Of a stretch of 64,000 nt of DNA, positions 1-64,000 are shown piece after piece. The translations under genes were made by a program, and so were the position numbers. A model generated the notes under the pieces. It did no database searches. It was not told where the DNA came from and worked only from the letters and a program-made list of their open reading frames with translations. The first letter of the stretch is position 1. Every line of letters begins with the position of its first letter. The stretch lies in assembly GCA_021383565.1 (NCBI GenBank), contig CP079699.1, positions 1,054,001-1,118,000 on the forward strand, in the 5' to 3' direction. Source of the DNA: Levilactobacillus brevis. GTDB lineage: Bacteria > Bacillota > Bacilli > Lactobacillales > Lactobacillaceae.

Positions 1-120
1 GACCGAGAACCCCAGCGGCTTGATGAGGTCTAAGACCGTATCTGTGCCGGCACAGGTCCGGGCGATGTTTCCCGTATTGGCTGGAAATAGTGGTTCAAAT
101 AACGCAATATGATTCGTCAT
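1..120 (-). CDS. trmL: tRNA (cytidine(34)-2'-O)-methyltransferase, 3' truncated by window edge
   Basis: Forty N-terminal codons are visible, beginning [20 protein letters not shown] and continuing [20 protein letters not shown]. The [12 protein letters not shown] signature is the hallmark of the SpoU/TrmL (CspR) class of knotted SAM-dependent methyltransferases that modify the wobble base of some tRNA-Leu species. The ATG at 118-120 is preceded by a GGAGAG ribosome site 5-6 bases upstream. The SAM-binding knot near the C-terminus lies outside the window, so activity cannot be judged. Confidence 0.88.
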
Positions 121-164
121 ACTCTCTCTCCGTTCTGTCTATCAAACATTCGTTCTGTTCCATC

Positions 165-194
165 ATTATAGCCATTCTGGTAGGCTTTTGACAA
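165..194 (-). promoter_or_regulatory. Promoter for trmL
   Basis: On the minus strand, TTGTCA (189-194) and a perfect TATAAT (165-170) are separated by 18 bases. They sit about 45 bases upstream of the trmL start. Confidence 0.65.
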
Positions 195-265
195 GGCCCG
201 CTTTTCACGGTCACTCACCAATTCTGCGTGACGGTAACATGTCAGCTTACACCCAGTTGACCACA

Positions 266-310
266 GAAAAAAAGCAGTTCCTCGGTGTGGGCACGGCGAG
301 GAGCTGCTTT
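266..310 (-). terminator. Rho-independent terminator of the rlmA transcript
   Basis: A 14-bp stem (271-284 with 297-310, one G-U pair) has a 12-base loop. It is followed on the minus strand by a run of seven T. It ends transcription coming from rlmA at 441. The rest of 121-440 holds only the trmL promoter. Confidence 0.85.
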
Positions 311-440
311 AGTGAAGTGCTACTTGTCAGCCGCTAACAGTATTCGCTGATATCGACCGCCAAACGATTTCTCATTGGTAAATATAACACCGCGCTGTCA
401 GGTTCGCAAGTCCCTTGCCTAAGATTCTTTAACGTTTTAC

Positions 441-1292
441 TCAATTCACTTGCGCGCTTAACAAAGTCACATCGACGGTGATGTGGTCGAACGGATGGGC
501 TTGAACCTCCGCCAGTTGGGCCTCATCAGCACCCCAGTGCATCGGAGTCATCAGCATCAAGTCGGCGAATAGGTCCGCTGGTACCGGCACTTGATAGCGA
601 ATTCGCTGGGTCGTCGCCGTTGGGTAGTGTTGCTTAAATAAGCCCAGCACGTTGCCGTTATCGTAGGTGGCGTGCGCACTACCGGCCGGGAAGATGGCCT
701 GTCGCAATTCAATCAGGTAATCGGCGTTGGGGATCACTTTCAACAGACGACCACCGGGGGCGAGCACGCGGTTAAACTCCTTGTAGGCCGACGGTGAGAA
801 GAGATCCAGGACCGTGGTGAAGGTCCCGTCACTAAAGGGCATCTGGGCCAGATCGGCCACGCAGAAGAAGGCGGAACTTCCCAGTTGCGTCGCCAGATTA
901 ATTCCCGGCTTGGAGAGGTCAAAGCCAATGGCGGTATCGCGATTGTCGCGGCGTTGCAGAACATCCGCCAATGGCGTGCCCTCCCCGCAACCCACGTCGA
1001 GAATGGTCTGCGGACCGGCCGGCATTTGGGCGGCGAATTCGGCCGTAATCCCGGCAAACAAGCCGGCCTGGAGCATCCGGCGCCGGGCGGCCAACATGGC
1101 ATTGTCGTATTCACTGGCCACGGCACGTTGCATGAAGTATAGGGTACCCTTCTTGGACAGATCCACGTTGTGCCCCTGCGGACAGACCAGGCTGTGTCCG
1201 TCGACGTGATCGTACGGGGCGAGGCAGACGGGACAGCGGAATAAATTTACGTGCGCGGTCAAAAAAGCAGCCGCTTCATCAATCTTTTTCAT
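441..1292 (-). CDS. rlmA: 23S rRNA (guanine-N1)-methyltransferase, RlmA family
   Basis: A 283-residue class I SAM methyltransferase. The N-terminus carries the zinc finger of the RlmA/TlrB family (CPVC near residue 21, then CPQGH). The SAM-binding motif ILDVGCGEG lies near residue 98. Gram-positive members (RlmAII) methylate G748 of 23S rRNA in helix 35, the region contacted by tylosin-type macrolides. The start at 1292 was chosen because GGAG lies 9 bases upstream; the frame stays open 30 codons further without a better start. Its first codons overlap the end of the upstream permease gene by 14 bases, so translation is probably coupled. Confidence 0.85.
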   Translation of the reverse strand: MKKIDEAAAFLTAHVNLFRCPVCLAPYDHVDGHSLVCPQGHNVDLSKKGTLYFMQRAVASEYDNAMLAARRRMLQAGLFAGITAEFAAQMPAGPQTILDVGCGEGTPLADVLQRRDNRDTAIGFDLSKPGINLATQLGSSAFFCVADLAQMPFSDGTFTTVLDLFSPSAYKEFNRVLAPGGRLLKVIPNADYLIELRQAIFPAGSAHATYDNGNVLGLFKQHYPTATTQRIRYQVPVPADLFADLMLMTPMHWGADEAQLAEVQAHPFDHITVDVTLLSAQVN

Positions 1293-2463
1293 CAGTTGTT
1301 TCTCCTTGTTCAGTTCCGGGCGTGGCGGGTTCCGTGTAGCCACCCACGAATTGGCGGTACCAGCGGAAACTTTCCGTAGCAATCACGCGAATCACGGCGT
1401 ATCCGGGAATTCCCAGAACCACGCCGAGGACGCCAAAGGCTTTCCCGGAAATTAGTAAAATAAAAATAATTGTTAACGGGTGAATCTTAAGGGAGCTTCC
1501 CAAAACGAGGGGCGAAATGAACCGGCCCTCCAGCGTCTGCTCAATGACGAAGACCAGCAACACCTTCACCAACATCCACGGTGAAATGAAAGCCGCGACT
1601 ACCACGGCCGGTACCATGGCTAAAAATGAGCCCAGATACGGGACCAAATTCAAGACACCGGCGACAATCCCCAGCAACAAGGCAAATCGTAGGCCAACAA
1701 TCAGGAATCCCACGTAGAAGAGAATAGCGACGATAAAGGCCACGATTAATTGTCCCCGAACGTAGTTGCTGACTTGGCGGTTCATTTCGACCAAGAGGTG
1801 CTTGGCCGATTCACGGTGCTTAATGGGCAACACCTTGGCCAAATAATCGGGCAATTGATGACCATCACGCAATAGATAGAAAAGAATAAATGGTGCCGTG
1901 ATGACCCCCACTGCGATGGCGACTACTCGGCCAACAATGTTGCCGACGGAGCTGACCGTGCTCTGGGCGAAGCTAGAAATCACCGACGATGAACTGTCGG
2001 CAACCTGCTGGTTAAATTGATCCAGTTGATCCTTTAGTCCACTCAGCCGGTCGTCCTGTAGCCACAGGGAAACGGTGTTGGTTACGTCGCGCCAGTAATG
2101 CGGCCACTCGGCAATTAATGTGGTCAATTGCCGTTGAACCATGGGGATCAGGCTCCCGATCCCCCACACCAGAAGCAATGCCACGATGACGAATAGCCCC
2201 AGAATGGACCAGGTCCGTCCCACATGGCGTTTCTCCAAGAGATCGACCAGCGGATTGAGTAAATAATACCCCACTCCGGCCAGAATCACTGGAAGTCCCA
2301 CGATCTGCCAGACCAAAACCAATGGCGTGGCGAGCCACGGGACTTTACTTAGGACTAGTAAAATGAGTAAAATAAGAAGCGTAATAGTTAGTATGGAGAC
2401 CAAACGATTATTGACCACCCAGTTCCAGAACCAGGAACGTGATTTATGCGTATCTGCTTTCAA
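1279..2463 (-). CDS. AI-2E family transporter (UPF0118 membrane permease)
   Basis: A membrane protein of about 394 residues with roughly eight hydrophobic segments: two near residues 20-60, one near 75-100, and the characteristic cluster in the C-terminal half containing VPYLGSFLAMVPA. This matches the AI-2E transporter family, whose members include a Na+/H+ antiporter and the TqsA autoinducer-2 exporter; the substrate here is unknown. The start is a TTG at 2463 (LKADTHKSRS follows) with GGGAG 8 bases upstream. An in-frame ATG 18 codons earlier lacks a ribosome site and would precede the predicted -10. It is first in a two-gene unit with rlmA and divergent from cutC. Confidence 0.82.
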   Translation of the reverse strand: MKADTHKSRSWFWNWVVNNRLVSILTITLLILLILLVLSKVPWLATPLVLVWQIVGLPVILAGVGYYLLNPLVDLLEKRHVGRTWSILGLFVIVALLLVWGIGSLIPMVQRQLTTLIAEWPHYWRDVTNTVSLWLQDDRLSGLKDQLDQFNQQVADSSSSVISSFAQSTVSSVGNIVGRVVAIAVGVITAPFILFYLLRDGHQLPDYLAKVLPIKHRESAKHLLVEMNRQVSNYVRGQLIVAFIVAILFYVGFLIVGLRFALLLGIVAGVLNLVPYLGSFLAMVPAVVVAAFISPWMLVKVLLVFVIEQTLEGRFISPLVLGSSLKIHPLTIIFILLISGKAFGVLGVVLGIPGYAVIRVIATESFRWYRQFVGGYTEPATPGTEQGETTDEKD

Positions 2464-2493
2464 TAGCTTCACTCCCGTTGATAGCGTGCGTAC

Positions 2494-2522
2494 ATTGTAC
2501 CATATCGTTAGTGACATTGACG
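2494..2522 (-). promoter_or_regulatory. Extended -10 promoter for the permease-rlmA unit
   Basis: Minus-strand TATGGTACAAT holds a TG-extended -10 (TACAAT at 2494-2499). The -35 at 17 bases (CGTCAA) is weak. It lies 30 bases upstream of the TTG start. Confidence 0.5.
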
Positions 2523-2552
2523 ACTATCTCACTTGAGAAAGGATTGACGATT

Positions 2553-3179
2553 TTGCTGTTAGTTGAACCGTTACTGGAAAATTACCCGCAACTCCCCGCC
2601 GCTGTGGAGGCTGGGGCCAAACGCGTCGCCCTCGCCGACAACCTCGCCGTTGGCGGTACCACCATTAGTAAGGGGGTCATGGGGGAAGCCGTGCGTTACG
2701 CCCACGAACATCAGGTCACTTTAGACGTTGTGATCGCCCCACGTGGCGGCCATAGTCCCTACGATGACGTTGAGATTAAGATGATGGAGGCCGACCTCTT
2801 AGAAGCCCAGCAACTGGGCGTGGACGGCGCTATCTTTGGTGCGCTCACGCTCCAACACCAACTCGATCAGGAGGCTCTGAGCCCCCTAATCGCGGCCGCT
2901 GGCGGGATGACGCTAACCTTCAGTACGGCCTTTGATCAGATTCGGCCCCAGGATCGCGGGGCAGCCGTTGACTGGTTAGCTAATCAGGGCTTTGACCATA
3001 TCTTGAGTACGGGTTTGGCGAATGAAGACCGGTTAGAAGACTGGACTATGACCAAACGCCTGACGGATTCCGTCGGGTTGACGCTGGTGCCAGCTGGCGT
3101 AGCGACTAACGAGGTCAAGAAGTTCGCCGATCAGTTGGGGACCAACCTCTTTTATGGTAAGAAAGTCTTGGCCCTGTAA
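2553..3179 (+). CDS. cutC: CutC family protein
   Basis: A 208-residue TIM-barrel protein of the CutC family, historically linked to copper homeostasis, though the biochemical role is unsettled. Visible family features are AAVEAGAKRVALADNLAVGG near the N-terminus, the VVIAPRGG segment, GAIFGAL, and LTFSTAFDQ. The start is a TTG at 2553 with AAAGGA 8 bases upstream; the frame is open for 38 more codons upstream, but that stretch overlaps the divergent permease gene and has no ribosome site. It stands alone, ending in a strong hairpin. Confidence 0.85.
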   Translation: MLLVEPLLENYPQLPAAVEAGAKRVALADNLAVGGTTISKGVMGEAVRYAHEHQVTLDVVIAPRGGHSPYDDVEIKMMEADLLEAQQLGVDGAIFGALTLQHQLDQEALSPLIAAAGGMTLTFSTAFDQIRPQDRGAAVDWLANQGFDHILSTGLANEDRLEDWTMTKRLTDSVGLTLVPAGVATNEVKKFADQLGTNLFYGKKVLAL

Positions 3180-3214
3180 TTAACAGAGAAAGACTTGAAC
3201 TTTTAAACAATAGA

Positions 3215-3252
3215 CAAAGGGAGTCGTGGCCAATCCGCCATGACTCCCTTTG
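3215..3252 (+). terminator. Hairpin downstream of cutC, probable terminator
   Basis: A 16-bp stem with one G-U pair (3215-3230 with 3237-3252) and a 6-base loop ends in CTTTG. The following T-run is poor (TTTGTGTTG), so termination may be partial. Bases 3253-3431 between here and the next gene show nothing recognisable. Confidence 0.6.
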
Positions 3253-3431
3253 TGTTGAGCGAACACCCGCCAATCTTCGAGTTGCCGCATGCAATGTCTC
3301 AGGAAACCGCATGTTTCAAGAGACGCTCTTCGTGATTGGTCCAACCCCAAGTTCGCAGTCCCACTGGCTACTGTATCTGCAATCAGTTATTACTTAAATT
3401 TCAATTCACCAATACTCCTCGCTACCACAGA

Positions 3432-4952
3432 TCAATCGCGAACCGTTTGCCCTCGCTTAATCGTTGTCAGCAATGCTTGCCATTTGGCCATCACCGCCGC
3501 CTCTGTATAGCGTTTAGTCAACCGCAAACTATTCTTCATATAATTTTTCTGTAGTTTGGGATCTCGCAAGTACGAACGAACCTTCCAAAATAACAAGTCC
3601 TGATCGTCGCGTGTTACCAAATTGCCGTTCACACCGTCTTCCACCAATTCACTCGGACCATAACGGATGTCATAGCTAATCACCGGCACGCCAAAGCTGA
3701 GTGCCTCCAACGTGGCCAACGAGAAGCCCTCCTCATTACTCGTCATCATTTGCAAACTAGCCTGGGTGTACTCAGCAGATAAATCAGTAACAAACCCGCG
3801 AAAGAAGACATGTTCACTCAGGTCATGCTCAGCAACGTAAGCCCGAAGTTTCTGCTCTTCATCTTGGTTACCAAAACCAAATAGGTGCAACTCAACATCT
3901 GGAAATTCGGTCACCAACCGCGCAACTACTTGAACTTGATGCAATACTTGTTTCTCTGGCGAAAATCTGGCCACACCAATAATTCGGTGCGGTTTTTTTT
4001 GACGCAAGTTTACCTTCTGCGACTGCGTATAGCCAACTGGAATGACGGATATCGGCGGTAATTGGTCAAATCGCGCCTGTAAATCTACCTGCTGTTGATG
4101 CGTGGAGACGATGAACCGGTCGAATTTTTCCGGCTGTGACAATGGTACTTGATACGAACTCTTCAAGGGTGCCGTCAGAACATCCTCCTGCCCACGCGCA
4201 TGGGTGCTGTGAAAGACCGCGCACACGGTGACATCAGTGGCAATATTCGCCATAGCTTGACCAATATAACCATTCTTATCACAGAAATAGACGTCCCCCA
4301 CTGTATATAGCGTATCGAAGAAAAAGGTCTGGAGTTGTTCTTCGGTGTCAAAGAACCAGTCTCGTTGGCGAAAATTTTTGAGGATGACTCGCTTTAACAC
4401 GGTTTGCCCTTTAACTTCCTGATACGTTTTTTCCATTTTAACCTGTCCGTTACGATTAAAATAAACCTCAGCTTGAACGCGTTGTTGTTCTTTCAGATAT
4501 TTTGTCTGACTCAGAAACCCTCGAGAGTCGTAAATGTCTCGCTTAACCTTCTGATGGTCTTGATCAAAGTAATTCACGTAGACCAATTGCTGATGGTCTT
4601 CATTAGCAAAATGGGCGTACGCCACGTAACGATTCTGCTCGTCAAACAACCGGACATCCGGGGCAATGTCGACAAATTCTAAGCGAAAGCCACAGACTGT
4701 TTCCCAAAAATCCAACCAGTCTCGATGCACGTCAATATTATCATCGGTAGCCTCCTGAAAATAATCGTAGAGCGTAAAGCACCGTCCCTGAAGGCCAAAC
4801 TTAACTGCGTTTTCATGAATTTTAGGATTGTACTTGGTATAAAGACAGGTTGCTGGCCATCCGGCATCGGTAAATAACTTCATGCGATTTACCTGAGCCT
4901 TTTCGATACCCGTCAATTTCCCGTTTAGATACGCCCCAACAAAGTAATTCAT
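3432..4952 (-). CDS. GT4-type glycosyltransferase 1 of the Ser-Asp protein locus
   Basis: A 506-residue protein whose N-terminal half (MNYFVGAYLNG, LTGIEKAQVNRMKLF) carries the domain seen in poly(glycerol-phosphate) glucosyltransferase-like and staphylococcal SdgA/SdgB-like enzymes. The C-terminal half is a GT4 fold: VARFSPEKQ near residue 330 for nucleotide-sugar binding, and EEGFSLATLEA near 410 supplying the E-x7-E donor-site pair. SdgA/SdgB add GlcNAc to Ser-Asp repeats, so modification of the neighbouring repeat protein is the likely role (inference). It is most like glycosyltransferase 4 at the other end of the locus. Last gene of a three-gene unit; AAAGGAG precedes the ATG. Confidence 0.8.
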   Translation of the reverse strand: MNYFVGAYLNGKLTGIEKAQVNRMKLFTDAGWPATCLYTKYNPKIHENAVKFGLQGRCFTLYDYFQEATDDNIDVHRDWLDFWETVCGFRLEFVDIAPDVRLFDEQNRYVAYAHFANEDHQQLVYVNYFDQDHQKVKRDIYDSRGFLSQTKYLKEQQRVQAEVYFNRNGQVKMEKTYQEVKGQTVLKRVILKNFRQRDWFFDTEEQLQTFFFDTLYTVGDVYFCDKNGYIGQAMANIATDVTVCAVFHSTHARGQEDVLTAPLKSSYQVPLSQPEKFDRFIVSTHQQQVDLQARFDQLPPISVIPVGYTQSQKVNLRQKKPHRIIGVARFSPEKQVLHQVQVVARLVTEFPDVELHLFGFGNQDEEQKLRAYVAEHDLSEHVFFRGFVTDLSAEYTQASLQMMTSNEEGFSLATLEALSFGVPVISYDIRYGPSELVEDGVNGNLVTRDDQDLLFWKVRSYLRDPKLQKNYMKNSLRLTKRYTEAAVMAKWQALLTTIKRGQTVRD

Positions 4953-4975
4953 TTGGCTCCCGCTCCTTTAGTCCA

Positions 4976-5179
4976 TTAAACTTCCCACGGATATTTACCA
5001 TTTTTATCTTTCTTCGTGTGTTTCATCATGTACTCAGTCCGTTCGTCCATCCGCTTACGGGTCTTTTTTTTATTTCGGTGTCGAACGACCAACACTACAA
5101 TCCCCAAGACAATGTAGATAGACATTCGAATAAACATCTGAACTTTTTTGTACGCAAACACGCTGGTCAAGATTATCAC
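4976..5179 (-). CDS. Small basic membrane protein
   Basis: A 67-residue protein with one hydrophobic segment (about residues 15-33, MSIYIVLGIVVLVV) followed by a strongly basic tail (RHRNKKKTRKRMDER), consistent with a single-pass protein with a cytoplasmic C-terminus. I do not recognise a family. The start is GTG at 5179. Its AGGAGG ribosome site is fused to the TAG stop codon of the upstream toroid gene, so the two are very likely co-translated. Position between the toroid and glycosyltransferase genes suggests it tethers or assists the modification machinery, but nothing in the sequence proves that. Confidence 0.65.
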   Translation of the reverse strand: MIILTSVFAYKKVQMFIRMSIYIVLGIVVLVVRHRNKKKTRKRMDERTEYMMKHTKKDKNGKYPWEV

Positions 5180-5192
5180 GGGTCGTCACCTC

Positions 5193-6833
5193 CTAATAGT
5201 TGTAGCGTACATAATTAATCAAACCAGAGAGAAAATGCTCACAGTCATCGATTCGCGTTCGAAAGTGATCATTCCGGGTAAAGAAGCCACCGTAAAATTT
5301 GCTGGGCTTGTAGAAAAACATAGCAACCTCGGGTTCAAACGCTCCAACCACTAGCTCATGCTCGGCTCGATATATCCAAACCGCCCGCAAATATTGGACA
5401 TCATAGTTCTCAAGGAGATCGTCATTACCCGTCCGCTGAACAGCAGCCACCAAACGCATCGTGGCATTCAGGAGCTCCAAGCGGGTTGGATGTGGTGTTA
5501 TCTGCCGTTTAATAATGTCTAGCTGATCGAACGCATTCTGCAGCCCCATGGCCATGTACTCGCGATTATCAGGAAAGACATGAACCGCCTCGTTCGTCGC
5601 GTAGGCAATCCAGTGATCATGATACTTGCCATAGTCATTTTTTACCATAAAGTCAAGCGTCTGCTGTGCCAGCTGTCGAATCTCCTCATCATCAGTGAGC
5701 TTGAACAATCGAAGTAGTGCAAAGACAATCTCACCTTCATAGTAAATAATGCGGAAGTGGTCTTTGACCGTCAAATCGGAATTCAACACGTGATTGAACT
5801 CGCCCGATGACTGACGAAACGCCTGCACACCGTAAAAAGCCTGACGGGCAACCTCAGTAAATTGGATATCTTGCGTCACTTCTTGATATTTGCAGAGCGC
5901 CAAGATTAGCATAGCTTGCGCACCCAGCTTAATTTCTGGTGTTCCTTTTTTCGGTCGTTCAATCACCAACCGTGCGCCATCATGAGTAATCGTTAACTCG
6001 TCAATACCCCATTTCAAGGCCCGCTTCACGCGATCAAAATCTTCAGTTTTACCAGTAAATGCAATTGCTTCCAGTAACGCATAAATACTGGAAAAGTGGC
6101 GCACACTATTATAGTTTGTTAAAACTCGCTGCATTGCTGGGAAATAACCATAAATAAATTTGCCATTGTCTTGGATTTGCCGTGCTAGATAAGATTCCCC
6201 TGCTATCAAATAGTCTGTAATCTCCCGGCGGGGGTCAAGGAGCCGCCGTACACCGATCGTTCCATCCTCCCATGTTGCTAACGGCCAGATATGCTGCCCA
6301 TCGGAAAAGATACCAAAAGTTGAAAAGCTCCAAATATACTGATTGCCTGCCAAATCAGGTTGCTCGCATCCATCACGTGTTTGTAAATAACGCGCGATTG
6401 CTTCAAAATCTAACCAACTACCGGTCTTATTCTCTCCAATAACATGTGCTTCCCCGGGATGAATGAACTCGTGGCCGTTAATTTCCATTTCCAGCAAAGC
6501 CGAGTGGAAATCAGCATCGAAGCTAAGTCCTCGCCGCCAAAAGTTCATGCGCTTCATGGATTTTAATTCACGCTGTAAACCAGTCATTTTTCTGCGCTGA
6601 ACACCGCACACAGCATCAATTCGAACCCAAGAATTCTGCGATGCCGGTGCCAAAATCATCAGAATTTTCGACCATGCCGCTTCGAAATTATTTTCATGAA
6701 TAAACTTAGTTGTTGCGCGATGGCGTCGATCTGAAACCGACAATGCTAATGTAACCTTTCCTGTTGCAACATCTTGGGCTGAACCAAGATTACTCATCGC
6801 CTCTCGAAATTCTCTGATCACTGACTTTTTCAT
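5193..6833 (-). CDS. Alpha/alpha-toroid-like protein of the Ser-Asp locus, function unknown
   Basis: A protein of about 546 residues. The C-terminal two thirds alternates helices with Trp/Tyr/Asn-rich turns (IWSFSTFGIFSDG, NYNSVRHFSSIYALLEA, DRVKRALKWGID, KLGAQAMLILALCKY, IIYYEGEIVFALLRL, HDHWIAYATNEAVH). This is the rhythm of six-hairpin (alpha/alpha)6 barrels found in glycoside hydrolases, lyases and epimerases. The N-terminal 130 residues are a separate domain I cannot place. No secretion signal is visible, so it should be cytoplasmic. It heads the toroid, small protein, glycosyltransferase 1 unit directly downstream of the surface-protein gene. A GTG one codon upstream (6836) is an alternative start; the ribosome site (GAAGGGCGG) is weak for both. 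Confidence 0.65.
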   Translation of the reverse strand: MKKSVIREFREAMSNLGSAQDVATGKVTLALSVSDRRHRATTKFIHENNFEAAWSKILMILAPASQNSWVRIDAVCGVQRRKMTGLQRELKSMKRMNFWRRGLSFDADFHSALLEMEINGHEFIHPGEAHVIGENKTGSWLDFEAIARYLQTRDGCEQPDLAGNQYIWSFSTFGIFSDGQHIWPLATWEDGTIGVRRLLDPRREITDYLIAGESYLARQIQDNGKFIYGYFPAMQRVLTNYNSVRHFSSIYALLEAIAFTGKTEDFDRVKRALKWGIDELTITHDGARLVIERPKKGTPEIKLGAQAMLILALCKYQEVTQDIQFTEVARQAFYGVQAFRQSSGEFNHVLNSDLTVKDHFRIIYYEGEIVFALLRLFKLTDDEEIRQLAQQTLDFMVKNDYGKYHDHWIAYATNEAVHVFPDNREYMAMGLQNAFDQLDIIKRQITPHPTRLELLNATMRLVAAVQRTGNDDLLENYDVQYLRAVWIYRAEHELVVGAFEPEVAMFFYKPSKFYGGFFTRNDHFRTRIDDCEHFLSGLINYVRYNY

Positions 6834-6860
6834 CACTAGAACCGCCCTTCGGATTTACTT

Positions 6861-6929
6861 CTCTTACAGATAAGAGCCCCCCCAGTTTGACCCAAAGGGG
6901 ACCCGATTGGGTATAAATTAAGTATACCC
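6861..6929 (-). promoter_or_regulatory. Three tandem hairpins between the surface-protein and toroid genes
   Basis: Reading on the minus strand: a perfect 7-bp hairpin GGGTATA/TATACCC (6909-6929), a 6-bp ACCCAA/TTGGGT hairpin (6890-6912) that shares bases with the first and so excludes it, and a perfect CTCTTA/TAAGAG hairpin (6861-6876) just before the toroid ribosome site. None has a T-run. No terminator follows the surface-protein gene, so this looks like an attenuation or processing region. A weak TTGAAT-16-TATACC promoter also overlaps it. Confidence 0.4.
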
Positions 6930-6977
6930 ACATTCAACATCTTTTATTACTATTTGCATCCTTTGTAACGATTAATT

Positions 6978-9900
6978 CTAGTCGTCACCGTGCTTTCTAT
7001 TCTTGCCACCAAAGTACCACCATGAGCCACCAGTTACCGCTGCAATTGCAGCTAGGATTGATCCCCAAAGTGTCAGGTTGTTACCATCCTTTTGTGCGCT
7101 CTGATCGGCTGTCGTTCCATCACTAGTCGTGGCCGAGTTGGCAGCCCCACTCTTCGATGCACTCGGCTTGTCAGCAGACTTCTTATCCGACGAGTCATTT
7201 GCAGAAGAACTAGCGTTATTGCCATTAGCAACTGGATTAGCTAGGTTAGTAGCAACGGGTTGCTCGCCTGTTTCTGCGGGTGATGAGCTTGCAGTGCCAA
7301 GCAACATAGCCATTGCGGAAGCTGTTCCAGCGTAAGTCCCAGCTGTACCCACACCAGCGTTCGCATCAGCATTTGAACTACTGTTATTGCTACCAGTTTC
7401 AGCACCATTTCCACCATTACCAGCAGAACCGGAATTGCTACCGTTAGAATCAGAACCGTTGCCATTACCAGTGTTAGAACCACTATCGGCATTCGAGTCA
7501 CTGTCGGAATCAGAGTCGCTATCACTGTCCGAATCTGAGTCACTATCAGAGTCCGAGTCACTGTCTGAATCAGAGTCGCTATCCGAGTCGGAATCGCTAT
7601 CCGAGTCAGAGTCACTATCTGAATCGGAATCACCATCTGAGTCGGAGTCGCTATCACTGTCCGAATCTGAGTCACTATCAGAGTCCGAGTCACTGTCGGA
7701 ATCCGAGTCGCTATCTGAGTCGGAATCACTGTCGGAATCAGAGTCGCTGTCGGAATCCGAATCACTATCGGAATCAGAGTCACTATCGGAATCAGAATCA
7801 CTGTCGGAATCACTGTCTGAGTCTGAGTCACTGTCGGAGTCGGAATCACTGTCTGAGTCTGAGTCACTGTCAGAATCTGAATCACTGTCTGAGTCAGAGT
7901 CACTGTCGGAATCAGAGTCGCTATCCGAGTCGGAATCGCTATCCGAGTCAGAGTCACTATCGGAATCAGAATCACTATCTGAGTCGGAATCGCTATCCGA
8001 GTCAGAGTCACTATCGGAATCAGAATCACTGTCGGAATCTGAATCGCTGTCAGAGTCGGAATCACTGTCGGAATCAGAGTCGCTATCTGAGTCTGAGTCG
8101 CTATCCGAGTCAGAATCTGAATCGCTGTCAGAGTCGGAATCACTATCTGAGTCGGAATCACTGTCGGAATCAGAATCACTGTCTGAGTCTGAGTCGCTAT
8201 CTGAGTCTGAGTCACTGTCTGAGTCCGAGTCGCTGTCGGAATCCGAATCGCTATCTGAATCAGAGTCACTGTCTGAGTCCGAATCACTGTCTGAGTCCGA
8301 GTCACTGTCGGAATCCGAATCGCTGTCAGAGTCCGAATCACTATCCGAGTCAGAATCACTGTCAGAATCTGAATCGCTGTCTGAGTCGGAATCCGAATCA
8401 CTATCAGAGTCACTGTCTGAGTCGGAGTCACTGTCTGAGTCGGAATCGCTATCCGAGTCAGAGTCACTATCGGAATCAGAATCACTATCTGAGTCGGAAT
8501 CGCTGTCGGAGTCGGAATCACTGTCGGAATCTGAATCGCTGTCGGAGTCGGAATCACTATCTGAGTCAGAGTCGCTGTCGGAATCAGAATCACTATCTGA
8601 GTCGGAATCACTGTCGGAATCCGAGTCGCTATCCGAGTCAGAGTCACTATCTGAGTCGGAATCACTGTCAGAGTCTGAGTCACTGTCAGAATCTGAATCG
8701 CTGTCTGAGTCCGAATCACTATCTGAGTCGGAGTCACTATCTGAGTCGGAGTCGCTATCCGAGTCGGAGTCACTGTCGGAGTCCGAGTCACTATCTGAAT
8801 CTGAATCGCTGTCTGAGTCCGAATCACTATCTGAGTCGGAGTCGCTGTCGGAATCAGAATCACTGTCGGAGTCTGAGTCGCTATCTGAATCGGAATCACT
8901 ATCAGAGTCGGAGTCACTATCTGAGTCCGAATCACTGTCAGAGTCTGAGTCACTGTCGGAATCAGAATCACTATCAGAGTCGGAGTCGCTATCGGAATCA
9001 GAATCACTGTCAGAGTCGGAATCGCTGTCGGAGTCCGAGTCACTGTCGGAGTCGGAATCGCTATCGGAATCAGAGTCACTATCAGAGCCCGAATCACTAT
9101 CTGAATCAGAGTCACTATCAGAATCAGAATCACTGTCGGAGTCGGAATCACTGTCGGAGTCCGAGTCACTATCTGAGTCGGAATCGCTATCCGAGTCGGA
9201 ATCGCTATCCGAATCGGAGTCACTGTCGGAGTCGGAATCGCTATCTGAATCAGAATCACTATCTGAATCAGAGTCACTATCCGAGTCAGAGTCACTATCG
9301 GAATCCGAATCACTATCAGAGTCGGAATCACTATCTGAGTCAGAGTCACTGTCAGAATCGGAGTCGCTATCCGAGTCAGAGTCACTGTCAGAATCTGAAT
9401 CGCTGTCGGAATCCGAATCACTGTCAGAGTCTGAGTCACTGTCAGAGTCTGAGTCACTGTCGGAATCCGAATCACTATCAGAGTCCGAGTCCGAATCACT
9501 ATCGGAATCAGAGTCACTATCGGAATCCGAATCGCTATCCGAGTTGGGGTCTGAATCACTGTCTGAGTCAGAGTCGCTGTCAGAATCTGAGTCGCTATCT
9601 GAATCGGAGTCACTGTCAGAATCGGAATCAATATCGGAATCGGAGTCACTATCTGAGTCAGAATCACTGTCTGAGTCAGAGTCACTGTCAGAGTTCGAGT
9701 CACTATCTGAATCAGAGTCACTGTCGGAATCGGAGTCGCTATCCGAGTCGGAGTCGCCATCCGAGTCGGAGTCACTATCGGAATCTGAATCGCTGTCAGA
9801 GTCGGAATCACTATCGGAGTCGGAGTCACTGTCAGAATCGGAGTCGCTATCTGAGTCGGAGTCACTGTCGGAATCACTGTCAGAATCTGAATCGCTGTCT

Positions 9901-12900
9901 GAGTCGGAATCACTATCAGAGTCGCTGTCGGAATCCGAATCGCTATCTGAGTCAGAATCACTATCGGAGTCGGAATCGCTATCTGAATTATCTTCCGCAG
10001 CAATCGCTAAATTAGCATAGCTTAACGCGTCATTTGCTGCACTGGAAGCTTTATCCTTTGCTGTCTTAGCTGCGGAGGCTGCAGATTGTGCCTGAGAAGC
10101 ATAATCCTTAGCAGCCGCATTGTCGCCAGCAGCTTCTGCCGATTTAGCATTATTGTAATGTTCAGCAGCTGTTGAGGCAGCAGCTGAGGCTTCCGAAGCT
10201 GCAGACGAAGCTGTTGCTGCCGCGTCTTGTGCCTGGGTTGCGTATGAAGCTGCGCTAGAATTATTGCCCGCATACTGATCAGCAACGTTAGCATAAGAGC
10301 TTGCTACAGAAGCGTAATTATCGGCTTCTGCTGCGGCCGAGGCTGCTTCCGAGGCTGCCGATTCAGCATCTTCAGAGGTTGTACCATTAACTGTTAACAA
10401 TCCGGCACCCAACGTGGTTGTTGTTCCACCAGAAGTAATCTTTAAGAAGTAGTAACCACCTTGGTTAGTCTTAACATCAGACAAGGAAAGTGTGGCGCTC
10501 GTTGCGCCAGCAATTGCTTCTTGCGTTCCATTTTCAGTACTTGCGTAATACCACTGATAAGTCGCCGTTTCCGAGCTAGATCCTGCATCAGTAGCAGGTG
10601 TCCATTCTAAATCTTCGCCGGCGTTAACCGTCTGATCGTTCAGACCACTACCAACCGTAACTACCTTAGTTGCCGTATACGTGGTGCCATCAGCATTGGT
10701 AATCATTGCAGTAATTGTTGTTGTTCCTTTAGCACCTTCAACGGTCTTGAACACACCGGAAGAATCAATGGTGGCTACTGCCGTGTTACTACTGGTCCAG
10801 GTCACATTACCCGTAGCATTTACAGGATTCGTGTTTGCCACATAGTTCGTCATATCATTTGTGAAGACGTAACTATCACCCTGAATCTCAATTCCCGTCG
10901 CAGGAATTTCGCTGTCATAAATGTCCACTTCGGCTAAATTACTGTAAAGCGTATCCCCTATCAAACCGTATGAGGACTTTACTTGGAAAATCAAAGTTCC
11001 TGTGTACGTTTCACTGGTCTTAACGGTCAGCGTTGAGCTCAAAGTAGAGGTTGTGATGAAACCACCCGTCTTATCGGAAACATCTTGCGATTCCAGATAC
11101 CCGGCAGACACTGCCTTAGCGACCGTCATCCACTTACCGTTAGCCTGAACGTACCAAGTACTTGAAGCACCAAAGATATTTCCAAAACCAGCAACCTTAG
11201 AAGTCGTCGTCAGCGAAATTGTACTCCCAGCAACGGTCGTCGTTAATGCTGCTGGTTGCTGCGTGTACCCGGAACTCATGGTAAGTCCCCAAAGGGTTGA
11301 GGCATTCCCACTTGGTTTTCCATAGGTACTGCTAGTGTTGTTCGAGTAGTTCACTGCATAGCTGGCAGCGACTGTTGCGTCGGATGCGGCTGTCGTTGCC
11401 GCTACTGCGTAGGAGCTGGCATCGACCATAGCTGAATCAGCTGAGGCCGCAAACTGACTTGCCTCCACAAAGTTACCCACGCTAACCGCCGACGAAGCCA
11501 ACGTCATGTAGCTCGTCGCTGCAAGTGCTGCCTCATCACCGTAAGCAGCATCCAGTAAAGCCGACTGAGCGTAATAGGCTGCCTGGGCCACGTAGGAAGA
11601 ACCTAGACTCGTGTTAGTCTTCATCGCCGTCGCTAACGAATTAGCAACTGATGAAGCTGCACTCGCTTCTGTCGCCGCAGTCGAAGTAGCTACTGCGGCT
11701 GAACTGGCTAACGTAGTCGTATTAGCTAATTGTGCGTCAACAATCGTCTTCGTTGCTGAACTGGCCGCTGCTGAGGCTGCACTCAGTTGATCGTTGGTAT
11801 AAGCCAAATAGGTAACCGCTTCGTCATACATCATTTCTGCGGTATCTGCATCACCTTCCGCTGCCGCTGAAGCTGCCGTTGAAGCTGCTTCGGCTGCCTC
11901 ATTGGCATTGCTTAAGGCCGCAGAAGCCGCAGAGTTTGCTGCTTCATAGAAATCGGTAGCTCCAGAATTAAAGTCAGCAGCTGAAGAGTAGGCATTCGTC
12001 GCATCATTAGCATGAGACCCAGCAATCGTTGCCAGATTAGCCGCTTCATTCGCAGCACTGGCCGTTAATTCAGCATAGCTAGAAGCCAAGTAGTCATTAG
12101 CCTTAGCCTTCTCCAATGCCGTATTCACGTGACCCAGTGCGGTGCTGGCCGCGGTACTAGCCGCGGTGTTGTATGAGCTTGCAGTTGAAGCTGCCGCGGC
12201 TGCATCTAGTGCGTAAGAACTGGCCGCGGAATAATCCTTAGCCGTTTCAAAAGCCGCTGCGTTACTGTAAGCCGTGCTGGCTGCCATTGCCGCACTTGTT
12301 GCGCTAGAAGCATTGGTTGCCGCAATGGAAGCTTGCGTTTTAGCCATTTCGGCATAGGACTTCGCTGCAACAATATTCTCAATATCCGCAACTTCATAGG
12401 CATTGGCAATCGCGCTGCTAGCTGCCGAAGTTGAGGCATTGGCCGCATCCGCGTAACTTGCGGCCAGGCTCGCCGAACTTGACGCTTGATCCGTGTAATC
12501 TCCGTTAGCATCTGTCACAACGACGGTTAAAACATTAGACGCCGCTTGGATTGATGACGTAATCACAACCGCAGTGACTTTTTTACCCGTAACTACTGCT
12601 TGGAAGTAATATGTTCCTGCTGTATTTAAGGTGATGTTATTGATCGTCGTTGTCTTGCTTCCAGTGGTTGTTTTTAATTCATTCCAAGCCTTACCATCCG
12701 TTGAGTAATACCACGTATACGTCTGTGTCCCGGTCAGAGAATAAAGCGTCCCTAGCCCACTAATGGTCGTAGTAATGGTTAAAGTATCTCCTACAGAAAT
12801 CGCATCATTGTCAATCGCTGTAACTAATGTGGCACCATCCGCATCGGTGGCTTGACCCTCAACATGTGTATTAAACTTTTCTGCCAACGTTGCAGCAACA

Positions 12901-14603
12901 TCGGCATCACTAGCTGCAGATGACGCTAAGACTGCGAAACTCGAAGCAGCTTTAGCATAAGAAGTGGCGTCCTTAGCGTTGGCGGCGTTAGTAGCGTTGA
13001 CCGCAGCCGTTGAAGCTGCTGCGGCGGCTGCCGCGGCGATAGTTGCTGAACTGGCAGCATCAGCGGCATAAAGAACGGATTGATCACCTTCGTACTTTGC
13101 TGCTTCGCTCGCTGAAACGCCGGCGGCACTGGCAGCCAAACTCGCGCTGACAGCGCTAACTGTAGCACCACTAGCAATGTTCGCTACGGCCAGTGTTGAG
13201 GCTTGTTCAGCCTGATCTTCAGCAGTTGTCTTGGCTTCTGTTGCCGTTGATAACGTGTTCACAGCTTCGCTCGCCAAACTGTTAGCCGTCGAAAGCGCTC
13301 CCATTGCAGCCGTGTATTCTGTATCATCTGTTGCTGTGGCAGCAGCAGCCGCAGCACTGCTGGCCACCGTCCAAGCCTGAGCTGCTTTAATAACTGCTTC
13401 ATTCAACGCTGCAGCTGCGCTGGAAGCTTCCGCCGCAGCGCTGTTGGCCGACGAATAAGCTGCCAAGGCTGCCGAATTATTCTTATCATATTGCGTAGCC
13501 GTGTAAGCACTACTTGCAGCAACCGCCGCCGCGGAAGCCAAGTCCGTAGCCACACTAGCAGCAGAGTTCACGTTCACATTAGCACTGCTAACCAAATTGA
13601 CAATCTGTTTCGTCGCGGCGTTACGCGCATCCGTAGCTGCTGTGGTCGCTAATGAAGCATACGAACTCACAACATCTGTGTAGGAACTCGCCATTGATAA
13701 GGCATTCACGTAAGCCACCGTATTAGAACCAACATCACCAGCAGCACTACCCGCAGCGATATCAATCGATGCTTGGGAATACATGGCGGCCAAACTATTA
13801 TAATGCTCGACAAAATCATAGGCTTTTTCTGCTTGCTTGTAGGCGCTTTGCGCAGCACTATTGGCCGCTTGGACGTCTAAAGCATTTTGCGATTCCACCA
13901 CTGCGGCATAACTGCTAGCAGCGCTAGCCGCCGATGACGCAGTGGCCAAGTCAGCAGCTGCAGCTGAATTTTCGGCCGCAGTACTGCTGTTGGTAGCAGA
14001 GCTGGATACCGTAGCGCTTTCATAAACAGGTGTGACAACAGTTTTCTTCGTTGTAGCCACCCGCGCAACGGTCTGACTAACTTCTTTGGTCAGCGTCACA
14101 TCAACCTTGGCAGCTGTGGCAAGACTAGCAGCCGTACTGGCCGTATTCTCGGCAGTGCTGGATGCACTCGTCGCCTCGGCTGAAGTGGCTACCACGCTGG
14201 TTGTACTTGTCGCAGCGTTTGATGATGTTGTTTCTGAACTACTGCTAGTCTCAACTTTTTCATCTTCTTGAACCGCGGCTACTGAAGCAGCCGAAGATGT
14301 TGCGGCACTACTAGCCGTCGAACCAGATGCGCTATTAGCGGCTACCCCCGTGGTGCTCGCTGACGTGGCTCCTGATTCTACTTCATCTGCAGCTGAACTC
14401 GCTGAACTAGCCGCCGATGAGACGACTTTGGCATTGGTTTGTGTGTCAGCTTGACTGCTGGTATCCGCACTCGCAGTCAGTGTTCCGGCCCCCAAAAGCG
14501 AAAACGATGCTAATGCAGCGAAAACCCAGGTTTTCCCTACCTTGTACATCTTATACCGCAATTTTGGATCGCCATTAAAAGCTTTATTCCGCATGAATTT
14601 CAC
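6978..14603 (-). CDS. Giant Ser-Asp-repeat surface protein with KxYKxGKxW signal peptide
   Basis: A 2541-residue secreted protein. Residues 1-47 are a long signal peptide with KMYKVGKTW and probable cleavage after TASA. Then come Ala/Ser-rich helical stalk segments (about 48-585, 700-1090, 1410-1535), separated by beta domains: Ig-like near 590-700, a second near 1095-1230, a Big_2-like domain near 1233-1318 ([17 protein letters not shown]) and an Ig-like domain near 1320-1406. Residues about 1537-2370 are almost pure Ser-Asp. The C-terminus has one hydrophobic segment ([17 protein letters not shown]) and the basic tail KNRKHGDD, but no LPxTG motif that I can see. The start is GTG with AAGGAGG 10 bases upstream. 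It is flanked by glycosyltransferases that probably decorate it; adhesion is a likely but unproven role. Confidence 0.9.
7494..9993 (-). repeat. 2.5-kb Ser-Asp repeat tract with 18-bp codon-level period
   Basis: The coding strand repeats GAY-TCN-GAY-TCN-GAY-AGY, so an AGY serine codon recurs every third dipeptide. Occasional 12- and 24-bp units show unit loss or gain. Rare breaks encode Gly, Asn, Ile, Pro or Gly/Asn pairs (for example near 7634, 9087, 9544, 9631, 9752). The tract accounts for about a third of the surface protein. Confidence 0.95.
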
Positions 14604-15453
14604 TTTTAATCGTCCTCCTTAAGTTGTCTGTAAATGGCCGATCGTAAATATGCCTCCCAGTTACGCATCATACTTACTTATTTGAAAATTGAGTATAATC
14701 GGCTAATATACTTTTCTATAATGAAGAGTCGTCCATGTAAACGTATACCCCCTATAAACGAAATCTTCAACGAGCTTATTCTATCACAAATTTACTATCG
14801 ATACTATTTTAAAGATAAAATTATTATTGGTCTATCTAAGAAAATGGTAAAAATCCAGATTTTCTATTTTTTTATCAGGTGTTTTTAATTATTAAGCCAA
14901 CTGATTATCCATCTATTTATATGCCTATAAGAAGCTTTTTAACTGTTCTAATCAGTTTGTCAACTCTTTATTTGTCATCAATTAAAAGGGTTTTAGATTT
15001 CAAAAAATCCATCCTATTTTTTTGAATCATTAACAACTCCGATCAAATGTCGATTTGTTAGTTGGACTTTTTTCGATATTTTATTATATTTGGATTAGAA
15101 TTTCTGTCTAATTTCGTTTATCTCATCGTAATTTAGACCCATAAAATAAAAAGAATTGCAATTAAATAGCTTATAATTGTACGGAATACTTATGGGATAT
15201 TAACTAACATTCATCACGTTTTACTCACAAGTTTGAAAATATGTAACATTGTTTTTTTCTGCCGCATCTTAACGTCAAAATACATCTTTAGGAAACCCCA
15301 ACTTTAAATTTTGACGAAGTATCCCTGAAAGAATTCGTTTTCCTAGCAATCGCTTTCATTTAGATAGTTATGTAAGTACGATGAAATTGCCACAAATTAC
15401 CCAACAATAAGCATCTTCCTATCAATTGTTTTTTTAATCCGTTGTCAAAAAAT
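14604..15453. other. AT-rich 0.85-kb leader region of the surface-protein gene
   Basis: This gene-free stretch is strikingly AT-rich compared with its neighbours. It should hold the surface-protein promoter. On the minus strand TATACT (near 14687-14692) and TATGAT (14668-14673) are possible -10 boxes, and a TTGACA lies at 14958-14963, but no pair with good spacing stands out. An 84-codon open frame on the plus strand (14634-14888) has no ribosome site and looks like chance. Confidence 0.5.
15345..15358 (-). promoter_or_regulatory. Candidate cre site (CcpA binding)
   Basis: Minus-strand TGAAAGCGATTGCT fits the catabolite-responsive element consensus WTGNAANCGNWNNCW at every position. It lies about 740 bases upstream of the surface-protein start, so control of that gene by carbon status is possible but the distance is large. 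Confidence 0.4.
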
Positions 15454-15509
15454 AAGCAAAAAAAGATCCACCTGTCTCCGGCCATTAGCCGTTGGTAGAT
15501 CCTTCACTT
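15454..15509 (-). terminator. Terminator of the zincin-like gene
   Basis: An outer stem (about 15464-15472 with 15500-15508, one mismatch) and an inner CGGC/GCCG stem are followed on the minus strand by seven T. Confidence 0.75.
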
Positions 15510-15515
15510 TATTCT

Positions 15516-16403
15516 TTATTTGATTACCGCAACGCGCCCTGAATGATAGACCACAGTCAGTTGATGTCCTGACAAGACACTAGTAGCCACACGCTGCGGT
15601 CGCTGCCAACTCGTTCCGGCGATAGCAAGGGCCGCTGCATCCATAGGTGTACTCCGAATACCTCGACGATTGGCCGGCAAGCGATTAGGACCCGTTTCCC
15701 AAACGCCCATGACCTCGGTCGTAATGTAGCCTTCGCGGCCGGCATTCTCCCCCGCCGGACCACCGCCCAGATCGGGAATCCCCAGTGCATGACGAATCTC
15801 ACGAATTAAGACGGCCTCACGATTGACCTGATTATCTTGCGTAGAAAATCCCTGTGACTGCCAGTTTTTCGGAAAGAACTGGATACCCGTGCCATCGTAG
15901 TGTTGGCCACCAAGATACTTCTGTTTGGTCTGGCTGTCATGAATAACCTCATCACTGGCACGCGCCTTGTCCACAACCTGAACGATTGTCTCACCCGCAA
16001 CTTTATTCCAAAAAGTGGCAGCATCCTTAACCATCGGCGTACGCATCAGCTTTGATTCATTGTATAGCTGTAGCACGCCATCACTTCCCATAAAATTTTG
16101 AATGTTCTGTCCCGACTGACGATAGGTGTAATCCGTCGCTACCCGGGCCAAACTGGCATTTCCCGTATACTTATTACCATGTGTCAATCGCGTTAACGTT
16201 TGTAGTGTTAACGTTTGTAGTTGTGGTTTAGAAAAAAGCTTTTGATTTACGACGCCCTCATTAGGGTTGTATGGCTTCGTTCGTTGGTAATAGCGGATAT
16301 TACCGGACATCAAAATGTGTAGCCGGTTCATTCCCGCAAAGACACCCATGATTACCATTGCAAGGCCCAACAGCCAACCCAATCGCTTTAGCCATTTTTG
16401 CAT
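15516..16403 (-). CDS. Membrane-anchored zincin-like protein with degenerate zinc motif
   Basis: A 295-residue protein with an N-terminal hydrophobic anchor (WLLGLAMVIMGVFAGM, about residues 9-24) and an extracellular domain. Near residue 200 is LIREIRHALGIPDLGG. It aligns with the metzincin-type signature HExxHxxGxxH/D, but the first zinc His is Arg (codon CGT, one base from CAT) and the third position is Asp as in snapalysins. Glu and the second His remain. Either catalysis is lost or the metal site differs. The start at 16403 has GGGGG at a proper distance, whereas an ATG three codons earlier is too close to it. The gene has its own terminator and lies between the glycosyltransferase unit and the surface-protein gene. 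Confidence 0.55.
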   Translation of the reverse strand: MQKWLKRLGWLLGLAMVIMGVFAGMNRLHILMSGNIRYYQRTKPYNPNEGVVNQKLFSKPQLQTLTLQTLTRLTHGNKYTGNASLARVATDYTYRQSGQNIQNFMGSDGVLQLYNESKLMRTPMVKDAATFWNKVAGETIVQVVDKARASDEVIHDSQTKQKYLGGQHYDGTGIQFFPKNWQSQGFSTQDNQVNREAVLIREIRHALGIPDLGGGPAGENAGREGYITTEVMGVWETGPNRLPANRRGIRSTPMDAAALAIAGTSWQRPQRVATSVLSGHQLTVVYHSGRVAVIK

Positions 16404-16447
16404 ACGACTCATCCCCCAGCGATACAGTCGAAGTCACTGCGCCATTG

Positions 16448-16640
16448 TTATAACGAACCGACCGCAACGACTTGGTCAAAATCCAACTGTCGAGTCGACG
16501 CGGTCAGCTGTGACTGTGAGTACAATCGACGGGCAATCTTACCTCGCCGATCCGCCTTCGTTCACTGATAGTAATGCCGATTGGGCTCGTACGTGACGTC
16601 TCGTGTGACCAGATACCATCTGTTCGTCGCATTTTGACAC
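16448..16640 (-). pseudogene. Possible coding remnant with an internal stop
   Basis: On the minus strand one frame reads NATNRWYLVTRDVTYEP then NRHYYQ, a TGA, then TKADRRGKIARRLYSQSQ and onward to a TAA at 16448. The composition looks protein-like and TGA could be a mutated TGG. There is no clear start and I know no homologue, so this is speculative. Otherwise 16404-16640 should contain the promoter of the zincin-like gene. Confidence 0.22.
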
Positions 16641-16650
16641 CCCTTAAAGA

Positions 16651-16687
16651 AAAACCGCCCAAACGTATCTAACGTTCAGCGGCTTTT
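16651..16687 (-). terminator. Terminator of the glycosyltransferase 4-3-2 unit
   Basis: The minus strand has an AAGCCGC arm, an inner AACGT/ACGTT pair, and a GCGGTT arm followed by five T. It lies 15 bases after the stop of glycosyltransferase 2. Confidence 0.75.
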
Positions 16688-16701
16688 CGTATCCAACCGC
16701 G

Positions 16702-18234
16702 CTATCCAGCGGCAGTGACGGTCGTCAAACTCTCAAAATAGTCCAGTAATTCCTGCCACTGGGCAAACACCGCGTCTTCGGAATAACGCTTGGCATTGTC
16801 GTAGGCGGCGTCACTGAATTTCTGTAGCAATTGCCGGTCGCCCAGCAGCTTAATCAGTGCATCCGCCAGCTGTTGCGGCTGGCCATTTTCAGTCAAAATC
16901 CCGGTCTGACCATCCTGAATGATGTCGCTAGGCCCATACTTAACGTCGTTGGCCACCATCGGGACACCGTGAGACTGCGCCTCTAGCAAGGTCAACGAGA
17001 ACCCTTCGGCCCGACTAGGTAGCACGCCAATCTGCGCGCGATCATAGACCGCACCGATATCGTGGGTGTAGCCCTTAAAGCTGACCACATCACTCAGACC
17101 AGCATCGACCACCTGCTGCTTGAATTTCTTCTCAATATCGCCGTTCGCATAGCCCCATAATTCCAAGCGTGCATCCGGAAATTGTTGATGAACCTGCGCG
17201 AACGCCTCGATGGAATGGTTCTGCTGCTTTTCCGGTGCCAGCCGCGCCACGTGAACGATCAGATTCTTCTGGCGCTGGTCAAAATCCTGATGCTGGGCCG
17301 CAATCTCAGCGTTCGTGACGTAGCCCACGGGAATCGTGAAGGCCGGAATCGCCGTTCCAAATCGGTCAACGATATCCTGACTCTGTTCCGGTGTCGCTGA
17401 AATGACGGCATCCCACTTATTCCAGTTATTCAGCGCGTTGGTATAGTTATTATTCAACGGCGAATGGCGCATGTCGCTGGGGTCACTAACATGGTCATTG
17501 TGCAGATGCAACACCTTAAAGGCTGGCGTTTCCATGTGGAAGAGTCCCCAGTCACACTCGACAGTCCGGTCACAAATAAAGACGTTGTGGGCGGTCTGCC
17601 GATTCAATTCATCGTAGAAGAACCGCGTCAGCTCATTCATCCCCGTGAAGACCCAGCTACTGTGCCGATAATTCAGCACACGCCACGACAGACAAGCCTT
17701 GCCTGCCCGGTTGAGGTAGTGATTCTTCTCGATGTGTGCTTGACCATCCGGCCCGAAATACTGTTCCTGCGAGATCTTCCCGTCCCAGTCGAAGAATTGT
17801 TCCAGGCACTTGAACCCCCGAACATCCCACCACACCATCTTGACGGTTCGACCATTCACGTCAAAATACTGGACGTTACTGATCTCTTCACTATTTTTCC
17901 GGAAGTAAACAATCATCAGCATCTTCCCCTGCGCGAAAACCTGTAGCTGATTGTCCTTGCGCGTCGTCGTGGTGTTCGCCGGCAAGGGAAAGTCGCCCAA
18001 CGTAAACGACTGACTGGACACGTCACCACTGCCACAAAAGAACTCAAACAAGTTGACAAAATTTTTCCGCGCAATACCAGCTTGCTTTAGGATGTTACTC
18101 AGCTCCATCGAGAACACCCGCGTCACGATCTTGGCGGGTACCTGATGCTTGTCAAATAACCGTAACCGATTGATTTCGGCCTGTTCAATCCCTGATTTTG
18201 AATACTGCATGTTGTCATTTAAGAAATAATACAT
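16702..18234 (-). CDS. GT4-type glycosyltransferase 2 of the Ser-Asp protein locus
   Basis: A 510-residue protein starting MYYFLNDNMQYSKSGIEQAE, with the same N-terminal architecture as its neighbour glycosyltransferase 3 (MYYFINEY, NRVKLF). The C-terminal GT4 domain shows VARLAPEKQ near residue 320 and AEGFSLTLLEAQ near 405, so both glutamates of the E-x7-E donor motif are present and it should be active. Likely a cytoplasmic enzyme that glycosylates the Ser-Asp protein together with glycosyltransferase 3 (inference from locus and family). It starts 17 bases after the stop of glycosyltransferase 3, so they are co-transcribed. Confidence 0.8.
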   Translation of the reverse strand: MYYFLNDNMQYSKSGIEQAEINRLRLFDKHQVPAKIVTRVFSMELSNILKQAGIARKNFVNLFEFFCGSGDVSSQSFTLGDFPLPANTTTTRKDNQLQVFAQGKMLMIVYFRKNSEEISNVQYFDVNGRTVKMVWWDVRGFKCLEQFFDWDGKISQEQYFGPDGQAHIEKNHYLNRAGKACLSWRVLNYRHSSWVFTGMNELTRFFYDELNRQTAHNVFICDRTVECDWGLFHMETPAFKVLHLHNDHVSDPSDMRHSPLNNNYTNALNNWNKWDAVISATPEQSQDIVDRFGTAIPAFTIPVGYVTNAEIAAQHQDFDQRQKNLIVHVARLAPEKQQNHSIEAFAQVHQQFPDARLELWGYANGDIEKKFKQQVVDAGLSDVVSFKGYTHDIGAVYDRAQIGVLPSRAEGFSLTLLEAQSHGVPMVANDVKYGPSDIIQDGQTGILTENGQPQQLADALIKLLGDRQLLQKFSDAAYDNAKRYSEDAVFAQWQELLDYFESLTTVTAAG

Positions 18235-18251
18235 CCTCGCACCGTCCCTTC

Positions 18252-19781
18252 CTAAACCGTTACGTGCGTCTCAAGCGCCTTCTGCCACCGATTCCAAACC
18301 TTCCGACGCGTCCATTGCGCCCGCGAATTCGTGTACGCTGCGTCACTAAACGTCGCCAGTTGATCCGCGTCCGTAAATAGGCCCACGATCTTCTCGGCCA
18401 TTGCCAGCGTCTGCCCCGGATCGACCAAGTACCCATCCTGGCCATCGGTAATGAAGGCCGCCGGACCGTAATTAAAGCGATAGCTCACCACGGGTAACCC
18501 ATGCATCAGCGCCTCCATCGTGGCTAGCGGCCCACCATCAGCCAACGACGTATTGATTAGAACCTGATAGCCATCGTAAAAGTCCGTTAGATTAGGCACA
18601 TAATCTTTGAAGGTCACGCTATCCGCTAGTTTCAGATCAGTCACCAACTTCTTCATATCCGCGACGTATTGCGGGTCGCCATAGCCGTACAGGGTAAATG
18701 TCGCGTCCGGAACGCGGTCCTTGACCAGCGCGAATAGCCGCAACTGCTGATCAATCTGTTTATCCTGCCCAATTCGTCCGACGTACAACAGGCTATGCGG
18801 CTGCCGCTGACTCGGCGCCACCTTCTCCGTGCCTTCCTTGGACAGGGGCGTCGTCGTGACGGCGGGCATGGCAAAGATCGTTGCCTTGGGGAACCGCGTG
18901 TGCAAGTGCTCCGCTTGCTGTGGCGTGGCCGTGATAAAACCATCAAAGTGGCTGAAGTGTTCAAAGGCGGGCTCTAAGAAACCATCCAGAGCAGCGTGGA
19001 CTGGATCGTTAGGGTTAACGGCATGATTAATCGGAATGTACAGATATTTGTGGGACGCATCGTTCAAGGCCAACAACGGCTGAACCCCCGTCCCCGGTCG
19101 GTCAACGATAAACGTCGTGGTCTCGGTATCGCGGTTACTAAGTTCATTCAAGAAGAAAGTAAACAGATCATCCCGATTCTGGAAGAACCGGTCACCCTCA
19201 CCGCGATAGTCCTTCAGCAGGATTCGCGACAACAACGGATTGCCCTTCGTATCCGCCGCATAGTATTCCTCCAACGCGGTCCGACCGCTCGGCGTGTAGT
19301 ACCGTTGCAAGATGAGCTTCCCGTTTTGACCGAAGTATTGCGTGGCCGACTTGAACCCGCGCCAATCCCAGAGGTCGGTCCCCACGCGGTTTCCTTGGGG
19401 ATCGAAGAACTCCTGATAGAAGACTCGACCGATGGTTCCGGGAATAAAGCCCACATTTTCCACCAACCGATCGCCATTGGCCACGCTACTGAAGTTGGCC
19501 CCCACCGTGATCTCGTATTCAATCGGAATATTCAGGTTATCCGTCGTCTTCACCTGAACCGGCTGTACGTCCGTGGCCTGTTGAAAATAATCAAACATAT
19601 TCAGAATTTGGTCATCCGTGACGCCAAAGTCCCCAATTGTCCGATGAAGTAACCGGTCATAAATTTTGGTGACAATCTTCGCCGGCGCCTTGTAGTGGTT
19701 AAACAGCTTGACGCGGTTCATGGCCGTATGCTCCACACTCGAATTTTTTTGTAAAATGTATTCGTTAATAAAGTAGTACAC
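18252..19781 (-). CDS. GT4-type glycosyltransferase 3, altered donor motif
   Basis: A 509-residue homologue of glycosyltransferase 2. The start is GTG at 19781 (encoding MYYFINEYILQKN) with GGGAG 9 bases upstream; an upstream in-frame ATG lacks a ribosome site. The GT4 half has YVGRIGQDKQ near residue 325. Where its relatives have EGFSLxxxE, it reads DGGPLATME, so the first Glu of the E-x7-E motif is Asp and the phenylalanine-serine core is gone. It may be a weakly active or structural partner of glycosyltransferase 2, by analogy with active/inactive pairs such as GtfA/GtfB. That pairing is inference. Confidence 0.77.
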   Translation of the reverse strand: MYYFINEYILQKNSSVEHTAMNRVKLFNHYKAPAKIVTKIYDRLLHRTIGDFGVTDDQILNMFDYFQQATDVQPVQVKTTDNLNIPIEYEITVGANFSSVANGDRLVENVGFIPGTIGRVFYQEFFDPQGNRVGTDLWDWRGFKSATQYFGQNGKLILQRYYTPSGRTALEEYYAADTKGNPLLSRILLKDYRGEGDRFFQNRDDLFTFFLNELSNRDTETTTFIVDRPGTGVQPLLALNDASHKYLYIPINHAVNPNDPVHAALDGFLEPAFEHFSHFDGFITATPQQAEHLHTRFPKATIFAMPAVTTTPLSKEGTEKVAPSQRQPHSLLYVGRIGQDKQIDQQLRLFALVKDRVPDATFTLYGYGDPQYVADMKKLVTDLKLADSVTFKDYVPNLTDFYDGYQVLINTSLADGGPLATMEALMHGLPVVSYRFNYGPAAFITDGQDGYLVDPGQTLAMAEKIVGLFTDADQLATFSDAAYTNSRAQWTRRKVWNRWQKALETHVTV

Positions 19782-19824
19782 AGCGCAACACTCCCATTCG
19801 TTTAATGGTTTTATTCTCTCTATG

Positions 19825-19859
19825 TATGCGGTCACATTTTTGGTCGTTGCAACCGCATA
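19825..19859 (-). promoter_or_regulatory. Inverted repeat and -10 box upstream of glycosyltransferase 3
   Basis: A perfect 8-bp inverted repeat TATGCGGT/ACCGCATA (19825-19832 with 19852-19859) sits in the leader. It lies just downstream, in the minus direction, of a perfect TATAAT (19873-19878) with only a weak -35. No T-run follows, so an operator or leader hairpin is more likely than a terminator. Confidence 0.4.
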
Positions 19860-19925
19860 TCAACAATTGTCAATTATACCTAATTTCTTTTACAATTAAA
19901 ACTAATTGCTCCTAAAAACAAAAAT

Positions 19926-21437
19926 TCACTCAACAGGATTATTCAGACTTTGAACCAATTTCTCCCACTTTTGCATGGTCTTCGTTGGCGAATAGTCCAA
20001 GACGAGATGCTGCGCGTTTCCCATAAAGGTGCGCTGTAAATCGGGATTTGCCAGGTATTCACGAATCTTTTGATAGAGTTTTTCCTGGTCGTTCACCGGA
20101 ACCAAGAAACCATTCTCGCCATCGTGAATCATTTCGTTAGGCCCATAGCGAATGTCATAGCCAATGACCGGAACCCCATAACTCAATTCCTCGACCGTGG
20201 AAAGTGAGAAGCCCTCTTCAACACTGGTCATCAGCGCCAAGGACGCCGGTCGATACTCACTGGTCAGATCCTTCTGGAACCCTCGCAAGAAAACGTGTTC
20301 ACCCAAATGGTGCTCGTCAATGTAGACTTGAAGTTCCTTTTGAATTTTCTGTCCAAATCCCAGCATGTGTAACTGAACACGTGGGAATTCCGGAATCAAT
20401 CGTTCGATAGCCTTAACCTGATGCATGAGTTGCTTTTCCGGCGAATACCGGGCGACACTGATGATGCGATACGGGTCGCGACGCATAACGTCCACTGGAT
20501 GTGGCGTGGCAAAGCCAACGGGAATCGTGGTCACCGGTGGTAAATTGTCAAAGCGTGCCAGTAAATCACGGCGTTGCTGGTCGGTCGACACCACGATCCC
20601 GTTGAATCGGGCCGGATGGGCCAAGATATAATCATAAATGCCGTGCTTAAGCTCGCCGGTCATGATGTCTTGGCCCACTCGCACGTGGGTACTGTGGAAG
20701 ACTGGACAAATCTTGATATCCGGTCGTGTCCGATCCAGCGACGTCGCCATTTGCCCGTTGCGATCGGTGAAGAAGATATCACCGGGCCGGGCAAGTTCGT
20801 CTAGGAAAAACGTTCGAAGTTCGGCCTCATCGTTGAAATAGTAGTCACGTTGCTGGTACTGTTTCAGGGTAATCTCTCGTAGGACCGTCTTCCCGTTGAC
20901 TTGCTTGAACTGTTTGATGAGTTTTACCTGTTGCTGGGGATTGTAATACAGCTCCGTATCGGTCAATCCCTTCTCCACGAGTAGACTGGTCCGACTCAAA
21001 AAGCCATGGGAATCATAGACGTCCCGGCGAATCTTCGCGTGGTGACGGTCGAAATAATTGACGTAGTCGAGACGGGTCGCCTCTTTATCCAAGAAGTGGG
21101 CGTACATCAGAAACAGCCCATCTGCGTTGTCGACTCGAATATCACACGTATTGGGAACCTCGCGCAACCGGTAATGACAAATGGTCTGCCAATAATGTCG
21201 CCAGTCAAAATGATAGAGCGGCCCATGCTGCTGACTGTTCTGGAAATAGTCGTACATGGAAAACCCGACGTCCGCAAAGCCGAATTTTTCGAGGTGCTCA
21301 TGCAACCGCGAACCGTACGATAAGTACAGAAGCGTCGCCGGCATCCCGGCCTGCTGGAACAACTGCATGCGGTTAAACTGGGCCTTCTCAATGCCGGTAA
21401 CCGCCGATCCCAGACTGGTATCTACAAAATAATTCAC
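19926..21437 (-). CDS. GT4-type glycosyltransferase 4 of the Ser-Asp protein locus
   Basis: A 503-residue close relative of glycosyltransferase 1. Both start NYFV, share TGIEKAQ-NRM-LF, a DYVNYFD segment, an RRDVYDSHGFLS/KRDIYDSRGFLS segment, and a GT4 domain with VARYSPEKQ and EEGFSLSTVEE, so the donor glutamates are intact. The start is GTG at 21437 with a purine-rich AAGGGGGAAGG site; the frame continues 25 codons upstream without one. It is the first gene of the minus-strand modification block and lies 144 bases from glycosyltransferase 3, with a promoter-like box between. Role in Ser-Asp glycosylation is inferred. Confidence 0.8.
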   Translation of the reverse strand: MNYFVDTSLGSAVTGIEKAQFNRMQLFQQAGMPATLLYLSYGSRLHEHLEKFGFADVGFSMYDYFQNSQQHGPLYHFDWRHYWQTICHYRLREVPNTCDIRVDNADGLFLMYAHFLDKEATRLDYVNYFDRHHAKIRRDVYDSHGFLSRTSLLVEKGLTDTELYYNPQQQVKLIKQFKQVNGKTVLREITLKQYQQRDYYFNDEAELRTFFLDELARPGDIFFTDRNGQMATSLDRTRPDIKICPVFHSTHVRVGQDIMTGELKHGIYDYILAHPARFNGIVVSTDQQRRDLLARFDNLPPVTTIPVGFATPHPVDVMRRDPYRIISVARYSPEKQLMHQVKAIERLIPEFPRVQLHMLGFGQKIQKELQVYIDEHHLGEHVFLRGFQKDLTSEYRPASLALMTSVEEGFSLSTVEELSYGVPVIGYDIRYGPNEMIHDGENGFLVPVNDQEKLYQKIREYLANPDLQRTFMGNAQHLVLDYSPTKTMQKWEKLVQSLNNPVE

Positions 21438-21612
21438 ACTGCCTTCCCCCTTGGGCACTAGCTTTCGTCCAACACACCCGCAAAATAGCACGATGGATGA
21501 AAGCACTTGCAATAGTATATGTTCCTAATTTAAGCCAAATCGCGGATGCAAGCAACTAATCCACCCTCAAACTTCGCCAGCGACTGGCATGATAAGGTTT
21601 CCTTACCAACAC

Positions 21613-21657
21613 AAAAGCCAGCTTCCATCCGCCTTACAGATAGAAACTGGCTATACT
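21613..21657 (-). terminator. Terminator-like hairpin beyond the structured repeat
   Basis: AGCCAG and CTGGCT arms extended by TTTC/GGAA enclose a 17-base loop. On the minus strand the hairpin is followed by TTTTGTGTT. It could end transcription from the rluA unit. On the plus strand its edge holds the TATACT box in front of the structured repeat. Confidence 0.5.
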
Positions 21658-21677
21658 TTAACTTTTCTAGTTTTCAC

Positions 21678-22082
21678 TGGCCGCCTACCGTTCGCGCCAG
21701 ATGAGCTGGAACGCGGTGGGCAGGACGCCCTGAGCCTGAGAAACGGTCTCAGGACTCGCTTGGAACCGCCCCAGACCGGCGTTTCCAAGTCGCCATTATC
21801 TAACCGGCTAACGCCGATCAGATAATCCCACGGCTGAGCTCATCTGGCGCTTCACTCTCGGCTACAATGGTGACACCCAATCAGACATGTTGTGGTTCCC
21901 AAACACGTAGACTTGCAAAGAATTTACACCGCTTCCCAGTAAAGTCACAATCTACGCTGGAGGAAGACAGTAATGGCGCCAGCCGTGACAACCCAGTTAG
22001 CCGACGTTTCTTGCCGGGTTACTGGGTGGGACGACTTGGGAGACTGGCGACTTTTGCCAGGCTTCCAAGCGAGGTGGAAGCC
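21678..22082 (+). ncRNA. Structured intergenic element, copy A (candidate large ncRNA)
   Basis: Perfect helices: P0 21678-21683/21859-21864; P1 21694-21707/21837-21850 (14 bp); P2 GTGGG/CCCAC 21716-21720/21827-21831; hairpins P3 21735-21740/21748-21753, P4 21759-21765/21783-21789, P5 21795-21801/21820-21826; then a CGTAGA/TCTACG helix (about 21906-21955), P6 21991-21997/22021-22027, P7 22044-22048/22056-22060, P8 22060-22066/22076-22082. Single-stranded blocks such as CGCGGTGGGCAGGAC and AATCCCACGGCTGAG are identical to copy B at 63622, whereas the helices differ in sequence but still pair. A TATACT box lies 20 bases upstream. No coding function is evident. The remaining bases of 21438-22156 hold only the terminator-like hairpin and the glycosyltransferase 4 leader. 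Confidence 0.7.
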
Positions 22083-22156
22083 CGCTCCTTGGCTGAAACC
22101 GATCCCCACAGCAGGCAGAATTACTGTTAGCCGCAGGCAATGATTTAATCAATCGA

Positions 22157-23077
22157 CTAACGGATAAGGCGGTCAGCACCATCCAGTATTTCCCGTTGAA
22201 TCACCCGTGCCATGTCAGTGGGCAACGGTGCGTAACAGGTGATCCAGCGCTGGTCGAACGGCTGGTAAAAGGACAACCGCGCACAGTGCAACGCCTGCCG
22301 GTGAATCCACGGATTGGTCTGCGTACCGTAAAGCCAGTCCCCCAGCAACGGATGCCCCAGCGACTGGCAGTGCACCCGAATCTGGTGAGTCCGGCCCGTA
22401 TACAGCTTAATAGCCAATAGGCTGGCCGTCTTGGACTGGGTTACCACCCGTAGTGCCGTCTTGGCTTGGCGGCCATCCGGACGTACCATGCGTTTGATAA
22501 AGGAACCCGGGGCCCGCCCAATGGGGGCCGTAACCGTCACCTGTCGTGGGGTGACCCGGCCCGTAGCCACCGCAATATAGCGCTTATCCAGTTGGCCCAG
22601 CTTTAACTGCTTATCCAAAATAGAATGGGCAAAGTGATGCTTGGCAAAGAGCACGGCACCACTGGTCTCCCGATCCAACCGCGTCACGATGTGGGTCACC
22701 GTGCTGGGCGCCTGAATCGTGACGAGATGGCCCTTCACCCGATTAGCTAGGGTATCATCCGGATACAAATGTGATGGCACCGAGGCCATCCCCGCTGGCT
22801 TATTCACCACTAGGAAGTGTTCATCCTCGTAGAGAATCTCCAGGGGCGCAAAGGATGTGCTCACGTTGGCATTGGCTGGTTCGGGGGGCAGCTGTAGCCC
22901 CACCGTTTGTCCGGGTCGCGCCATCGCAATGACACGTACCTCCTCACCGTCTAGGGTCACGACACCGCCGTGAAATTTCACACGTTTGAGAAACGTCCGG
23001 GTCACGCCATGATCCATCAAGACCGTCCGCACATGCATGGGACTAGTGCCCGTCACGCGCCACGCAAAACTGGTCAT
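22157..23077 (-). CDS. RluA-family pseudouridine synthase (YjbO type)
   Basis: A 306-residue pseudouridine synthase. The catalytic aspartate is in TRLDRETSG near residue 135. Other RluA features are VVNKPAGM near 92, [18 protein letters not shown] near 245 and [10 protein letters not shown]. It converts uridine to pseudouridine in structured RNA, probably 23S rRNA; the exact site cannot be read from sequence. It overlaps the end of nadK by 4 bases (ATGA) and is the last gene of the relQ-nadK-rluA operon, the same order as yjbM-yjbN-yjbO in Bacillus. Confidence 0.9.
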
Positions 23078-23877
23078 CCGTTCTCCCTCCCGATGAAGGA
23101 AGATTCGACGCGTTGCCAGAAATGAGTGTGCCGGTACTCAGCAAACGAAATGCGCTGCTGGGCAATCTGATAGGAGATGGCCTTGATAGGCCGACCTTCA
23201 ATACTCAACTGGTCGCACATCAAGACGTTGTTCGCCGAACTGACCGGCTCTACACGAATCCACTCGTCCGCCGGAATAATCAGCGGCGACCCGAGCGTTC
23301 GAAAGACCAGATTATTGATGGAGGCAATTTCGGCCATCTGAATGGCATCAAACTGCGGGCTCAGCACCGCACCGCCCACGGCCTTGTTGTAGGCCGTCGA
23401 GCCGGTTGGTGTCGAGATACACAGGCCATCCCCCCGAAAACTTTCGAAGAATTCACCCTTGATATAGACATCCGCCACCATGGTTCCGGAAACCTTCTTG
23501 ATGGTTGACTCGTTGAGCGCCAGCGCCCGGTCCGGATGAGTGCCATCGGCGTAGTCGACTTTAATCGTCAACAACGGGTAGCTGACACTCTGACCGTTAT
23601 CCTCGACCAGACTGTCAATTAGCTCTTGGACCTCATAGTCCCGCCAGTCCGTGTAAAAACCCAGATGGCCGGTATGAATCCCAACGAAACGCACCCGATC
23701 TAAGCGGTCATTGTAGTGGTGAAACGCCGATAACAGCGTCCCGTCGCCGCCGACCGTAATGACGATGTCCGGGTCCAGACTGTCTAGGACAATTCCTGCC
23801 GCCGTTAATCCTTTTTTTAAGGCCGTCGCAACCTTCACTGAGGCTTGGCCGTTGTTGCCATAAATGGAAACCTTCAT
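23074..23877 (-). CDS. nadK: NAD kinase
   Basis: A 267-residue enzyme that phosphorylates NAD to NADP. The family signature [14 protein letters not shown] is near residue 40. The NE/D motif ALNESTIKK is near 120, and a [11 protein letters not shown] block near 150 is typical of NAD kinases. The start at 23877 has AAGGAAG upstream and lies only 4 bases after the relQ stop; the frame stays open further but without a ribosome site. Second gene of the operon. Confidence 0.93.
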
Positions 23878-23881
23878 TGCG

Positions 23882-24541
23882 TCAATCTTCCTTACTCTGA
23901 GGGGCGTTCGGCGTATCCCCACCCGCACCGTTCTGCGGTGTGTAGTGCTGCGCCTCCTGAATCTCTTCTCGAATTTCGGACATTTCCGTGTCCAACTTGA
24001 AGGCGGCCTCCGCCGCGCGCTGAAGTCGTGCACTCAGTTCCGTCGGGAAGTCCCCTTGATACTTATAATTCAACGAATGCTCAATCGTTGCCCAGAAATT
24101 CATGGCCAGTGTCCGCACCTGAATTTCCGCTAAAATCTTCTTTTCACCCGTGACGAGCTGTACCGGATACTCAATCACAATGTGATATGACCGGTAGCCA
24201 CTAGGTTTTTCATTATGAATGTAATCGCGTTCCTCAAGAATCGTGAGGTCGGTTCGTTGCCGGAGGAGGTCAACGACTTGATAAATATCCTCAACAAATT
24301 GGCACATGATTCGTAGTCCCGCAATGTCTTGCATATCCTGTTCCAAGCGTTCCTCCGCCACGTGGCGCCGCGTCATCTTCTCCACGATACTGGGGACTGG
24401 CTTGACGCGACCCGTGACAAATTCAATGGGCGGCCGTTGATTGCGATTCTCAAATTGTTTCCGAATGCCGCGGAGCTTGACTTTCAGCTCGCTGACGGCC
24501 TGTTGATAGGGCAATAAAAATTGATCCCAGTTTGCTATCAT
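23882..24541 (-). CDS. relQ: Small alarmone synthetase RelQ (GTP pyrophosphokinase)
   Basis: A 219-residue single-domain (p)ppGpp synthetase. The Rel/Spo synthetase motifs are visible: [56 protein letters not shown], the [17 protein letters not shown] block and LNYKY. No hydrolase, TGS or ACT domain is present, so it makes but does not degrade the alarmone. It leads the relQ-nadK-rluA operon, divergent from spxH as in many Firmicutes. An extended -10 (TATGGTAAAAT, TAAAAT at 24583-24588) lies about 45 bases upstream. Confidence 0.93.
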
Positions 24542-24582
24542 GACGACTATCCCCCAACCTTAATTACACAGCTTACCTATGA

Positions 24583-24797
24583 ATTTTACCATAACTTGAG
24601 CGTAATCGAGACTAATTACCTCCTATCTGACCGCGAAATTTGAAAGTTGGGGTTAGTTTGATTTTCACGAGGCGTTTAGCTTTACCTGGCCGCAAAAATG
24701 TTGCATGATTAGGTTGCGTTTTAAACGAACGGGGCTCACCATCAAACAAACGTTTGGATTGCTATTTTTTGTATTTTTGCTAAAGTAGTGCTATTGT
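24583..24797. promoter_or_regulatory. Divergent promoters of relQ and spxH
   Basis: On the minus strand a TG-extended TAAAAT (24583-24588) serves relQ. On the plus strand TTGTAT (24769-24774) and TATTGT (24792-24797) with a 17-base spacer serve spxH. Between them is a CAAAC/GTTTG inverted repeat (about 24743-24756). Nothing else is seen in 24542-24857. Confidence 0.5.
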
Positions 24798-24857
24798 TAC
24801 TTTTTGTTTGGTGATCCTTGCTGATTACCAACAGGATAGATATTAGGAGGAAGCAAT

Positions 24858-25508
24858 GTGTTAGAAGTCTATTTGTTCGTCAACCCACTGGGGGCACGCT
24901 GTATGCGCTCAGAACAGAATATTATGCGGTTGGCTGACCACTTAAATAGCAAGGTGTCGTTTCAATTCGTCCCGCTGCTAAATCAACAAATTATCGAACA
25001 GGCTTTGCCAGAGCGGCACAGCTTGGCACAACGTAACGCTTACTTTAACGTTTACTACCAGGCGATTCTCGCCTATAAGGCAGCGCTCTTTCAAGGTAAG
25101 CGGAAGGGACGGAAATTTTTACTCGACATGCAGACGGCCGTCGTCAACAACCATCAACAGTTCTCCCAAAAACTGGCGGTTGAAGTTGCCAAGGACTGCC
25201 ACTTAGACCTCGACATGTTTACCGAAGACTGCGATTCTGATCTGGCGAAACAAGCCTTTCAGACGGATCAGAAGATGGCTGCCGAGATGAAGATTGAACA
25301 GTCCTCATCGGCTGTGATCTTCAACTGTGATGTTTCGCAATGTGGGTTGTTACTCAACGATGTCACCTATGATTCTCTGTGTGATGTTTGTGAAAGTCAG
25401 GGTGTTGCGACGCGAGAAATGTTAATGGGCGAACCTAATTATGCGCAAAACAACCAACCCAATTCAGCAGCTGCGGGCGCTTTTGCTCCGCATTTACGGG
25501 TATTATAA
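24858..25508 (+). CDS. spxH: ClpXP adaptor SpxH (YjbH), DsbA-like fold
   Basis: A 216-residue member of the DsbA-like YjbH family, which delivers the regulator Spx to ClpXP for degradation. The N-terminal LEVYLFVNPLGARCMRSE is the thioredoxin-fold start. The CxxC active site of true disulfide oxidases is reduced to a single Cys. The start is GTG at 24858, with AGGAGG 7 bases upstream; an overlapping ATG two bases earlier is out of frame. Gene position opposite relQ-nadK-rluA supports the assignment. Confidence 0.85.
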   Translation: MLEVYLFVNPLGARCMRSEQNIMRLADHLNSKVSFQFVPLLNQQIIEQALPERHSLAQRNAYFNVYYQAILAYKAALFQGKRKGRKFLLDMQTAVVNNHQQFSQKLAVEVAKDCHLDLDMFTEDCDSDLAKQAFQTDQKMAAEMKIEQSSSAVIFNCDVSQCGLLLNDVTYDSLCDVCESQGVATREMLMGEPNYAQNNQPNSAAAGAFAPHLRVL

Positions 25509-25522
25509 ATCGTTTTACATCA

Positions 25523-25554
25523 AGATCTGAGCGTTCGTGCTCAGGTCTTTTTTT
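25523..25554 (+). terminator. Terminator of spxH
   Basis: A 10-bp stem (AGATCTGAGC with GCTCAGGTCT, one G-U) with a 6-base loop is followed by seven T. Confidence 0.9.
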
Positions 25555-25664
25555 CGCGGCTAAATAATTTATGGTGACCCTAAAAATTTGCGTTTAAAAT
25601 CCCCCTAAATGTGAGCGGATATGGTATGATTGACCCAACTATTTTAGCCCAAAGGGGAACGTTT

Positions 25665-26531
25665 ATGACAACTGCCATCGTTACAGATACTGCTGCTTAC
25701 CTCACTGCCGATCAGATCGCCCAATACCCCATCACGGTGCTACCGATTACGGTGATTCTCGGTGGGCAGCAATATCCCGAATCCGAATTAAGCCTGCAAA
25801 CCTTCTACGATTATCTCAAAACCGACCAGGAACTGCCCACGACGGCTCAGGTCTCCTTGGGGCAGATTGAGGAAGCCTATGACCGACTGGTGAGTCAGGG
25901 CGTGGATGAGATTATCTCCATCCACCTCTCCAGCGGGATTACCTCGTTCATGAGTAACCTGCGCGCGTTCTGCCAAACGTACACCAAGGCTAAGATCTAT
26001 CCCGTTGACTCGCTGGTCGCCAGTGCCGGTGAAGCCAACCTCTGCTTGCTAGCGGGTAAGCTCATCGCGGCCGGACAATCGGCCGACCAGATTGTCCCCC
26101 AACTACTGGCTCTACGTGATACGCAGCACGTCTATTTTGCGGTCGATAATCTCAGCCACCTTGCGCGTACCGGGCGATTAACCAATCGCTCGGCCATGAT
26201 CGGCAATCTCCTGAATATCAAACCCCTGCTGACCTTCAATGAGGCCGGGCAAATCATTGCTATTGATAAGGAGCGGACGATGCGCCGAGCCTTTGGCTTT
26301 ATCACGGCTCACCTGAAAGCCGATCTCCAACAGATTGACTATCCGCTTCACGCCACGGTCATTGACGCCAACAACGAGGAGACGGCTCTGCGCTGGCAAC
26401 AGGCCCTCCACGAACAATTTCCCACCGTCCGGGTCTCGCGAAGTACGTTAGGCCCCGCCATCAGCGTGCACACCGGCGAAAAGACCATGGGCGTGCTTTG
26501 GCAACAGGACTGGCAATCCATTTCCGATTAG
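25665..26531 (+). CDS. DegV family fatty-acid-binding protein
   Basis: A 288-residue DegV protein (FakB-like). These bind a fatty acid and present it to the kinase FakA. Visible features are AIVTDTAAYL at the N-terminus, the TSQVSLG-like segment (here PTTAQVSLGQIEEAY), IISIHLSSGITSFMSN near 85 and VYFAVDNLSHLARTGRLTN near 165. The ATG at 25665 has AAAGGGGA 7 bases upstream; an upstream in-frame ATG does not. It stands alone. Confidence 0.9.
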   Translation: MTTAIVTDTAAYLTADQIAQYPITVLPITVILGGQQYPESELSLQTFYDYLKTDQELPTTAQVSLGQIEEAYDRLVSQGVDEIISIHLSSGITSFMSNLRAFCQTYTKAKIYPVDSLVASAGEANLCLLAGKLIAAGQSADQIVPQLLALRDTQHVYFAVDNLSHLARTGRLTNRSAMIGNLLNIKPLLTFNEAGQIIAIDKERTMRRAFGFITAHLKADLQQIDYPLHATVIDANNEETALRWQQALHEQFPTVRVSRSTLGPAISVHTGEKTMGVLWQQDWQSISD

Positions 26532-26540
26532 ACTAATCAA

Positions 26541-26585
26541 AAAACAGCATCCGTCTGCGAACTCATCGCGGACGGATGCTGTTTT
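26541..26585. terminator. Bidirectional terminator between degV and pepF
   Basis: A perfect 15-bp stem (AAAACAGCATCCGTC with its complement at 26571-26585), extended by an inner GCGA/TCGC pair, has A/T runs on both flanks. Confidence 0.92.
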
Positions 26586-26594
26586 ATTGTTGAT

Positions 26595-28403
26595 TTATTT
26601 CTTTAAGTCATGCGCCAATTGGCTAAATTCAGCCAACCGTTCATCAAACGTCTTAAACGCCGTCTCCAGGTAATCTGGCTTCGTCATGTCAACGCCAGCC
26701 TTCTGCATGACCTCGATTGGCAAGGCCGAGCTCCCCGACTTCAGGTAATTCAGGTAGGCATCGCGTTTGGCCGCGTCACCGCTGAGAATCCGTTGTGCTA
26801 GCGTGGTGGCCGCCGCGAATCCAGTCGAATACTGGTAAACGTAGTAATTGTAGTAGAAATGTGGAATCCGTGTCCATTCGTCCGCAATCTGCGGATCGGA
26901 GATGACCCCGTCACCGTAGTAACGCTGATTCAGGTCGCCATAGAACTTGCTCATGAAGTCGGCGGTCAACGTTTCTCCGGCCGCGTCCTGCTGGTGAATG
27001 TAATCCTCAAATTCAGCGAATTGGGTTTGCCGGTAAACCGTTCCCTTGAAGCCATCTAGGTAATGATTCAAAATGTACGCCCGAACTTGCGGGTCAGTTT
27101 GCGTCTTCAACAGATAATCTGTCAGTAAGTTCTCGTTGGTCGTTGAGGCAATCTCGGCCACGAAAATCGAGTAGTCTCCGTACTGGTAAGGCTGATTAGT
27201 CCGCGTGTAGTGGCTGTGCATGCTGTGCCCCATCTCGTGAACCAGCGTGAATAGGCTCTCCAGACTATCCTGCCAATTCAGCAAGATGTATGGCTTGGTA
27301 TCGTACATCCCACCGGAGTAGGCCCCCGTCCGTTTGCCCTGGTTCTCAACGACGTCAATGGCCCGGCCATCAAACATCTTCTGCACGTTAGCAACATAGT
27401 CGGGACCCAGAACGCGCAACGCTTTGAGTGCTTCCTGCTGGGCTTCCGGATAAGTATACTTCAGGCTCGGTTCCCCGGTAATTGGCGTATACAGATCGTA
27501 CATGTGGAGTTCGGGTAGGCCGAGAATTTCCTTCCGTAGGTTCACGTACTGATGGAGTGAATCCAAGTGAGCATTGACCGTCTTCACCAAAGTATCGTAG
27601 ACTACGGCTGGCACATGATTACTGCTCATCGCAGCTTCACGAGCGCTCCCGTAATGTCGGACCTGAGCGCTAAAATTATGCGTTTTAACCTCACTAGACA
27701 GCGTGCTGGCAAAGGTATGTCGGAATTGCTGATAAACGCTGTACAGCGCCTTAAATGCCTGCTCACGGACCTTAGGCTGAGTGGACTGAAGTAAGACGCC
27801 ATACAGCCCCTCCGACAGCCGGACATCCTTCCCGTCTTCGTCCTGAACGACAGGGAATTTGAGATCGGCATCGCTCAAGACACTGTAGGTCTTAGCAGAA
27901 GCACCAAAGATATCGCTGGCGCCGGCCAAGAGCTTTTCCTCAGCTGCGGATAACGTATGGTCCCGCTCCTCGCCCAACACGTCAAAGAAGTGTTGGTATT
28001 CGGTCAGCCGGGGTTCGGCGTCGATCAAGGCTTGGATGACCACCTGTGGCAACGCCAAGACTTCTGGCTCATACCAAGATGTCGCGGCTGCCACCGTGGC
28101 GACCAGACTCTCGGCCTGGCCAGACAAGGCCTGCGCGTTGGCGTCGCTAGTATCCTGGTCGTTTTTCAGGGAGGCGTAGACGTAGACCTTTTCCAATTGA
28201 CGGTTCAGGTCAAAAATTGCCGCCGTCACCTCGTAGAGATCCGCCGCACTTTCCGCCAGTTGGCCTTGATGGGTAGCCACCTCTTTGGCTTGTTGTTTAA
28301 CCGCGGCGACCGCCGCCTTAAAGGCCGCATCATCGGCATAAATGGGGGTCAGATCCCAAGTCAATGCCTCGGGAACCGCTGTGCGTTTGGGAATTTGTTT
28401 CAT
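26595..28403 (-). CDS. pepF: Oligoendopeptidase F (M3B)
   Basis: A 602-residue cytoplasmic zinc metallopeptidase that cleaves oligopeptides. The HExxH motif is in LVHEMGHSMHSHYT near residue 385, followed by the glutamate-containing IFVAEIASTTNE. The start at 28403 has AGGAGG 8 bases upstream; an in-frame ATG 18 codons earlier lacks one. It follows coiA by 83 bases, the same pairing seen in streptococci and bacilli. Confidence 0.95.
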   Translation of the reverse strand: MKQIPKRTAVPEALTWDLTPIYADDAAFKAAVAAVKQQAKEVATHQGQLAESAADLYEVTAAIFDLNRQLEKVYVYASLKNDQDTSDANAQALSGQAESLVATVAAATSWYEPEVLALPQVVIQALIDAEPRLTEYQHFFDVLGEERDHTLSAAEEKLLAGASDIFGASAKTYSVLSDADLKFPVVQDEDGKDVRLSEGLYGVLLQSTQPKVREQAFKALYSVYQQFRHTFASTLSSEVKTHNFSAQVRHYGSAREAAMSSNHVPAVVYDTLVKTVNAHLDSLHQYVNLRKEILGLPELHMYDLYTPITGEPSLKYTYPEAQQEALKALRVLGPDYVANVQKMFDGRAIDVVENQGKRTGAYSGGMYDTKPYILLNWQDSLESLFTLVHEMGHSMHSHYTRTNQPYQYGDYSIFVAEIASTTNENLLTDYLLKTQTDPQVRAYILNHYLDGFKGTVYRQTQFAEFEDYIHQQDAAGETLTADFMSKFYGDLNQRYYGDGVISDPQIADEWTRIPHFYYNYYVYQYSTGFAAATTLAQRILSGDAAKRDAYLNYLKSGSSALPIEVMQKAGVDMTKPDYLETAFKTFDERLAEFSQLAHDLKK

Positions 28404-28486
28404 GTCCAGTCCTCCTTCAAATTTTACATACTCCCAGTTTACCACTTTCACGCCCAACGTTGGCGGCTGATCTCCCGGTCATCTCA

Positions 28487-29560
28487 CTATTTTTTAATTT
28501 CTCCGACCCACCGCAAAGGGCGCAGGATCACCCAGCCGGCGGCAACCGTGCGCAAATACCCTTGTCTCTCCAGGTCGGCCATCAACTGCCGCTTAGCAAT
28601 CTCTAATGACTGGTCAGCCGTCACCCCCACTGCCCGATAATGGCCGCCCACCACCTGAAAACTACTGACGGCTAGCCGATTAACGGTCGCAGCCGCTACA
28701 GTTGTCGTCGGTAGCGCGAAGAGCTTCGCGGCAACCAGTGCGCGCCAAATCAGTAGGCCTTGGCCAAAGAGTGGTCGGGTCTTTGCCGTCGTAGCCAACG
28801 TGCTGGGAATATCCAAGAGGTGGTGGCCCAGCGGATAAAGGTGCTCTTGGACGGCCAAGACGGCCGGTGTTTTCAGGTGAAGGTCCCGCGCTAATCGGGA
28901 GCGCCAAGCTGGATAGTTCAAGACCAGCTTCGGCAACGGCTGTTGATTGCCAGCGGTCAGTGCGGACAGCGTCGCCAGCCAGGTCGTACGACCATGATAG
29001 TTTCCCAGTGCATCTTGATAGAGATGGTGGTCGATTCGCAACCGTTGCCGGCGAACATCCCAAAATAACAGGCAGAGACCCCAACCGCGTAAATGCTGCG
29101 CGAATCGTTCAATCAGCGACCATCCCAGCTTCTGTCGCGCATAACGACTCCCGAGGAGCCACAGGGGATGGACACCCAGCCGGCGGTACCCTGTCGTTCG
29201 TGACCAGACCTGCTGCGTGGTGATGGGACTACACTGAAATTCCAACGCCACTGGCGGCCGGGTTGGGCGTGCCACCCAACAATCCGCACGCTGCTGAATT
29301 TCAGGCAACACGTGCTCCAACGTGACGGGTCCCCAATCCGCAAAGAAAGCGGCCAGTTGGCGTTTACCCGCAATATGCTGGGGCGTCTCTCCCTCGCTTA
29401 GAATCGAACAGGGGGATTGTGGACGATGGGCAAAGTACGGCTGCACGCGCGTTCCGTGCCGCAAGCCCACGCGTTGATGACAGGCCGGACAGGCGTAGTC
29501 TGATCGCCGCTGTGCGTATAGCGCATCCACCAACTGATCCTGCAACAACGCCACCAACAT
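28487..29560 (-). CDS. coiA: Competence protein CoiA
   Basis: A 357-residue CoiA-family protein, needed for processing DNA during competence in streptococci and containing a nuclease-like domain. An N-terminal zinc-binding part (CPACHQRVGLRHG, then YFAHRP) precedes the nuclease-like core with ALEFQCSPIT near residue 130. A conserved arrangement with pepF downstream supports the name. No complete competence operon is visible in the window, so natural competence cannot be concluded. Confidence 0.87.
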   Translation of the reverse strand: MLVALLQDQLVDALYAQRRSDYACPACHQRVGLRHGTRVQPYFAHRPQSPCSILSEGETPQHIAGKRQLAAFFADWGPVTLEHVLPEIQQRADCWVARPTRPPVALEFQCSPITTQQVWSRTTGYRRLGVHPLWLLGSRYARQKLGWSLIERFAQHLRGWGLCLLFWDVRRQRLRIDHHLYQDALGNYHGRTTWLATLSALTAGNQQPLPKLVLNYPAWRSRLARDLHLKTPAVLAVQEHLYPLGHHLLDIPSTLATTAKTRPLFGQGLLIWRALVAAKLFALPTTTVAAATVNRLAVSSFQVVGGHYRAVGVTADQSLEIAKRQLMADLERQGYLRTVAAGWVILRPLRWVGEIKK

Positions 29561-29692
29561 TTGACCACCCCTTTTCTACACCCTAACTCCGTAAAAAGAG
29601 GTCCATTATTCGTCAATTTCGCAAATTTCGATAAAAAAGTCCGCCGAACAGGTCCTGACTCATCGCCAGTTCCTGCCCCGCGGGCCGTCTAT

Positions 29693-30346
29693 TTAATCTT
29701 GATCCTTCATCGGGAAGTGGGCAATCACTTGATAGATTGGTCCCTTCGCCGAGAACTTCTGTTCGTATTCCGTCTGAATATCTTCCACGCCATCCGTTGC
29801 CGCGTGCAAGTCCAGCCACACCCCATCGAAGACCAGGCCGAAGTTATTCAAGCTCCCCAAGGAATACTCAAACAAGCCGCGGTTGTCGGTCTTAAATTGG
29901 ATCTCTCCTTTAGGCTGAAGGACATCGGCATAGTGCGCCAAAAACACGGGTGATGTCAACCGCCGCTTGGCGTGCCGCGACTTGGGCCACGGATCGGAGA
30001 AGTTCAGGTACAGGCCAGCTACTTCGCCCGCCGCAAAGAACGTATTCACCGCTTCGCCATCAGTGTGGACCAACTGAATGTTGGTTAACTCACTGGCCAC
30101 GACCTTCTTCAGCGCCGCCGCAATCACGGAAAATTGGATTTCAATTCCAATAAAGTTCCGATCCGGATGGGCCTTGGCCATCTCGACGATGAACTGTCCT
30201 TTCCCCGTTCCGATTTCAATGTACAACGGTTGTTCCTTGGGAAAGCGGCTCTGCCAATTGCCCTTCAATGGTTCTGGTTCCTCTACCAAACGTTCAGGAT
30301 GTTCGGCCACGTAATCCTTGGCCCACGGTTTATTTCGCACACGCAC
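29693..30346 (-). CDS. trmB: tRNA (guanine-N7)-methyltransferase
   Basis: A 217-residue SAM-dependent enzyme that makes m7G46 in tRNA. SAM-binding IEIGTGKGQF is near residue 45, IGIEI near 68, the catalytic LNFSDPWPKSRHAKRRL near 115 and the FKTDN motif near 153. The start is GTG with AGGAGG 9 bases upstream. The phosphotransferase gene lies 62 bases upstream in the same direction, so they probably form one unit. Confidence 0.95.
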   Translation of the reverse strand: MRVRNKPWAKDYVAEHPERLVEEPEPLKGNWQSRFPKEQPLYIEIGTGKGQFIVEMAKAHPDRNFIGIEIQFSVIAAALKKVVASELTNIQLVHTDGEAVNTFFAAGEVAGLYLNFSDPWPKSRHAKRRLTSPVFLAHYADVLQPKGEIQFKTDNRGLFEYSLGSLNNFGLVFDGVWLDLHAATDGVEDIQTEYEQKFSAKGPIYQVIAHFPMKDQD

Positions 30347-30408
30347 GATGCAAGTCCTCCTCTAATCACAACGGCGGGCGCAAGGTTCTGCCTCGCTCCC
30401 GCCGACGT

Positions 30409-31200
30409 TTAATCCGTTACTGACGCTCTTGTCAGTTTTTCCAGTAAAATTAAGTGTTGATTCATAATTTGAAACCGTTGTTGGTGGTAGCTGTCCGCAA
30501 TCACACTCAGGCAGTGAATCCGCGCGTACCAGTTCACCCGCGCGGTCAAATCAGCCGTGATCGTCTCACCGTAGTCCTGAAGCCAACGTCGCCATTCTTC
30601 CAGTGGCACGTATTCACAGAGCAGGGCACCCAGATCATAGGCCGGGTCCGCAAACGTTGCAGCGTCCCAGTCGACCAGGTACAGGCGCCGGCGGTCAGAC
30701 AACAACCAGTTCTTATGATTTAAATCACCATGACAAACTTCGTAATGCGTCTTGGGCAGTTGCGGTTGCTCCTCCTGCAACGTCGCAAACGCCGATTGAA
30801 TCAGCGGATGGCGGCGTAAGTCAGCGGCTAAGGCTGGCTGCAAGCGAGCTAACAACTGGGCGGGCGTGGTAAATCGTCCGCCGACTTTTAATAACATATC
30901 ATGAAGCAGGTGGGCATGATGGACCCGATGAAGTAGCCGAGCGACCCGTTGCTCGCGCATTTCCTCGCGGTGCAACGTCCGGCCATTGAGCCACTCCTGG
31001 GCAGTCATGACATCCCCACTGGCAAGCCGCTTAGTCCACACCAACCGGGGTGTGATGCCCTCCATGGAGAGCGCGGCCAGAAACGGTGACGCATTTTGTT
31101 TTAAGAACACTTTTTGTGAAGCCTTCGTTCCCATATACGCCGTGCCGGTATTTCCGCCCAGCGGATACAGACTCCAACCGTCACTGATATCCAGCGCCAT
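30409..31200 (-). CDS. Aminoglycoside/choline-kinase-like phosphotransferase (YtmP family)
   Basis: A 263-residue protein-kinase-fold phosphotransferase. The catalytic loop CHGDLNHKNWLL is near residue 165 and the metal-binding LVDWDAATFADPAYDLG follows. YtmP-like genes sit next to trmB in many Firmicutes. The natural substrate is not established and an antibiotic-resistance role is unlikely from context. ATG at 31200 was chosen because AGGAGG is 7 bases away; a GTG two codons earlier is too close. Confidence 0.85.
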   Translation of the reverse strand: MALDISDGWSLYPLGGNTGTAYMGTKASQKVFLKQNASPFLAALSMEGITPRLVWTKRLASGDVMTAQEWLNGRTLHREEMREQRVARLLHRVHHAHLLHDMLLKVGGRFTTPAQLLARLQPALAADLRRHPLIQSAFATLQEEQPQLPKTHYEVCHGDLNHKNWLLSDRRRLYLVDWDAATFADPAYDLGALLCEYVPLEEWRRWLQDYGETITADLTARVNWYARIHCLSVIADSYHQQRFQIMNQHLILLEKLTRASVTD

Positions 31201-31258
31201 GGCCACCCCTCCTCGATTTGTCAGCTATTATTAATTCTATGGGCAAATGCGAGCCACG

Positions 31259-32485
31259 TCAACCCCTATTTTCAACAGAACGGGCTAACCGGTGTGGCGT
31301 GTAGATTCTTGCCAGATACCAAACTTCGATGACCTCCACTAGCAGCGTCATGCCAGCCGTCAACACGTGCGGATTGGCCACGACCACGACCAGCCAGAGT
31401 AACAAGGCCGCCACGCTCAAAATCAACGTAATCAGCGTCACGAAGCTCTTGAGCCGTTGCGCGGGCAAGACAGGATAGACGTGGGTAAAGACCACATCAT
31501 CGTATTGCTGGAAGAATGGTAAGAGTTGAAAGCCAATCAGGTAGATAAAGAGTGCCGCCAAGATCACCGGCAGCCACTCGCCACGAACGAAGTACAACAG
31601 AAGCATGCCAATCACGGTTAGGCGAACGACTAGGCCACTGAATTCGCTGCCCCGCACCATGCCGCGACTAAAGAGGTAAAGGTAAAGGTGGTCGTGACTA
31701 GGCTTGATGAGCTTGTACAGGCCATCTAGGTAGCGGCGACGCTTGATGGTGCCCGACAACATCGGAACTTCCGTGAACATGTTGAAGAAACGATAAATGC
31801 CCAGCATCCGGTTATCCTCAATCTTGATCTGCTCACGCCAACGAATCTGTTGTTTCTGCCAATGCTGCGCAAGCCAAGTGGCCACAGCCCCATCGAGGAT
31901 GAGCGCCAAAATAATTGCGGCCCACGGCACCGTCCAGAGACCAACCGCCAAGATAATCAGACTCACACCCCACTTGATGGCCCAGTGGTTCATCCGCGTC
32001 TGACCATTTATCTGGTAGGCACTGGCCAAGTCCAACCGCAGCAACGCGTCCTTAAGGATAATCTGCGCCACGCCCAATTCGACGAGGCGTAACACAGGCC
32101 ACCCCATTGTCACGCTCATGAAGGGGGCCAGTAAGAAGACCGCCACAAGCTGGGTGGCTTGGGCCAGTCCCTGGCTGTAACGCCGTGCCGCCACGAGATA
32201 GGCGTGCATCGCCCGTTCCTTAGGCAGCAAGAAGACCCGGTCGGCATCCTCAATCAAGGTGGCGAACCGGCCAATCTGAGCGACGATTGCCAAGACGACT
32301 AAGGCCACCACGGGCGCCCACCAGTAACCGGTCTTGAGCGTCTTCAACATATTGGAATAGCCATAACCCAGTCCACCGAGTAAGAAGAGTAACGCAAAAA
32401 CAAAGAAATCATTGAATACGAGCCGCAAATACTTGGCCATTTCCCGGAGATGGCGCTGCAGCCGCGTCTTAAATAATCCGGTCAT
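31259..32485 (-). CDS. ecsB: ABC transporter permease EcsB
   Basis: A 408-residue membrane protein with about eight hydrophobic segments and no ATPase motif, matching EcsB. Together with EcsA it forms the Ecs ABC transporter. Loss of Ecs in Bacillus affects secretion, competence and intramembrane proteolysis by RasP. Its ATG overlaps the ecsA stop (ATGA), so the two are co-translated. Confidence 0.9.
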   Translation of the reverse strand: MTGLFKTRLQRHLREMAKYLRLVFNDFFVFALLFLLGGLGYGYSNMLKTLKTGYWWAPVVALVVLAIVAQIGRFATLIEDADRVFLLPKERAMHAYLVAARRYSQGLAQATQLVAVFLLAPFMSVTMGWPVLRLVELGVAQIILKDALLRLDLASAYQINGQTRMNHWAIKWGVSLIILAVGLWTVPWAAIILALILDGAVATWLAQHWQKQQIRWREQIKIEDNRMLGIYRFFNMFTEVPMLSGTIKRRRYLDGLYKLIKPSHDHLYLYLFSRGMVRGSEFSGLVVRLTVIGMLLLYFVRGEWLPVILAALFIYLIGFQLLPFFQQYDDVVFTHVYPVLPAQRLKSFVTLITLILSVAALLLWLVVVVANPHVLTAGMTLLVEVIEVWYLARIYTPHRLARSVENRG

Positions 32486-33216
32486 GCGCGATCAACCTTC
32501 GTCATCGAAAGGTAGATGTCGTTCAGCGATTCCCCCGCTTCCGGAAGAGCGGCTTGTAACTCGCTGAGCGTGCCTTCGGTCTTCACCTGGCCGTCGTGAA
32601 GCAGGACAAACCGGTCACAGTACCGTTGGGCCGTATCCAACACGTGGGTCGACATGAGGATGCTGGCCCCCTGACGCTTACGATCTTCAATTAATTGTAA
32701 AAGGTCATTGACCGCCAACGGGTCCAGCCCCAAGAAGGGTTCATCAATTATAAATAACTTGGCCTGCGTCAGAAAGGCACAGACGATCATGACCTTTTGC
32801 TTCATCCCTTTGGAAAAGTTCGCCGGGAACCAATCCAGCTTATTGTCCAACCGGAACGTCTTCAGTAACTTATGCGCCGTAGCCCACGCCTGGTCGTGAT
32901 CCAGGTCGTACGCCATCATCGACACCTCCAGATGCTCACGCAACGTGAGTTCTTGGTAAAGCACCGGTGTCTCGGGGATATAGGCAATCTGCTGTTTGTA
33001 CGCCTGACTATCCTGTTGAATCGTCACGCCATTCAAGGTAATCGTCCCCTTGTGGGGTGTGAGCAACCCAATAATATGATTAATTGTCGTTGATTTACCG
33101 GCACCGTTGAGCCCGATTAAACCAACTAATTCGCCGTCCTTAACGTCAAAGCTGATATCTTTTAAGACGGGAATCTGGGAGTAGCCCCCCACAACGTGGC
33201 TAACTTCTAAGGCCAT
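32482..33216 (-). CDS. ecsA: ABC transporter ATP-binding protein EcsA
   Basis: A 244-residue ABC ATPase. Walker A is GLNGAGKSTT near residue 38, the signature region FSKGMKQK is near 140, and Walker B is LFIIDEPFLGLDP near 158. The ATG at 33216 has GAGGG 7 bases upstream; an ATG two codons earlier is too close. It is first in the ecsAB unit and divergent from the HIT gene, the conserved Firmicute arrangement. Confidence 0.93.
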   Translation of the reverse strand: MALEVSHVVGGYSQIPVLKDISFDVKDGELVGLIGLNGAGKSTTINHIIGLLTPHKGTITLNGVTIQQDSQAYKQQIAYIPETPVLYQELTLREHLEVSMMAYDLDHDQAWATAHKLLKTFRLDNKLDWFPANFSKGMKQKVMIVCAFLTQAKLFIIDEPFLGLDPLAVNDLLQLIEDRKRQGASILMSTHVLDTAQRYCDRFVLLHDGQVKTEGTLSELQAALPEAGESLNDIYLSMTKVDRA

Positions 33217-33306
33217 ATACATTCCCTCATTTCTCTTTTATTTAACCGATTCGGGAGTCCGCCGAATCCATACATCCATGACCAATCACCCGGTCATAAC
33301 TCAGCT

Positions 33307-33373
33307 ATTATACCATAGCTCACCCAGTGAACGAACGATAGAGGTGAATCGGGCCCTATTGATGGTGTATAAT
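33307..33373. promoter_or_regulatory. Divergent promoters of ecsAB and the HIT gene
   Basis: A minus-strand TG-extended TATAAT (33307-33312, TATGGTATAAT) faces ecsA. A plus-strand TATAAT (33368-33373) faces the HIT gene, about 30 bases before its start. Both -35 boxes are weak. Confidence 0.6.
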
Positions 33374-33404
33374 AAACGAAATCGAAGCGAAAGAAGGAGA
33401 TTTC

Positions 33405-33863
33405 ATGGATAAAATGACACTCGAACCGCACTATGATGACGATTGTGTCTTTTGCAAAATCTTAAAGGGGGATATCCCGAGCTACACGGTCTACGAGGAC
33501 AACATCGTCAAGGCCTTCCTCGACATCTCACAGGGGACGCCGGGCCACACGCTGGTGATTCCGAAGACCCACGTCAAGGACATCTTCGCCTACGACGCCG
33601 ATCTCGCCGCAGCCGTCTTCTCCCGGATTCCCCGGATTGCCCGAGCCGTTAAAGCGGCTAACCCCGCCATTACCGGCATGAACATCGTCAACAATAACGG
33701 TAAGGTGGCGTACCAATCCGTCTTTCACTCTCACTTCCATCTGGTACCGCGCTACACGGACGATGATGATTTCCGGATGATCTTTAAGGATAATTCCGGC
33801 AACTACACGCCAGATGATTACGCGGCTATTCAGGCTAAAATCAAGGCACAACTGGAGGACTAA
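33405..33863 (+). CDS. hit: HIT family hydrolase
   Basis: A 152-residue histidine-triad protein, a nucleotidyl hydrolase of the Hint branch. CVFCKILKGDIPSY carries the zinc-type Cys pair and FHSHFHLVPRY is the His triad near residue 105. GAAGGAG precedes the ATG. It lies 2 bases before the next gene, so they are co-transcribed. Confidence 0.94.
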   Translation: MDKMTLEPHYDDDCVFCKILKGDIPSYTVYEDNIVKAFLDISQGTPGHTLVIPKTHVKDIFAYDADLAAAVFSRIPRIARAVKAANPAITGMNIVNNNGKVAYQSVFHSHFHLVPRYTDDDDFRMIFKDNSGNYTPDDYAAIQAKIKAQLED

Positions 33864-33865
33864 CG

Positions 33866-34186
33866 ATGGGTATTGGAAAATTCTTAACCGGCGTCACCCT
33901 CGCGACGGGGGTTGGTTTGGCAGCCTACTTTACGTTAACGAAACAGGACCCGCGCACTTGGGCCAAACAGCTGAGCGCCCAAGCCAAGGTCACGATGGAC
34001 CAAGTCGACGATGTCAAGACCGCTAAGGATAACCTGACAGACAAGGTCCAAGCCCTTAGCGCGGCCGTGACCACCGCTACCCCCGCGATCGAAGACATTC
34101 AAAGTGACGTCGAGAAATTTGCGTTCAAGATTGCCCCACGCGTCGAGGTTATTGAGGACACCGTTTCTCGCTGGGATAGGTTGTAA
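33866..34186 (+). CDS. YtxH-like membrane-anchored protein
   Basis: A 106-residue protein with a short N-terminal hydrophobic segment (FLTGVTLATGVGLAAYFTL) followed by a long amphipathic, probably coiled-coil region (LSAQAKVTMDQVDDVK, NLTDKVQALSAAV). This is typical of YtxH-type proteins of unknown function. It starts 2 bases after the HIT stop codon. HIT, YtxH-like and prsA neighbours are conserved in lactobacilli. Confidence 0.7.
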   Translation: MGIGKFLTGVTLATGVGLAAYFTLTKQDPRTWAKQLSAQAKVTMDQVDDVKTAKDNLTDKVQALSAAVTTATPAIEDIQSDVEKFAFKIAPRVEVIEDTVSRWDRL

Positions 34187-34219
34187 TTTTGAACTTTTTG
34201 TAAAGCTTCTCGTACCTTT

Positions 34220-34247
34220 TTGGGTTTAGGAAATTTTGTGTTATGAT
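34220..34247 (+). promoter_or_regulatory. Promoter of prsA
   Basis: TTGGGT (34220-34225) and a TG-extended TATGAT (34242-34247) are 16 bases apart. Confidence 0.6.
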
Positions 34248-34298
34248 ATCCAAGTATGGTGTTTACACCAATTTTGATGAATGGATGTGTTGAGTAAT

Positions 34299-35219
34299 AT
34301 GAAGAAATGGTTTATCGCCCTTGCCGGCTTGTTACTGACTGTAACGCTTGCTGGTTGTGGGAACCAAACCGTTGCAACCACTAGCGGTGGTAAAATCACC
34401 GAAAGTGCTTACTACAGCAGTTTGAAGGGAACTTCATCTGGTAAGCAAGTTCTGCAACAAATGATCCTGAACAAGGTCTTGGAAAAGCAATACGGTGACA
34501 AGGTTAAGAAGTCCGAAGTTACCAAGCAATTTAACACTTACAAGACCCAATACGGTTCATCATTCAAGAGTGTCCTTTCCCAAAGTGGGATGACGGAATC
34601 CAGCTTAAAGACTGAAATTCGTTCTAACTTACTTCTGAAGGAAGCCGTTAAGGACAACGTTACGATCACGGACGCCCAATACAAGAAGCAATTCAAGAGC
34701 TACGAACCAGAAGTTTCCGTTGCCCACATCTTAGTTTCCAAGAAGTCCACTGCTAACACGGTTATCAGCGAATTGAAGGATACCAAGAAGAGCGACATGA
34801 CGAGTGAATTCACGAAGTTAGCTAAGAAGTACTCCACTGATACGGCTACCAAGAACAAGGGTGGTAAGTTGAGTGCCTTCGATAGCACCGATACTTCTCT
34901 GGATTCAACCTTCAAGAAGGCTGCCTTCAAGCTGAAGACTGGCGAATACACCGCTACGCCTGTTAAGACGCAATACGGTTACCACGTCATCTTGATGCTG
35001 AAGAACCCTGGTAAGGGAACCATCAAGGAACACAAGGCCGAATTGAAGAAGCAAATCATTGACAACGACATGAACGATTCTACTGTTCTGCACAACGTGG
35101 TTGCCAAGGTCTTGAAGAAGGGTGACGTTTCCATCAAGGATAACGATTTGAAGAACATCTTGTCTGATTACTTATCATCAAGCAAGTCTTCAACCACGTC
35201 ATCTTCATCATCCAAGTAA
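34299..35219 (+). CDS. prsA: Foldase lipoprotein PrsA (parvulin-type)
   Basis: A 306-residue lipoprotein that folds secreted proteins on the outer face of the membrane. The signal peptide ends in the lipobox LAGC (Cys near residue 20). A SurA-like N-terminal helical domain is followed by a parvulin peptidyl-prolyl isomerase domain ([41 protein letters not shown]). A Ser-rich tail ends the protein. Codon use is strongly biased to AAG/TTC/GTT, as expected for a highly expressed gene. The ribosome site is weak (GGATG); six further in-frame codons upstream begin with ATG but lack a better site. PrsA would help fold the large surface protein and the PBP here. Confidence 0.93.
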
Positions 35220-35232
35220 TTTCTGAATTTTC

Positions 35233-35276
35233 AAAATCCCCGGATCATCGGCAACGATGGTCTGGGGATTTTTTTA
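35233..35276 (+). terminator. Terminator of prsA
   Basis: AAAATCCCC plus GATCATCG pair with CGATGGTC plus GGGGATTTTT; a seven-T run follows. Confidence 0.92.
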
Positions 35277-35357
35277 TGGTCGGTTGGCTAAAGGTTGCAA
35301 GCTATAAAACAGCTAAAACCCTTAGTATGACTAAGGATGCCACCCATGATAATAGGC

Positions 35358-35455
35358 TGGCTGCCTTACCGTTCGCCAAATTTTACTCACTCACGGCTAA
35401 ACGAGATGTATCCAATTAAACTAGCCGAGCGTTGCCACGCCCGCGATGTCGCCAC
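35358..35455 (+). repeat. Structured intergenic element, copy C (module deleted)
   Basis: It shares GCCTTACCGTTCGCCAAATT (35363-35382) with copy B, then jumps directly to ACTCACTCACGGCTA and TGTATCCAATTAAA, which in copy B come after a 130-base multi-helix module. It ends after a CACGCC-GCGATGT match. The outer P0 pairing (TGGCTG 35358-35363 with CGGCTA 35394-35399) survives. In 35277-35616 only this remnant and two terminators are seen. Confidence 0.7.
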
Positions 35456-35547
35456 GTTCAGTTGTTACCTGTACCTGCTAGTAGCTCTCCCCCACTCTTG
35501 TGTTTCCAATTTGCTTGAAAGTCTCCCGCCTATTGCTTATCATCATT

Positions 35548-35611
35548 AAAAAAGCTAGCGTTCACGTGACACCCCCTCTTTTCCAAGGTGTCACCCGAGC
35601 GCTAGTTTTTT
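35548..35611. terminator. Bidirectional terminator before the acetyltransferase gene
   Basis: A-run, GCTAGCG, inner GTGACACC/GGTGTCAC stem, CGCTAG and six T form a long hairpin. On the minus strand it terminates the acetyltransferase gene. Confidence 0.88.
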
Positions 35612-35616
35612 CAATC

Positions 35617-36234
35617 TCATTTCTCAAATAAGGCTGGGTCAATCCGCCGATCCTTGAAGTAAAATTCGCGATCATGATCGTTAACCTCGCGCAACACGCG
35701 ACACGGATCGCCCACCGCGACCACGTTATCCGGCAAATCCTTGGTCACGACACTGCCCGCACCAACGACCACATTGTCGCCAATCGTGATGCCGGGCAGG
35801 ACGATAACGCCGGCACCGAGCCAGCAGTTCCGACCAATGTGAACCGGCATGTTGTACTGATAATTCTGCGCCCGCAATTCCGCGTTGATGGGATGACCCG
35901 CCGTAGCTAGCGTGACGTTCGGTCCAATCATGGTGTGGTCGCCCACGTAGATGTGGGTATCATCGACCAACGTCAAATTGAAGTTGGCGTAAATGTTGGC
36001 GCCAAAGTGGACGTGGTGCCCACCGAAGTTCGCGTGAAACGGTGGTTCAATGTAACAGTTGGGCCCCAGCTCGGCAAACAACTCCTGAAGCAGTCGCTGT
36101 TGTTGCTCGGACTGACTGGGCCGCGTGTGATTGTAGTCGTAAAGCTTATCTAGATAGCGTTTCTGTTCAACCTCAATGGCCGGATCGTCCGGCAAGTAGA
36201 GGTCGCCCGTATGCATTTTGTCCCGATTCGTCAT
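35617..36234 (-). CDS. Maltose/galactoside O-acetyltransferase-like protein
   Basis: A 205-residue left-handed beta-helix acetyltransferase of the LacA/Maa group. An N-terminal MAC-type helix pair (MHTGDLYLPDDPAIEVEQKR) is followed by hexapeptide repeats with IGRNCWLGAGVIVLPGITIG near residue 140 and the catalytic-region TAGHPI. It transfers acetyl from CoA to a sugar hydroxyl; the natural acceptor is unknown. The start at 36234 follows AGGAGG by 10 bases. Confidence 0.9.
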   Translation of the reverse strand: MTNRDKMHTGDLYLPDDPAIEVEQKRYLDKLYDYNHTRPSQSEQQQRLLQELFAELGPNCYIEPPFHANFGGHHVHFGANIYANFNLTLVDDTHIYVGDHTMIGPNVTLATAGHPINAELRAQNYQYNMPVHIGRNCWLGAGVIVLPGITIGDNVVVGAGSVVTKDLPDNVVAVGDPCRVLREVNDHDREFYFKDRRIDPALFEK

Positions 36235-36285
36235 GTGAAAAGTCCCTCCTGCTACCACTTCAAGTTCTATTGATCGTCTCGTCGA

Positions 36286-37260
36286 CTAGTCTTGCTGATC
36301 CTTGGGCGCATCCGTGGTTGGCCGGTAGAAGCGCCGACCGTCCAAGGCAAAGACGCGTTCCGAGAATTCTCCCGGTTCCGTATGTTCCACCACGGTATCC
36401 AACATCATGATGGAGGCGTCCAGTTCGTCGAGTTGATGAAGCACATCGGCTTCTCGCAAGGCCGGCCGCACTGGCGAACCGTACTCCAATAAACCGTGAT
36501 GACTGAGAACCATGTGCCGTAGCAATAGCACATCTTCAGCCTGCGGATCCAGCTTCAGCGGCTCGCAAGCCCGGACCAATTCGCCATCAATCAGAACGAT
36601 GTGCCCCACCAGATTACCGGCCAGGGTGTAGGTCGTCGCTTGGGGCCCCGATAGCTCAATGGTCTTGCCTAGATCATGCAAGATGGCCCCGGCGAACAGT
36701 AGCGGCGCGTTTAAATCCGGATACTGTTTCACCACCGAATGAGCCAGCTTCAAGATGGAGATGGTGTGAAACGCCAAGCCCCCCTTAAACGCGTGATGAT
36801 TACTCTTGGCCGCCGGATACGTGAAGAACTGATCCTGGTATTCTCCCAGCAGTTTTCGCACTAACCGGTTCCAGGTTGGCTGCGTAATTTCAAAGATAGT
36901 TTGATTGATGTAGTCTTCCATGGCTGCCCGGTCCATCGGTGCCTGCTCGATAAATTGTTCAGGATCGGTCGGCTCGCCAGGTTTGGACAGTCGCAGATGG
37001 AAAATCTTAATCTGGGGATGCGTTTGATAATTCTCCCGTTTGCCTTGCAAGTGGACGATCCGGCCTGCGACGTAATTGGTGACGTCTTCGTCGGAGGCGT
37101 CCCAATATTTCCCAGAAATCTCGCCGGAACGATCCTCAAAGACTAGGGCAATATACTGCTTCCCATTCTTTGCTATCCGCACATCGGCGGACTTAAGGAG
37201 CACGAATAAGTCAACCGCTTCGTCTACTGCATAGTCCATTAATTGTTTTGTTGCCGCCAT
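36286..37260 (-). CDS. yhaM: 3'-5' exoribonuclease YhaM
   Basis: A 324-residue RNase combining an N-terminal OB-fold (about residues 15-110) with an HD phosphohydrolase domain (AILHDLGKTIEL near 190, HHGLLEYGSP near 255). It trims RNA 3' ends in Gram-positive bacteria. Last gene of the yhaO-yhaN-yhaM operon, 11 bases after yhaN. Confidence 0.93.
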   Translation of the reverse strand: MAATKQLMDYAVDEAVDLFVLLKSADVRIAKNGKQYIALVFEDRSGEISGKYWDASDEDVTNYVAGRIVHLQGKRENYQTHPQIKIFHLRLSKPGEPTDPEQFIEQAPMDRAAMEDYINQTIFEITQPTWNRLVRKLLGEYQDQFFTYPAAKSNHHAFKGGLAFHTISILKLAHSVVKQYPDLNAPLLFAGAILHDLGKTIELSGPQATTYTLAGNLVGHIVLIDGELVRACEPLKLDPQAEDVLLLRHMVLSHHGLLEYGSPVRPALREADVLHQLDELDASIMMLDTVVEHTEPGEFSERVFALDGRRFYRPTTDAPKDQQD

Positions 37261-37271
37261 GTTAGACCCTC

Positions 37272-39899
37272 CTAATCGGTTAATCGAATTAAAGTTTCTG
37301 TGGTTAATTCATCTGCGACCACGGGATCGGCCGTGAGCAAAATCACCTGTACCTTGGCACTAATCGTCGCCAACAAGCGATAAGCCGCCCGCCGTCGCTG
37401 ATCATCAAAATTCACCAAGCCATCGTCAATCACCACGGGCATGGCTACCTGTTCAGCCATGACGACGGCGAAGGCCAACTTGACCGCAAAGTCCAGTTGT
37501 TCCGCCGTTCCGCGCGACAGCTGACTGACCGATCGCCAAGCGCCATCTGGCCGGCGTACCCGAAGTGTGGTTGGGGTGAGTTCAATTTCAGTATACCGGT
37601 TTTCCGTTAATTTACCATAGAATTGGCTAGCCGTTTTCACAATTTGTGGGAGCCGATCACCCGAGGCCGCGGCTAAAGTGGCCGCAATCCACTGGCTCAC
37701 CAACCGGTCGACCATCCAGTCTTGGGTTAGCGATTGCATCCGCGTTTCCAAATTGGCCAATTGCTGGCGTAACGTGGCTTGCGTTCCACTCGCCGTCAAA
37801 TGGGCCAGTTGCCCCGCTCCGGTGGCCAATGCTTCGGTCACGGTATCCAGCTGGTGCTGTAACGTGGTGACCTGCTGGGTTGCCGCCGTCTCCTGCTGGC
37901 GCAACGTGGTCTGGTCGGACACACGCTGCAAGGCAGCCAATTGCTGATCGCCCATCTGCTGGGCCAGCGCCGCTCGTTGGCTTAACCGGTTGCCCTGAGC
38001 ACGGACTTGTTCGTACTGGCGGTAGAAGGCGTCCGTACTCCGAACGTTGCGGGTCCGCAGAAAGGTCGTCACGGCCTGGCGGGCCTGGTCGATGGCGACC
38101 TGATCGCGCTTCAGTCGTGCGGCAATCGCCGTGACATCACTTTCCTGTGACTGTAGATGCTGCTGCGTGGCCTGAAGCGTCTTAAGCTGCGTGATCAAGG
38201 CCGTCAGATCGTTGGCCGCAGCCCGCGGGAGGACCCGTTGAACGGCCGTCTGGAACTCCGTGACCGTCTGCGCCGCCGTGGCCTGTTGGGCCGTGGTTGC
38301 TTCAAGACGTTGCGTCAGGCGTTCCCAGGTCACAATGGCCTCTTGGGCCGCCGTCCACTGGTCAACCGGTATATTGCCCAGACCGTGGGCGTCACCAATG
38401 TCATCGAGCTGTCGGGTCACCCGGTCGATGACCTGACCATCCTCACGGAGCTGGGCCTGAACGTCACGAATGTCTTCTTCTAGCGATTGCTGCTGCCGAC
38501 TGGCCGGTGTGCTGCTATCCACGATGAAGACGCCGTAGTAGCCCACGGCCACCCCCAACAAGGCGCCAGCGAGCTTAAAGAGTGTCGCCGGTAAGAACAT
38601 CGACCCCACTAAAACAATCAACCCGGCGGCCAACCAGCCAATCTGCTTATCGGCCAACGGATTCTTGTGCTGCTGGCGCGTCGGTTGTTGCTGGCGATAC
38701 TGTTCGTTTAATTGATTGAGCTGTTGCTGCAAGCGGCGGCGCTTTTGCGTGGCCAACGTCAGGTTGGACTTTAGCTGCCGAACCCGCTGAGTCGTGGCCA
38801 GTGAAAAGGTTCGCGGCATCTGACCATCCGCGGCGTACTGCTGTTCAATCCCATCGGCCTGGTGCTGCAGGTCGGCTTGATCCGCCTGTAACCGGTGGCG
38901 CTCACGCTCGGCAATGGTGATGTCCGGCAGCCGGGCGATTAAGGGGTCAACTTGCCCACTCACCAGGAGATAATCCTGAAATAATGGGTCGAGCTGCTGT
39001 TGTGCCTGCAGACTGCTGAGTTGATCCTGATCCGCCTGTTGCGCTGCCTGCGTGGCCTTCACCTGATTGGTTAGCCGTTCCAGCGCCGTAGCGTCGCGCT
39101 GCTGAAACCCGTCGTGCGTGGACGTCGGCGTGGACGCCAACTCGCGCCATTGTTGATAAACGGGCCACAGTGCCAGTTGCTGGTCATACTGACTAGCAAT
39201 CTGGCGTTGCACGGCCAACTGCCGCTGGAGATCCGTTTGTTGTTGGCGCCGCTGTTGCTGGTGCTGCAGTAGATCCCAGTAAGTGGCATAGCTGGCATTG
39301 GCCTTGTTTAATTTGGCCGTCAACGTCGCATGTTCCTGAAGTAGCTGGTTCAGGGCCGGTTTACGTCCCTGTGGCTTATACAGGTCGTCAGCGGCGCGGT
39401 CCAATTGCTGGGCCTGCCGTAGCCAAAAGTCACTGCCCACTGCACCCACATGACGAAGGCGATCGACCAATTCCTGCTTGGACGCGGAAAACACGGTCCC
39501 CAGTTGGGGTTCATTCATGGCGTAAACGTTCTTAAATAACTGCGCATCTACCGGCGCCAATAAGCGCGAGAGTGTGGCCGCCGGCAAAGTTAAATCCAAT
39601 GTCGTATTACGTAAAGTGACCTTGCCGCCTCGGGGCCCATCGACGCGACTAAGTAGATAGTCGGTTCCGGCCAACGTGAAGGCAATCTCCCCGCCAAACT
39701 GACTACCATCCAACGGTTCATAGCGTAGTTCGGGGTGCTTCTTGGTGGGAAAGCCAAAGAAGATGGCGCTGATAAACTGCGTCAACGTTGACTTACCAGC
39801 TTCGTTGGGTCCCAATAGTACCGTCAATCCCGCCGCCAGTCGAAAGGTCCGGTCGTGAAATTTGCCGAAACCGTAAATCGTGAGCCGATTAAGACGCAT
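37272..39899 (-). CDS. yhaN: SMC/RecN-like ATPase YhaN
   Basis: An 875-residue AAA ATPase. Walker A is LLGPNEAGKSTLTQFISA near residue 30. Long glutamine-rich coiled coils fill residues 180-770. Unlike Rad50, a pair of hydrophobic segments interrupts the coil near 425-470 (IGWLAAGLIVLVGSMF, LAGALLGVAVGYYGVF), typical of YhaN. The C-terminus has the signature LSRGTAEQLDFAVKLAF and Walker B VVIDDGLVNFDD. With YhaO it forms an SbcCD-like pair presumed to act on DNA ends. The ATG at 39899 has AGGAGG 6 bases away; the ATG two codons earlier abuts it. It overlaps yhaO by 11 bases. Confidence 0.9.
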   Translation of the reverse strand: MRLNRLTIYGFGKFHDRTFRLAAGLTVLLGPNEAGKSTLTQFISAIFFGFPTKKHPELRYEPLDGSQFGGEIAFTLAGTDYLLSRVDGPRGGKVTLRNTTLDLTLPAATLSRLLAPVDAQLFKNVYAMNEPQLGTVFSASKQELVDRLRHVGAVGSDFWLRQAQQLDRAADDLYKPQGRKPALNQLLQEHATLTAKLNKANASYATYWDLLQHQQQRRQQQTDLQRQLAVQRQIASQYDQQLALWPVYQQWRELASTPTSTHDGFQQRDATALERLTNQVKATQAAQQADQDQLSSLQAQQQLDPLFQDYLLVSGQVDPLIARLPDITIAERERHRLQADQADLQHQADGIEQQYAADGQMPRTFSLATTQRVRQLKSNLTLATQKRRRLQQQLNQLNEQYRQQQPTRQQHKNPLADKQIGWLAAGLIVLVGSMFLPATLFKLAGALLGVAVGYYGVFIVDSSTPASRQQQSLEEDIRDVQAQLREDGQVIDRVTRQLDDIGDAHGLGNIPVDQWTAAQEAIVTWERLTQRLEATTAQQATAAQTVTEFQTAVQRVLPRAAANDLTALITQLKTLQATQQHLQSQESDVTAIAARLKRDQVAIDQARQAVTTFLRTRNVRSTDAFYRQYEQVRAQGNRLSQRAALAQQMGDQQLAALQRVSDQTTLRQQETAATQQVTTLQHQLDTVTEALATGAGQLAHLTASGTQATLRQQLANLETRMQSLTQDWMVDRLVSQWIAATLAAASGDRLPQIVKTASQFYGKLTENRYTEIELTPTTLRVRRPDGAWRSVSQLSRGTAEQLDFAVKLAFAVVMAEQVAMPVVIDDGLVNFDDQRRRAAYRLLATISAKVQVILLTADPVVADELTTETLIRLTD

Positions 39900-41109
39900 G
39901 GTCATCCTCCTCCCCCATGAGTTGGGCTAATTTTTGTTGCGCCGCCGTTTGAAGCTCGGCGGGGGTCTGTTCACGTGTGAACCAATCGGCTAGCGTAGGC
40001 GTCTGCGCTAATTTACCAAACAATTCCTGCAAGTTCGCTGGCGTAAACGTCGCGGTAGCCCCCTGGTCCCAGTATTGCTGATCCAACTGGGGCGCGCTGG
40101 TCGCTGTCGTCTGGGCCGTGACGGTGATCTTAACGACGTAGCGATTGGCCTGACGCATCACGCGTTGCTGAGTCCGCTGCCAGAGCGCCAGCCAGTCACC
40201 GCTGGCAAGCTGTTCCGCGTCATCGCTGGTCAAGGCTTGCGGCAAGCGAACCATCAACGCCGTTAGCGTGGGCCGGTTCGCGGGATTGGCCATCAACCAA
40301 TCCACTAATTGTTGGCTCAACGCCGTCAACGTTGTGATATCCGGGCAGTCCAATTGCGGTGCGGCCCACAGAACGGCGGCCGTGCTGAAGAAGTGCGGGA
40401 CGAGTTTTCCCCCTTCACTGGTAACGAGGTAGGCCCCTCGGTCGCCCGCCTCGGTGATGGCCCGACCCTGCGTGTTTCCGGCGTATAAAATGGGCGGCTG
40501 TTCCGCCAACAACTGACGCTGGTGAATGTGCCCCAACGCCCAGTAATCATAGCGTTTGGCCAATAATTCGGTCACGGTAAACGGTGCATAATGGTCATCG
40601 CTTCCGGTTCCGACCGCCCCGTGCAGCATGCCAATGTGCCAGTCCGCGGCAGCATGATCGGGAAAGGCCGGCGTCTGATCGGCCGTAACCCAGCGTTGCG
40701 GATAGCTGAAGCCGCTGATGGCCACCGTTTCACCGGAAGCCAGCGTCAAGGTCTGCGTGCTCACGTCGGCACCGAAGACCGTGACGTTGTCCGGATAAGC
40801 AACGGTTTGGTGCTGATCCGCTAGGTAATCGTGATTGCCAAAACTGATGAGCACGGGAATCTGCGCCTCATTGAGACGATCAAACTGTTGAAATAAATAC
40901 GCCTGCGCCGCGACACTTTGCTCAGCGCGGTCGAACAGGTCCCCCGCCAGTAGAACAAAGTCAACGTGCTCGGCAATGGCGCGATCGAAAACGGCAGTTG
41001 CCGCGTGAAACGTGGACTCGCGCACCTGCGTCAACAGGGCGGTGGGGAGGTGTTGCAGCCCCAAAAACGGGCTATCTAAATGTAAATCAGCCGCATGAAT
41101 AAATTTCAT
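39889..41109 (-). CDS. yhaO: DNA repair exonuclease YhaO (SbcD/Mre11-like)
   Basis: A 406-residue metallophosphoesterase. Metal-binding motifs appear in order: FIHAADLHLDSPF at the N-terminus, LLAGDLFDRA near 55, ISFGNHDYLAD near 92, HIGMLHGAVG near 155 and WALGHIHQRQL near 185. This is the nuclease partner of YhaN. It opens the operon yhaO-yhaN-yhaM, an order known from Bacillus. Confidence 0.92.
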   Translation of the reverse strand: MKFIHAADLHLDSPFLGLQHLPTALLTQVRESTFHAATAVFDRAIAEHVDFVLLAGDLFDRAEQSVAAQAYLFQQFDRLNEAQIPVLISFGNHDYLADQHQTVAYPDNVTVFGADVSTQTLTLASGETVAISGFSYPQRWVTADQTPAFPDHAAADWHIGMLHGAVGTGSDDHYAPFTVTELLAKRYDYWALGHIHQRQLLAEQPPILYAGNTQGRAITEAGDRGAYLVTSEGGKLVPHFFSTAAVLWAAPQLDCPDITTLTALSQQLVDWLMANPANRPTLTALMVRLPQALTSDDAEQLASGDWLALWQRTQQRVMRQANRYVVKITVTAQTTATSAPQLDQQYWDQGATATFTPANLQELFGKLAQTPTLADWFTREQTPAELQTAAQQKLAQLMGEEDDHAS

Positions 41110-41256
41110 GATTCGGGCCTGCCTTTCTTAAATTAATTGCCAGCCGTGATGCCAACTGGGTATTCGTACTGGATTGGCTGGGTTATAGCCGGCCAGCTTA
41201 CATTCAGCGGCTGGCAAGGCGGGGTTAAATATTCATATCCCCTAGAAACCTTAGCC

Positions 41257-41305
41257 AAAAAAATCGCCGGCACCGACCTCCCGAATGGAATGGTTGCGCC
41301 GACGA
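41257..41305 (-). terminator. Terminator of the YheA-family gene
   Basis: A 10-bp stem with G-U pairs (41264-41273 with 41296-41305) is followed on the minus strand by seven T. Bases 41110-41256 contain a GCCAGC/GCTGGC hairpin and nothing else I can identify. Confidence 0.78.
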
Positions 41306-41315
41306 CTCTCGAATC

Positions 41316-41657
41316 CTAGCCTTGGTAAATGGCCTGGATTGGTTGGGTAATCATCTTGTTTAAATCGGTTAACAGGTCGTTAACGCCCCGTTCCTTGTCC
41401 ATCAAAGCCTTGATGGCGTCCTTTTGGGAAACGCGACCGGCAACTTCTTGGACGTGCTTCATTTCGTCGTCCGTCGGTTGTTGACCTGCCATTTGTTTTT
41501 GTTGTAAGTCCATTTGAATTTGTTCAAATTCCTTAAACAACTTGTACGTTTCGTCGTCAGCCTTCATCGTATCGAAAGCTGCTTGAAGGTCCTTGAATTC
41601 TTGCGTTTCTTGCAAGGTTTGGGCCACTTGTTCACCCAATGCGTGCATGTCTGCCAT
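41316..41657 (-). CDS. YlbF/YmcA-family protein (YheA type)
   Basis: A 113-residue helical protein (KDLQAAFDTMKADDETYKLF, FEQIQMDLQQKQMAGQQP). It matches the YlbF/YmcA/YheA family; in Bacillus, YlbF and YmcA act with RNase Y in mRNA turnover and development, while YheA is uncharacterised. AGGAGG precedes the ATG. It has its own terminator. Confidence 0.85.
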   Translation of the reverse strand: MADMHALGEQVAQTLQETQEFKDLQAAFDTMKADDETYKLFKEFEQIQMDLQQKQMAGQQPTDDEMKHVQEVAGRVSQKDAIKALMDKERGVNDLLTDLNKMITQPIQAIYQG

Positions 41658-41746
41658 TAGTGTTCCTCCTCGGTGGGCGTCCGCCCGGATAGGTTAATCA
41701 ACAACTATTGTACCATGCTTTAGCGTGCAACCCCAGTGCGTTTCGG

Positions 41747-43846
41747 CTATTCCACGTAGGATTTCGCCTTTTCCCACCACGATTTCACCTTGTCGGCGGC
41801 GTTGTTGAAGGACTTCCCGGCATTGTCGATACCGTTTTGCACCTGATCCCAGATATCACTAGCTGAGGAATCCGTCCCAGAGTTCTCCGCCTTGGCCAGC
41901 GTGGACGCATCCTTCGTGGTGAAGGACGTCCCCTTGGTGTTCGGCAGGATCCCCTGCATCTCGGCCTGGAACAGTGGGCCTTCGCCGGTACCACTGACGT
42001 TTTCCAAGTGATGCTTGCTACTGGTGCTGTCAAAGCCTTCCCAGGTGGTAACGACCACGTCCGGTGTGTAACCGACGATCCATTTGTCACGGGTGGCATC
42101 GGCATCCCCGTCGGCTTCGGTACTCCCAGTCTTCCCGGCGATCGTGTAGCCGTACGGCTTAGCCGTGGCGCCGGTCCCGTAGTTGAAGACGCCCATCATC
42201 ATGCTGGTCATCTGCTTGGCGGTCTTCTGGGACATCACCTTGGTGGTCTTGGCCGCGCTGTCATCGGTGCTGACCACGACATTCCCCGATGCATCCACAA
42301 TCTTACGAATGTAGTGTGCCGACGACATGGTCCCGTTATTGGCAAACGCTGTGTAGGCCTGCGCCAACTGCTGTGGCGAGACCCCAGTCTTCAAGCCCCC
42401 CAGCGCTAACGCCAGGTTCTTGTCGGACTTGGTCACGGGTAGACCAAACTTCTTCACGGACTCGTATCCCTTGTCCACACCGATCTTGTTGAGTAGCCAG
42501 ACGGCGGGCGCATTGGTACTCTGGGCCAACGCCTGATACATCGGAATCTTACCACTGTACTGATTGCCGTAGTTTTCCGGCGTATACTTGTTCGACCCAT
42601 AGGATTTCTTCTTGTCGGTCAGCTGAGAATCGTAGTAGTAACCATTCTCCAGAGCCGGTGTGTAGACGGCCAGTGGCTTAATGGTCGACCCCGGTTGCCG
42701 TTGCATTTGCGTCGCCCGGTTGTAGCCCCGGAAGACGTGTTTGCCCCGGCCACCGACCACCGCCTCGACACCCCCGGTATCCGGATCGATTGCGATGCTG
42801 GCCGCTTGGACCTTGGTCCCATCACTGGCGTTGGCTGGGAAATAGCTACTGTTCTTGAACAGCGTCTGCATCTGTTGCTGGTTCGATTGATCCAGCGTCG
42901 TGTAGATCTTGTAGCCCTTGTTCATGATTTCAGATTCCGTCAAGCCATATTTGCTGACCGCTTCGTTAATCACCGCATCGAAGAAATAGGGATACTTATA
43001 GGTGTTCTTATAGGCATAGTTATCACTGGTCGTCAGGGCCGTGGCCTGGTACTGCTTGGCTTGCTCACTGGTGATGGCGCCCGTTTCGGCCATTAAGCCA
43101 ATGACCACGTTACGGCGAGCACGCGAAGCCGCCGGATGATCGATTGGATTGTAGGCACTCGGTGACGTCAACATCCCCGCCAGCACAGCGGATTCCGGAA
43201 CGGTCAGGTTCTCCGCGGACGTGCCGAAATACCGCTCGGCCGCATCTTGAACGCCCCAAACCCCGTTACCAAAGTAGGCATTGTTCAGGTACATCGAGAG
43301 AATGTCCTTCTTGGAATAGACGTTTTCGATTTCAATCGACAGGAACAGCTCCTTGAATTTCCGCGTAAAGGTCTGTTCCTGCGTCAGATAGGCATTCTTC
43401 GCCAGCTGCTGGGTTAGTGTACTCCCCCCACCGCTAATGTAGTTATGCCGCAACACCTTGTTCTTGGCGTACAGTAAAATGGCCCGTGCGTAACCTTTGA
43501 ATGAAAACCCATATTCATGGTAAAAGTTACGGTCTTCGGTCGAAATCACCGCGCTTTGAACGTTGGATGAAATGCGTTTCAGCGGGACATAGGTACCCTT
43601 TTGCGAATACAACGTGCCCGCCTTTTTATTACTCCGGTCATAGATCTGCGTGGGATTTTCCAGCGCAGCCTTGAGATCGCCGACATTGGCCGTCTTCGCC
43701 ATAAATGTCAGGTAACCACTTAACATCAAAAACGCGCTCAACGCAATCACAATCAACCACCGAGTCAGTTGGAATCGGTGCCAGATATAGCTGAAGCGTG
43801 TCTTGAAGCCTGACCAAAAGTTCTGATTAGGTTGTTGGTTATTCAT
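41747..43846 (-). CDS. Class A penicillin-binding protein
   Basis: A 699-residue bifunctional peptidoglycan synthase anchored by one N-terminal segment (WLIVIALSAFLMLSGYLTFM, residues 30-50). The GT51 glycosyltransferase domain has ISTEDRNFYHEYG near 102, GGGSTLTQQLAKN near 145 and KELFLSIEIE. The transpeptidase domain has SxxK in PGSTIKPLAVY near 385, SxN in AQSTNAPAV near 440, and KTGSTEADG near 575. The C-terminal 60 residues are Ser/Asp/Lys-rich, helical and extracellular. It corresponds to PBP2a/PBP1-type enzymes of lactobacilli. Confidence 0.93.
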   Translation of the reverse strand: MNNQQPNQNFWSGFKTRFSYIWHRFQLTRWLIVIALSAFLMLSGYLTFMAKTANVGDLKAALENPTQIYDRSNKKAGTLYSQKGTYVPLKRISSNVQSAVISTEDRNFYHEYGFSFKGYARAILLYAKNKVLRHNYISGGGSTLTQQLAKNAYLTQEQTFTRKFKELFLSIEIENVYSKKDILSMYLNNAYFGNGVWGVQDAAERYFGTSAENLTVPESAVLAGMLTSPSAYNPIDHPAASRARRNVVIGLMAETGAITSEQAKQYQATALTTSDNYAYKNTYKYPYFFDAVINEAVSKYGLTESEIMNKGYKIYTTLDQSNQQQMQTLFKNSSYFPANASDGTKVQAASIAIDPDTGGVEAVVGGRGKHVFRGYNRATQMQRQPGSTIKPLAVYTPALENGYYYDSQLTDKKKSYGSNKYTPENYGNQYSGKIPMYQALAQSTNAPAVWLLNKIGVDKGYESVKKFGLPVTKSDKNLALALGGLKTGVSPQQLAQAYTAFANNGTMSSAHYIRKIVDASGNVVVSTDDSAAKTTKVMSQKTAKQMTSMMMGVFNYGTGATAKPYGYTIAGKTGSTEADGDADATRDKWIVGYTPDVVVTTWEGFDSTSSKHHLENVSGTGEGPLFQAEMQGILPNTKGTSFTTKDASTLAKAENSGTDSSASDIWDQVQNGIDNAGKSFNNAADKVKSWWEKAKSYVE

Positions 43847-43872
43847 AATAGCCTCTTCTTATCTCAATTGTC

Positions 43873-43922
43873 GGCTGACAGACTGGGCGGGATTCCCCGC
43901 CAATCCGTCAGTCTGTTTAGCC
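43873..43922 (-). promoter_or_regulatory. Leader hairpin upstream of the PBP gene
   Basis: GGCT plus ACAGACTG pair with CAGTCTGT plus AGCC around an inner GCGGG/CCCGC stem. It lacks a T-run, lies 27 bases upstream of the PBP start, and is downstream of a TG-extended TAAAAT box (44022-44027). It may be a regulatory leader structure. Nothing else is seen in 43847-44108. Confidence 0.45.
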
Positions 43923-44108
43923 GAGTTCTCTCAGAACTCTATCCTGGGGTCCAAAGGCATTGGTGCCGGTAAAACAGGTCACCAATCGCCATTTGCGCCC
44001 ACGCTCACGTGTCATATCACCATTTTAGCATAGACCTTACGTCGACCTAAATTTTCGGTGAAACTTTACGAAGCTTTAAAATAGCTTAACGGTCGCTGGT
44101 CAGAAATT

Positions 44109-44143
44109 AAAAAGCGTAAAACGAACGGCTATTCGCTTTACGC
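44109..44143 (-). terminator. Terminator of argR
   Basis: A 12-bp stem (GCGTAAAACGAA with TTCGCTTTACGC) with a 6-base loop is followed by a T-run on the minus strand. Confidence 0.88.
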
Positions 44144-44164
44144 CTCTATCTGACTCCTGTAAAT

Positions 44165-44632
44165 TTAGTGGACGATATCTGGATTCATCTCGTCGGCAAT
44201 CATGTCGTGGAGCTTCTCGGCAACCGCCGCACTGGGACTGATAATAAAGATGGTATCGTGGCCGGCTAACGTTCCCGCTACTTCGGGGAGATTGAGATCG
44301 TCGAAGATTGCGGCCAACAGGTTCCCGTTGCTCGGCAGCGTTTTCAAAATATTGACGAATTCAACGCGCGTCAAACCCGTGACCACTTCGTTGATGGTCT
44401 CACGGAGACGTTCCTCTTCACTCCGGTTACCGGCCTTAAAAATCGTGTAACGCAAATGGCCGTGGCCATCCTGGGCCTTAACGATCTGCATTTCGCGAAT
44501 GTCCCGTGAGATGGTGGCCTGCGTCGCTTGAATGCCAACCTCCTCGAGGTGTTCCATTAATTCTTCTTGGGTACCAATAGGATATTGATTGATCAGTTGC
44601 TCGATTCGTGATTGACGCATGCTCTTCTTCAT
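44165..44632 (-). CDS. argR: Arginine repressor ArgR
   Basis: A 155-residue regulator. The N-terminal winged helix (RQSRIEQLINQYPIGTQEEL, EEVGIQATQATISRDIREM) carries the ATISRD recognition helix. The C-terminal oligomerisation and arginine-binding domain ends GTLAGHDTIFIISPS. It binds ARG boxes when arginine is high. The start at 44632 has GGGAGGG upstream. It follows argS in the same direction, separated by the argS terminator, so control of argS by ArgR is not implied. Confidence 0.92.
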   Translation of the reverse strand: MKKSMRQSRIEQLINQYPIGTQEELMEHLEEVGIQATQATISRDIREMQIVKAQDGHGHLRYTIFKAGNRSEEERLRETINEVVTGLTRVEFVNILKTLPSNGNLLAAIFDDLNLPEVAGTLAGHDTIFIISPSAAVAEKLHDMIADEMNPDIVH

Positions 44633-44782
44633 TGCGACCACCCTCCCGCATAAAATTGCATTAAGTATAACAAAGGATGCGGAATTTAGCCACACGTCTC
44701 TGCATATTTATAAAGCAAGTGTACCAAATATTCGTTTTCAACGCAAAAAGAAGTGTCACATTGGTCGGGAAACTGCTGAACC

Positions 44783-44840
44783 GGTGCCTTACCGTTCGCG
44801 GAATCTGGGCTGGAACGCTGGCGCAAGGCGGTCGGTACGC
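44783..44840 (+). repeat. Structured intergenic element, copy D (5' fragment)
   Basis: GTGCCTTACCGTTCGC (44785-44800) matches copies B and C exactly in its GCCTTACCGTTCGC core. GCTGGAACGC (44809-44818) then matches copy A. Helix partners and the conserved 3' blocks are absent, so this is a truncated copy abutting the argS terminator. Confidence 0.5.
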
Positions 44841-44849
44841 GACTATCAT

Positions 44850-44888
44850 AAAAGGCCGCAACCATCAGTCTCCCGATGGTCACGGCCT
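44850..44888 (-). terminator. Terminator of argS
   Basis: AGGCCG and ACCATC arms pair with GATGGT and CGGCCT around an 8-base loop; TTTTAT follows on the minus strand. Confidence 0.85.
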
Positions 44889-44914
44889 CTACAATTGCTT
44901 GATTTAGTTCAGGA

Positions 44915-46606
44915 TTACATTTCATCCGGTGCTTGAACACCCAGTAGACGCAGGGATTCCTTGAGCACCGTGGATACGGCCTTAACTAAGGCTAACCGTG
45001 CAGGTAATTCGGCGTCCTCCGTCAAAATCTTGGAGTGCGCGTAGTACTTGTTGAAGGTCTTGGCTAAGCGAATGGCGTACTTGGCAACCACGGAAGGTTC
45101 CAATTCCTTGCAAGCCATCTTTACAATGGCTGGGAAGTCAGCCAACGTCTTGATCGTATCCCAAGCTTCGGGATCGGTGATTTCATTGCCGGCTGGCTGC
45201 ACGTCAACACTGGCCGCCTTGCGCAAGATGCTTTCTGCCCGGGCGTGAGAGTATTGAACGTAAGGTCCCGTCTCACCCTCAAACTTCAGTTGATCGGCCA
45301 AGACGAAGTCGATATTGTTGGTCCGTTCGTTCTTCAAATCACCGAAGACGATGGCCCCGACACCCACTTGTTGGGCAACGGCTTGTTTGTTGGCCAAATC
45401 AGGATTCTTTTCGTTGATTTCTTCAGCGGCCAACTTGACGGATTCGTCCAGTACCTTGGCCAACAGAATGATCCGACCGGAACGCGTGGACAACTTCTTC
45501 CCATCCACGGTAATCAGGCCAAACGGCACGTGTTGCAGGTTGTCAGCGGACTTCACGCCCATCTCCTGAAGCACGGCCTTCAATTGCTTGAAGTAGTAAG
45601 TCTGTTCGGAGCCCACGACGTAAAGGTTCTTAGCCGGTGCGTACGTCCGGTCACGGTACAGGGCCGTGGCGATGTCCCGCGTGATGTACAGCGAAGCGCC
45701 ATCACTCTTGAGGATCAACGCTGGGTTCAAGTCATACTTGCTCAGGTCAACCACTTGGGCCCCTTGCGATTCGACCAGCAGGTGCTTATCCTTCAAGATC
45801 TGAACGACTTCCTCGAGCTTGTCGTTGTAGAAGGCTTCACCGTTATAGGTATCGAATTTAACGCCTAATTCGTCATAAACATCATTGAATTCTTGTAAGG
45901 AGGCTTCCCGGAACCATTTCCACAGCCGGTGGGCTTCTTCGTCGCCGTCTTCAAGTTTCTTGAACCATTCACGCGCGATATCGTCCAACTCTGGCTTGTC
46001 CACGTCTTCCTTATGGAAACGTACATAGTATTCCACCAGCTTGTTAATCGGGTCGGCCTTCACGTCGGCTTCATTCCCCCACAGCTTGTAGGCCGTGATT
46101 AGCTTCCCAAATTGGGTCCCCCAGTCACCCAAGTGGTTGTCCTTGATGGGGTGGTAGCCGTTCTTGGTCAAGATCTCAGCGATCGAGTTTCCAATCACCG
46201 TTGAGCGTAAGTGGCCCATGGACATTGGCTTGGCGATGTTAGGAGATGACATGTCGATTGGCACGTTACCACCATGACCGTCTTCGTTTTGACCGTAACT
46301 GGCACCGGCCGTCAGAACCGTCTTCAACGTGGCCTCACTGTAAGCTCCCTTGTCAAAGAAGAAGTTCAGGTAAGGACCCACGACTTCGACCTTTTCAAAG
46401 GCAGTCGTGTCTAGCTTGTCCGCTAAGTCCTGCGCAATCTGTTGGGGTGCGCGGTGCAAGACCTTGGCCAACGTAAACGTTGGGAACGCCATGTCCCCCT
46501 TATCAGACGTCTTAGGCCGTTCCAACTTGGCGGCAATTTCGTCCGCGGTCAGTTGGCCGTCCAGTGCTTCGGCTAACGCAGCAGTTACTGTTTGTTTGTA
46601 ATCCAT
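44915..46606 (-). CDS. argS: Arginyl-tRNA synthetase
   Basis: A 563-residue class I synthetase. The HIGH-like motif is SPNIAKPMSMGHLRSTVIGN near residue 125. The KMSKS equivalent is the degenerate KKLSTRSG near 375, and a DALR-type anticodon-binding C-terminus is present. It charges tRNA-Arg. The start at 46606 has GGGAGGAAAAT upstream; an ATG ten codons earlier has none. A T-box leader precedes it. Confidence 0.95.
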   Translation of the reverse strand: MDYKQTVTAALAEALDGQLTADEIAAKLERPKTSDKGDMAFPTFTLAKVLHRAPQQIAQDLADKLDTTAFEKVEVVGPYLNFFFDKGAYSEATLKTVLTAGASYGQNEDGHGGNVPIDMSSPNIAKPMSMGHLRSTVIGNSIAEILTKNGYHPIKDNHLGDWGTQFGKLITAYKLWGNEADVKADPINKLVEYYVRFHKEDVDKPELDDIAREWFKKLEDGDEEAHRLWKWFREASLQEFNDVYDELGVKFDTYNGEAFYNDKLEEVVQILKDKHLLVESQGAQVVDLSKYDLNPALILKSDGASLYITRDIATALYRDRTYAPAKNLYVVGSEQTYYFKQLKAVLQEMGVKSADNLQHVPFGLITVDGKKLSTRSGRIILLAKVLDESVKLAAEEINEKNPDLANKQAVAQQVGVGAIVFGDLKNERTNNIDFVLADQLKFEGETGPYVQYSHARAESILRKAASVDVQPAGNEITDPEAWDTIKTLADFPAIVKMACKELEPSVVAKYAIRLAKTFNKYYAHSKILTEDAELPARLALVKAVSTVLKESLRLLGVQAPDEM

Positions 46607-46675
46607 GCTAATTTTCCTCCCTATAAGTTCCTTCATTGACGTGGTGGGTTTAGTTTACATCATTTTACCGGTGAG

Positions 46676-46868
46676 ATAAAAAAACGTCCCCTACAAAATT
46701 ATTTGTAAGAGACGAGATTTCCCGCGGTACCACTCTGTTTGACTTAAAAGTCCACTTAAATGATCAATTTAATTGACTCAGCCGCTCCGTTCCGTCCCGT
46801 TGATTACCCGGCTCACAGCCTCCCGGATTCGCTGAAAATCATGACGCGACGTACTATTTCGTCTGAGG
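46676..46868 (-). promoter_or_regulatory. T-box riboswitch leader of argS
   Basis: The minus strand carries the T-box sequence AGAGTGGTACCGCGG (46723-46737 region) that binds the uncharged tRNA acceptor end. A terminator helix follows (GTCTCTTACAAAT with ATTTTGTAGGGGAC, then seven T, 46676-46713). Upstream is a stem I closed by TTCAGC/GGCTGA. It should respond to uncharged tRNA-Arg; I could not place the specifier codon with certainty. Confidence 0.85.
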
Positions 46869-46869
46869 T

Positions 46870-46917
46870 GCTTTCGAATAATAAGAAAGACGACCCTAAA
46901 GGCCGCCCCATTCGAAA
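46870..46917 (-). terminator. Hairpin and T-rich tail after tRNA-Gly
   Basis: On the minus strand GGCGGCC pairs with GGTCGTC (G-U pairs), then TTTCTTATT. The whole is enclosed in a perfect 10-bp inverted repeat GCTTTCGAAT/ATTCGAAAGC (46870-46879 with 46910-46919), whose outer end enters the tRNA acceptor. Confidence 0.6.
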
Positions 46918-46987
46918 GCGGGTGACGGGAATCGGACCCGCGACGCAAGCTTGGGAAGCTTGAATTTTACCACTAAACTACACCCGC
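46918..46987 (-). tRNA. tRNA-Gly (anticodon CCC)
   Basis: A 70-base cloverleaf: acceptor GCGGGTG/CACCCGC, D-arm GTTT/AAAT, anticodon stem CAAGC/GCTTG with loop TTCCCAA, 4-base variable loop, T-stem GCGGG/CCCGT, discriminator T, no encoded CCA. The T-loop reads TCCGATT, so position 55, normally T, is C. Confidence 0.9.
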
Positions 46988-47066
46988 ACAACACAAATGA
47001 GTATAGCATACCATTTGTGAGTTGTCATTATCTTTTTGCAAATAAATTCAAAATAGTTAGTGAAAA

Positions 47067-47297
47067 CTAGTTTTTATCCGCTTTGTTTCCGGTAATCTTG
47101 GCAGCTGACTTGCGTACAACGGCACGGTTATTCATGTCTCCAACCGCCGTCTTATCAGCTGGATCGTAGTCCCGAATCTCAACTAAAACTGAATTATCAT
47201 ACACTTTGGTTACTTCACCCGTGAAATCATGTTCCAGGGGACCAAATTTCTTTGCCGCAACGTAATCGCCAATCTTAATCTCAGTAGTCTCAGCCAT
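47067..47297 (-). CDS. DUF2187-type small protein (YkvS-like)
   Basis: A 76-residue protein with a compact beta-rich core (IKIGDYVAAKKFGPLEHDFTG, VTKVYDNSVLVEI), similar to KOW-like DUF2187 proteins. Function unknown. The start at 47297 has AAAGGAG upstream and a clear promoter. Confidence 0.75.
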   Translation of the reverse strand: MAETTEIKIGDYVAAKKFGPLEHDFTGEVTKVYDNSVLVEIRDYDPADKTAVGDMNNRAVVRKSAAKITGNKADKN

Positions 47298-47328
47298 TGT
47301 TCGTCGCTCCTTTCGTATGCAAATAACA

Positions 47329-47357
47329 ATTATAGCCAATATCAACTTTAAGCGCAA
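47329..47357 (-). promoter_or_regulatory. Promoter of the DUF2187 gene
   Basis: TTGCGC (47352-47357) and a perfect TATAAT (47329-47334) have a 17-base spacer on the minus strand. Confidence 0.75.
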
Positions 47358-47546
47358 GCATTGACTCCCCCGTTTTTGCCACAGAAATGTAAGATGTTTG
47401 AAATAAAAGGCAGATCACGAACTTTAAGGTTAATTTAAATCGTCAAACAAATAAAATCCGATTGTTATCCAAATTATCTAACTTTTGTGCGTGCTAAATC
47501 GCCCAATTCCGAACAACGGCGATAGATTACCCCCTTATTTATTCAA

Positions 47547-47575
47547 TATTCAACCTTTGAAAAATACGTTATAAT
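47547..47575 (+). promoter_or_regulatory. Promoter of the amidase gene
   Basis: A perfect TATAAT (47570-47575) with a weak TATTCA at 17 bases lies 60 bases before the start. The rest of 47298-47635 is AT-rich without other recognisable features. Confidence 0.5.
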
Positions 47576-47635
47576 CGAGGCGTTGCGTTACAACTTTTTT
47601 TAAATAAGCACTACTCAGTAGGAGGAGAAGTTATC

Positions 47636-48901
47636 ATGAAGAAATGGCAACACTGGGCAATTCGGGGAATTGCGCTCACAGCCGGCTGTCTCGGCCTATT
47701 CTGGTCGTCCACGACCGCAAGTGCCAATGCAATCAACACCTACATTGACAATCAGGACTACAGTACCCCTAAGATTACCAAGTCTTACAAGTCGGTACTG
47801 CCGAAATACAGTTATCGGTATAACAAACCCGAGGGGGTCGTCGTGCACGAAACGGCCAACCCGAATTCAACGATTTTCGGTGAAATCAGCTATATGACTC
47901 GGAATTATAACAATGCCTTCGTCCACACCTTCGTGGATGCTAGCAACATTATTAACATTGCCAACACGAAGTACCTGTGCTGGGGGGCTGGTCCCGTAGC
48001 CAACCAACGGTACGTCCAATTCGAACAAGTGGAAGTCCACTCCAAGGCGGCCTTCGCTTCCGAACTGAACAACGCGGCTTACTACACAGCCTATATTTTG
48101 AAGCAATATGGGCTGACGCCTAAGCGCTATACGACCGTGCTCTCCCACCACGATGTCTCAAATCGTCTGGGTGGTACGAGCCACTCCGATCCGGATGGTT
48201 ACTGGGCAACCAACGCGAAGAAGTACTTCGGCACGACGTACAATATGACCGACTTCGTCAACTTGGTGAAGACGCAGTACGCCGACCTTGGCGGTAGCAC
48301 GGACGCTGATACGACTGTGACCGATGACTCCACACAGCACACGGTCGCTAAGCCAGCGACGAAGCCTAAGGCCAAGACCGTTAGCTACTACCATGGTGGC
48401 AACAACGAAACGGCCACGTTGGCCAACAACTACACCAACTGGACCGTTTATAACCACGTTAAGGGAACGAATGGTGCCCGTAAGATTGGCTGGGGTAATC
48501 TTAGTGCCGATCACCGTGGTACTAAGGTCTACGTCGACAGCCGCGGGGTCAAGAAAGGCGGCTGGAGTGGTACTTGGTACCGGATTCGCTTTAGCAAAAA
48601 CTCTGGCTACAAGTACTGGGTCTACAGCAAAGTGCTGAACTTCCCGAAGGTCACTTATAGTGACGCGAGCGGGACACCGACACTGAACACGACGCAAAAT
48701 AGTGCGCTGTACAACCACGTGTTAAACTCGAACTACCTGTCCAAGACGGTAGCGCACACGCAGGACTTCAAGGCCGATACGACCGTTAAGATTAACAAAA
48801 AAGGCTATAAAGCCAGCGACAACTCGACTTGGTACCGGGTGACCGTTGCCGGTAACACCTACTGGGCTAAGTCTACAAGTCTGACTGGTTTAGACGCTTA
48901 A
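47636..48901 (+). CDS. Secreted N-acetylmuramoyl-L-alanine amidase with GW/SH3-like repeats
   Basis: A 421-residue cell-wall hydrolase. The signal peptide ends STTASANA near residue 31. An Amidase_2 domain (about 60-220) has the zinc-site regions GVVVHETAN and LSHHDVSNRLGGTSHSDP, the conserved Trp in YLCWGAG, and NNAAYYTAYIL. A Thr/Ala/Lys linker leads to two wall-binding GW/SH3-like repeats (about 250-420; YNHVKGTNGARKIGWG, GTWYRIRF, YKYWVYSK, STWYRVTV). It would cut between MurNAc and L-Ala during wall turnover. AGGAGG precedes the ATG. Confidence 0.9.
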   Translation: MKKWQHWAIRGIALTAGCLGLFWSSTTASANAINTYIDNQDYSTPKITKSYKSVLPKYSYRYNKPEGVVVHETANPNSTIFGEISYMTRNYNNAFVHTFVDASNIINIANTKYLCWGAGPVANQRYVQFEQVEVHSKAAFASELNNAAYYTAYILKQYGLTPKRYTTVLSHHDVSNRLGGTSHSDPDGYWATNAKKYFGTTYNMTDFVNLVKTQYADLGGSTDADTTVTDDSTQHTVAKPATKPKAKTVSYYHGGNNETATLANNYTNWTVYNHVKGTNGARKIGWGNLSADHRGTKVYVDSRGVKKGGWSGTWYRIRFSKNSGYKYWVYSKVLNFPKVTYSDASGTPTLNTTQNSALYNHVLNSNYLSKTVAHTQDFKADTTVKINKKGYKASDNSTWYRVTVAGNTYWAKSTSLTGLDA

Positions 48902-48911
48902 TGACGATTTC

Positions 48912-48948
48912 AAAGAACGGGTCACTTCGGGTGGCACGTTCTTTTTAT
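48912..48948 (+). terminator. Terminator of the amidase gene
   Basis: AAAGAACG and GTCAC arms pair with GTGGC and CGTTCTTT around TTCGG; a T-run follows. Confidence 0.85.
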
Positions 48949-48964
48949 TAAGGAGCTGAAGCCC

Positions 48965-49492
48965 ATGGGTCAGATTCAATTCTATGGAGCCATCTCACTA
49001 GATGGTTACTTGGCCACTCCTGATGATCAAATCGACTGGCTGACCACCTTGCCCAATATTCCTGCTGATGTGGGTGCGCAGACACTGCGCCAGATGACCA
49101 GCGCAATTCTTGGGCGCGTAACCTACGATGCCGTTCAGGCACTGGCACCGAATGCCCCGTTGAACCCGCACAATCCGCAGATGACCAGTTACGTCATGAC
49201 GCATCAGTCCCGACCAAACCAGCCGGGGGTCACCTTTACTGACGAACCGGTGACGACCCTGGCACGCCGGTTGAAGCGGGATGGCAACGTCTGGATTGTC
49301 GGTGGCAGTGGCGTTTTGACCCCCCTGCTGACGGCTAATCTTGTGGATGAGCTGTACGTCCAGATTGCCCCAGTGCTGTTGGGCGGCGGGAAGCGATTAT
49401 TCACCGCGTTACCGCACCGTCAGACATTGAAACTGGTCGCCACCCACCAATACGGTCCGCTTGCGGAAGTCGTTTATCACCTGAGTAATTAA
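48965..49492 (+). CDS. Dihydrofolate reductase/RibD C-terminal-like reductase
   Basis: A 175-residue NADPH-binding reductase fold of the RibD_C group (IQFYGAISLDGYLATPDDQID at the N-terminus, LGRVTYDAV near 50, WIVGGSGVLTPLL near 118, LYVQIAPVLLGGGKRLF near 137). Such proteins resemble DHFR but their substrates are unknown. It follows the amidase terminator with its own ribosome site. Confidence 0.85.
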   Translation: MGQIQFYGAISLDGYLATPDDQIDWLTTLPNIPADVGAQTLRQMTSAILGRVTYDAVQALAPNAPLNPHNPQMTSYVMTHQSRPNQPGVTFTDEPVTTLARRLKRDGNVWIVGGSGVLTPLLTANLVDELYVQIAPVLLGGGKRLFTALPHRQTLKLVATHQYGPLAEVVYHLSN

Positions 49493-49554
49493 TTCCCTTT
49501 TTGCGGCCGAATATGGTACGCTTAAAGCAAATGGTGCTTAAGGGAGCGGTTACA

Positions 49555-49896
49555 ATGTGGTTAGCCTTACATTTTTGGACCTGGATCATCCTGACAATCT
49601 TGGTGATCGTCGGTCTTACCCGGCGTTCGGAAAAACGGATAACGCAATTTCTACTTTTGGCAAGACTGGCCTATTTGGTCATGATTATTAGTGGTGTGGT
49701 ACTGAGCATCCGCACCTTCGTGCACGCCCCCCTGCTAATCAGTCTCAAATTCGTCCTAGGCATCGCCACCATCGCGCTGATCGAAGTCAGCTTCGGCCGC
49801 AAGATGGAACGGGACACGCCGCATCTGATTTACTGGATACTGGCCGTCGTGGCGCTGATTACGGTTGGTTTGGGATTGACGCTGGCGTTTCATTAA
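49555..49896 (+). CDS. DUF1516 membrane protein (YisL-like)
   Basis: A 113-residue protein with four hydrophobic segments (WTWIILTILVIVGL, YLVMIISGVVLSI, LISLKFVLGIATIALIEV, WILAVVALITVGLGLTL), matching the YisL family of unknown function. The start at 49555 has GGGAG upstream; earlier in-frame ATGs do not. Confidence 0.8.
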   Translation: MWLALHFWTWIILTILVIVGLTRRSEKRITQFLLLARLAYLVMIISGVVLSIRTFVHAPLLISLKFVLGIATIALIEVSFGRKMERDTPHLIYWILAVVALITVGLGLTLAFH

Positions 49897-49909
49897 GTTG
49901 ATAGTTATG

Positions 49910-49952
49910 AAATAACCCAGGAAGCGGCGGTGGCCGTTTTCCTGGGTTATTT
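49910..49952. terminator. Bidirectional terminator after the YisL-like gene
   Basis: A perfect 13-bp stem, AAATAACCCAGGA with TCCTGGGTTATTT, around GCGGCGG-type loop bases. Confidence 0.88.
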
Positions 49953-49964
49953 GGTGTGTGCAAC

Positions 49965-50008
49965 AAAAAAGCGTAGATCGCCGCAAAACCCAGGCAATCT
50001 ACGCTTTT
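49965..50008 (-). terminator. Terminator of the racemase-ligase unit
   Basis: AAAAAAGCGTAGAT and GCC pair with GGC and ATCTACGCTTTT. T-runs occur on both strands; the minus orientation ends the racemase gene. Confidence 0.88.
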
Positions 50009-50029
50009 AAACTGATCATATAGAAAGAT

Positions 50030-50743
50030 TTATTTACCTTTCTGTTCCTTCAACGCCATCTCCAGCGTCCGGTCAACCAGCACGGACTGGCCATCAATCG
50101 TTGGAATCTCCGTCTCCGGCTCCCGCTCCTGGGCCAGTGACAGCTCGGTACATCCCAGGATCACCAGGTCGGCGTGCTGCTCCGTCACCATTTCCCGTAG
50201 AATTCGGTGATACAGCGCCGCATCGACGTGATTATTTTCCTTGATATTGTCGTAGATCAAGGTCATCGTCTCATTCTCAATGGCTTCCGTCGGCAATACC
50301 GGCTCTAACCCGGCCGCCTTGACCTCATGTTCATAGATCTTGTCGGCAATGGTTCCCCGCGTCCCGGTAATCCCGATGCGCTTGACCTGCGGATAACGGC
50401 GCTTAATCTCTTTGACCGCCTCACGTGGCATGTGCAAAATCGGAATATCCGTCGCCGCCTGCAGGTCTTCATAGAAATAGTGCGCCGTATTACATGGCAA
50501 CGTAAAGAACTCTGGCCGCAACTGGCTCTGCTGTTTAATATCCTCCAGCAGGCTCGGCAGTGGGCTGGGCTGGCTATGGTCTAAGATATAGTTTGTCCGG
50601 TCCGGAACCGTCGCATGATTGACCAAAATATAATTCAAATACTCCTGATCGGCGTGGGCCGGTGTCCGCAAGTTTAATTGGTGCACGTAACTTTCGGTCG
50701 CCATAGTCCCCATGCCGCCAATAATCGTAAAGAATTTTTGCAT
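50030..50743 (-). CDS. racD: Aspartate racemase
   Basis: A 237-residue cofactor-independent Asp/Glu racemase. The two catalytic cysteines are in LPCNTAHYF near residue 83 and ILGCTELSLA near 195; the N-terminal GGMGTMATESYV is typical. It makes D-aspartate. It starts 5 bases after the D-aspartate-ligase-like gene, so D-Asp is made where it is used, for the peptidoglycan crossbridge. Confidence 0.88.
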   Translation of the reverse strand: MQKFFTIIGGMGTMATESYVHQLNLRTPAHADQEYLNYILVNHATVPDRTNYILDHSQPSPLPSLLEDIKQQSQLRPEFFTLPCNTAHYFYEDLQAATDIPILHMPREAVKEIKRRYPQVKRIGITGTRGTIADKIYEHEVKAAGLEPVLPTEAIENETMTLIYDNIKENNHVDAALYHRILREMVTEQHADLVILGCTELSLAQEREPETEIPTIDGQSVLVDRTLEMALKEQKGK

Positions 50744-50748
50744 GGTAA

Positions 50749-52002
50749 TTACCCCTTGTTTTCTGCGAAGTACTTCTTGAAGTTGACGGTGTAATTATGT
50801 TGCATCCACTGAATCAACGCCCACCGCTTCAGGTTCATATCCTGATCATAACGATACGTGGTGCCATATCGACCGGCGGCAATCAACTTGAGTGCCCGCT
50901 CCTTGTCAGCATTCTCGCGCGTGTATTGCTTGAAGACCTTGACCGGCACACCCAACCAGAGTGCTTGCTTACTTTCGTCTTGATTGCCATAAACGGTTGG
51001 GGCGTCAACCAATTCATTCTTAACATAGTCCTTCACAACCCAATCCGCAAGGTTGTACCCATTCAACGTGACGAAGAAGCTGCTCCGGCCCTGGCGTAGG
51101 TTGATTTCAAATAACTTGAACGTTTGGTCACGGACGTCGTACTTCATATCAAAGTTGGCATAACCGGTGAACTCGATGGCTTCCAGGAACGTCTGGATGT
51201 TGTGGTAAATTGTCTCGTTATATTCCGGAATGATCGCCACGTAGTTTCCAATCGCCGATGGTGCTGGGTCTTCCAGCAATGGGTGCCCCAGGCACATCAT
51301 CTTCACGTGATGGTGTTGATCGACGTAGGCGTTCAGCACCCGCATATTACTGTCGTCACCGGGCACGAAGTCCTGCAAAATCAGGTCGGACGTGTACCCA
51401 TTGGCATAGATTTTGCCGACGATATCCTTGAATTCAGCTTCACTCTGAATCCGGAAAGCCTTCTTTCGACCCTCAAAGTGGACATCGAGCCATTCCACAC
51501 TATTAGCTGGCTTCAACGCCACTGGATAGTCGAAGGGCTGTTCCACATCCCCGGCCGTCGCTTCCGCCTTGGTGATAATCCGCGTCGCTGGGTACGGCAG
51601 GCCATACTTATCGCAGACCTTGTAGAAATTTTCCTTGTTGTTCAAATGCCGCAACTTGTCGTAATCAATGTACGGGCAAATGAAGACATCCTCCAACTCG
51701 GCCTTATGCTTACTAATCAGTTCGGCATAGCCATCCCCACACCCGATTAAGATAACCGGCTCCGGATGGTTGGCATACCGTTCCTTGAGCTTACGCATGG
51801 TTTCAATCCACACGGGGTCCTCGTCGAATCCCGGAATCAATTCCAAGTTGACTACTTTTGTATAACGCGTGGGTGCCAGCTGGATACTAGCAAAGGCCTG
51901 CACGGGTTCATGATAGAGCTCATAAAATGACCGGGCCATCCCGTAAACGTTGAAGTCACTCCCCAACAAGATAGGGGTGAATTTTACGCCATTGTTTTCC
52001 AT
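50749..52002 (-). CDS. ATP-grasp enzyme, probable D-aspartate ligase
   Basis: A 417-residue ATP-grasp ligase. ATP-binding lysines are in YPVALKPANSVEW near residue 145 and LILQDFVPGDDSNM near 200. The metal-binding end is FDMKYDVRDQTFKLFEINLRQGRSS near 290 (written here across two motifs: FDMKYDVRDQ and FKLFEINLRQGRSS). Enterococcal Aslfm and lactococcal homologues attach D-Asp to the lysine side chain of peptidoglycan precursors and lie beside an aspartate racemase. The same pairing here makes that role likely. It precedes racD and lies downstream of asnB. Confidence 0.82.
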   Translation of the reverse strand: MENNGVKFTPILLGSDFNVYGMARSFYELYHEPVQAFASIQLAPTRYTKVVNLELIPGFDEDPVWIETMRKLKERYANHPEPVILIGCGDGYAELISKHKAELEDVFICPYIDYDKLRHLNNKENFYKVCDKYGLPYPATRIITKAEATAGDVEQPFDYPVALKPANSVEWLDVHFEGRKKAFRIQSEAEFKDIVGKIYANGYTSDLILQDFVPGDDSNMRVLNAYVDQHHHVKMMCLGHPLLEDPAPSAIGNYVAIIPEYNETIYHNIQTFLEAIEFTGYANFDMKYDVRDQTFKLFEINLRQGRSSFFVTLNGYNLADWVVKDYVKNELVDAPTVYGNQDESKQALWLGVPVKVFKQYTRENADKERALKLIAAGRYGTTYRYDQDMNLKRWALIQWMQHNYTVNFKKYFAENKG

Positions 52003-52049
52003 AACGATTTAAAGTCCCTTCACAACTACATTTTTCTTGTTAAACACAA

Positions 52050-52087
52050 TCAAGGTTGTTAGCGGACGAGTCCAATAGCAACCTTGA
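52050..52087 (-). promoter_or_regulatory. Hairpin between asnB and the ligase gene
   Basis: A perfect 9-bp stem TCAAGGTTG/CAACCTTGA with a 20-base loop. No good T-run follows on the minus strand. It may adjust expression of ligase and racemase relative to asnB. Confidence 0.4.
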
Positions 52088-52125
52088 GCGTTATCGGTGA
52101 GCCATCGCTGGCGGACCGTTAAATA

Positions 52126-54009
52126 TTAAACTTGTGTCCGTCGTACCAGATCAACCGTCTTGGCCGTTGTCTCTTCTGGGAAGTACACTTCGTACCACAA
52201 GATAAACGTGTAGATGGTAAAGATCTTCTGCATGCTGGACTTACCGTTGATGTGTTCCCGCAGGATGTCCATCAGGGCCTCGGTATCAAAGAACTTGTGG
52301 GCCACGTCAGAATTAAAGGCTTCAATGATCCGTGACTTGTAAGGTTCCGTCTTGATCCAAGTGGCGATTGGAGATGGGAAGCCCATCTTTTCCTTCTTCG
52401 CTACCCGTTCTGGCAGTTCGGCCTCAGCCGCCGTCCGCAAGGAGACCTTGGTTTCATCGGCGTGAATCCGCGTCTTGACTGGCATCGTGGCCGCAAACTT
52501 CGCGACTTCCTTATCAACCAATGGTGTCCGCACTTCCAGCGAGTTCGCCATACTCATCCGATCGGCCTTGTGTAAGATATCGTAAGGCAACCAGGTGTTG
52601 ATATCGAAGTACTGCATTTGGGTCATTTCATCCAAGCCCTTGACGTCATCGAACAGGTGCTTGGTGTAAGCCCCAGCATCCTGATTCAACTTCGGATTCT
52701 TCAAAATCTTGTTACGATCATGGTAATCAAAGACGTAGTTTACCCGGTAGTAGCGTTCACTCAACGGTTGCGCCCCGCGGACTAAGAACCGCCGACCGTG
52801 GAACCGTGGGAACTTCTCGGCAATGCCCCCGAGCATCTTACGAATTCCCTTAGGTACCCACTTCTGGTAACGCTCGAACGGAATGGCTTCCAGATACGTG
52901 TTGTATCCACCGAAGAATTCATCGGCGCCTTCACCAGACAGTGCCACCTTCACGGACTTACGCGTCCCCTTAGACAGGTAGTACAGTTGCATGGCCGATG
53001 GGTTCGAGAGGGGTTCATCCATGTAGTACATGATGGTTGGTAAAATATCGAAATAATCGTCCCCGGTCATGTACAACGGCGTGTTCTTTTGCTTGATTTC
53101 CTTGGCAAATTCCGTTGACCAACTCAGTTCACTGTACTTAGAGTTCTTGAACCCTAAGGAGAAGGACTGGATCGGCTTTAATTTAGAAGCTTCGTTCAAG
53201 ACGTAGGAAGAATCGATCCCACTGGACAGGAAGCTCCCAACTTCAACGTCGGCGATCATGTGGGTCTTAACGGATTCGTCGACGATGCCGCGAATCTTCT
53301 TGGCATCCTCTTCAACCGTTTGGCTGTTGTCGATGTGATCGTAGTTAAACTTGAAGTAGCGGTGCGTCTCCGTTTCACCATTGGCCCGGTGAATGAAGTA
53401 TTGCCCCGGCAAAACCTTGTAGACGTTCTTGAACATCGTGTCCCGTGATGGGATGAATTCAAAGCTCAAGTGAATCGGTAAGAGGGCTTCGTTGAATTCC
53501 TTCTTAAAGTTGGGATGTTCGAGGAACGCCTTGATTTCGGACGCCCAGAGGAACGTCTTACCGTCGTCGTAGTAGTACATAGGCTTGATCCCAAAGTGAT
53601 CCCGAGCGCCAAAGACTTCGTTCTTCGTCTTGTCATAGATGGCAAAGGCGTACATCCCCCGGAGCCGATCCAACAGCTTAGGCCCCCAAGCATCGTAACC
53701 GTGAATCAAAACTTCTGAATCCACGTCCGTTTGGAATTCGTAGCCGAGCTTCTGTAAGTCTGCCCGAATTTCTTGATAGTTATAAATTTCACCGTTAAAC
53801 GTTAAGACCTTTGTCTGGTCCCGGTTGTACATGGGTTGCTTTCCGTGAGCCAAGTCAATGATTGACAAGCGGCGGAACCCCATCACGGCCTGATCATCAC
53901 TGAAGTAGGCTTCGTCATCCGGTCCCCGGTGCTTGATCCGGTCTGCCATATCATTAATCGTGGTAGCCGGAACATCCTTTTGATTCACATAGCCAACGAA
54001 TCCACACAT
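52126..54009 (-). CDS. asnB: Glutamine-dependent asparagine synthetase-like amidotransferase
   Basis: A 627-residue enzyme. The N-terminal class II glutaminase domain begins at Cys2 (MCGFVGYVNQ), with RGPDDEAYF and FNGEIYNYQEI. The C-terminal synthetase domain has the pyrophosphatase loop VGSFLSSGIDSSYV near residue 258 and SGEGADEFFGGYNTY near 355. Lactobacillus and lactococcal paralogues (AsnB1, AsnH) amidate peptidoglycan instead of making free Asn. Location next to the ligase and racemase suggests conversion of crossbridge D-Asp to D-Asn, but ordinary asparagine synthesis is not excluded. Confidence 0.88.
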   Translation of the reverse strand: MCGFVGYVNQKDVPATTINDMADRIKHRGPDDEAYFSDDQAVMGFRRLSIIDLAHGKQPMYNRDQTKVLTFNGEIYNYQEIRADLQKLGYEFQTDVDSEVLIHGYDAWGPKLLDRLRGMYAFAIYDKTKNEVFGARDHFGIKPMYYYDDGKTFLWASEIKAFLEHPNFKKEFNEALLPIHLSFEFIPSRDTMFKNVYKVLPGQYFIHRANGETETHRYFKFNYDHIDNSQTVEEDAKKIRGIVDESVKTHMIADVEVGSFLSSGIDSSYVLNEASKLKPIQSFSLGFKNSKYSELSWSTEFAKEIKQKNTPLYMTGDDYFDILPTIMYYMDEPLSNPSAMQLYYLSKGTRKSVKVALSGEGADEFFGGYNTYLEAIPFERYQKWVPKGIRKMLGGIAEKFPRFHGRRFLVRGAQPLSERYYRVNYVFDYHDRNKILKNPKLNQDAGAYTKHLFDDVKGLDEMTQMQYFDINTWLPYDILHKADRMSMANSLEVRTPLVDKEVAKFAATMPVKTRIHADETKVSLRTAAEAELPERVAKKEKMGFPSPIATWIKTEPYKSRIIEAFNSDVAHKFFDTEALMDILREHINGKSSMQKIFTIYTFILWYEVYFPEETTAKTVDLVRRTQV

Positions 54010-54060
54010 GTGCGTATCCCCTTTTTCCTGTTTATTATTAAGTTTCGTCTATTTTGGTCG

Positions 54061-54080
54061 TTCATTAAGCAATTAATGAA
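54061..54080. promoter_or_regulatory. Perfect palindrome in the asnB leader
   Basis: TTCATTAA-GCAA-TTAATGAA, 52 bases upstream of asnB. A candidate operator. A TAAAAT box on the minus strand lies just upstream. Confidence 0.45.
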
Positions 54081-54161
54081 ACACAACACCCATCATTTTA
54101 GCAAATTTATTTCGGGAATACCATATTATTAAGGATTCTTAAACGGTTCGCTGAAAATGCG

Positions 54162-54863
54162 TTATGACGGGGCTAAGGCGTCGAGTTCACTGAAATCGGT
54201 TACTTTAATCTGTCGACGCCCAATCGTTTCGATAATTCCGGCCGTCACTAACTGCCGGAGCTTACGGCTCAACGACTCCGGCGTCATCCCCAGATAAGCC
54301 GCCAAATCCTGCTTGCTCATCGGTAAGTCCACCGTGCCGGTCGCGTGATTGCTGAGTTCTTGTAAATATCCCGCCAGTCGGGGTAACGCGTCGGGAATTG
54401 CCAATAGCGTTGCCTGCCGTTCCGCGGCCTTCAGTCGGTCGGCCAGTGCACCCAAGAGGGCCATCGACAACGGTGGTAGCTTCTTAATCAGCGCCGTTAG
54501 TGCCGCCCGCGAGATCGTGCATAGCTCGGTTGTCTTAGTGGCTTCAGCGTATGAAGCGTGAATTTCATCGGTGAACAAGGCAATCTCGCCCACGAAGTCC
54601 CCTGGATTCAGCACCCGTAAGACCTGTTCTCGACCGTCTTCGGCCAAATGATACAACCGGACCTGTCCCTGATTGACGATATACAGGGTCTGTGAAACCT
54701 CACCCGTACTAAAGACGGTGCCCCCCTTGTCCGCGTGAATCGGTCGGGTTACCTGCGCTACTGAAGTCCTCTGATCCACTGAAAGCCGCTGAAAGATGGG
54801 CACCTGTGAAACACACTCCAGCTCCCGTTCAATCGAATGTTGATGCGTATGTCCCTGTTCCAT
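54162..54863 (-). CDS. Crp/Fnr family transcription regulator (FLP-like)
   Basis: A 233-residue regulator with an N-terminal cyclic-nucleotide-binding-type beta-roll (LYIVNQGQVRLYHL, LNPGDFVGEIALF) and a C-terminal winged helix (MSKQDLAAYLGMTPESLSRKL near residue 180). Only two cysteines occur, Cys17 (ELECVSQ) and one near 113 (TELCTIS). This resembles Lactobacillus FLP, which senses redox by an intramolecular disulfide rather than an iron-sulfur cluster. AAGGAGG precedes the ATG. Its upstream region is interrupted by the IS element. Confidence 0.87.
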   Translation of the reverse strand: MEQGHTHQHSIERELECVSQVPIFQRLSVDQRTSVAQVTRPIHADKGGTVFSTGEVSQTLYIVNQGQVRLYHLAEDGREQVLRVLNPGDFVGEIALFTDEIHASYAEATKTTELCTISRAALTALIKKLPPLSMALLGALADRLKAAERQATLLAIPDALPRLAGYLQELSNHATGTVDLPMSKQDLAAYLGMTPESLSRKLRQLVTAGIIETIGRRQIKVTDFSELDALAPS

Positions 54864-54939
54864 GACGCAATCTCCTCCTTAACTAGTCATCCACCGTCCA
54901 TTTTAGCAAATTATGACGGTAAATCGGTAGCAAACGCCT

Positions 54940-54952
54940 TATTTCCTAAAAT
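54940..54952 (+). repeat. 13-bp direct repeat, left flank of the IS element
   Basis: TATTTCCTAAAAT is repeated exactly at 56152-56164 on the other side of the insertion. This is a long target-site duplication, or an existing repeat used as target. Confidence 0.75.
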
Positions 54953-56151
54953 CCCCAATTGTCAAATCAAGTGCAACACAGGACAGTAAGGCGTAAGCAT
55001 AACCGGATGCATGTTCTTGAAGACCTGTGTTTTGAAGACCTGGGCGGCGCTAGCATAGCCCAGGGATTTACGTAAGCGATGGTTAAGTGCGTTTTGAATG
55101 GCTTGGATCGTTGGTAGATCAAAGTTCTTGAGAGAGATGCCCTTCGGAATGTACTCACGGATGAGACCGTTGAGATTCTCATTAGACCCTCGTTCAGAGG
55201 GCGTATAAGGATGAGCGAAGTAAACTTTGGTTCCTTGGACCTGATCTAGCTCGGCAAATTCACTGCCATTGTCAAATGTGATTGACTGGAAGTTCTTAGG
55301 ACCATAGGCCGTAATGACCCCTTGAAGTGCCTGGCGGCAAGTGTCAGCGTGGTAGTCAGGAATCTTAACGATGATTTCAAAACGACTGACACGCTCGGTT
55401 AATGTCATCAGTGCGGGCTCGCTAGCAACCCGCTTGCCCTTAACTAGGTCTCCTTCCCAGTCACCCACCAAGATGCGTTGGTCGACGATAGCTGGTCGCT
55501 CATCGATTGAGCTACCCAATATCTTCTTATTCTTTCGGGAGCGAGTTCGACGAGTGCTCTTTACTCGGCGACGAAGCTTGACTGGTAAATCAGCGTTACA
55601 GAGGTCGAGATAACCTAAATCAATGTACCGATAAACCGTGGGGGTCGATGGACACGGCTTGTCCGGATAAAGTTGATGGAATCGGTGGACGAAGCTATCG
55701 ACACTATCGACTCTAATCTTGGTTTTGAGTGCTTGGACTAACAGCTTGAAGAAGAGCCAGCAACGCTTTAGTAAACCCTTAGAATGGCATTTAAGGCGGT
55801 CTTTTTCATAGACAGCCTGTCCTGCTTCAGCAAAATATTGATAGTATGGCAGATAGTCGGAGTTAAGCTGGCGAACCGTGCCACGCTTGATTTCGCGTGA
55901 GATAGTACTGGGATTTCGATGAAGATTACGAGCAATTTGGCGAACAGATTGGTGGTCCTTCAAGAACGCTTCAATTTGGCCACGCTCTTCGGCAGAGAGT
56001 TGTTGGTAAGTAATGGTAGTGGTATGATTTGACTGGGTCATGGAGATACCTCTTTCTTTTTGGTTTGGTCGCTTAAAAGTATAGGTCTCCATGGCCTATT
56101 TGTTTACCCTTAATGTCTTAAGGGGTGTTGCACTTCAATTTTAAATCGGGC
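54953..56151 (-). mobile_element. IS30-family insertion sequence, complete
   Basis: About 1.2 kb bounded by imperfect 27-bp terminal inverted repeats that share the inner AAGTGCAACAC exactly and 20 of 27 positions overall. It contains one intact transposase gene. It sits between the crp-like gene and the divergent dipeptidase gene. Confidence 0.88.
54962..56041 (-). CDS. IS30-family transposase
   Basis: A 359-residue DDE transposase, full length and without frameshift. The N-terminal helix-turn-helix region has ITYQQLSAEERGQIEAFL and ARNLHRNPSTISREIKRG. The catalytic residues lie in VGDWEGDLVKG (D), TFDNGSEFAEL (D) and the glutamate of SNENLNGLIREYIPKG. The start at 56041 has GAGGT upstream; 17 earlier in-frame codons lack one. 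Confidence 0.93.
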   Translation of the reverse strand: MTQSNHTTTITYQQLSAEERGQIEAFLKDHQSVRQIARNLHRNPSTISREIKRGTVRQLNSDYLPYYQYFAEAGQAVYEKDRLKCHSKGLLKRCWLFFKLLVQALKTKIRVDSVDSFVHRFHQLYPDKPCPSTPTVYRYIDLGYLDLCNADLPVKLRRRVKSTRRTRSRKNKKILGSSIDERPAIVDQRILVGDWEGDLVKGKRVASEPALMTLTERVSRFEIIVKIPDYHADTCRQALQGVITAYGPKNFQSITFDNGSEFAELDQVQGTKVYFAHPYTPSERGSNENLNGLIREYIPKGISLKNFDLPTIQAIQNALNHRLRKSLGYASAAQVFKTQVFKNMHPVMLTPYCPVLHLI

Positions 56152-56164
56152 TATTTCCTAAAAT
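56152..56164 (+). repeat. 13-bp direct repeat, right flank of the IS element
   Basis: An exact copy of 54940-54952. Just downstream, TATAGT (about 56168-56173) could be the -10 of the dipeptidase gene. Confidence 0.75.
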
Positions 56165-56216
56165 ATGCTATAGTGAAATTCATAAGAACGCGTACCATCC
56201 TGAAGGAGGAACTGTT

Positions 56217-57626
56217 ATGACCCGTCAAACCCACCAAGCCTGTACATCCTTTCTGGCCGGCAAATTGGCCACCATCGACGGCAGCCCGCTGATTGCCCGC
56301 AACGAGGACAACGGGGTCGCCATCTGGCCCAAACGCGCCGTCGTTCACCCCGCCACCGACCAGCATCCCACGACCTTTGTCTCTCAGAACAACCAGTTCA
56401 CCACGACACTGCCGGCCCACGCCGTCCAATACACCGCCGTTCCCGACAGTGATCCCAGCGCCGGCGATTACGCCGAAAGCGGGATTAACGCGCACAATGT
56501 GGCCATGAGTGCCACGGAATCCGCCTACGCCAACAGCCGCGTGCTCGGTGTCGACCCACTCGTCAGTGACGGCATCGCCGAGGACGCCATGGTCACGGTC
56601 ATCTTGCCCTTCGTCGACTCGGCTCAGGCTGGAGTCAAGCGCCTCGGCCACCTGGTCGAAACGCACGGCGCGGCGGAGGCCAACGGCGTGTTGTTCTGCG
56701 ATAGCGACGAGGTCTGGTACATGGAAATTGTCAGCGGCCATCACTGGGTCGCGCAACGAATTCCCGACGACATGTACGCCGTGGTTGCCAACCAGCTGGC
56801 CATTCAAGACATCGACTTCGACCGGCCCGGTGACTTCCTGACTTCCGCCAATCTTCAACACTTCGTTCAGGCCAGCCACTTGAATCCCGATGGCAATCGC
56901 TTCAACTCCCGCCACATCTTCGGGACGCAAACCGTCTTCGACGCCCACTACAACACACCGCGGGTCTGGTACGGCCACCGGCTCTTCACGCCCAGTGCCT
57001 TTGAAAATCCCACCGATCAAGAATTACCTTTTCTGCGACACGCGGAACGAAAAATCAGTGTGCCCGACGTCGCTAATCTACTGGGGTCGCACTACCAGGA
57101 GACCCCTTACGATCCGTTAGGTCACGGCACAGAGACCGAACGCCACCTCTACCGGGCCATCGGACTGTCGCGAACCGAGAATTCCCACATTCTCCAGATT
57201 AGACGCCACGTCATCCCCCGCCTGGCCGGCATCGTTTGGCAGTGCTTCGGTAACCCGGCCTTCAATCCTTACGTGCCATTCTACGCGGCCGGTGATCAGC
57301 TGGGCGTCGACTACAGCGCCAACAATCAACGCTTTACGCCCCAAAACCCTTATTGGGCGGGAAAACTACTCGAAACGCTGGGAGAGGCCCACTACCAGCA
57401 AAATCGCGAACAAATTGCGGACTTCCTCAAGCAAACGCAGTCACTGGGCATTCAGCGACTTGGCCTAGGTGATCAGTTGGATCAACCCAATGCGGCGTCA
57501 CTGGGAACGTTCAATGCGGCCACCGCTGAACAATTCGCCACGGCGATTGAATCTCAGGCCGGTAAACTGCTCTGTACCAACGCTGAACAGTCCCAGCTAT
57601 CCTTTAAGATGGATCAGAATTTGTGA
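56217..57626 (+). CDS. C69 family dipeptidase
   Basis: A 469-residue Ntn-hydrolase dipeptidase (PepD/PepDA type). The nucleophile is the Cys in QACTSFLAGKLATIDGSP, exposed after removal of a short propeptide. RNEDNG follows, and VAMSATESAYAN and GHHWVAQRIPDD are further family blocks. It hydrolyses a broad range of dipeptides in the cytoplasm. AAGGAGG precedes the ATG. The upstream region was rearranged by the IS insertion. Confidence 0.93.
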   Translation: MTRQTHQACTSFLAGKLATIDGSPLIARNEDNGVAIWPKRAVVHPATDQHPTTFVSQNNQFTTTLPAHAVQYTAVPDSDPSAGDYAESGINAHNVAMSATESAYANSRVLGVDPLVSDGIAEDAMVTVILPFVDSAQAGVKRLGHLVETHGAAEANGVLFCDSDEVWYMEIVSGHHWVAQRIPDDMYAVVANQLAIQDIDFDRPGDFLTSANLQHFVQASHLNPDGNRFNSRHIFGTQTVFDAHYNTPRVWYGHRLFTPSAFENPTDQELPFLRHAERKISVPDVANLLGSHYQETPYDPLGHGTETERHLYRAIGLSRTENSHILQIRRHVIPRLAGIVWQCFGNPAFNPYVPFYAAGDQLGVDYSANNQRFTPQNPYWAGKLLETLGEAHYQQNREQIADFLKQTQSLGIQRLGLGDQLDQPNAASLGTFNAATAEQFATAIESQAGKLLCTNAEQSQLSFKMDQNL

Positions 57627-57692
57627 AATGATATCGTTTTCAGAGCAAGTGCGGTATAATGAAATTAGCAGCTAGCCCCGAAAGGAATGATT

Positions 57693-57935
57693 ATGATGGA
57701 TGAAGTTGTACTGTTCAATCCTGGCGATTCAATTGGTAACTTTCACGATTATCACGAAGCCGTCCAAACGGCTCAAATCTATCAAGCCCGTCACACCGAT
57801 TCCGGTCATGTGTTGGTCGTCAAAAGTGAAAAAGGCGAGCCCTCTTTTGATATTTTCCTAGCAGAATCCCAATTAGGAAACGGCCAAACCGGCCACGCGG
57901 CCAGCGAGAAGTACCGCATCAGCAAGAAACTTTAA
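57693..57935 (+). CDS. Small conserved-looking hypothetical protein
   Basis: An 80-residue soluble protein (MDEVVLFNPGDSIGNFHDYH, EAVQTAQIYQARHTDSGHVL), acidic, without membrane segments. I do not recognise a family. AAAGGA lies 6 bases before the ATG at 57693; further in-frame ATGs at 57687 and 57696 are alternatives. A promoter-like TATAAT lies at about 57655-57660 and a terminator follows, so it is a stand-alone gene. Confidence 0.7.
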   Translation: MMDEVVLFNPGDSIGNFHDYHEAVQTAQIYQARHTDSGHVLVVKSEKGEPSFDIFLAESQLGNGQTGHAASEKYRISKKL

Positions 57936-57948
57936 TTTTGGATAAGAC

Positions 57949-57991
57949 GAGCGTCAACGGAAATTATTTTCGTTGGCGCCCTTTTTGTTTT
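57949..57991 (+). terminator. Terminator of the small hypothetical gene
   Basis: GCGTCAACG pairs with CGTTGGCGC (G-U pairs) around an 11-base AT loop; five T and GTTTT follow. Confidence 0.88.
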
Positions 57992-57994
57992 GCT

Positions 57995-60505
57995 TTAGTT
58001 TTTCGTTTTAAACAAGGCGAGTTCGTCCTTCAGGTACCGGCCGGTCACACTCGCCGGATTCTGACTGACCGCGGTGGGCGTTCCGGTTGCCACTAGGTGC
58101 CCGCCGTTGATTCCGCCGCCCGGTCCCATGTCGATGACGTAATCCGCATTGGCAATGAGTTCCAGGTCGTGTTCGATGGCAATCACCGTGGCCCCCTGCT
58201 GAAGCAACTGGTCAAAGACCGCGACCAACTGCTGAACATCCAACGGGTGCAGGCCCACAGTCGGTTCGTCGAAAATAAACAGTGTGCCGTTCTGGCGTTT
58301 ACCAATCCGTGAGACTAGCTTGAGTCGCTGCGCTTCCCCACCGGACAAAGCCGGTGTACTTTCACCCAACAACAGGTAACCCAGGCCCATATCATGTAAG
58401 GTCTGGAGGGTCTGTTCGATACCGGCCTCATCCGCGAAGACGGGTAACGCCTCATCTACGGACAGCGCTAAGACATCGGCAATACTGTACCCCTGCCATT
58501 TTACGGCCAACGTCTCGCGATTATACCGTTGCCCGTGACACTGCGGACAAACCTCCGTGATGTCCGGCAAATACTGGACGTCCAGCGAAATCTGCCCGGT
58601 CCCATTACACGTGGGGCAGGCCCCCGCCTTAACGTTATAGGAGAAGCGACTACTGGTGTACTCCTGCGCCTTGGCGGCCGGTGTGGCGGCGAACAGCCGC
58701 CGCAGCCGATTCAAAATATCCGTATACGTCGCCACCGTCGACCGCACGTTCTTCCCAACTGGCACGGAATCGACCTTCACCACGTGGCGAATCCCCGCGC
58801 GGTCCAGGTGCGTGACGTGTTGCGGTAGTGGCCGATGGTCCACGTCCGCCTCAATGGCTGGAATCAGACTGTCCAGAATCATCGTGGTCTTACCGGCCCC
58901 ACTCATCCCGGTCACCGTGGTCAGGCGATTCTTGGGGAACTTCACCGCGACATCCTGAATATTGAAGCGGTGCTGAACCTCCAGACCGAGACTGCCCTTC
59001 TGCCAGAGATCCTGGTCGCTAAGCTGTGGCCGCTCTCGGAGCGTGGCGGTCCCATTGAGAAATGGGGCAATCAACGACTGCGGACTGTGGGCGATCTCGG
59101 CGACCGGTCCCTGATCGATGACCGTGCCGCCCTGCTTGCCGGCGCCGGGTCCAATCTCGATGACCTCATCGGCGGCCGCAATGATCCGCGTGTCATGGTC
59201 GACGACCACCACGGAGTTTCCTTGCGCGACCAACCCTCGAAAGGCCTTGATGAGTCCGGTGACGTTCGCCGGATGGAGGCCGACCGATGGCTCATCCAGC
59301 ACGTAGAGCACGCCGGTAGTCGCACTCCGCAGTGTCCGCCCCAGCTGAATCCGTTGGAGTTCACCGGTCGACAAGGTGGCGCCGGGCCGACTCAACGTGA
59401 GGTAGTCCAGGCCGAGGTCGACCATCGGTTGGAGACTCAATAACAGTTCATCCACTAGGTCCGTCCCCAATTTATGCATCCGTTCCGGCAACCACTCGAC
59501 GATCGTCTGCGCAAAGGTCCGTAGTTGATTAATCGGCAAGTCACAGACCTCGGCCAAATTTTTACCGTTGAGCTGCTGTTTGAGTCGTTTTGGATTCAGC
59601 CGCGTGCCATGACAAGTGGGACAGGTGTCGAACGTGTAAAACTTGTTCAGTTTGGCAATGGTCCGATCGTTCTTGGTCGTGGCGAGGCTGTCCTCCACCG
59701 CGGCGAAGGCGTTCTCGTAGACCGCATTGTCCATATGAAAGATTTTCCCCTTACTGCTGGGGATGTTGATGGCCACCGTCTGCTTCTTGCCGTGGAGTAC
59801 CCGCTGCTTATCGGCGGCGCTCAGGTCCTTGTAAGGCACGTCAATCGGAATCCCAATAGCGTTGGCTACGATGGGCATAAAGTTCCGTCCAGGCAGATGC
59901 CACGACGCCACAGCGCCCTCCTCAATGGTCTGATCTTCATTGGCAATCAGCAGGGAGGCATCCAGCTGACGGACCTCGCCCAGTCCCCCACAGGTCGGGC
60001 AGGCGCCACCGGAATTAAAGGCGAAGTCCTCCGCCCCCGGTGCCCGAAACTTCACGCCGCACGTGGGACAGGTCACGTAGCCGTCGTTCTCCGCCACATC
60101 AAGGGTCGGCGGCACCTGGTGGCCGTTGGGACACACGGGCGACCCCAGCCGTGAAAAGACGAGTCGTAAGATATTGAGGCTCTCCGACATGGTTCCCACC
60201 GTTGATCGGACCCCGGGCACCGCCGGCCGTTGACGCAAGGCCAACGCGGATGGCAGATATTCCACGGAATCAACCGCGGCCTTCCCCATCTGATTAATTC
60301 GGCGGCGCGTAAAGGTTGACAAGGCATTGAGGTAGCGGCGCGCCCCCTCTGCGTACAGGACCCCCATGGCCAACGACGACTTGCCAGACCCACTGCGGCC
60401 GGTAATGGCCACGAACCGGTTCAGGGGAATATCAACGTTGAGATTCTTCAGATTGTTGACACGGGCGCCCCGCACCTTGATTTTTGACGGTAACTGATTA
60501 GGCAT
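57995..60505 (-). CDS. UvrA paralogue (UvrA2-type ABC ATPase)
   Basis: An 836-residue duplicated ABC ATPase. Walker A motifs are ITGRSGSGKSSLAMG near residue 35 and VTGMSGAGKTTMI near 520. Zinc-finger Cys pairs are in CPTCGVKF, GACPTCGGLG, CPTCHG and CPTCNG/CPQCHG. Signatures include LSTGELQRIQLGRTL and LSGGEAQRLKLVSRIG. It is about 100 residues shorter than canonical UvrA, consistent with the UvrA2 class lacking the UvrB-binding region and linked in some species to DNA-drug tolerance. The ribosome site AAAGGAG is 13 bases from the ATG, unusually far. Confidence 0.85.
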   Translation of the reverse strand: MPNQLPSKIKVRGARVNNLKNLNVDIPLNRFVAITGRSGSGKSSLAMGVLYAEGARRYLNALSTFTRRRINQMGKAAVDSVEYLPSALALRQRPAVPGVRSTVGTMSESLNILRLVFSRLGSPVCPNGHQVPPTLDVAENDGYVTCPTCGVKFRAPGAEDFAFNSGGACPTCGGLGEVRQLDASLLIANEDQTIEEGAVASWHLPGRNFMPIVANAIGIPIDVPYKDLSAADKQRVLHGKKQTVAINIPSSKGKIFHMDNAVYENAFAAVEDSLATTKNDRTIAKLNKFYTFDTCPTCHGTRLNPKRLKQQLNGKNLAEVCDLPINQLRTFAQTIVEWLPERMHKLGTDLVDELLLSLQPMVDLGLDYLTLSRPGATLSTGELQRIQLGRTLRSATTGVLYVLDEPSVGLHPANVTGLIKAFRGLVAQGNSVVVVDHDTRIIAAADEVIEIGPGAGKQGGTVIDQGPVAEIAHSPQSLIAPFLNGTATLRERPQLSDQDLWQKGSLGLEVQHRFNIQDVAVKFPKNRLTTVTGMSGAGKTTMILDSLIPAIEADVDHRPLPQHVTHLDRAGIRHVVKVDSVPVGKNVRSTVATYTDILNRLRRLFAATPAAKAQEYTSSRFSYNVKAGACPTCNGTGQISLDVQYLPDITEVCPQCHGQRYNRETLAVKWQGYSIADVLALSVDEALPVFADEAGIEQTLQTLHDMGLGYLLLGESTPALSGGEAQRLKLVSRIGKRQNGTLFIFDEPTVGLHPLDVQQLVAVFDQLLQQGATVIAIEHDLELIANADYVIDMGPGGGINGGHLVATGTPTAVSQNPASVTGRYLKDELALFKTKN

Positions 60506-60743
60506 AGAAATAATGGACTCCTTTCGAAATTAGTCAGTGCTTTCATTCTACCCTAGTTATCCGGAAAATTCAGGCGACCGGCTCGACGATCGTTTTAAGG
60601 CCGAATTGCGTCCAAGTGGCAACCACTCGCACCACAACCGGTCGTTGGCTCGAACCATTTCGGCCATTTTTCTGACGAACGTGTATACTAATTTTGAGAA
60701 CCGTTTATCCAAGAGATAAATCCACTATCTGAGGAGGATTTTC

Positions 60744-61274
60744 GTGAAAAAAACGAGCAACTTATCAACCAGTATTATTATCTTTCTGATTCTAGACGTG
60801 CTTCTGGGTATTCTCTTTTTCCTGATGGGTCAGACCATCACCTGGTCGACGATAATTGCCGCCGGGTTAGCCATCATCTACTGGGCTTGTCCCCAGATTG
60901 GGCGATTAGTGGGCTTGAACCGCCCCCAACCAACTTCCCCCACAGTCACTGCCAATCAGCCGTACGCCGACTACTATCAGTTGAATTGTCAACTGGATAA
61001 GGATACCTGTCCGGACTGTGGCGCACGGGACGGCCGGATTTATCGCACGGATGAAGCCCTGCCTGGCCGTAACTATCCGCCCTTTCATCCCGGCTGCCGC
61101 TGTACAGTGACGCCCTGCACGGGAGAGTTGCCCGCAGCCCCTGACCGTCAGTACCGCGATCCCCAGACAAATGCCCTCAAGACGGGCCCCTATCTGACCT
61201 ACGCAGCTTGGCGACAGGCCATGCTGAAACAATATGGTCCGACCGTCTTTTCACCTAAAAATTCGCAAAAATGA
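60744..61274 (+). CDS. Membrane protein with a Mu-F-like zinc-ribbon-type domain
   Basis: A 176-residue protein. Two hydrophobic segments (IIIFLILDVLLGILFFLM, ITWSTIIAAGLAIIYWA) precede a cytoplasmic domain with CPDCGARDGRIYRTDEALPG and YPPFHPGCRCTVTP. That C-x2-C then HPxCRC pattern is the C-terminal module of phage Mu F/SPP1 gp7-type minor head proteins. There are no other phage genes nearby. Function unknown. The start is GTG with GAGGAGG upstream. Confidence 0.65.
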   Translation: MKKTSNLSTSIIIFLILDVLLGILFFLMGQTITWSTIIAAGLAIIYWACPQIGRLVGLNRPQPTSPTVTANQPYADYYQLNCQLDKDTCPDCGARDGRIYRTDEALPGRNYPPFHPGCRCTVTPCTGELPAAPDRQYRDPQTNALKTGPYLTYAAWRQAMLKQYGPTVFSPKNSQK

Positions 61275-61327
61275 TTGTTCCCGTTCACCCAAATCGGTAT
61301 ACTTGAAAACATTAGGGGGCGAGAACG

Positions 61328-61828
61328 ATGGTACGATGGCTACCGTTTATTTTAGTCAGTATCCTCTGGGCAACCCTGTGTCTACGTGACTGGTCCCAGC
61401 ACCGCTTCCGGCGAATCTGGTGGTGGTTGGGCTGTTGGGGCCTCAACGCCCTGACCTGGACGCCAATCGCCATTACCTTGGGCGGTAGCGTTGGTCAGAT
61501 TCAGTCTTTCCAGTGGGCCGGGGGTACCTGGGTCTTATGGCCGCTACAGCCAGCAGGAATCGACGCGTCATTCTGGTTAAATATCGTCATGACGGTGCCG
61601 CAGGGAATCATCTGGCAATACAATCACAGCGTTCATCGGTGGCGGCAATGGCTGCTGGTGGGGCTGGCAACGGGATTCACCCTGGAAGCCGGTCAGGCGC
61701 TCTTCAATCGCCTGGTCAGCCTCGGGCGCTGGGTCGATATCAATGATGTCATTACCAACTGTCTGGGTGTGATGATTGGCGCAACCGTGATGTGGCTCTG
61801 CCAACGTCGCTATCCAGACCTAAAATGA
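61328..61828 (+). CDS. VanZ-family membrane protein
   Basis: A 166-residue protein with four hydrophobic segments and the VanZ-type C-terminal block SLGRWVDINDVITNCLGVMIG near residue 135 (here GRWVDINDVITNCLG). VanZ-like proteins are widespread and of uncertain role; the founding member gives modest teicoplanin tolerance. It is followed 13 bases later by the YbjQ-like gene. Confidence 0.82.
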   Translation: MVRWLPFILVSILWATLCLRDWSQHRFRRIWWWLGCWGLNALTWTPIAITLGGSVGQIQSFQWAGGTWVLWPLQPAGIDASFWLNIVMTVPQGIIWQYNHSVHRWRQWLLVGLATGFTLEAGQALFNRLVSLGRWVDINDVITNCLGVMIGATVMWLCQRRYPDLK

Positions 61829-61841
61829 GGAGGAACACGCG

Positions 61842-62120
61842 ATGTTCATGACAACTGGTGGGCTAAACCGGGCCCACACGATTCAGGGGATTTTAACTGC
61901 AACGACCCATACGATGCTTCGGTCGGAAAAACCCGATCAATTCGAGTTATTCGATGATTTGTTCACCGAGGCCAAACAAAAGCTGATGGCCCAGGCCCAG
62001 GAGAATGCCGCCGATGGCCTGATCAACGTGCGGTTTAACACCGAGGTTGTTCGCATGAACGTGGCCCCCAAATTTCTGGTGGTGCACGCCTACGGAACGG
62101 CCGTGAAATTCCCGAAATAA
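61842..62120 (+). CDS. YbjQ/UPF0145-family protein
   Basis: A 92-residue small protein (MFMTTGGLNRAHTIQGILTA, LFTEAKQKLMAQAQENAADG, LINVRFNTEV, FLVVHAYGTAV) matching the YbjQ family that forms pentamers and is sometimes called heavy-metal-binding. Function unknown. AGGAGG precedes the ATG, and it probably shares a transcript with the VanZ-like gene. Confidence 0.75.
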   Translation: MFMTTGGLNRAHTIQGILTATTHTMLRSEKPDQFELFDDLFTEAKQKLMAQAQENAADGLINVRFNTEVVRMNVAPKFLVVHAYGTAVKFPK

Positions 62121-62138
62121 AAAAATTTAAATTAGGGG

Positions 62139-62167
62139 TTCACATTTATACACGGATAGTGTAGTAT
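62139..62167 (+). promoter_or_regulatory. Promoter of tRNA-Leu
   Basis: TTCACA (62139-62144) and TAGTAT (62162-62167) have a 17-base spacer and lie 18 bases before the tRNA. Confidence 0.6.
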
Positions 62168-62185
62168 ATTACTTGTTGTTGAGTT

Positions 62186-62269
62186 GCCCCGATGGCGGAA
62201 CTGGCAGACGCGCAGCGTTCAGGTCGCTGTTTGAGAGATCAAGTACAGGTTCGAATCCTGCTCGGGGCA
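62186..62269 (+). tRNA. tRNA-Leu (anticodon CAG)
   Basis: An 84-base class II tRNA: acceptor GCCCCGA/TCGGGGC, anticodon stem CAGCG/CGCTG with loop TTCAGGT, a long variable arm (TTTGAGAGATCAAG), T-loop TTCGAAT, discriminator A, no encoded CCA. Confidence 0.95.
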
Positions 62270-62288
62270 TCATTTAACAAAGAAAAGG

Positions 62289-62316
62289 AACGCTGAGAAA
62301 TCAGCGTTTTTTTTTG
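62289..62316 (+). terminator. Terminator of tRNA-Leu
   Basis: AACGCTGA/TCAGCGTT with loop GAAA and nine T. Confidence 0.93.
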
Positions 62317-62318
62317 TT

Positions 62319-62940
62319 CAAAATTTTTGAACCCGATCAAGCCACCCGCTTCCCATCATTGAAACGGTTATGTTCAGCAGAGAGTCAAGTCAACGTGAAT
62401 CGCGTTGAGCAAAAGTGAAACCTTGTTGATCGCATTTCTGCTAAATGATTTGCGGAAATTTTGCACATCTTTTTGCCAACTTTTCCCGACATAATTGTTA
62501 TAGTCTCTCTCCATATTTCTGTTTCACCACGCTACCCTAGCGCAAACTTTCTGGCTAACACAATTTTCTCATTATCATTTTCATAAAATTTAACTTTCCA
62601 TTTGAGAATCTTCTGGTATACTTAAGCAGTCTTATCAACCGACTGTTTAATTGACAACTTTAATCACCGTAGCTTCACCTATTTCGTTTTATTCATTAAA
62701 AAACTGCGATCAGGGGATCATCTTTTTTTAAAGGTCCTGTCAGGCTTACGCCTATTGCACATACCCTGTACAATTTCCCATCATTTCATTTATCTATGAA
62801 TGATGGTATTTCCCATGTCTACCCATAAACATGCCGTTCATTGGTCGATATGCTATATAATTAATCTAGTGTGACGTTTAAGCGAAGCTGTCCGACAGTT
62901 AACCTGTTCACGTGCACACCTGACTGCAGTTTTCAGTCAA
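62319..62940. other. Gene-free region between tRNA-Leu and the ohrR-like gene
   Basis: No convincing frame was found. Visible structure: a short GATC-AGGG-GATC hairpin followed by eight T (about 62709-62731), which could be a small terminator, and an inverted repeat CATCATTTCAT/ATGAATGATG (about 62781-62806, one mismatch). Possible small RNA territory, unproven. Confidence 0.35.
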
Positions 62941-62957
62941 CATGCAAGATGTTTTAC

Positions 62958-62986
62958 TTGCCAGTAGCAATTTAATTGTATACAAT
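62958..62986 (+). promoter_or_regulatory. Promoter with overlapping operator of the ohrR-like gene
   Basis: TTGCCA (62958-62963), 17 bases, TACAAT (62981-62986). The perfect palindrome ATTGTATACAAT (62975-62986) covers the -10 and resembles OhrR operators, which contain TACAATT/AATTGTA. This suggests autoregulation. Confidence 0.65.
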
Positions 62987-63019
62987 ACTCTGGAAAGTAG
63001 ACGAAAGGAGGCCAATGCA

Positions 63020-63499
63020 ATGGCAGACGTTAATCCTGTCCTGTTGGACGAACAATTATGCTTCTCAATTTATTCGGCCAGCAAGAAATTTAATCATTTT
63101 TACCAAAGTGCCCTCGCGCCCTTTGGCTTAACCTACCCCCAATATATCGCAATGTTGGTGCTCTGGGAAAAGGCACCGCTCACCGTGCATCAACTCGGTG
63201 AACGGCTGGAGCTGGACAGTGGTACTCTGACTCCGCTATTGAAGCGTCTTGAAAAACAAGGCTGGGTCAGCCGGGTCCGGAGTCAAACCGACGAACGCCA
63301 GGTCCTCATTCATTTAACTGAAATGGCCACCACGAAACGTGATGAAGTCTATTCTCGAATCGGTCAATGCCAAACCTTACTGGGCATGTCTTCCGAGGAG
63401 ATTGACGACATGATGTCCGAACTGGTCACCGTCAAGGAACAACTCGATACGGTCAGTCACAAACGACTGATCGCCAAAGAAGTCGATAAGATCAACTAA
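63020..63499 (+). CDS. MarR-family regulator, OhrR-like
   Basis: A 159-residue winged-helix protein. LLDEQLCFSIYSASKKF places Cys14 where OhrR has its peroxide-sensing Cys15. The DNA-binding region is LTVHQLGERLELDSGTLTPL then KRLEKQGWVSRVRS, with the wing DERQVLIHLT. A second Cys (117, IGQCQTL) raises the possibility of the two-Cys OhrR subtype. Such proteins sense organic hydroperoxides. The start at 63020 has AAAGGAGG 8 bases upstream; 26 earlier in-frame codons overlap the operator. No ohr gene is adjacent within the window. Confidence 0.85.
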   Translation: MADVNPVLLDEQLCFSIYSASKKFNHFYQSALAPFGLTYPQYIAMLVLWEKAPLTVHQLGERLELDSGTLTPLLKRLEKQGWVSRVRSQTDERQVLIHLTEMATTKRDEVYSRIGQCQTLLGMSSEEIDDMMSELVTVKEQLDTVSHKRLIAKEVDKIN

Positions 63500-63501
63500 A
63501 A

Positions 63502-63541
63502 ATGACCAACGCCCCCTATTCGAGTGTGTTGGTCGTTTTTT
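63502..63541 (+). terminator. Terminator of the ohrR-like gene
   Basis: GACCAAC/GTTGGTC with a 17-base loop and a T-run of seven or more. Confidence 0.88.
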
Positions 63542-63621
63542 TAGTTATGTAGCTGAGGGGTGAAAGCTAGAATCCGCAGTGTGCCAAGGATAAGACTCAT
63601 TATAATACGATAATCGCGTAC

Positions 63622-64000
63622 TGGCCGCCTTACCGTTCGCCAAATTTGGTCTGGATCGCGGTGGGCAGGACCGGGAAAAGCCCAAGAACGGTCTTTTCCC
63701 TCGCTTTGAGCCGTCAACCCGCGTCTCAAAGACGCCATTTTCCAAGCAAAATCCTTGGAAAATCCCACGGCTGAGACCAAATTTGACTCACTCACGGCTA
63801 CTTGAAGTGTATCCAATTAAATCGGCCAAACGTGGTCACGCCAGCGATGTTACCGTAAGTTTAATGGGTTTCAACCAGCGTAACCGGAGGCAGCCAGAGA
63901 TGGAGGTAGCCGTGGCAGCGGTGTTAGCTGACGTTTTGAGTCAGCTTACAGCGCGGGACGTGTTTGGAGACTGGCGATTCTTGTCAGGCTTCAAGCCGAG
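63622..64000 (+). ncRNA. Structured intergenic element, copy B (candidate large ncRNA, cut by window end)
   Basis: Helices: P0 63622-63627/63795-63800; P1 63641-63652/63774-63785 (12 bp); P2 GTGGG/CCCAC 63661-63665/63764-63768; hairpins P3 63673-63680/63693-63700, P4 63704-63710/63725-63731, P5 63737-63746/63754-63763; GTTAC/GTAAC (about 63849-63884); P6 63922-63932/63940-63950; P7 63971-63975/63983-63987; P8 63987-63990/63994-63997. Order, spacing and unpaired blocks match copy A; helix sequences do not. A perfect TATAAT (63601-63606) lies 15 bases upstream of P0. The element continues past the window. Confidence 0.7.

Follow-up and report, generated by a model that had tools for sequence, protein, structure and literature searches.

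Two copies of a structured repeat at the locus

The window, a 64,000-nucleotide stretch of a Levilactobacillus brevis contig (CP079699.1, assembly GCA_021383565.1, positions 1,054,001 to 1,118,000), carries two copies of a dispersed, structured repeat and a remnant of a third (Table 1). Copy A adjoins a host gene for an RNA pseudouridylate synthase. Copy B starts at 63553, directly after its target duplication at 63545, and extends past the window end, and a deleted remnant related to copy B lies between the two. The sequence-only reading had proposed a structured RNA of more than 400 bases at positions 21678-22082; an element does lie there, but it is larger, its arms occupying 21681-22140 and its outer inverted repeat running from 21677 to 22176. 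A terminal inverted repeat (TIR) of about 30 bp is seen in loci L030 and L042. The four unpaired blocks that had been quoted as common to copies A and B are present in the sequence, as are the quoted P1 helices of both copies, and the helices differ on both sides between the copies.

Table 1. Repeat copies and adjoining gene in the window (R1 is the covariance model of the right arm).
Feature	Positions	Strand	Remarks
Copy A, left TIR	21677..21706	+	Inner part doubles as the 5′ strand of P1
Copy A, left (5′) arm	21681..21863	-	P1, P2 (GTGGG/CCCAC) and three hairpins; R1 match on minus strand, 56 bits, E 3e-15
Copy A, spacer between arms	21864..21954	.	Little conservation among A-type copies
Copy A, right (3′) arm	21955..22140	+	Fold as in left arm; R1 match on plus strand, 201 bits, E 6e-60, this arm being one of the 36 training sequences of R1
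Copy A, right TIR, decayed	22157..22176	-	Final codons and stop of the pseudouridine synthase gene lie here
RNA pseudouridylate synthase, host gene adjoining copy A	22157..23077	-	PF00849, 8e-28; relative in 35/35 genomes
Third copy, a deleted B-type remnant	35287..35466	+	Outer TIR, leader, left arm without clover-leaf; blocks of 89%, 96% and 76% identity
Copy B, target-site duplication TTATGTAG	63545..63552	.	8/8 identical; second copy past the window end, after 64143
Copy B, left outer TIR of B subfamily, CTRAAGGTTGAAAG type	63553..63566	+	14 bp, as in the B subfamily
Copy B, left arm	63625..63799	-	R1 match on minus strand, 52.7 bits
Copy B, right arm	63882..64000	+	R1 match, 199 bits; arm cut by window end, reaching 64067 in the genome

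Each arm is about 185 nt long and consists of a foot helix, a long covarying helix P1, a conserved helix P2 (GTGGG/CCCAC type) and a junction with three hairpins. A GGA/GNA internal loop was seen by eye at the foot of arms from several genera, where the strand that matches model R1 (186 positions) often begins AGCYGGAGG and ends CCGNARGC. This loop resembles the foot that is conserved in REP hairpins.

A profile seeded with the 5′ arms of copies A and B matches the reverse complement of the same element's 3′ half at E ~1e-37, a value reached after four rounds in which the opposite-strand matches were themselves included in the profile; single-sequence profiles already give opposite-strand self-similarity at 1e-4 to 1e-10. 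Part of this similarity is expected because hairpins resemble their own complement, but unpaired blocks common to both halves (by eye) argue for a true, inverted homology of the 5′ and 3′ halves. Read as inverted homologues, the halves make the element a dimer of ~185-nt arms, which replaces the single 400-nt fold first proposed.

The arrangement of arms follows one pattern. Among R1 matches less than 400 bp apart in the same L. brevis genome, 42 neighbouring pairs are in minus-plus order, none in plus-minus order and one in plus-plus order. Arm spacing is 70-120 bp in 38 of the 42 dimers, with the R1 strands directed outward, and 49 of 133 R1 matches are unpaired. The minus-plus order recurs in other genera and in genomes G015 and G012; the spacer measures 36-365 bp in the 16 dimers read, and inspection by eye found no protein gene in any of these 16 spacers. 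Some dimers are built of two right-type arms. Intrinsic-terminator-like sequences were seen by eye in the long dimer spacers of four loci (L158, L159, L163 and L063), as if the arms had inserted on both sides of a terminator belonging to the host. A coding role for the 3′ arm was considered and dropped, since its RBS-like GGAGG and following ATG lead into no conserved frame among copies compared by eye.

Copy number, insertion sites and ends

A whole-genome DNA search with copy A gave 60 matches, which merge to about 40 places, and two subfamilies are distinguished, A-type (copy A) and B-type (the copy at 63.6 kb). In this 2.68-Mb genome, model R1 has at least 133 matches (E 1e-3 or better; best 150 of 887 candidates scored), and a second near-complete genome (G030) contains at least 140 at 1e-6 (best 150 of 1316 candidates scored). 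The covariance-model search for further homologues that had been proposed thus yielded many of them, with strong covariation, and the supposed two-copy RNA gene gives way to an insertional repeat that is dispersed through the genome in more than 100 arms. Within Levilactobacillus, R1 is present at E 1e-4 or better in 33 of 35 genomes and reaches at least 75 matches in 20; G004 and G024 have no match and G011 has two. A sample of the family has R1 in 28 of 151 genomes and 9 of 40 genera, with at least 17 matches in 14 genomes and 1-7 in 12. Across the order, under stricter filters and with the best 8 candidates per genome scored, 11 of 295 genomes carry R1, and all 11 are Lactobacillaceae. Searches of the plasmid and phage collections with copy A gave no match, and an origin from either was discarded on that ground.

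The copies are dispersed, insertional and nearly all intergenic. Gene context was read with a home-made gene finder for 49 of 91 merged elements, those in fetched loci with enough flank: 48 are intergenic and one overlaps an open reading frame, with 25 lying in codirectional gaps, 18 in convergent and 3 in divergent ones, and two having no called left gene. The 39 background gaps in the window comprise 28 codirectional, 5 convergent and 6 divergent ones, so that convergent gaps are enriched among the elements (18/46 vs 5/39, Fisher p 0.0075). Solo arms in codirectional gaps are sense in four cases and antisense in seven, and in the loci seen the copies are tied to no single gene. This context looks like that of a tolerated insertion, not of a leader or riboswitch. 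At the copy A site itself, a comparison of 30 loci (the host locus and those of 29 of 34 relatives, with flanks of at most 1.5 kb, one flank being shortened in two of the 29) found arms in the host locus only and in 0 of 29 relatives; in the host genome, the last codons of the pseudouridine synthase gene are supplied by the right TIR of copy A.

The 20-bp end CTGGCCGCCTTACCGTTCGC occurs 125 times at up to 3 mismatches, against once for the reversed control. The ends of B-type elements resemble those of DDE-type MITEs. Full B-type elements measure 572-601 bp and have 14-bp TIRs. Target duplications were sought in ten B copies: three, including copy B, have an exact 8-bp duplication and two an exact 7-bp one, while one matches at 7/8, one at 6/7 and three show none clearly. 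Crossing the flanks of different B copies gave no exact match of 7 or more in 90 combinations (longest exact 6), against 5 of 10 true flanks at zero offset; when offsets and one mismatch were allowed, 4 of 90 had at least 6 matching positions, including one with 8 of 9. With TIRs and target-site duplication and without a transposase gene, the B subfamily falls within the definition of a MITE. In genus g38, some of 12 loci inspected by eye contain parts of the same outer TIR. The host genome contains 74 TIR matches, and no transposase-bearing pair was recognised among the positions looked over by eye. A-type elements have TIRs of their own, but none of 13 reaches 5 bp of exact duplication (one has 4 bp), which sets the A subfamily outside the MITE definition; for the same reason, the mechanism of A-type mobility is conjectural.

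IS200/RAYT transposases were considered as mobilisers and rejected. The Y1 domain (PF01797) occurs in 23 of 35 genomes and does not track repeat load: G020 and G029 lack PF01797 yet have at least 75 R1 matches, and G024 has one PF01797 and 0 R1 matches. None of 10 Y1 loci, taken with ~1.5-kb flanks, has an R1 match at E 1e-3. An apparent replication-strand bias of the repeat was also discarded, as it vanished (24/59 and 43/90) when GC skew and dnaA were used to locate origin and terminus.

Several copies are deleted in part or interrupted. Recurrent internal deletions are seen in four B copies (L022, L068, L069 and L074), with junctions near positions 579-594 and 733-747 of the search query, and a different deletion (556 to 772) in L072, where a perfect 8-bp target duplication is kept. 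At 35376-35400 in the window, and in L078 and L080, left arms lack the whole clover-leaf between the P1 strands, at a short palindromic CAAATTTG-type repeat; this loss looks like a hairpin-driven deletion during replication. In four other loci of the host genome (L025, L031, L041 and L077), the left arm is interrupted between P2 and the first hairpin, always at the same site, by an element with two reading frames and rve, HTH_21 and HTH_Tnp_1 domains, which by judgement belongs to the IS3 family. The shared insertion site makes the repeat a target for this IS3-type element.

Covariation and the strand that folds

Compensatory change was measured in alignments of left arms (A1) and right arms (A2) from the host genome and the same genus. 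Sorting of 115 units into left and right left 12 unclassified, and 4 more were dropped. For A1, 34 left arms were picked, three dropped (L047, L021 and L081) and L026 and L027 added (33 sequences); A2 began with 38 right-set rows, lost three (one a misplaced left arm) and gained L027 (36 sequences). In the right arms, 98.0% of cells pair and 28 of 47 pairs show two-sided change; doubly changed cells, which count sequences and not events, number 214, where shuffles give 63.5 ± 6.0 and slid controls no more than 25, and 0 of 500 shuffles match any of five measures. Sliding the partners by 1-3 columns lowers pairing to 26-41%, although slid controls are somewhat disadvantaged because the structures derive from the same alignments. 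The left arms behave similarly, with 96.9% of cells pairing, two-sided change in 17 of 32 pairs and 147 doubly changed cells against 44.9 ± 6.3 in shuffles; four of the five measures exceed all shuffles, while the fifth (further pair types) is equalled by 53 of 500. In genus g24, where 17 arms were aligned with MAFFT, 38 of the 49 pairs predicted change on both sides. The fold is thus maintained by compensatory change, chance being excluded, and the selection on a large, multi-helix, single-strand structure suspected from two copies is borne out.

G-U pairs in P0 and P7 had been read as working on the plus strand only. A choice of the plus strand by G-U pairs is correct for the 3′ arm, where 48 right arms have 111 G-U against 25 A-C pairs on the plus strand, but not for the 5′ arm, where 48 left arms have 55 G-U against 65 A-C; both counts use pairs predicted on both strands and, like the further figures, tally sequences rather than independent events, and three right-set rows are omitted. 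In other genera, read in the R1 orientation, the G-U:A-C ratios are 21:8 and 6:2 (two sets of g24), 21:11 (g38), 32:13 (g4) and 22:9 (g20), and a set of Levilactobacillus symmetric dimers with a few further arms gives 14:14. These six sets, 61 hand-picked arms, sum to 116:57, with single-set p values from 0.007 to 1; four favour R1 (p 0.007 to 0.11), one is too small and one is the 14:14 set, and the same loci hold unused R1 matches, among them L129, L148:5862, L149:1239, L152:1240, L097:1184 and L101:1501. The counts are taken to show that selection is strand-specific in the right arms and, for the four other genera, in most of the sets. An excess of G-U over A-C on one strand implies that this strand acts, as RNA or as single-stranded DNA (ssDNA), between which the counts do not tell. 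Earlier strand counts on a model-fitted alignment (52:26 for left/weak arms) leaned towards the model's own strand and were replaced. Folding energy was likewise uninformative as a guide to the strand, copy A being equally low against shuffles on both (z -5.53 and -5.42).

Known repeats and possible explanations

Rfam 15 has three matches in the window at the gathering score, none of them at the elements, and four weak matches at the element at E up to 10, the best of 18 bits; this HDV-type ribozyme match (E 0.67) was taken as chance. In 20 related loci searched at E up to 1, only one T-box and one tRNA match appeared, both away from the arms. The expectation that no known family would fit is therefore upheld, with no credible weaker match at the element or in these loci. 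GOLLD, ROOL, OLE and HEARO likewise have large, covarying, multi-helix folds, but the repeat differs from them in its lack of an Rfam 15 match and in its more than 100 arms in one genome.

By mode of life, the repeat resembles REP/BIME or bcr1 elements. REPs are about 20-40 nt long, whereas each arm of the repeat is a ~185-nt unit with a three-hairpin junction, and its B copies have TIRs and target duplications. REP/BIME elements with RAYT transposases number over 100 per genome, for the most part between genes, with palindromic units in inverted pairs, and are non-autonomous (Nunvar 2010, PMC2817692). The repeat is likewise of high copy number, intergenic and composed of inverted pairs of hairpin units, but it shows no cognate RAYT by either Y1 comparison made above. 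The bcr1 element of the Bacillus cereus group (147-167 bp; PMC2267715) is, judging from titles and a table, another structured dispersed element with mobile features; it belongs to another taxon and has about a third of the dimer's length, the likeness being one of description. With bacterial MITEs the B subfamily shares TIRs, target duplications of 7-8 bp, a lack of visible coding capacity and internally deleted forms, but the interior of the repeat is under compensatory selection, and the A subfamily lacks target duplication. Searches of the open-access PMC library yielded no description of the repeat, nor any match to literal sequence strings from it. To our knowledge, its architecture is larger and more elaborate than that of known structured dispersed bacterial repeats.

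The repeat is probably a non-coding, trans-mobilised family of Lactobacillaceae, MITE/REP-like but of a new, elaborate type. Its folded strand, as ssDNA or RNA, would be recognised in trans, most likely by the machinery that mobilises the element, in the way a RAYT recognises a REP hairpin; a copy that could no longer fold would cease to spread. Against this reading count the mismatch with Y1, the absence of exact target duplications from A-type elements, the absence of copy A from the plasmid and phage collections, the absence of strand preference in left arms and symmetric dimers, and the lack of a replication-strand bias, which some ssDNA transposition would produce. The same folds could instead belong to a functional non-coding RNA, with the plus strand or each arm's R1 strand transcribed and working in trans, and with the transposon ends explaining spread only. 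The G-U excess on the right-arm plus strand and in other genera, the complex junction fold and a TATAAT-like box, seen by eye in the conserved leader upstream of the left arm of B copies, would suit such an RNA. It is nonetheless an unlikely explanation, as a consensus promoter scan passes over the leader box, the R1 strands of a dimer's two arms lie on opposite strands, the orientation of solo arms gives no sign of read-through use, and the copies seen are tied to no single gene.

REP/BIME elements bind gyrase or IHF, and a double-strand DNA cruciform bound by a host protein, with RNA irrelevant, would account for the inverted-pair layout and the enrichment in convergent gaps; the repeated loss of the clover-leaf between P1 strands also suggests DNA hairpins. 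A symmetric structure, however, should not yield so strong an excess of G-U over A-C on one right-arm strand, and a cruciform site seems improbable. Still harder to credit, and very improbable, is passive decay of ancient MITEs, in which the structure would be a by-product of inverted repeats without selection. The unpaired matches, the deleted copies and the divergence of A-type copies would fit decay, but compensatory change in both arms far beyond shuffled and slid controls, and again in most predicted pairs of genus g24, is hard to obtain by it.

The trans-mobilised reading can be carried further, tentatively, to a new kind of mobile element. Its two ends would be large clover-leaf modules, one per strand, that have to fold single-stranded (as RNA or ssDNA) and are recognised in trans by some enzyme, and it would have colonised most species of the genus and several further genera; both genomes with a fuller count, this one and G030, contain over 100 arms. 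The repeat opens to test the idea that an enzyme acting in trans recognises single-strand folds at the two ends of a mobile element, and it would show that bacterial dispersed repeats can equal structured RNAs in elaborateness. It is a large covarying structure that has many natural variants per genome and no Rfam 15 match, and these variants amount to a natural collection of mutants of a junction fold. In food lactobacilli, the repeat may also mislead the annotation of genes and RNAs. Elsewhere in the window, the minus strand carries a 23S-methyl RNA motif (RF01065; positions 266-366, 70 bits, above cut-off) and an open reading frame of 2541 codons (6978-14603).
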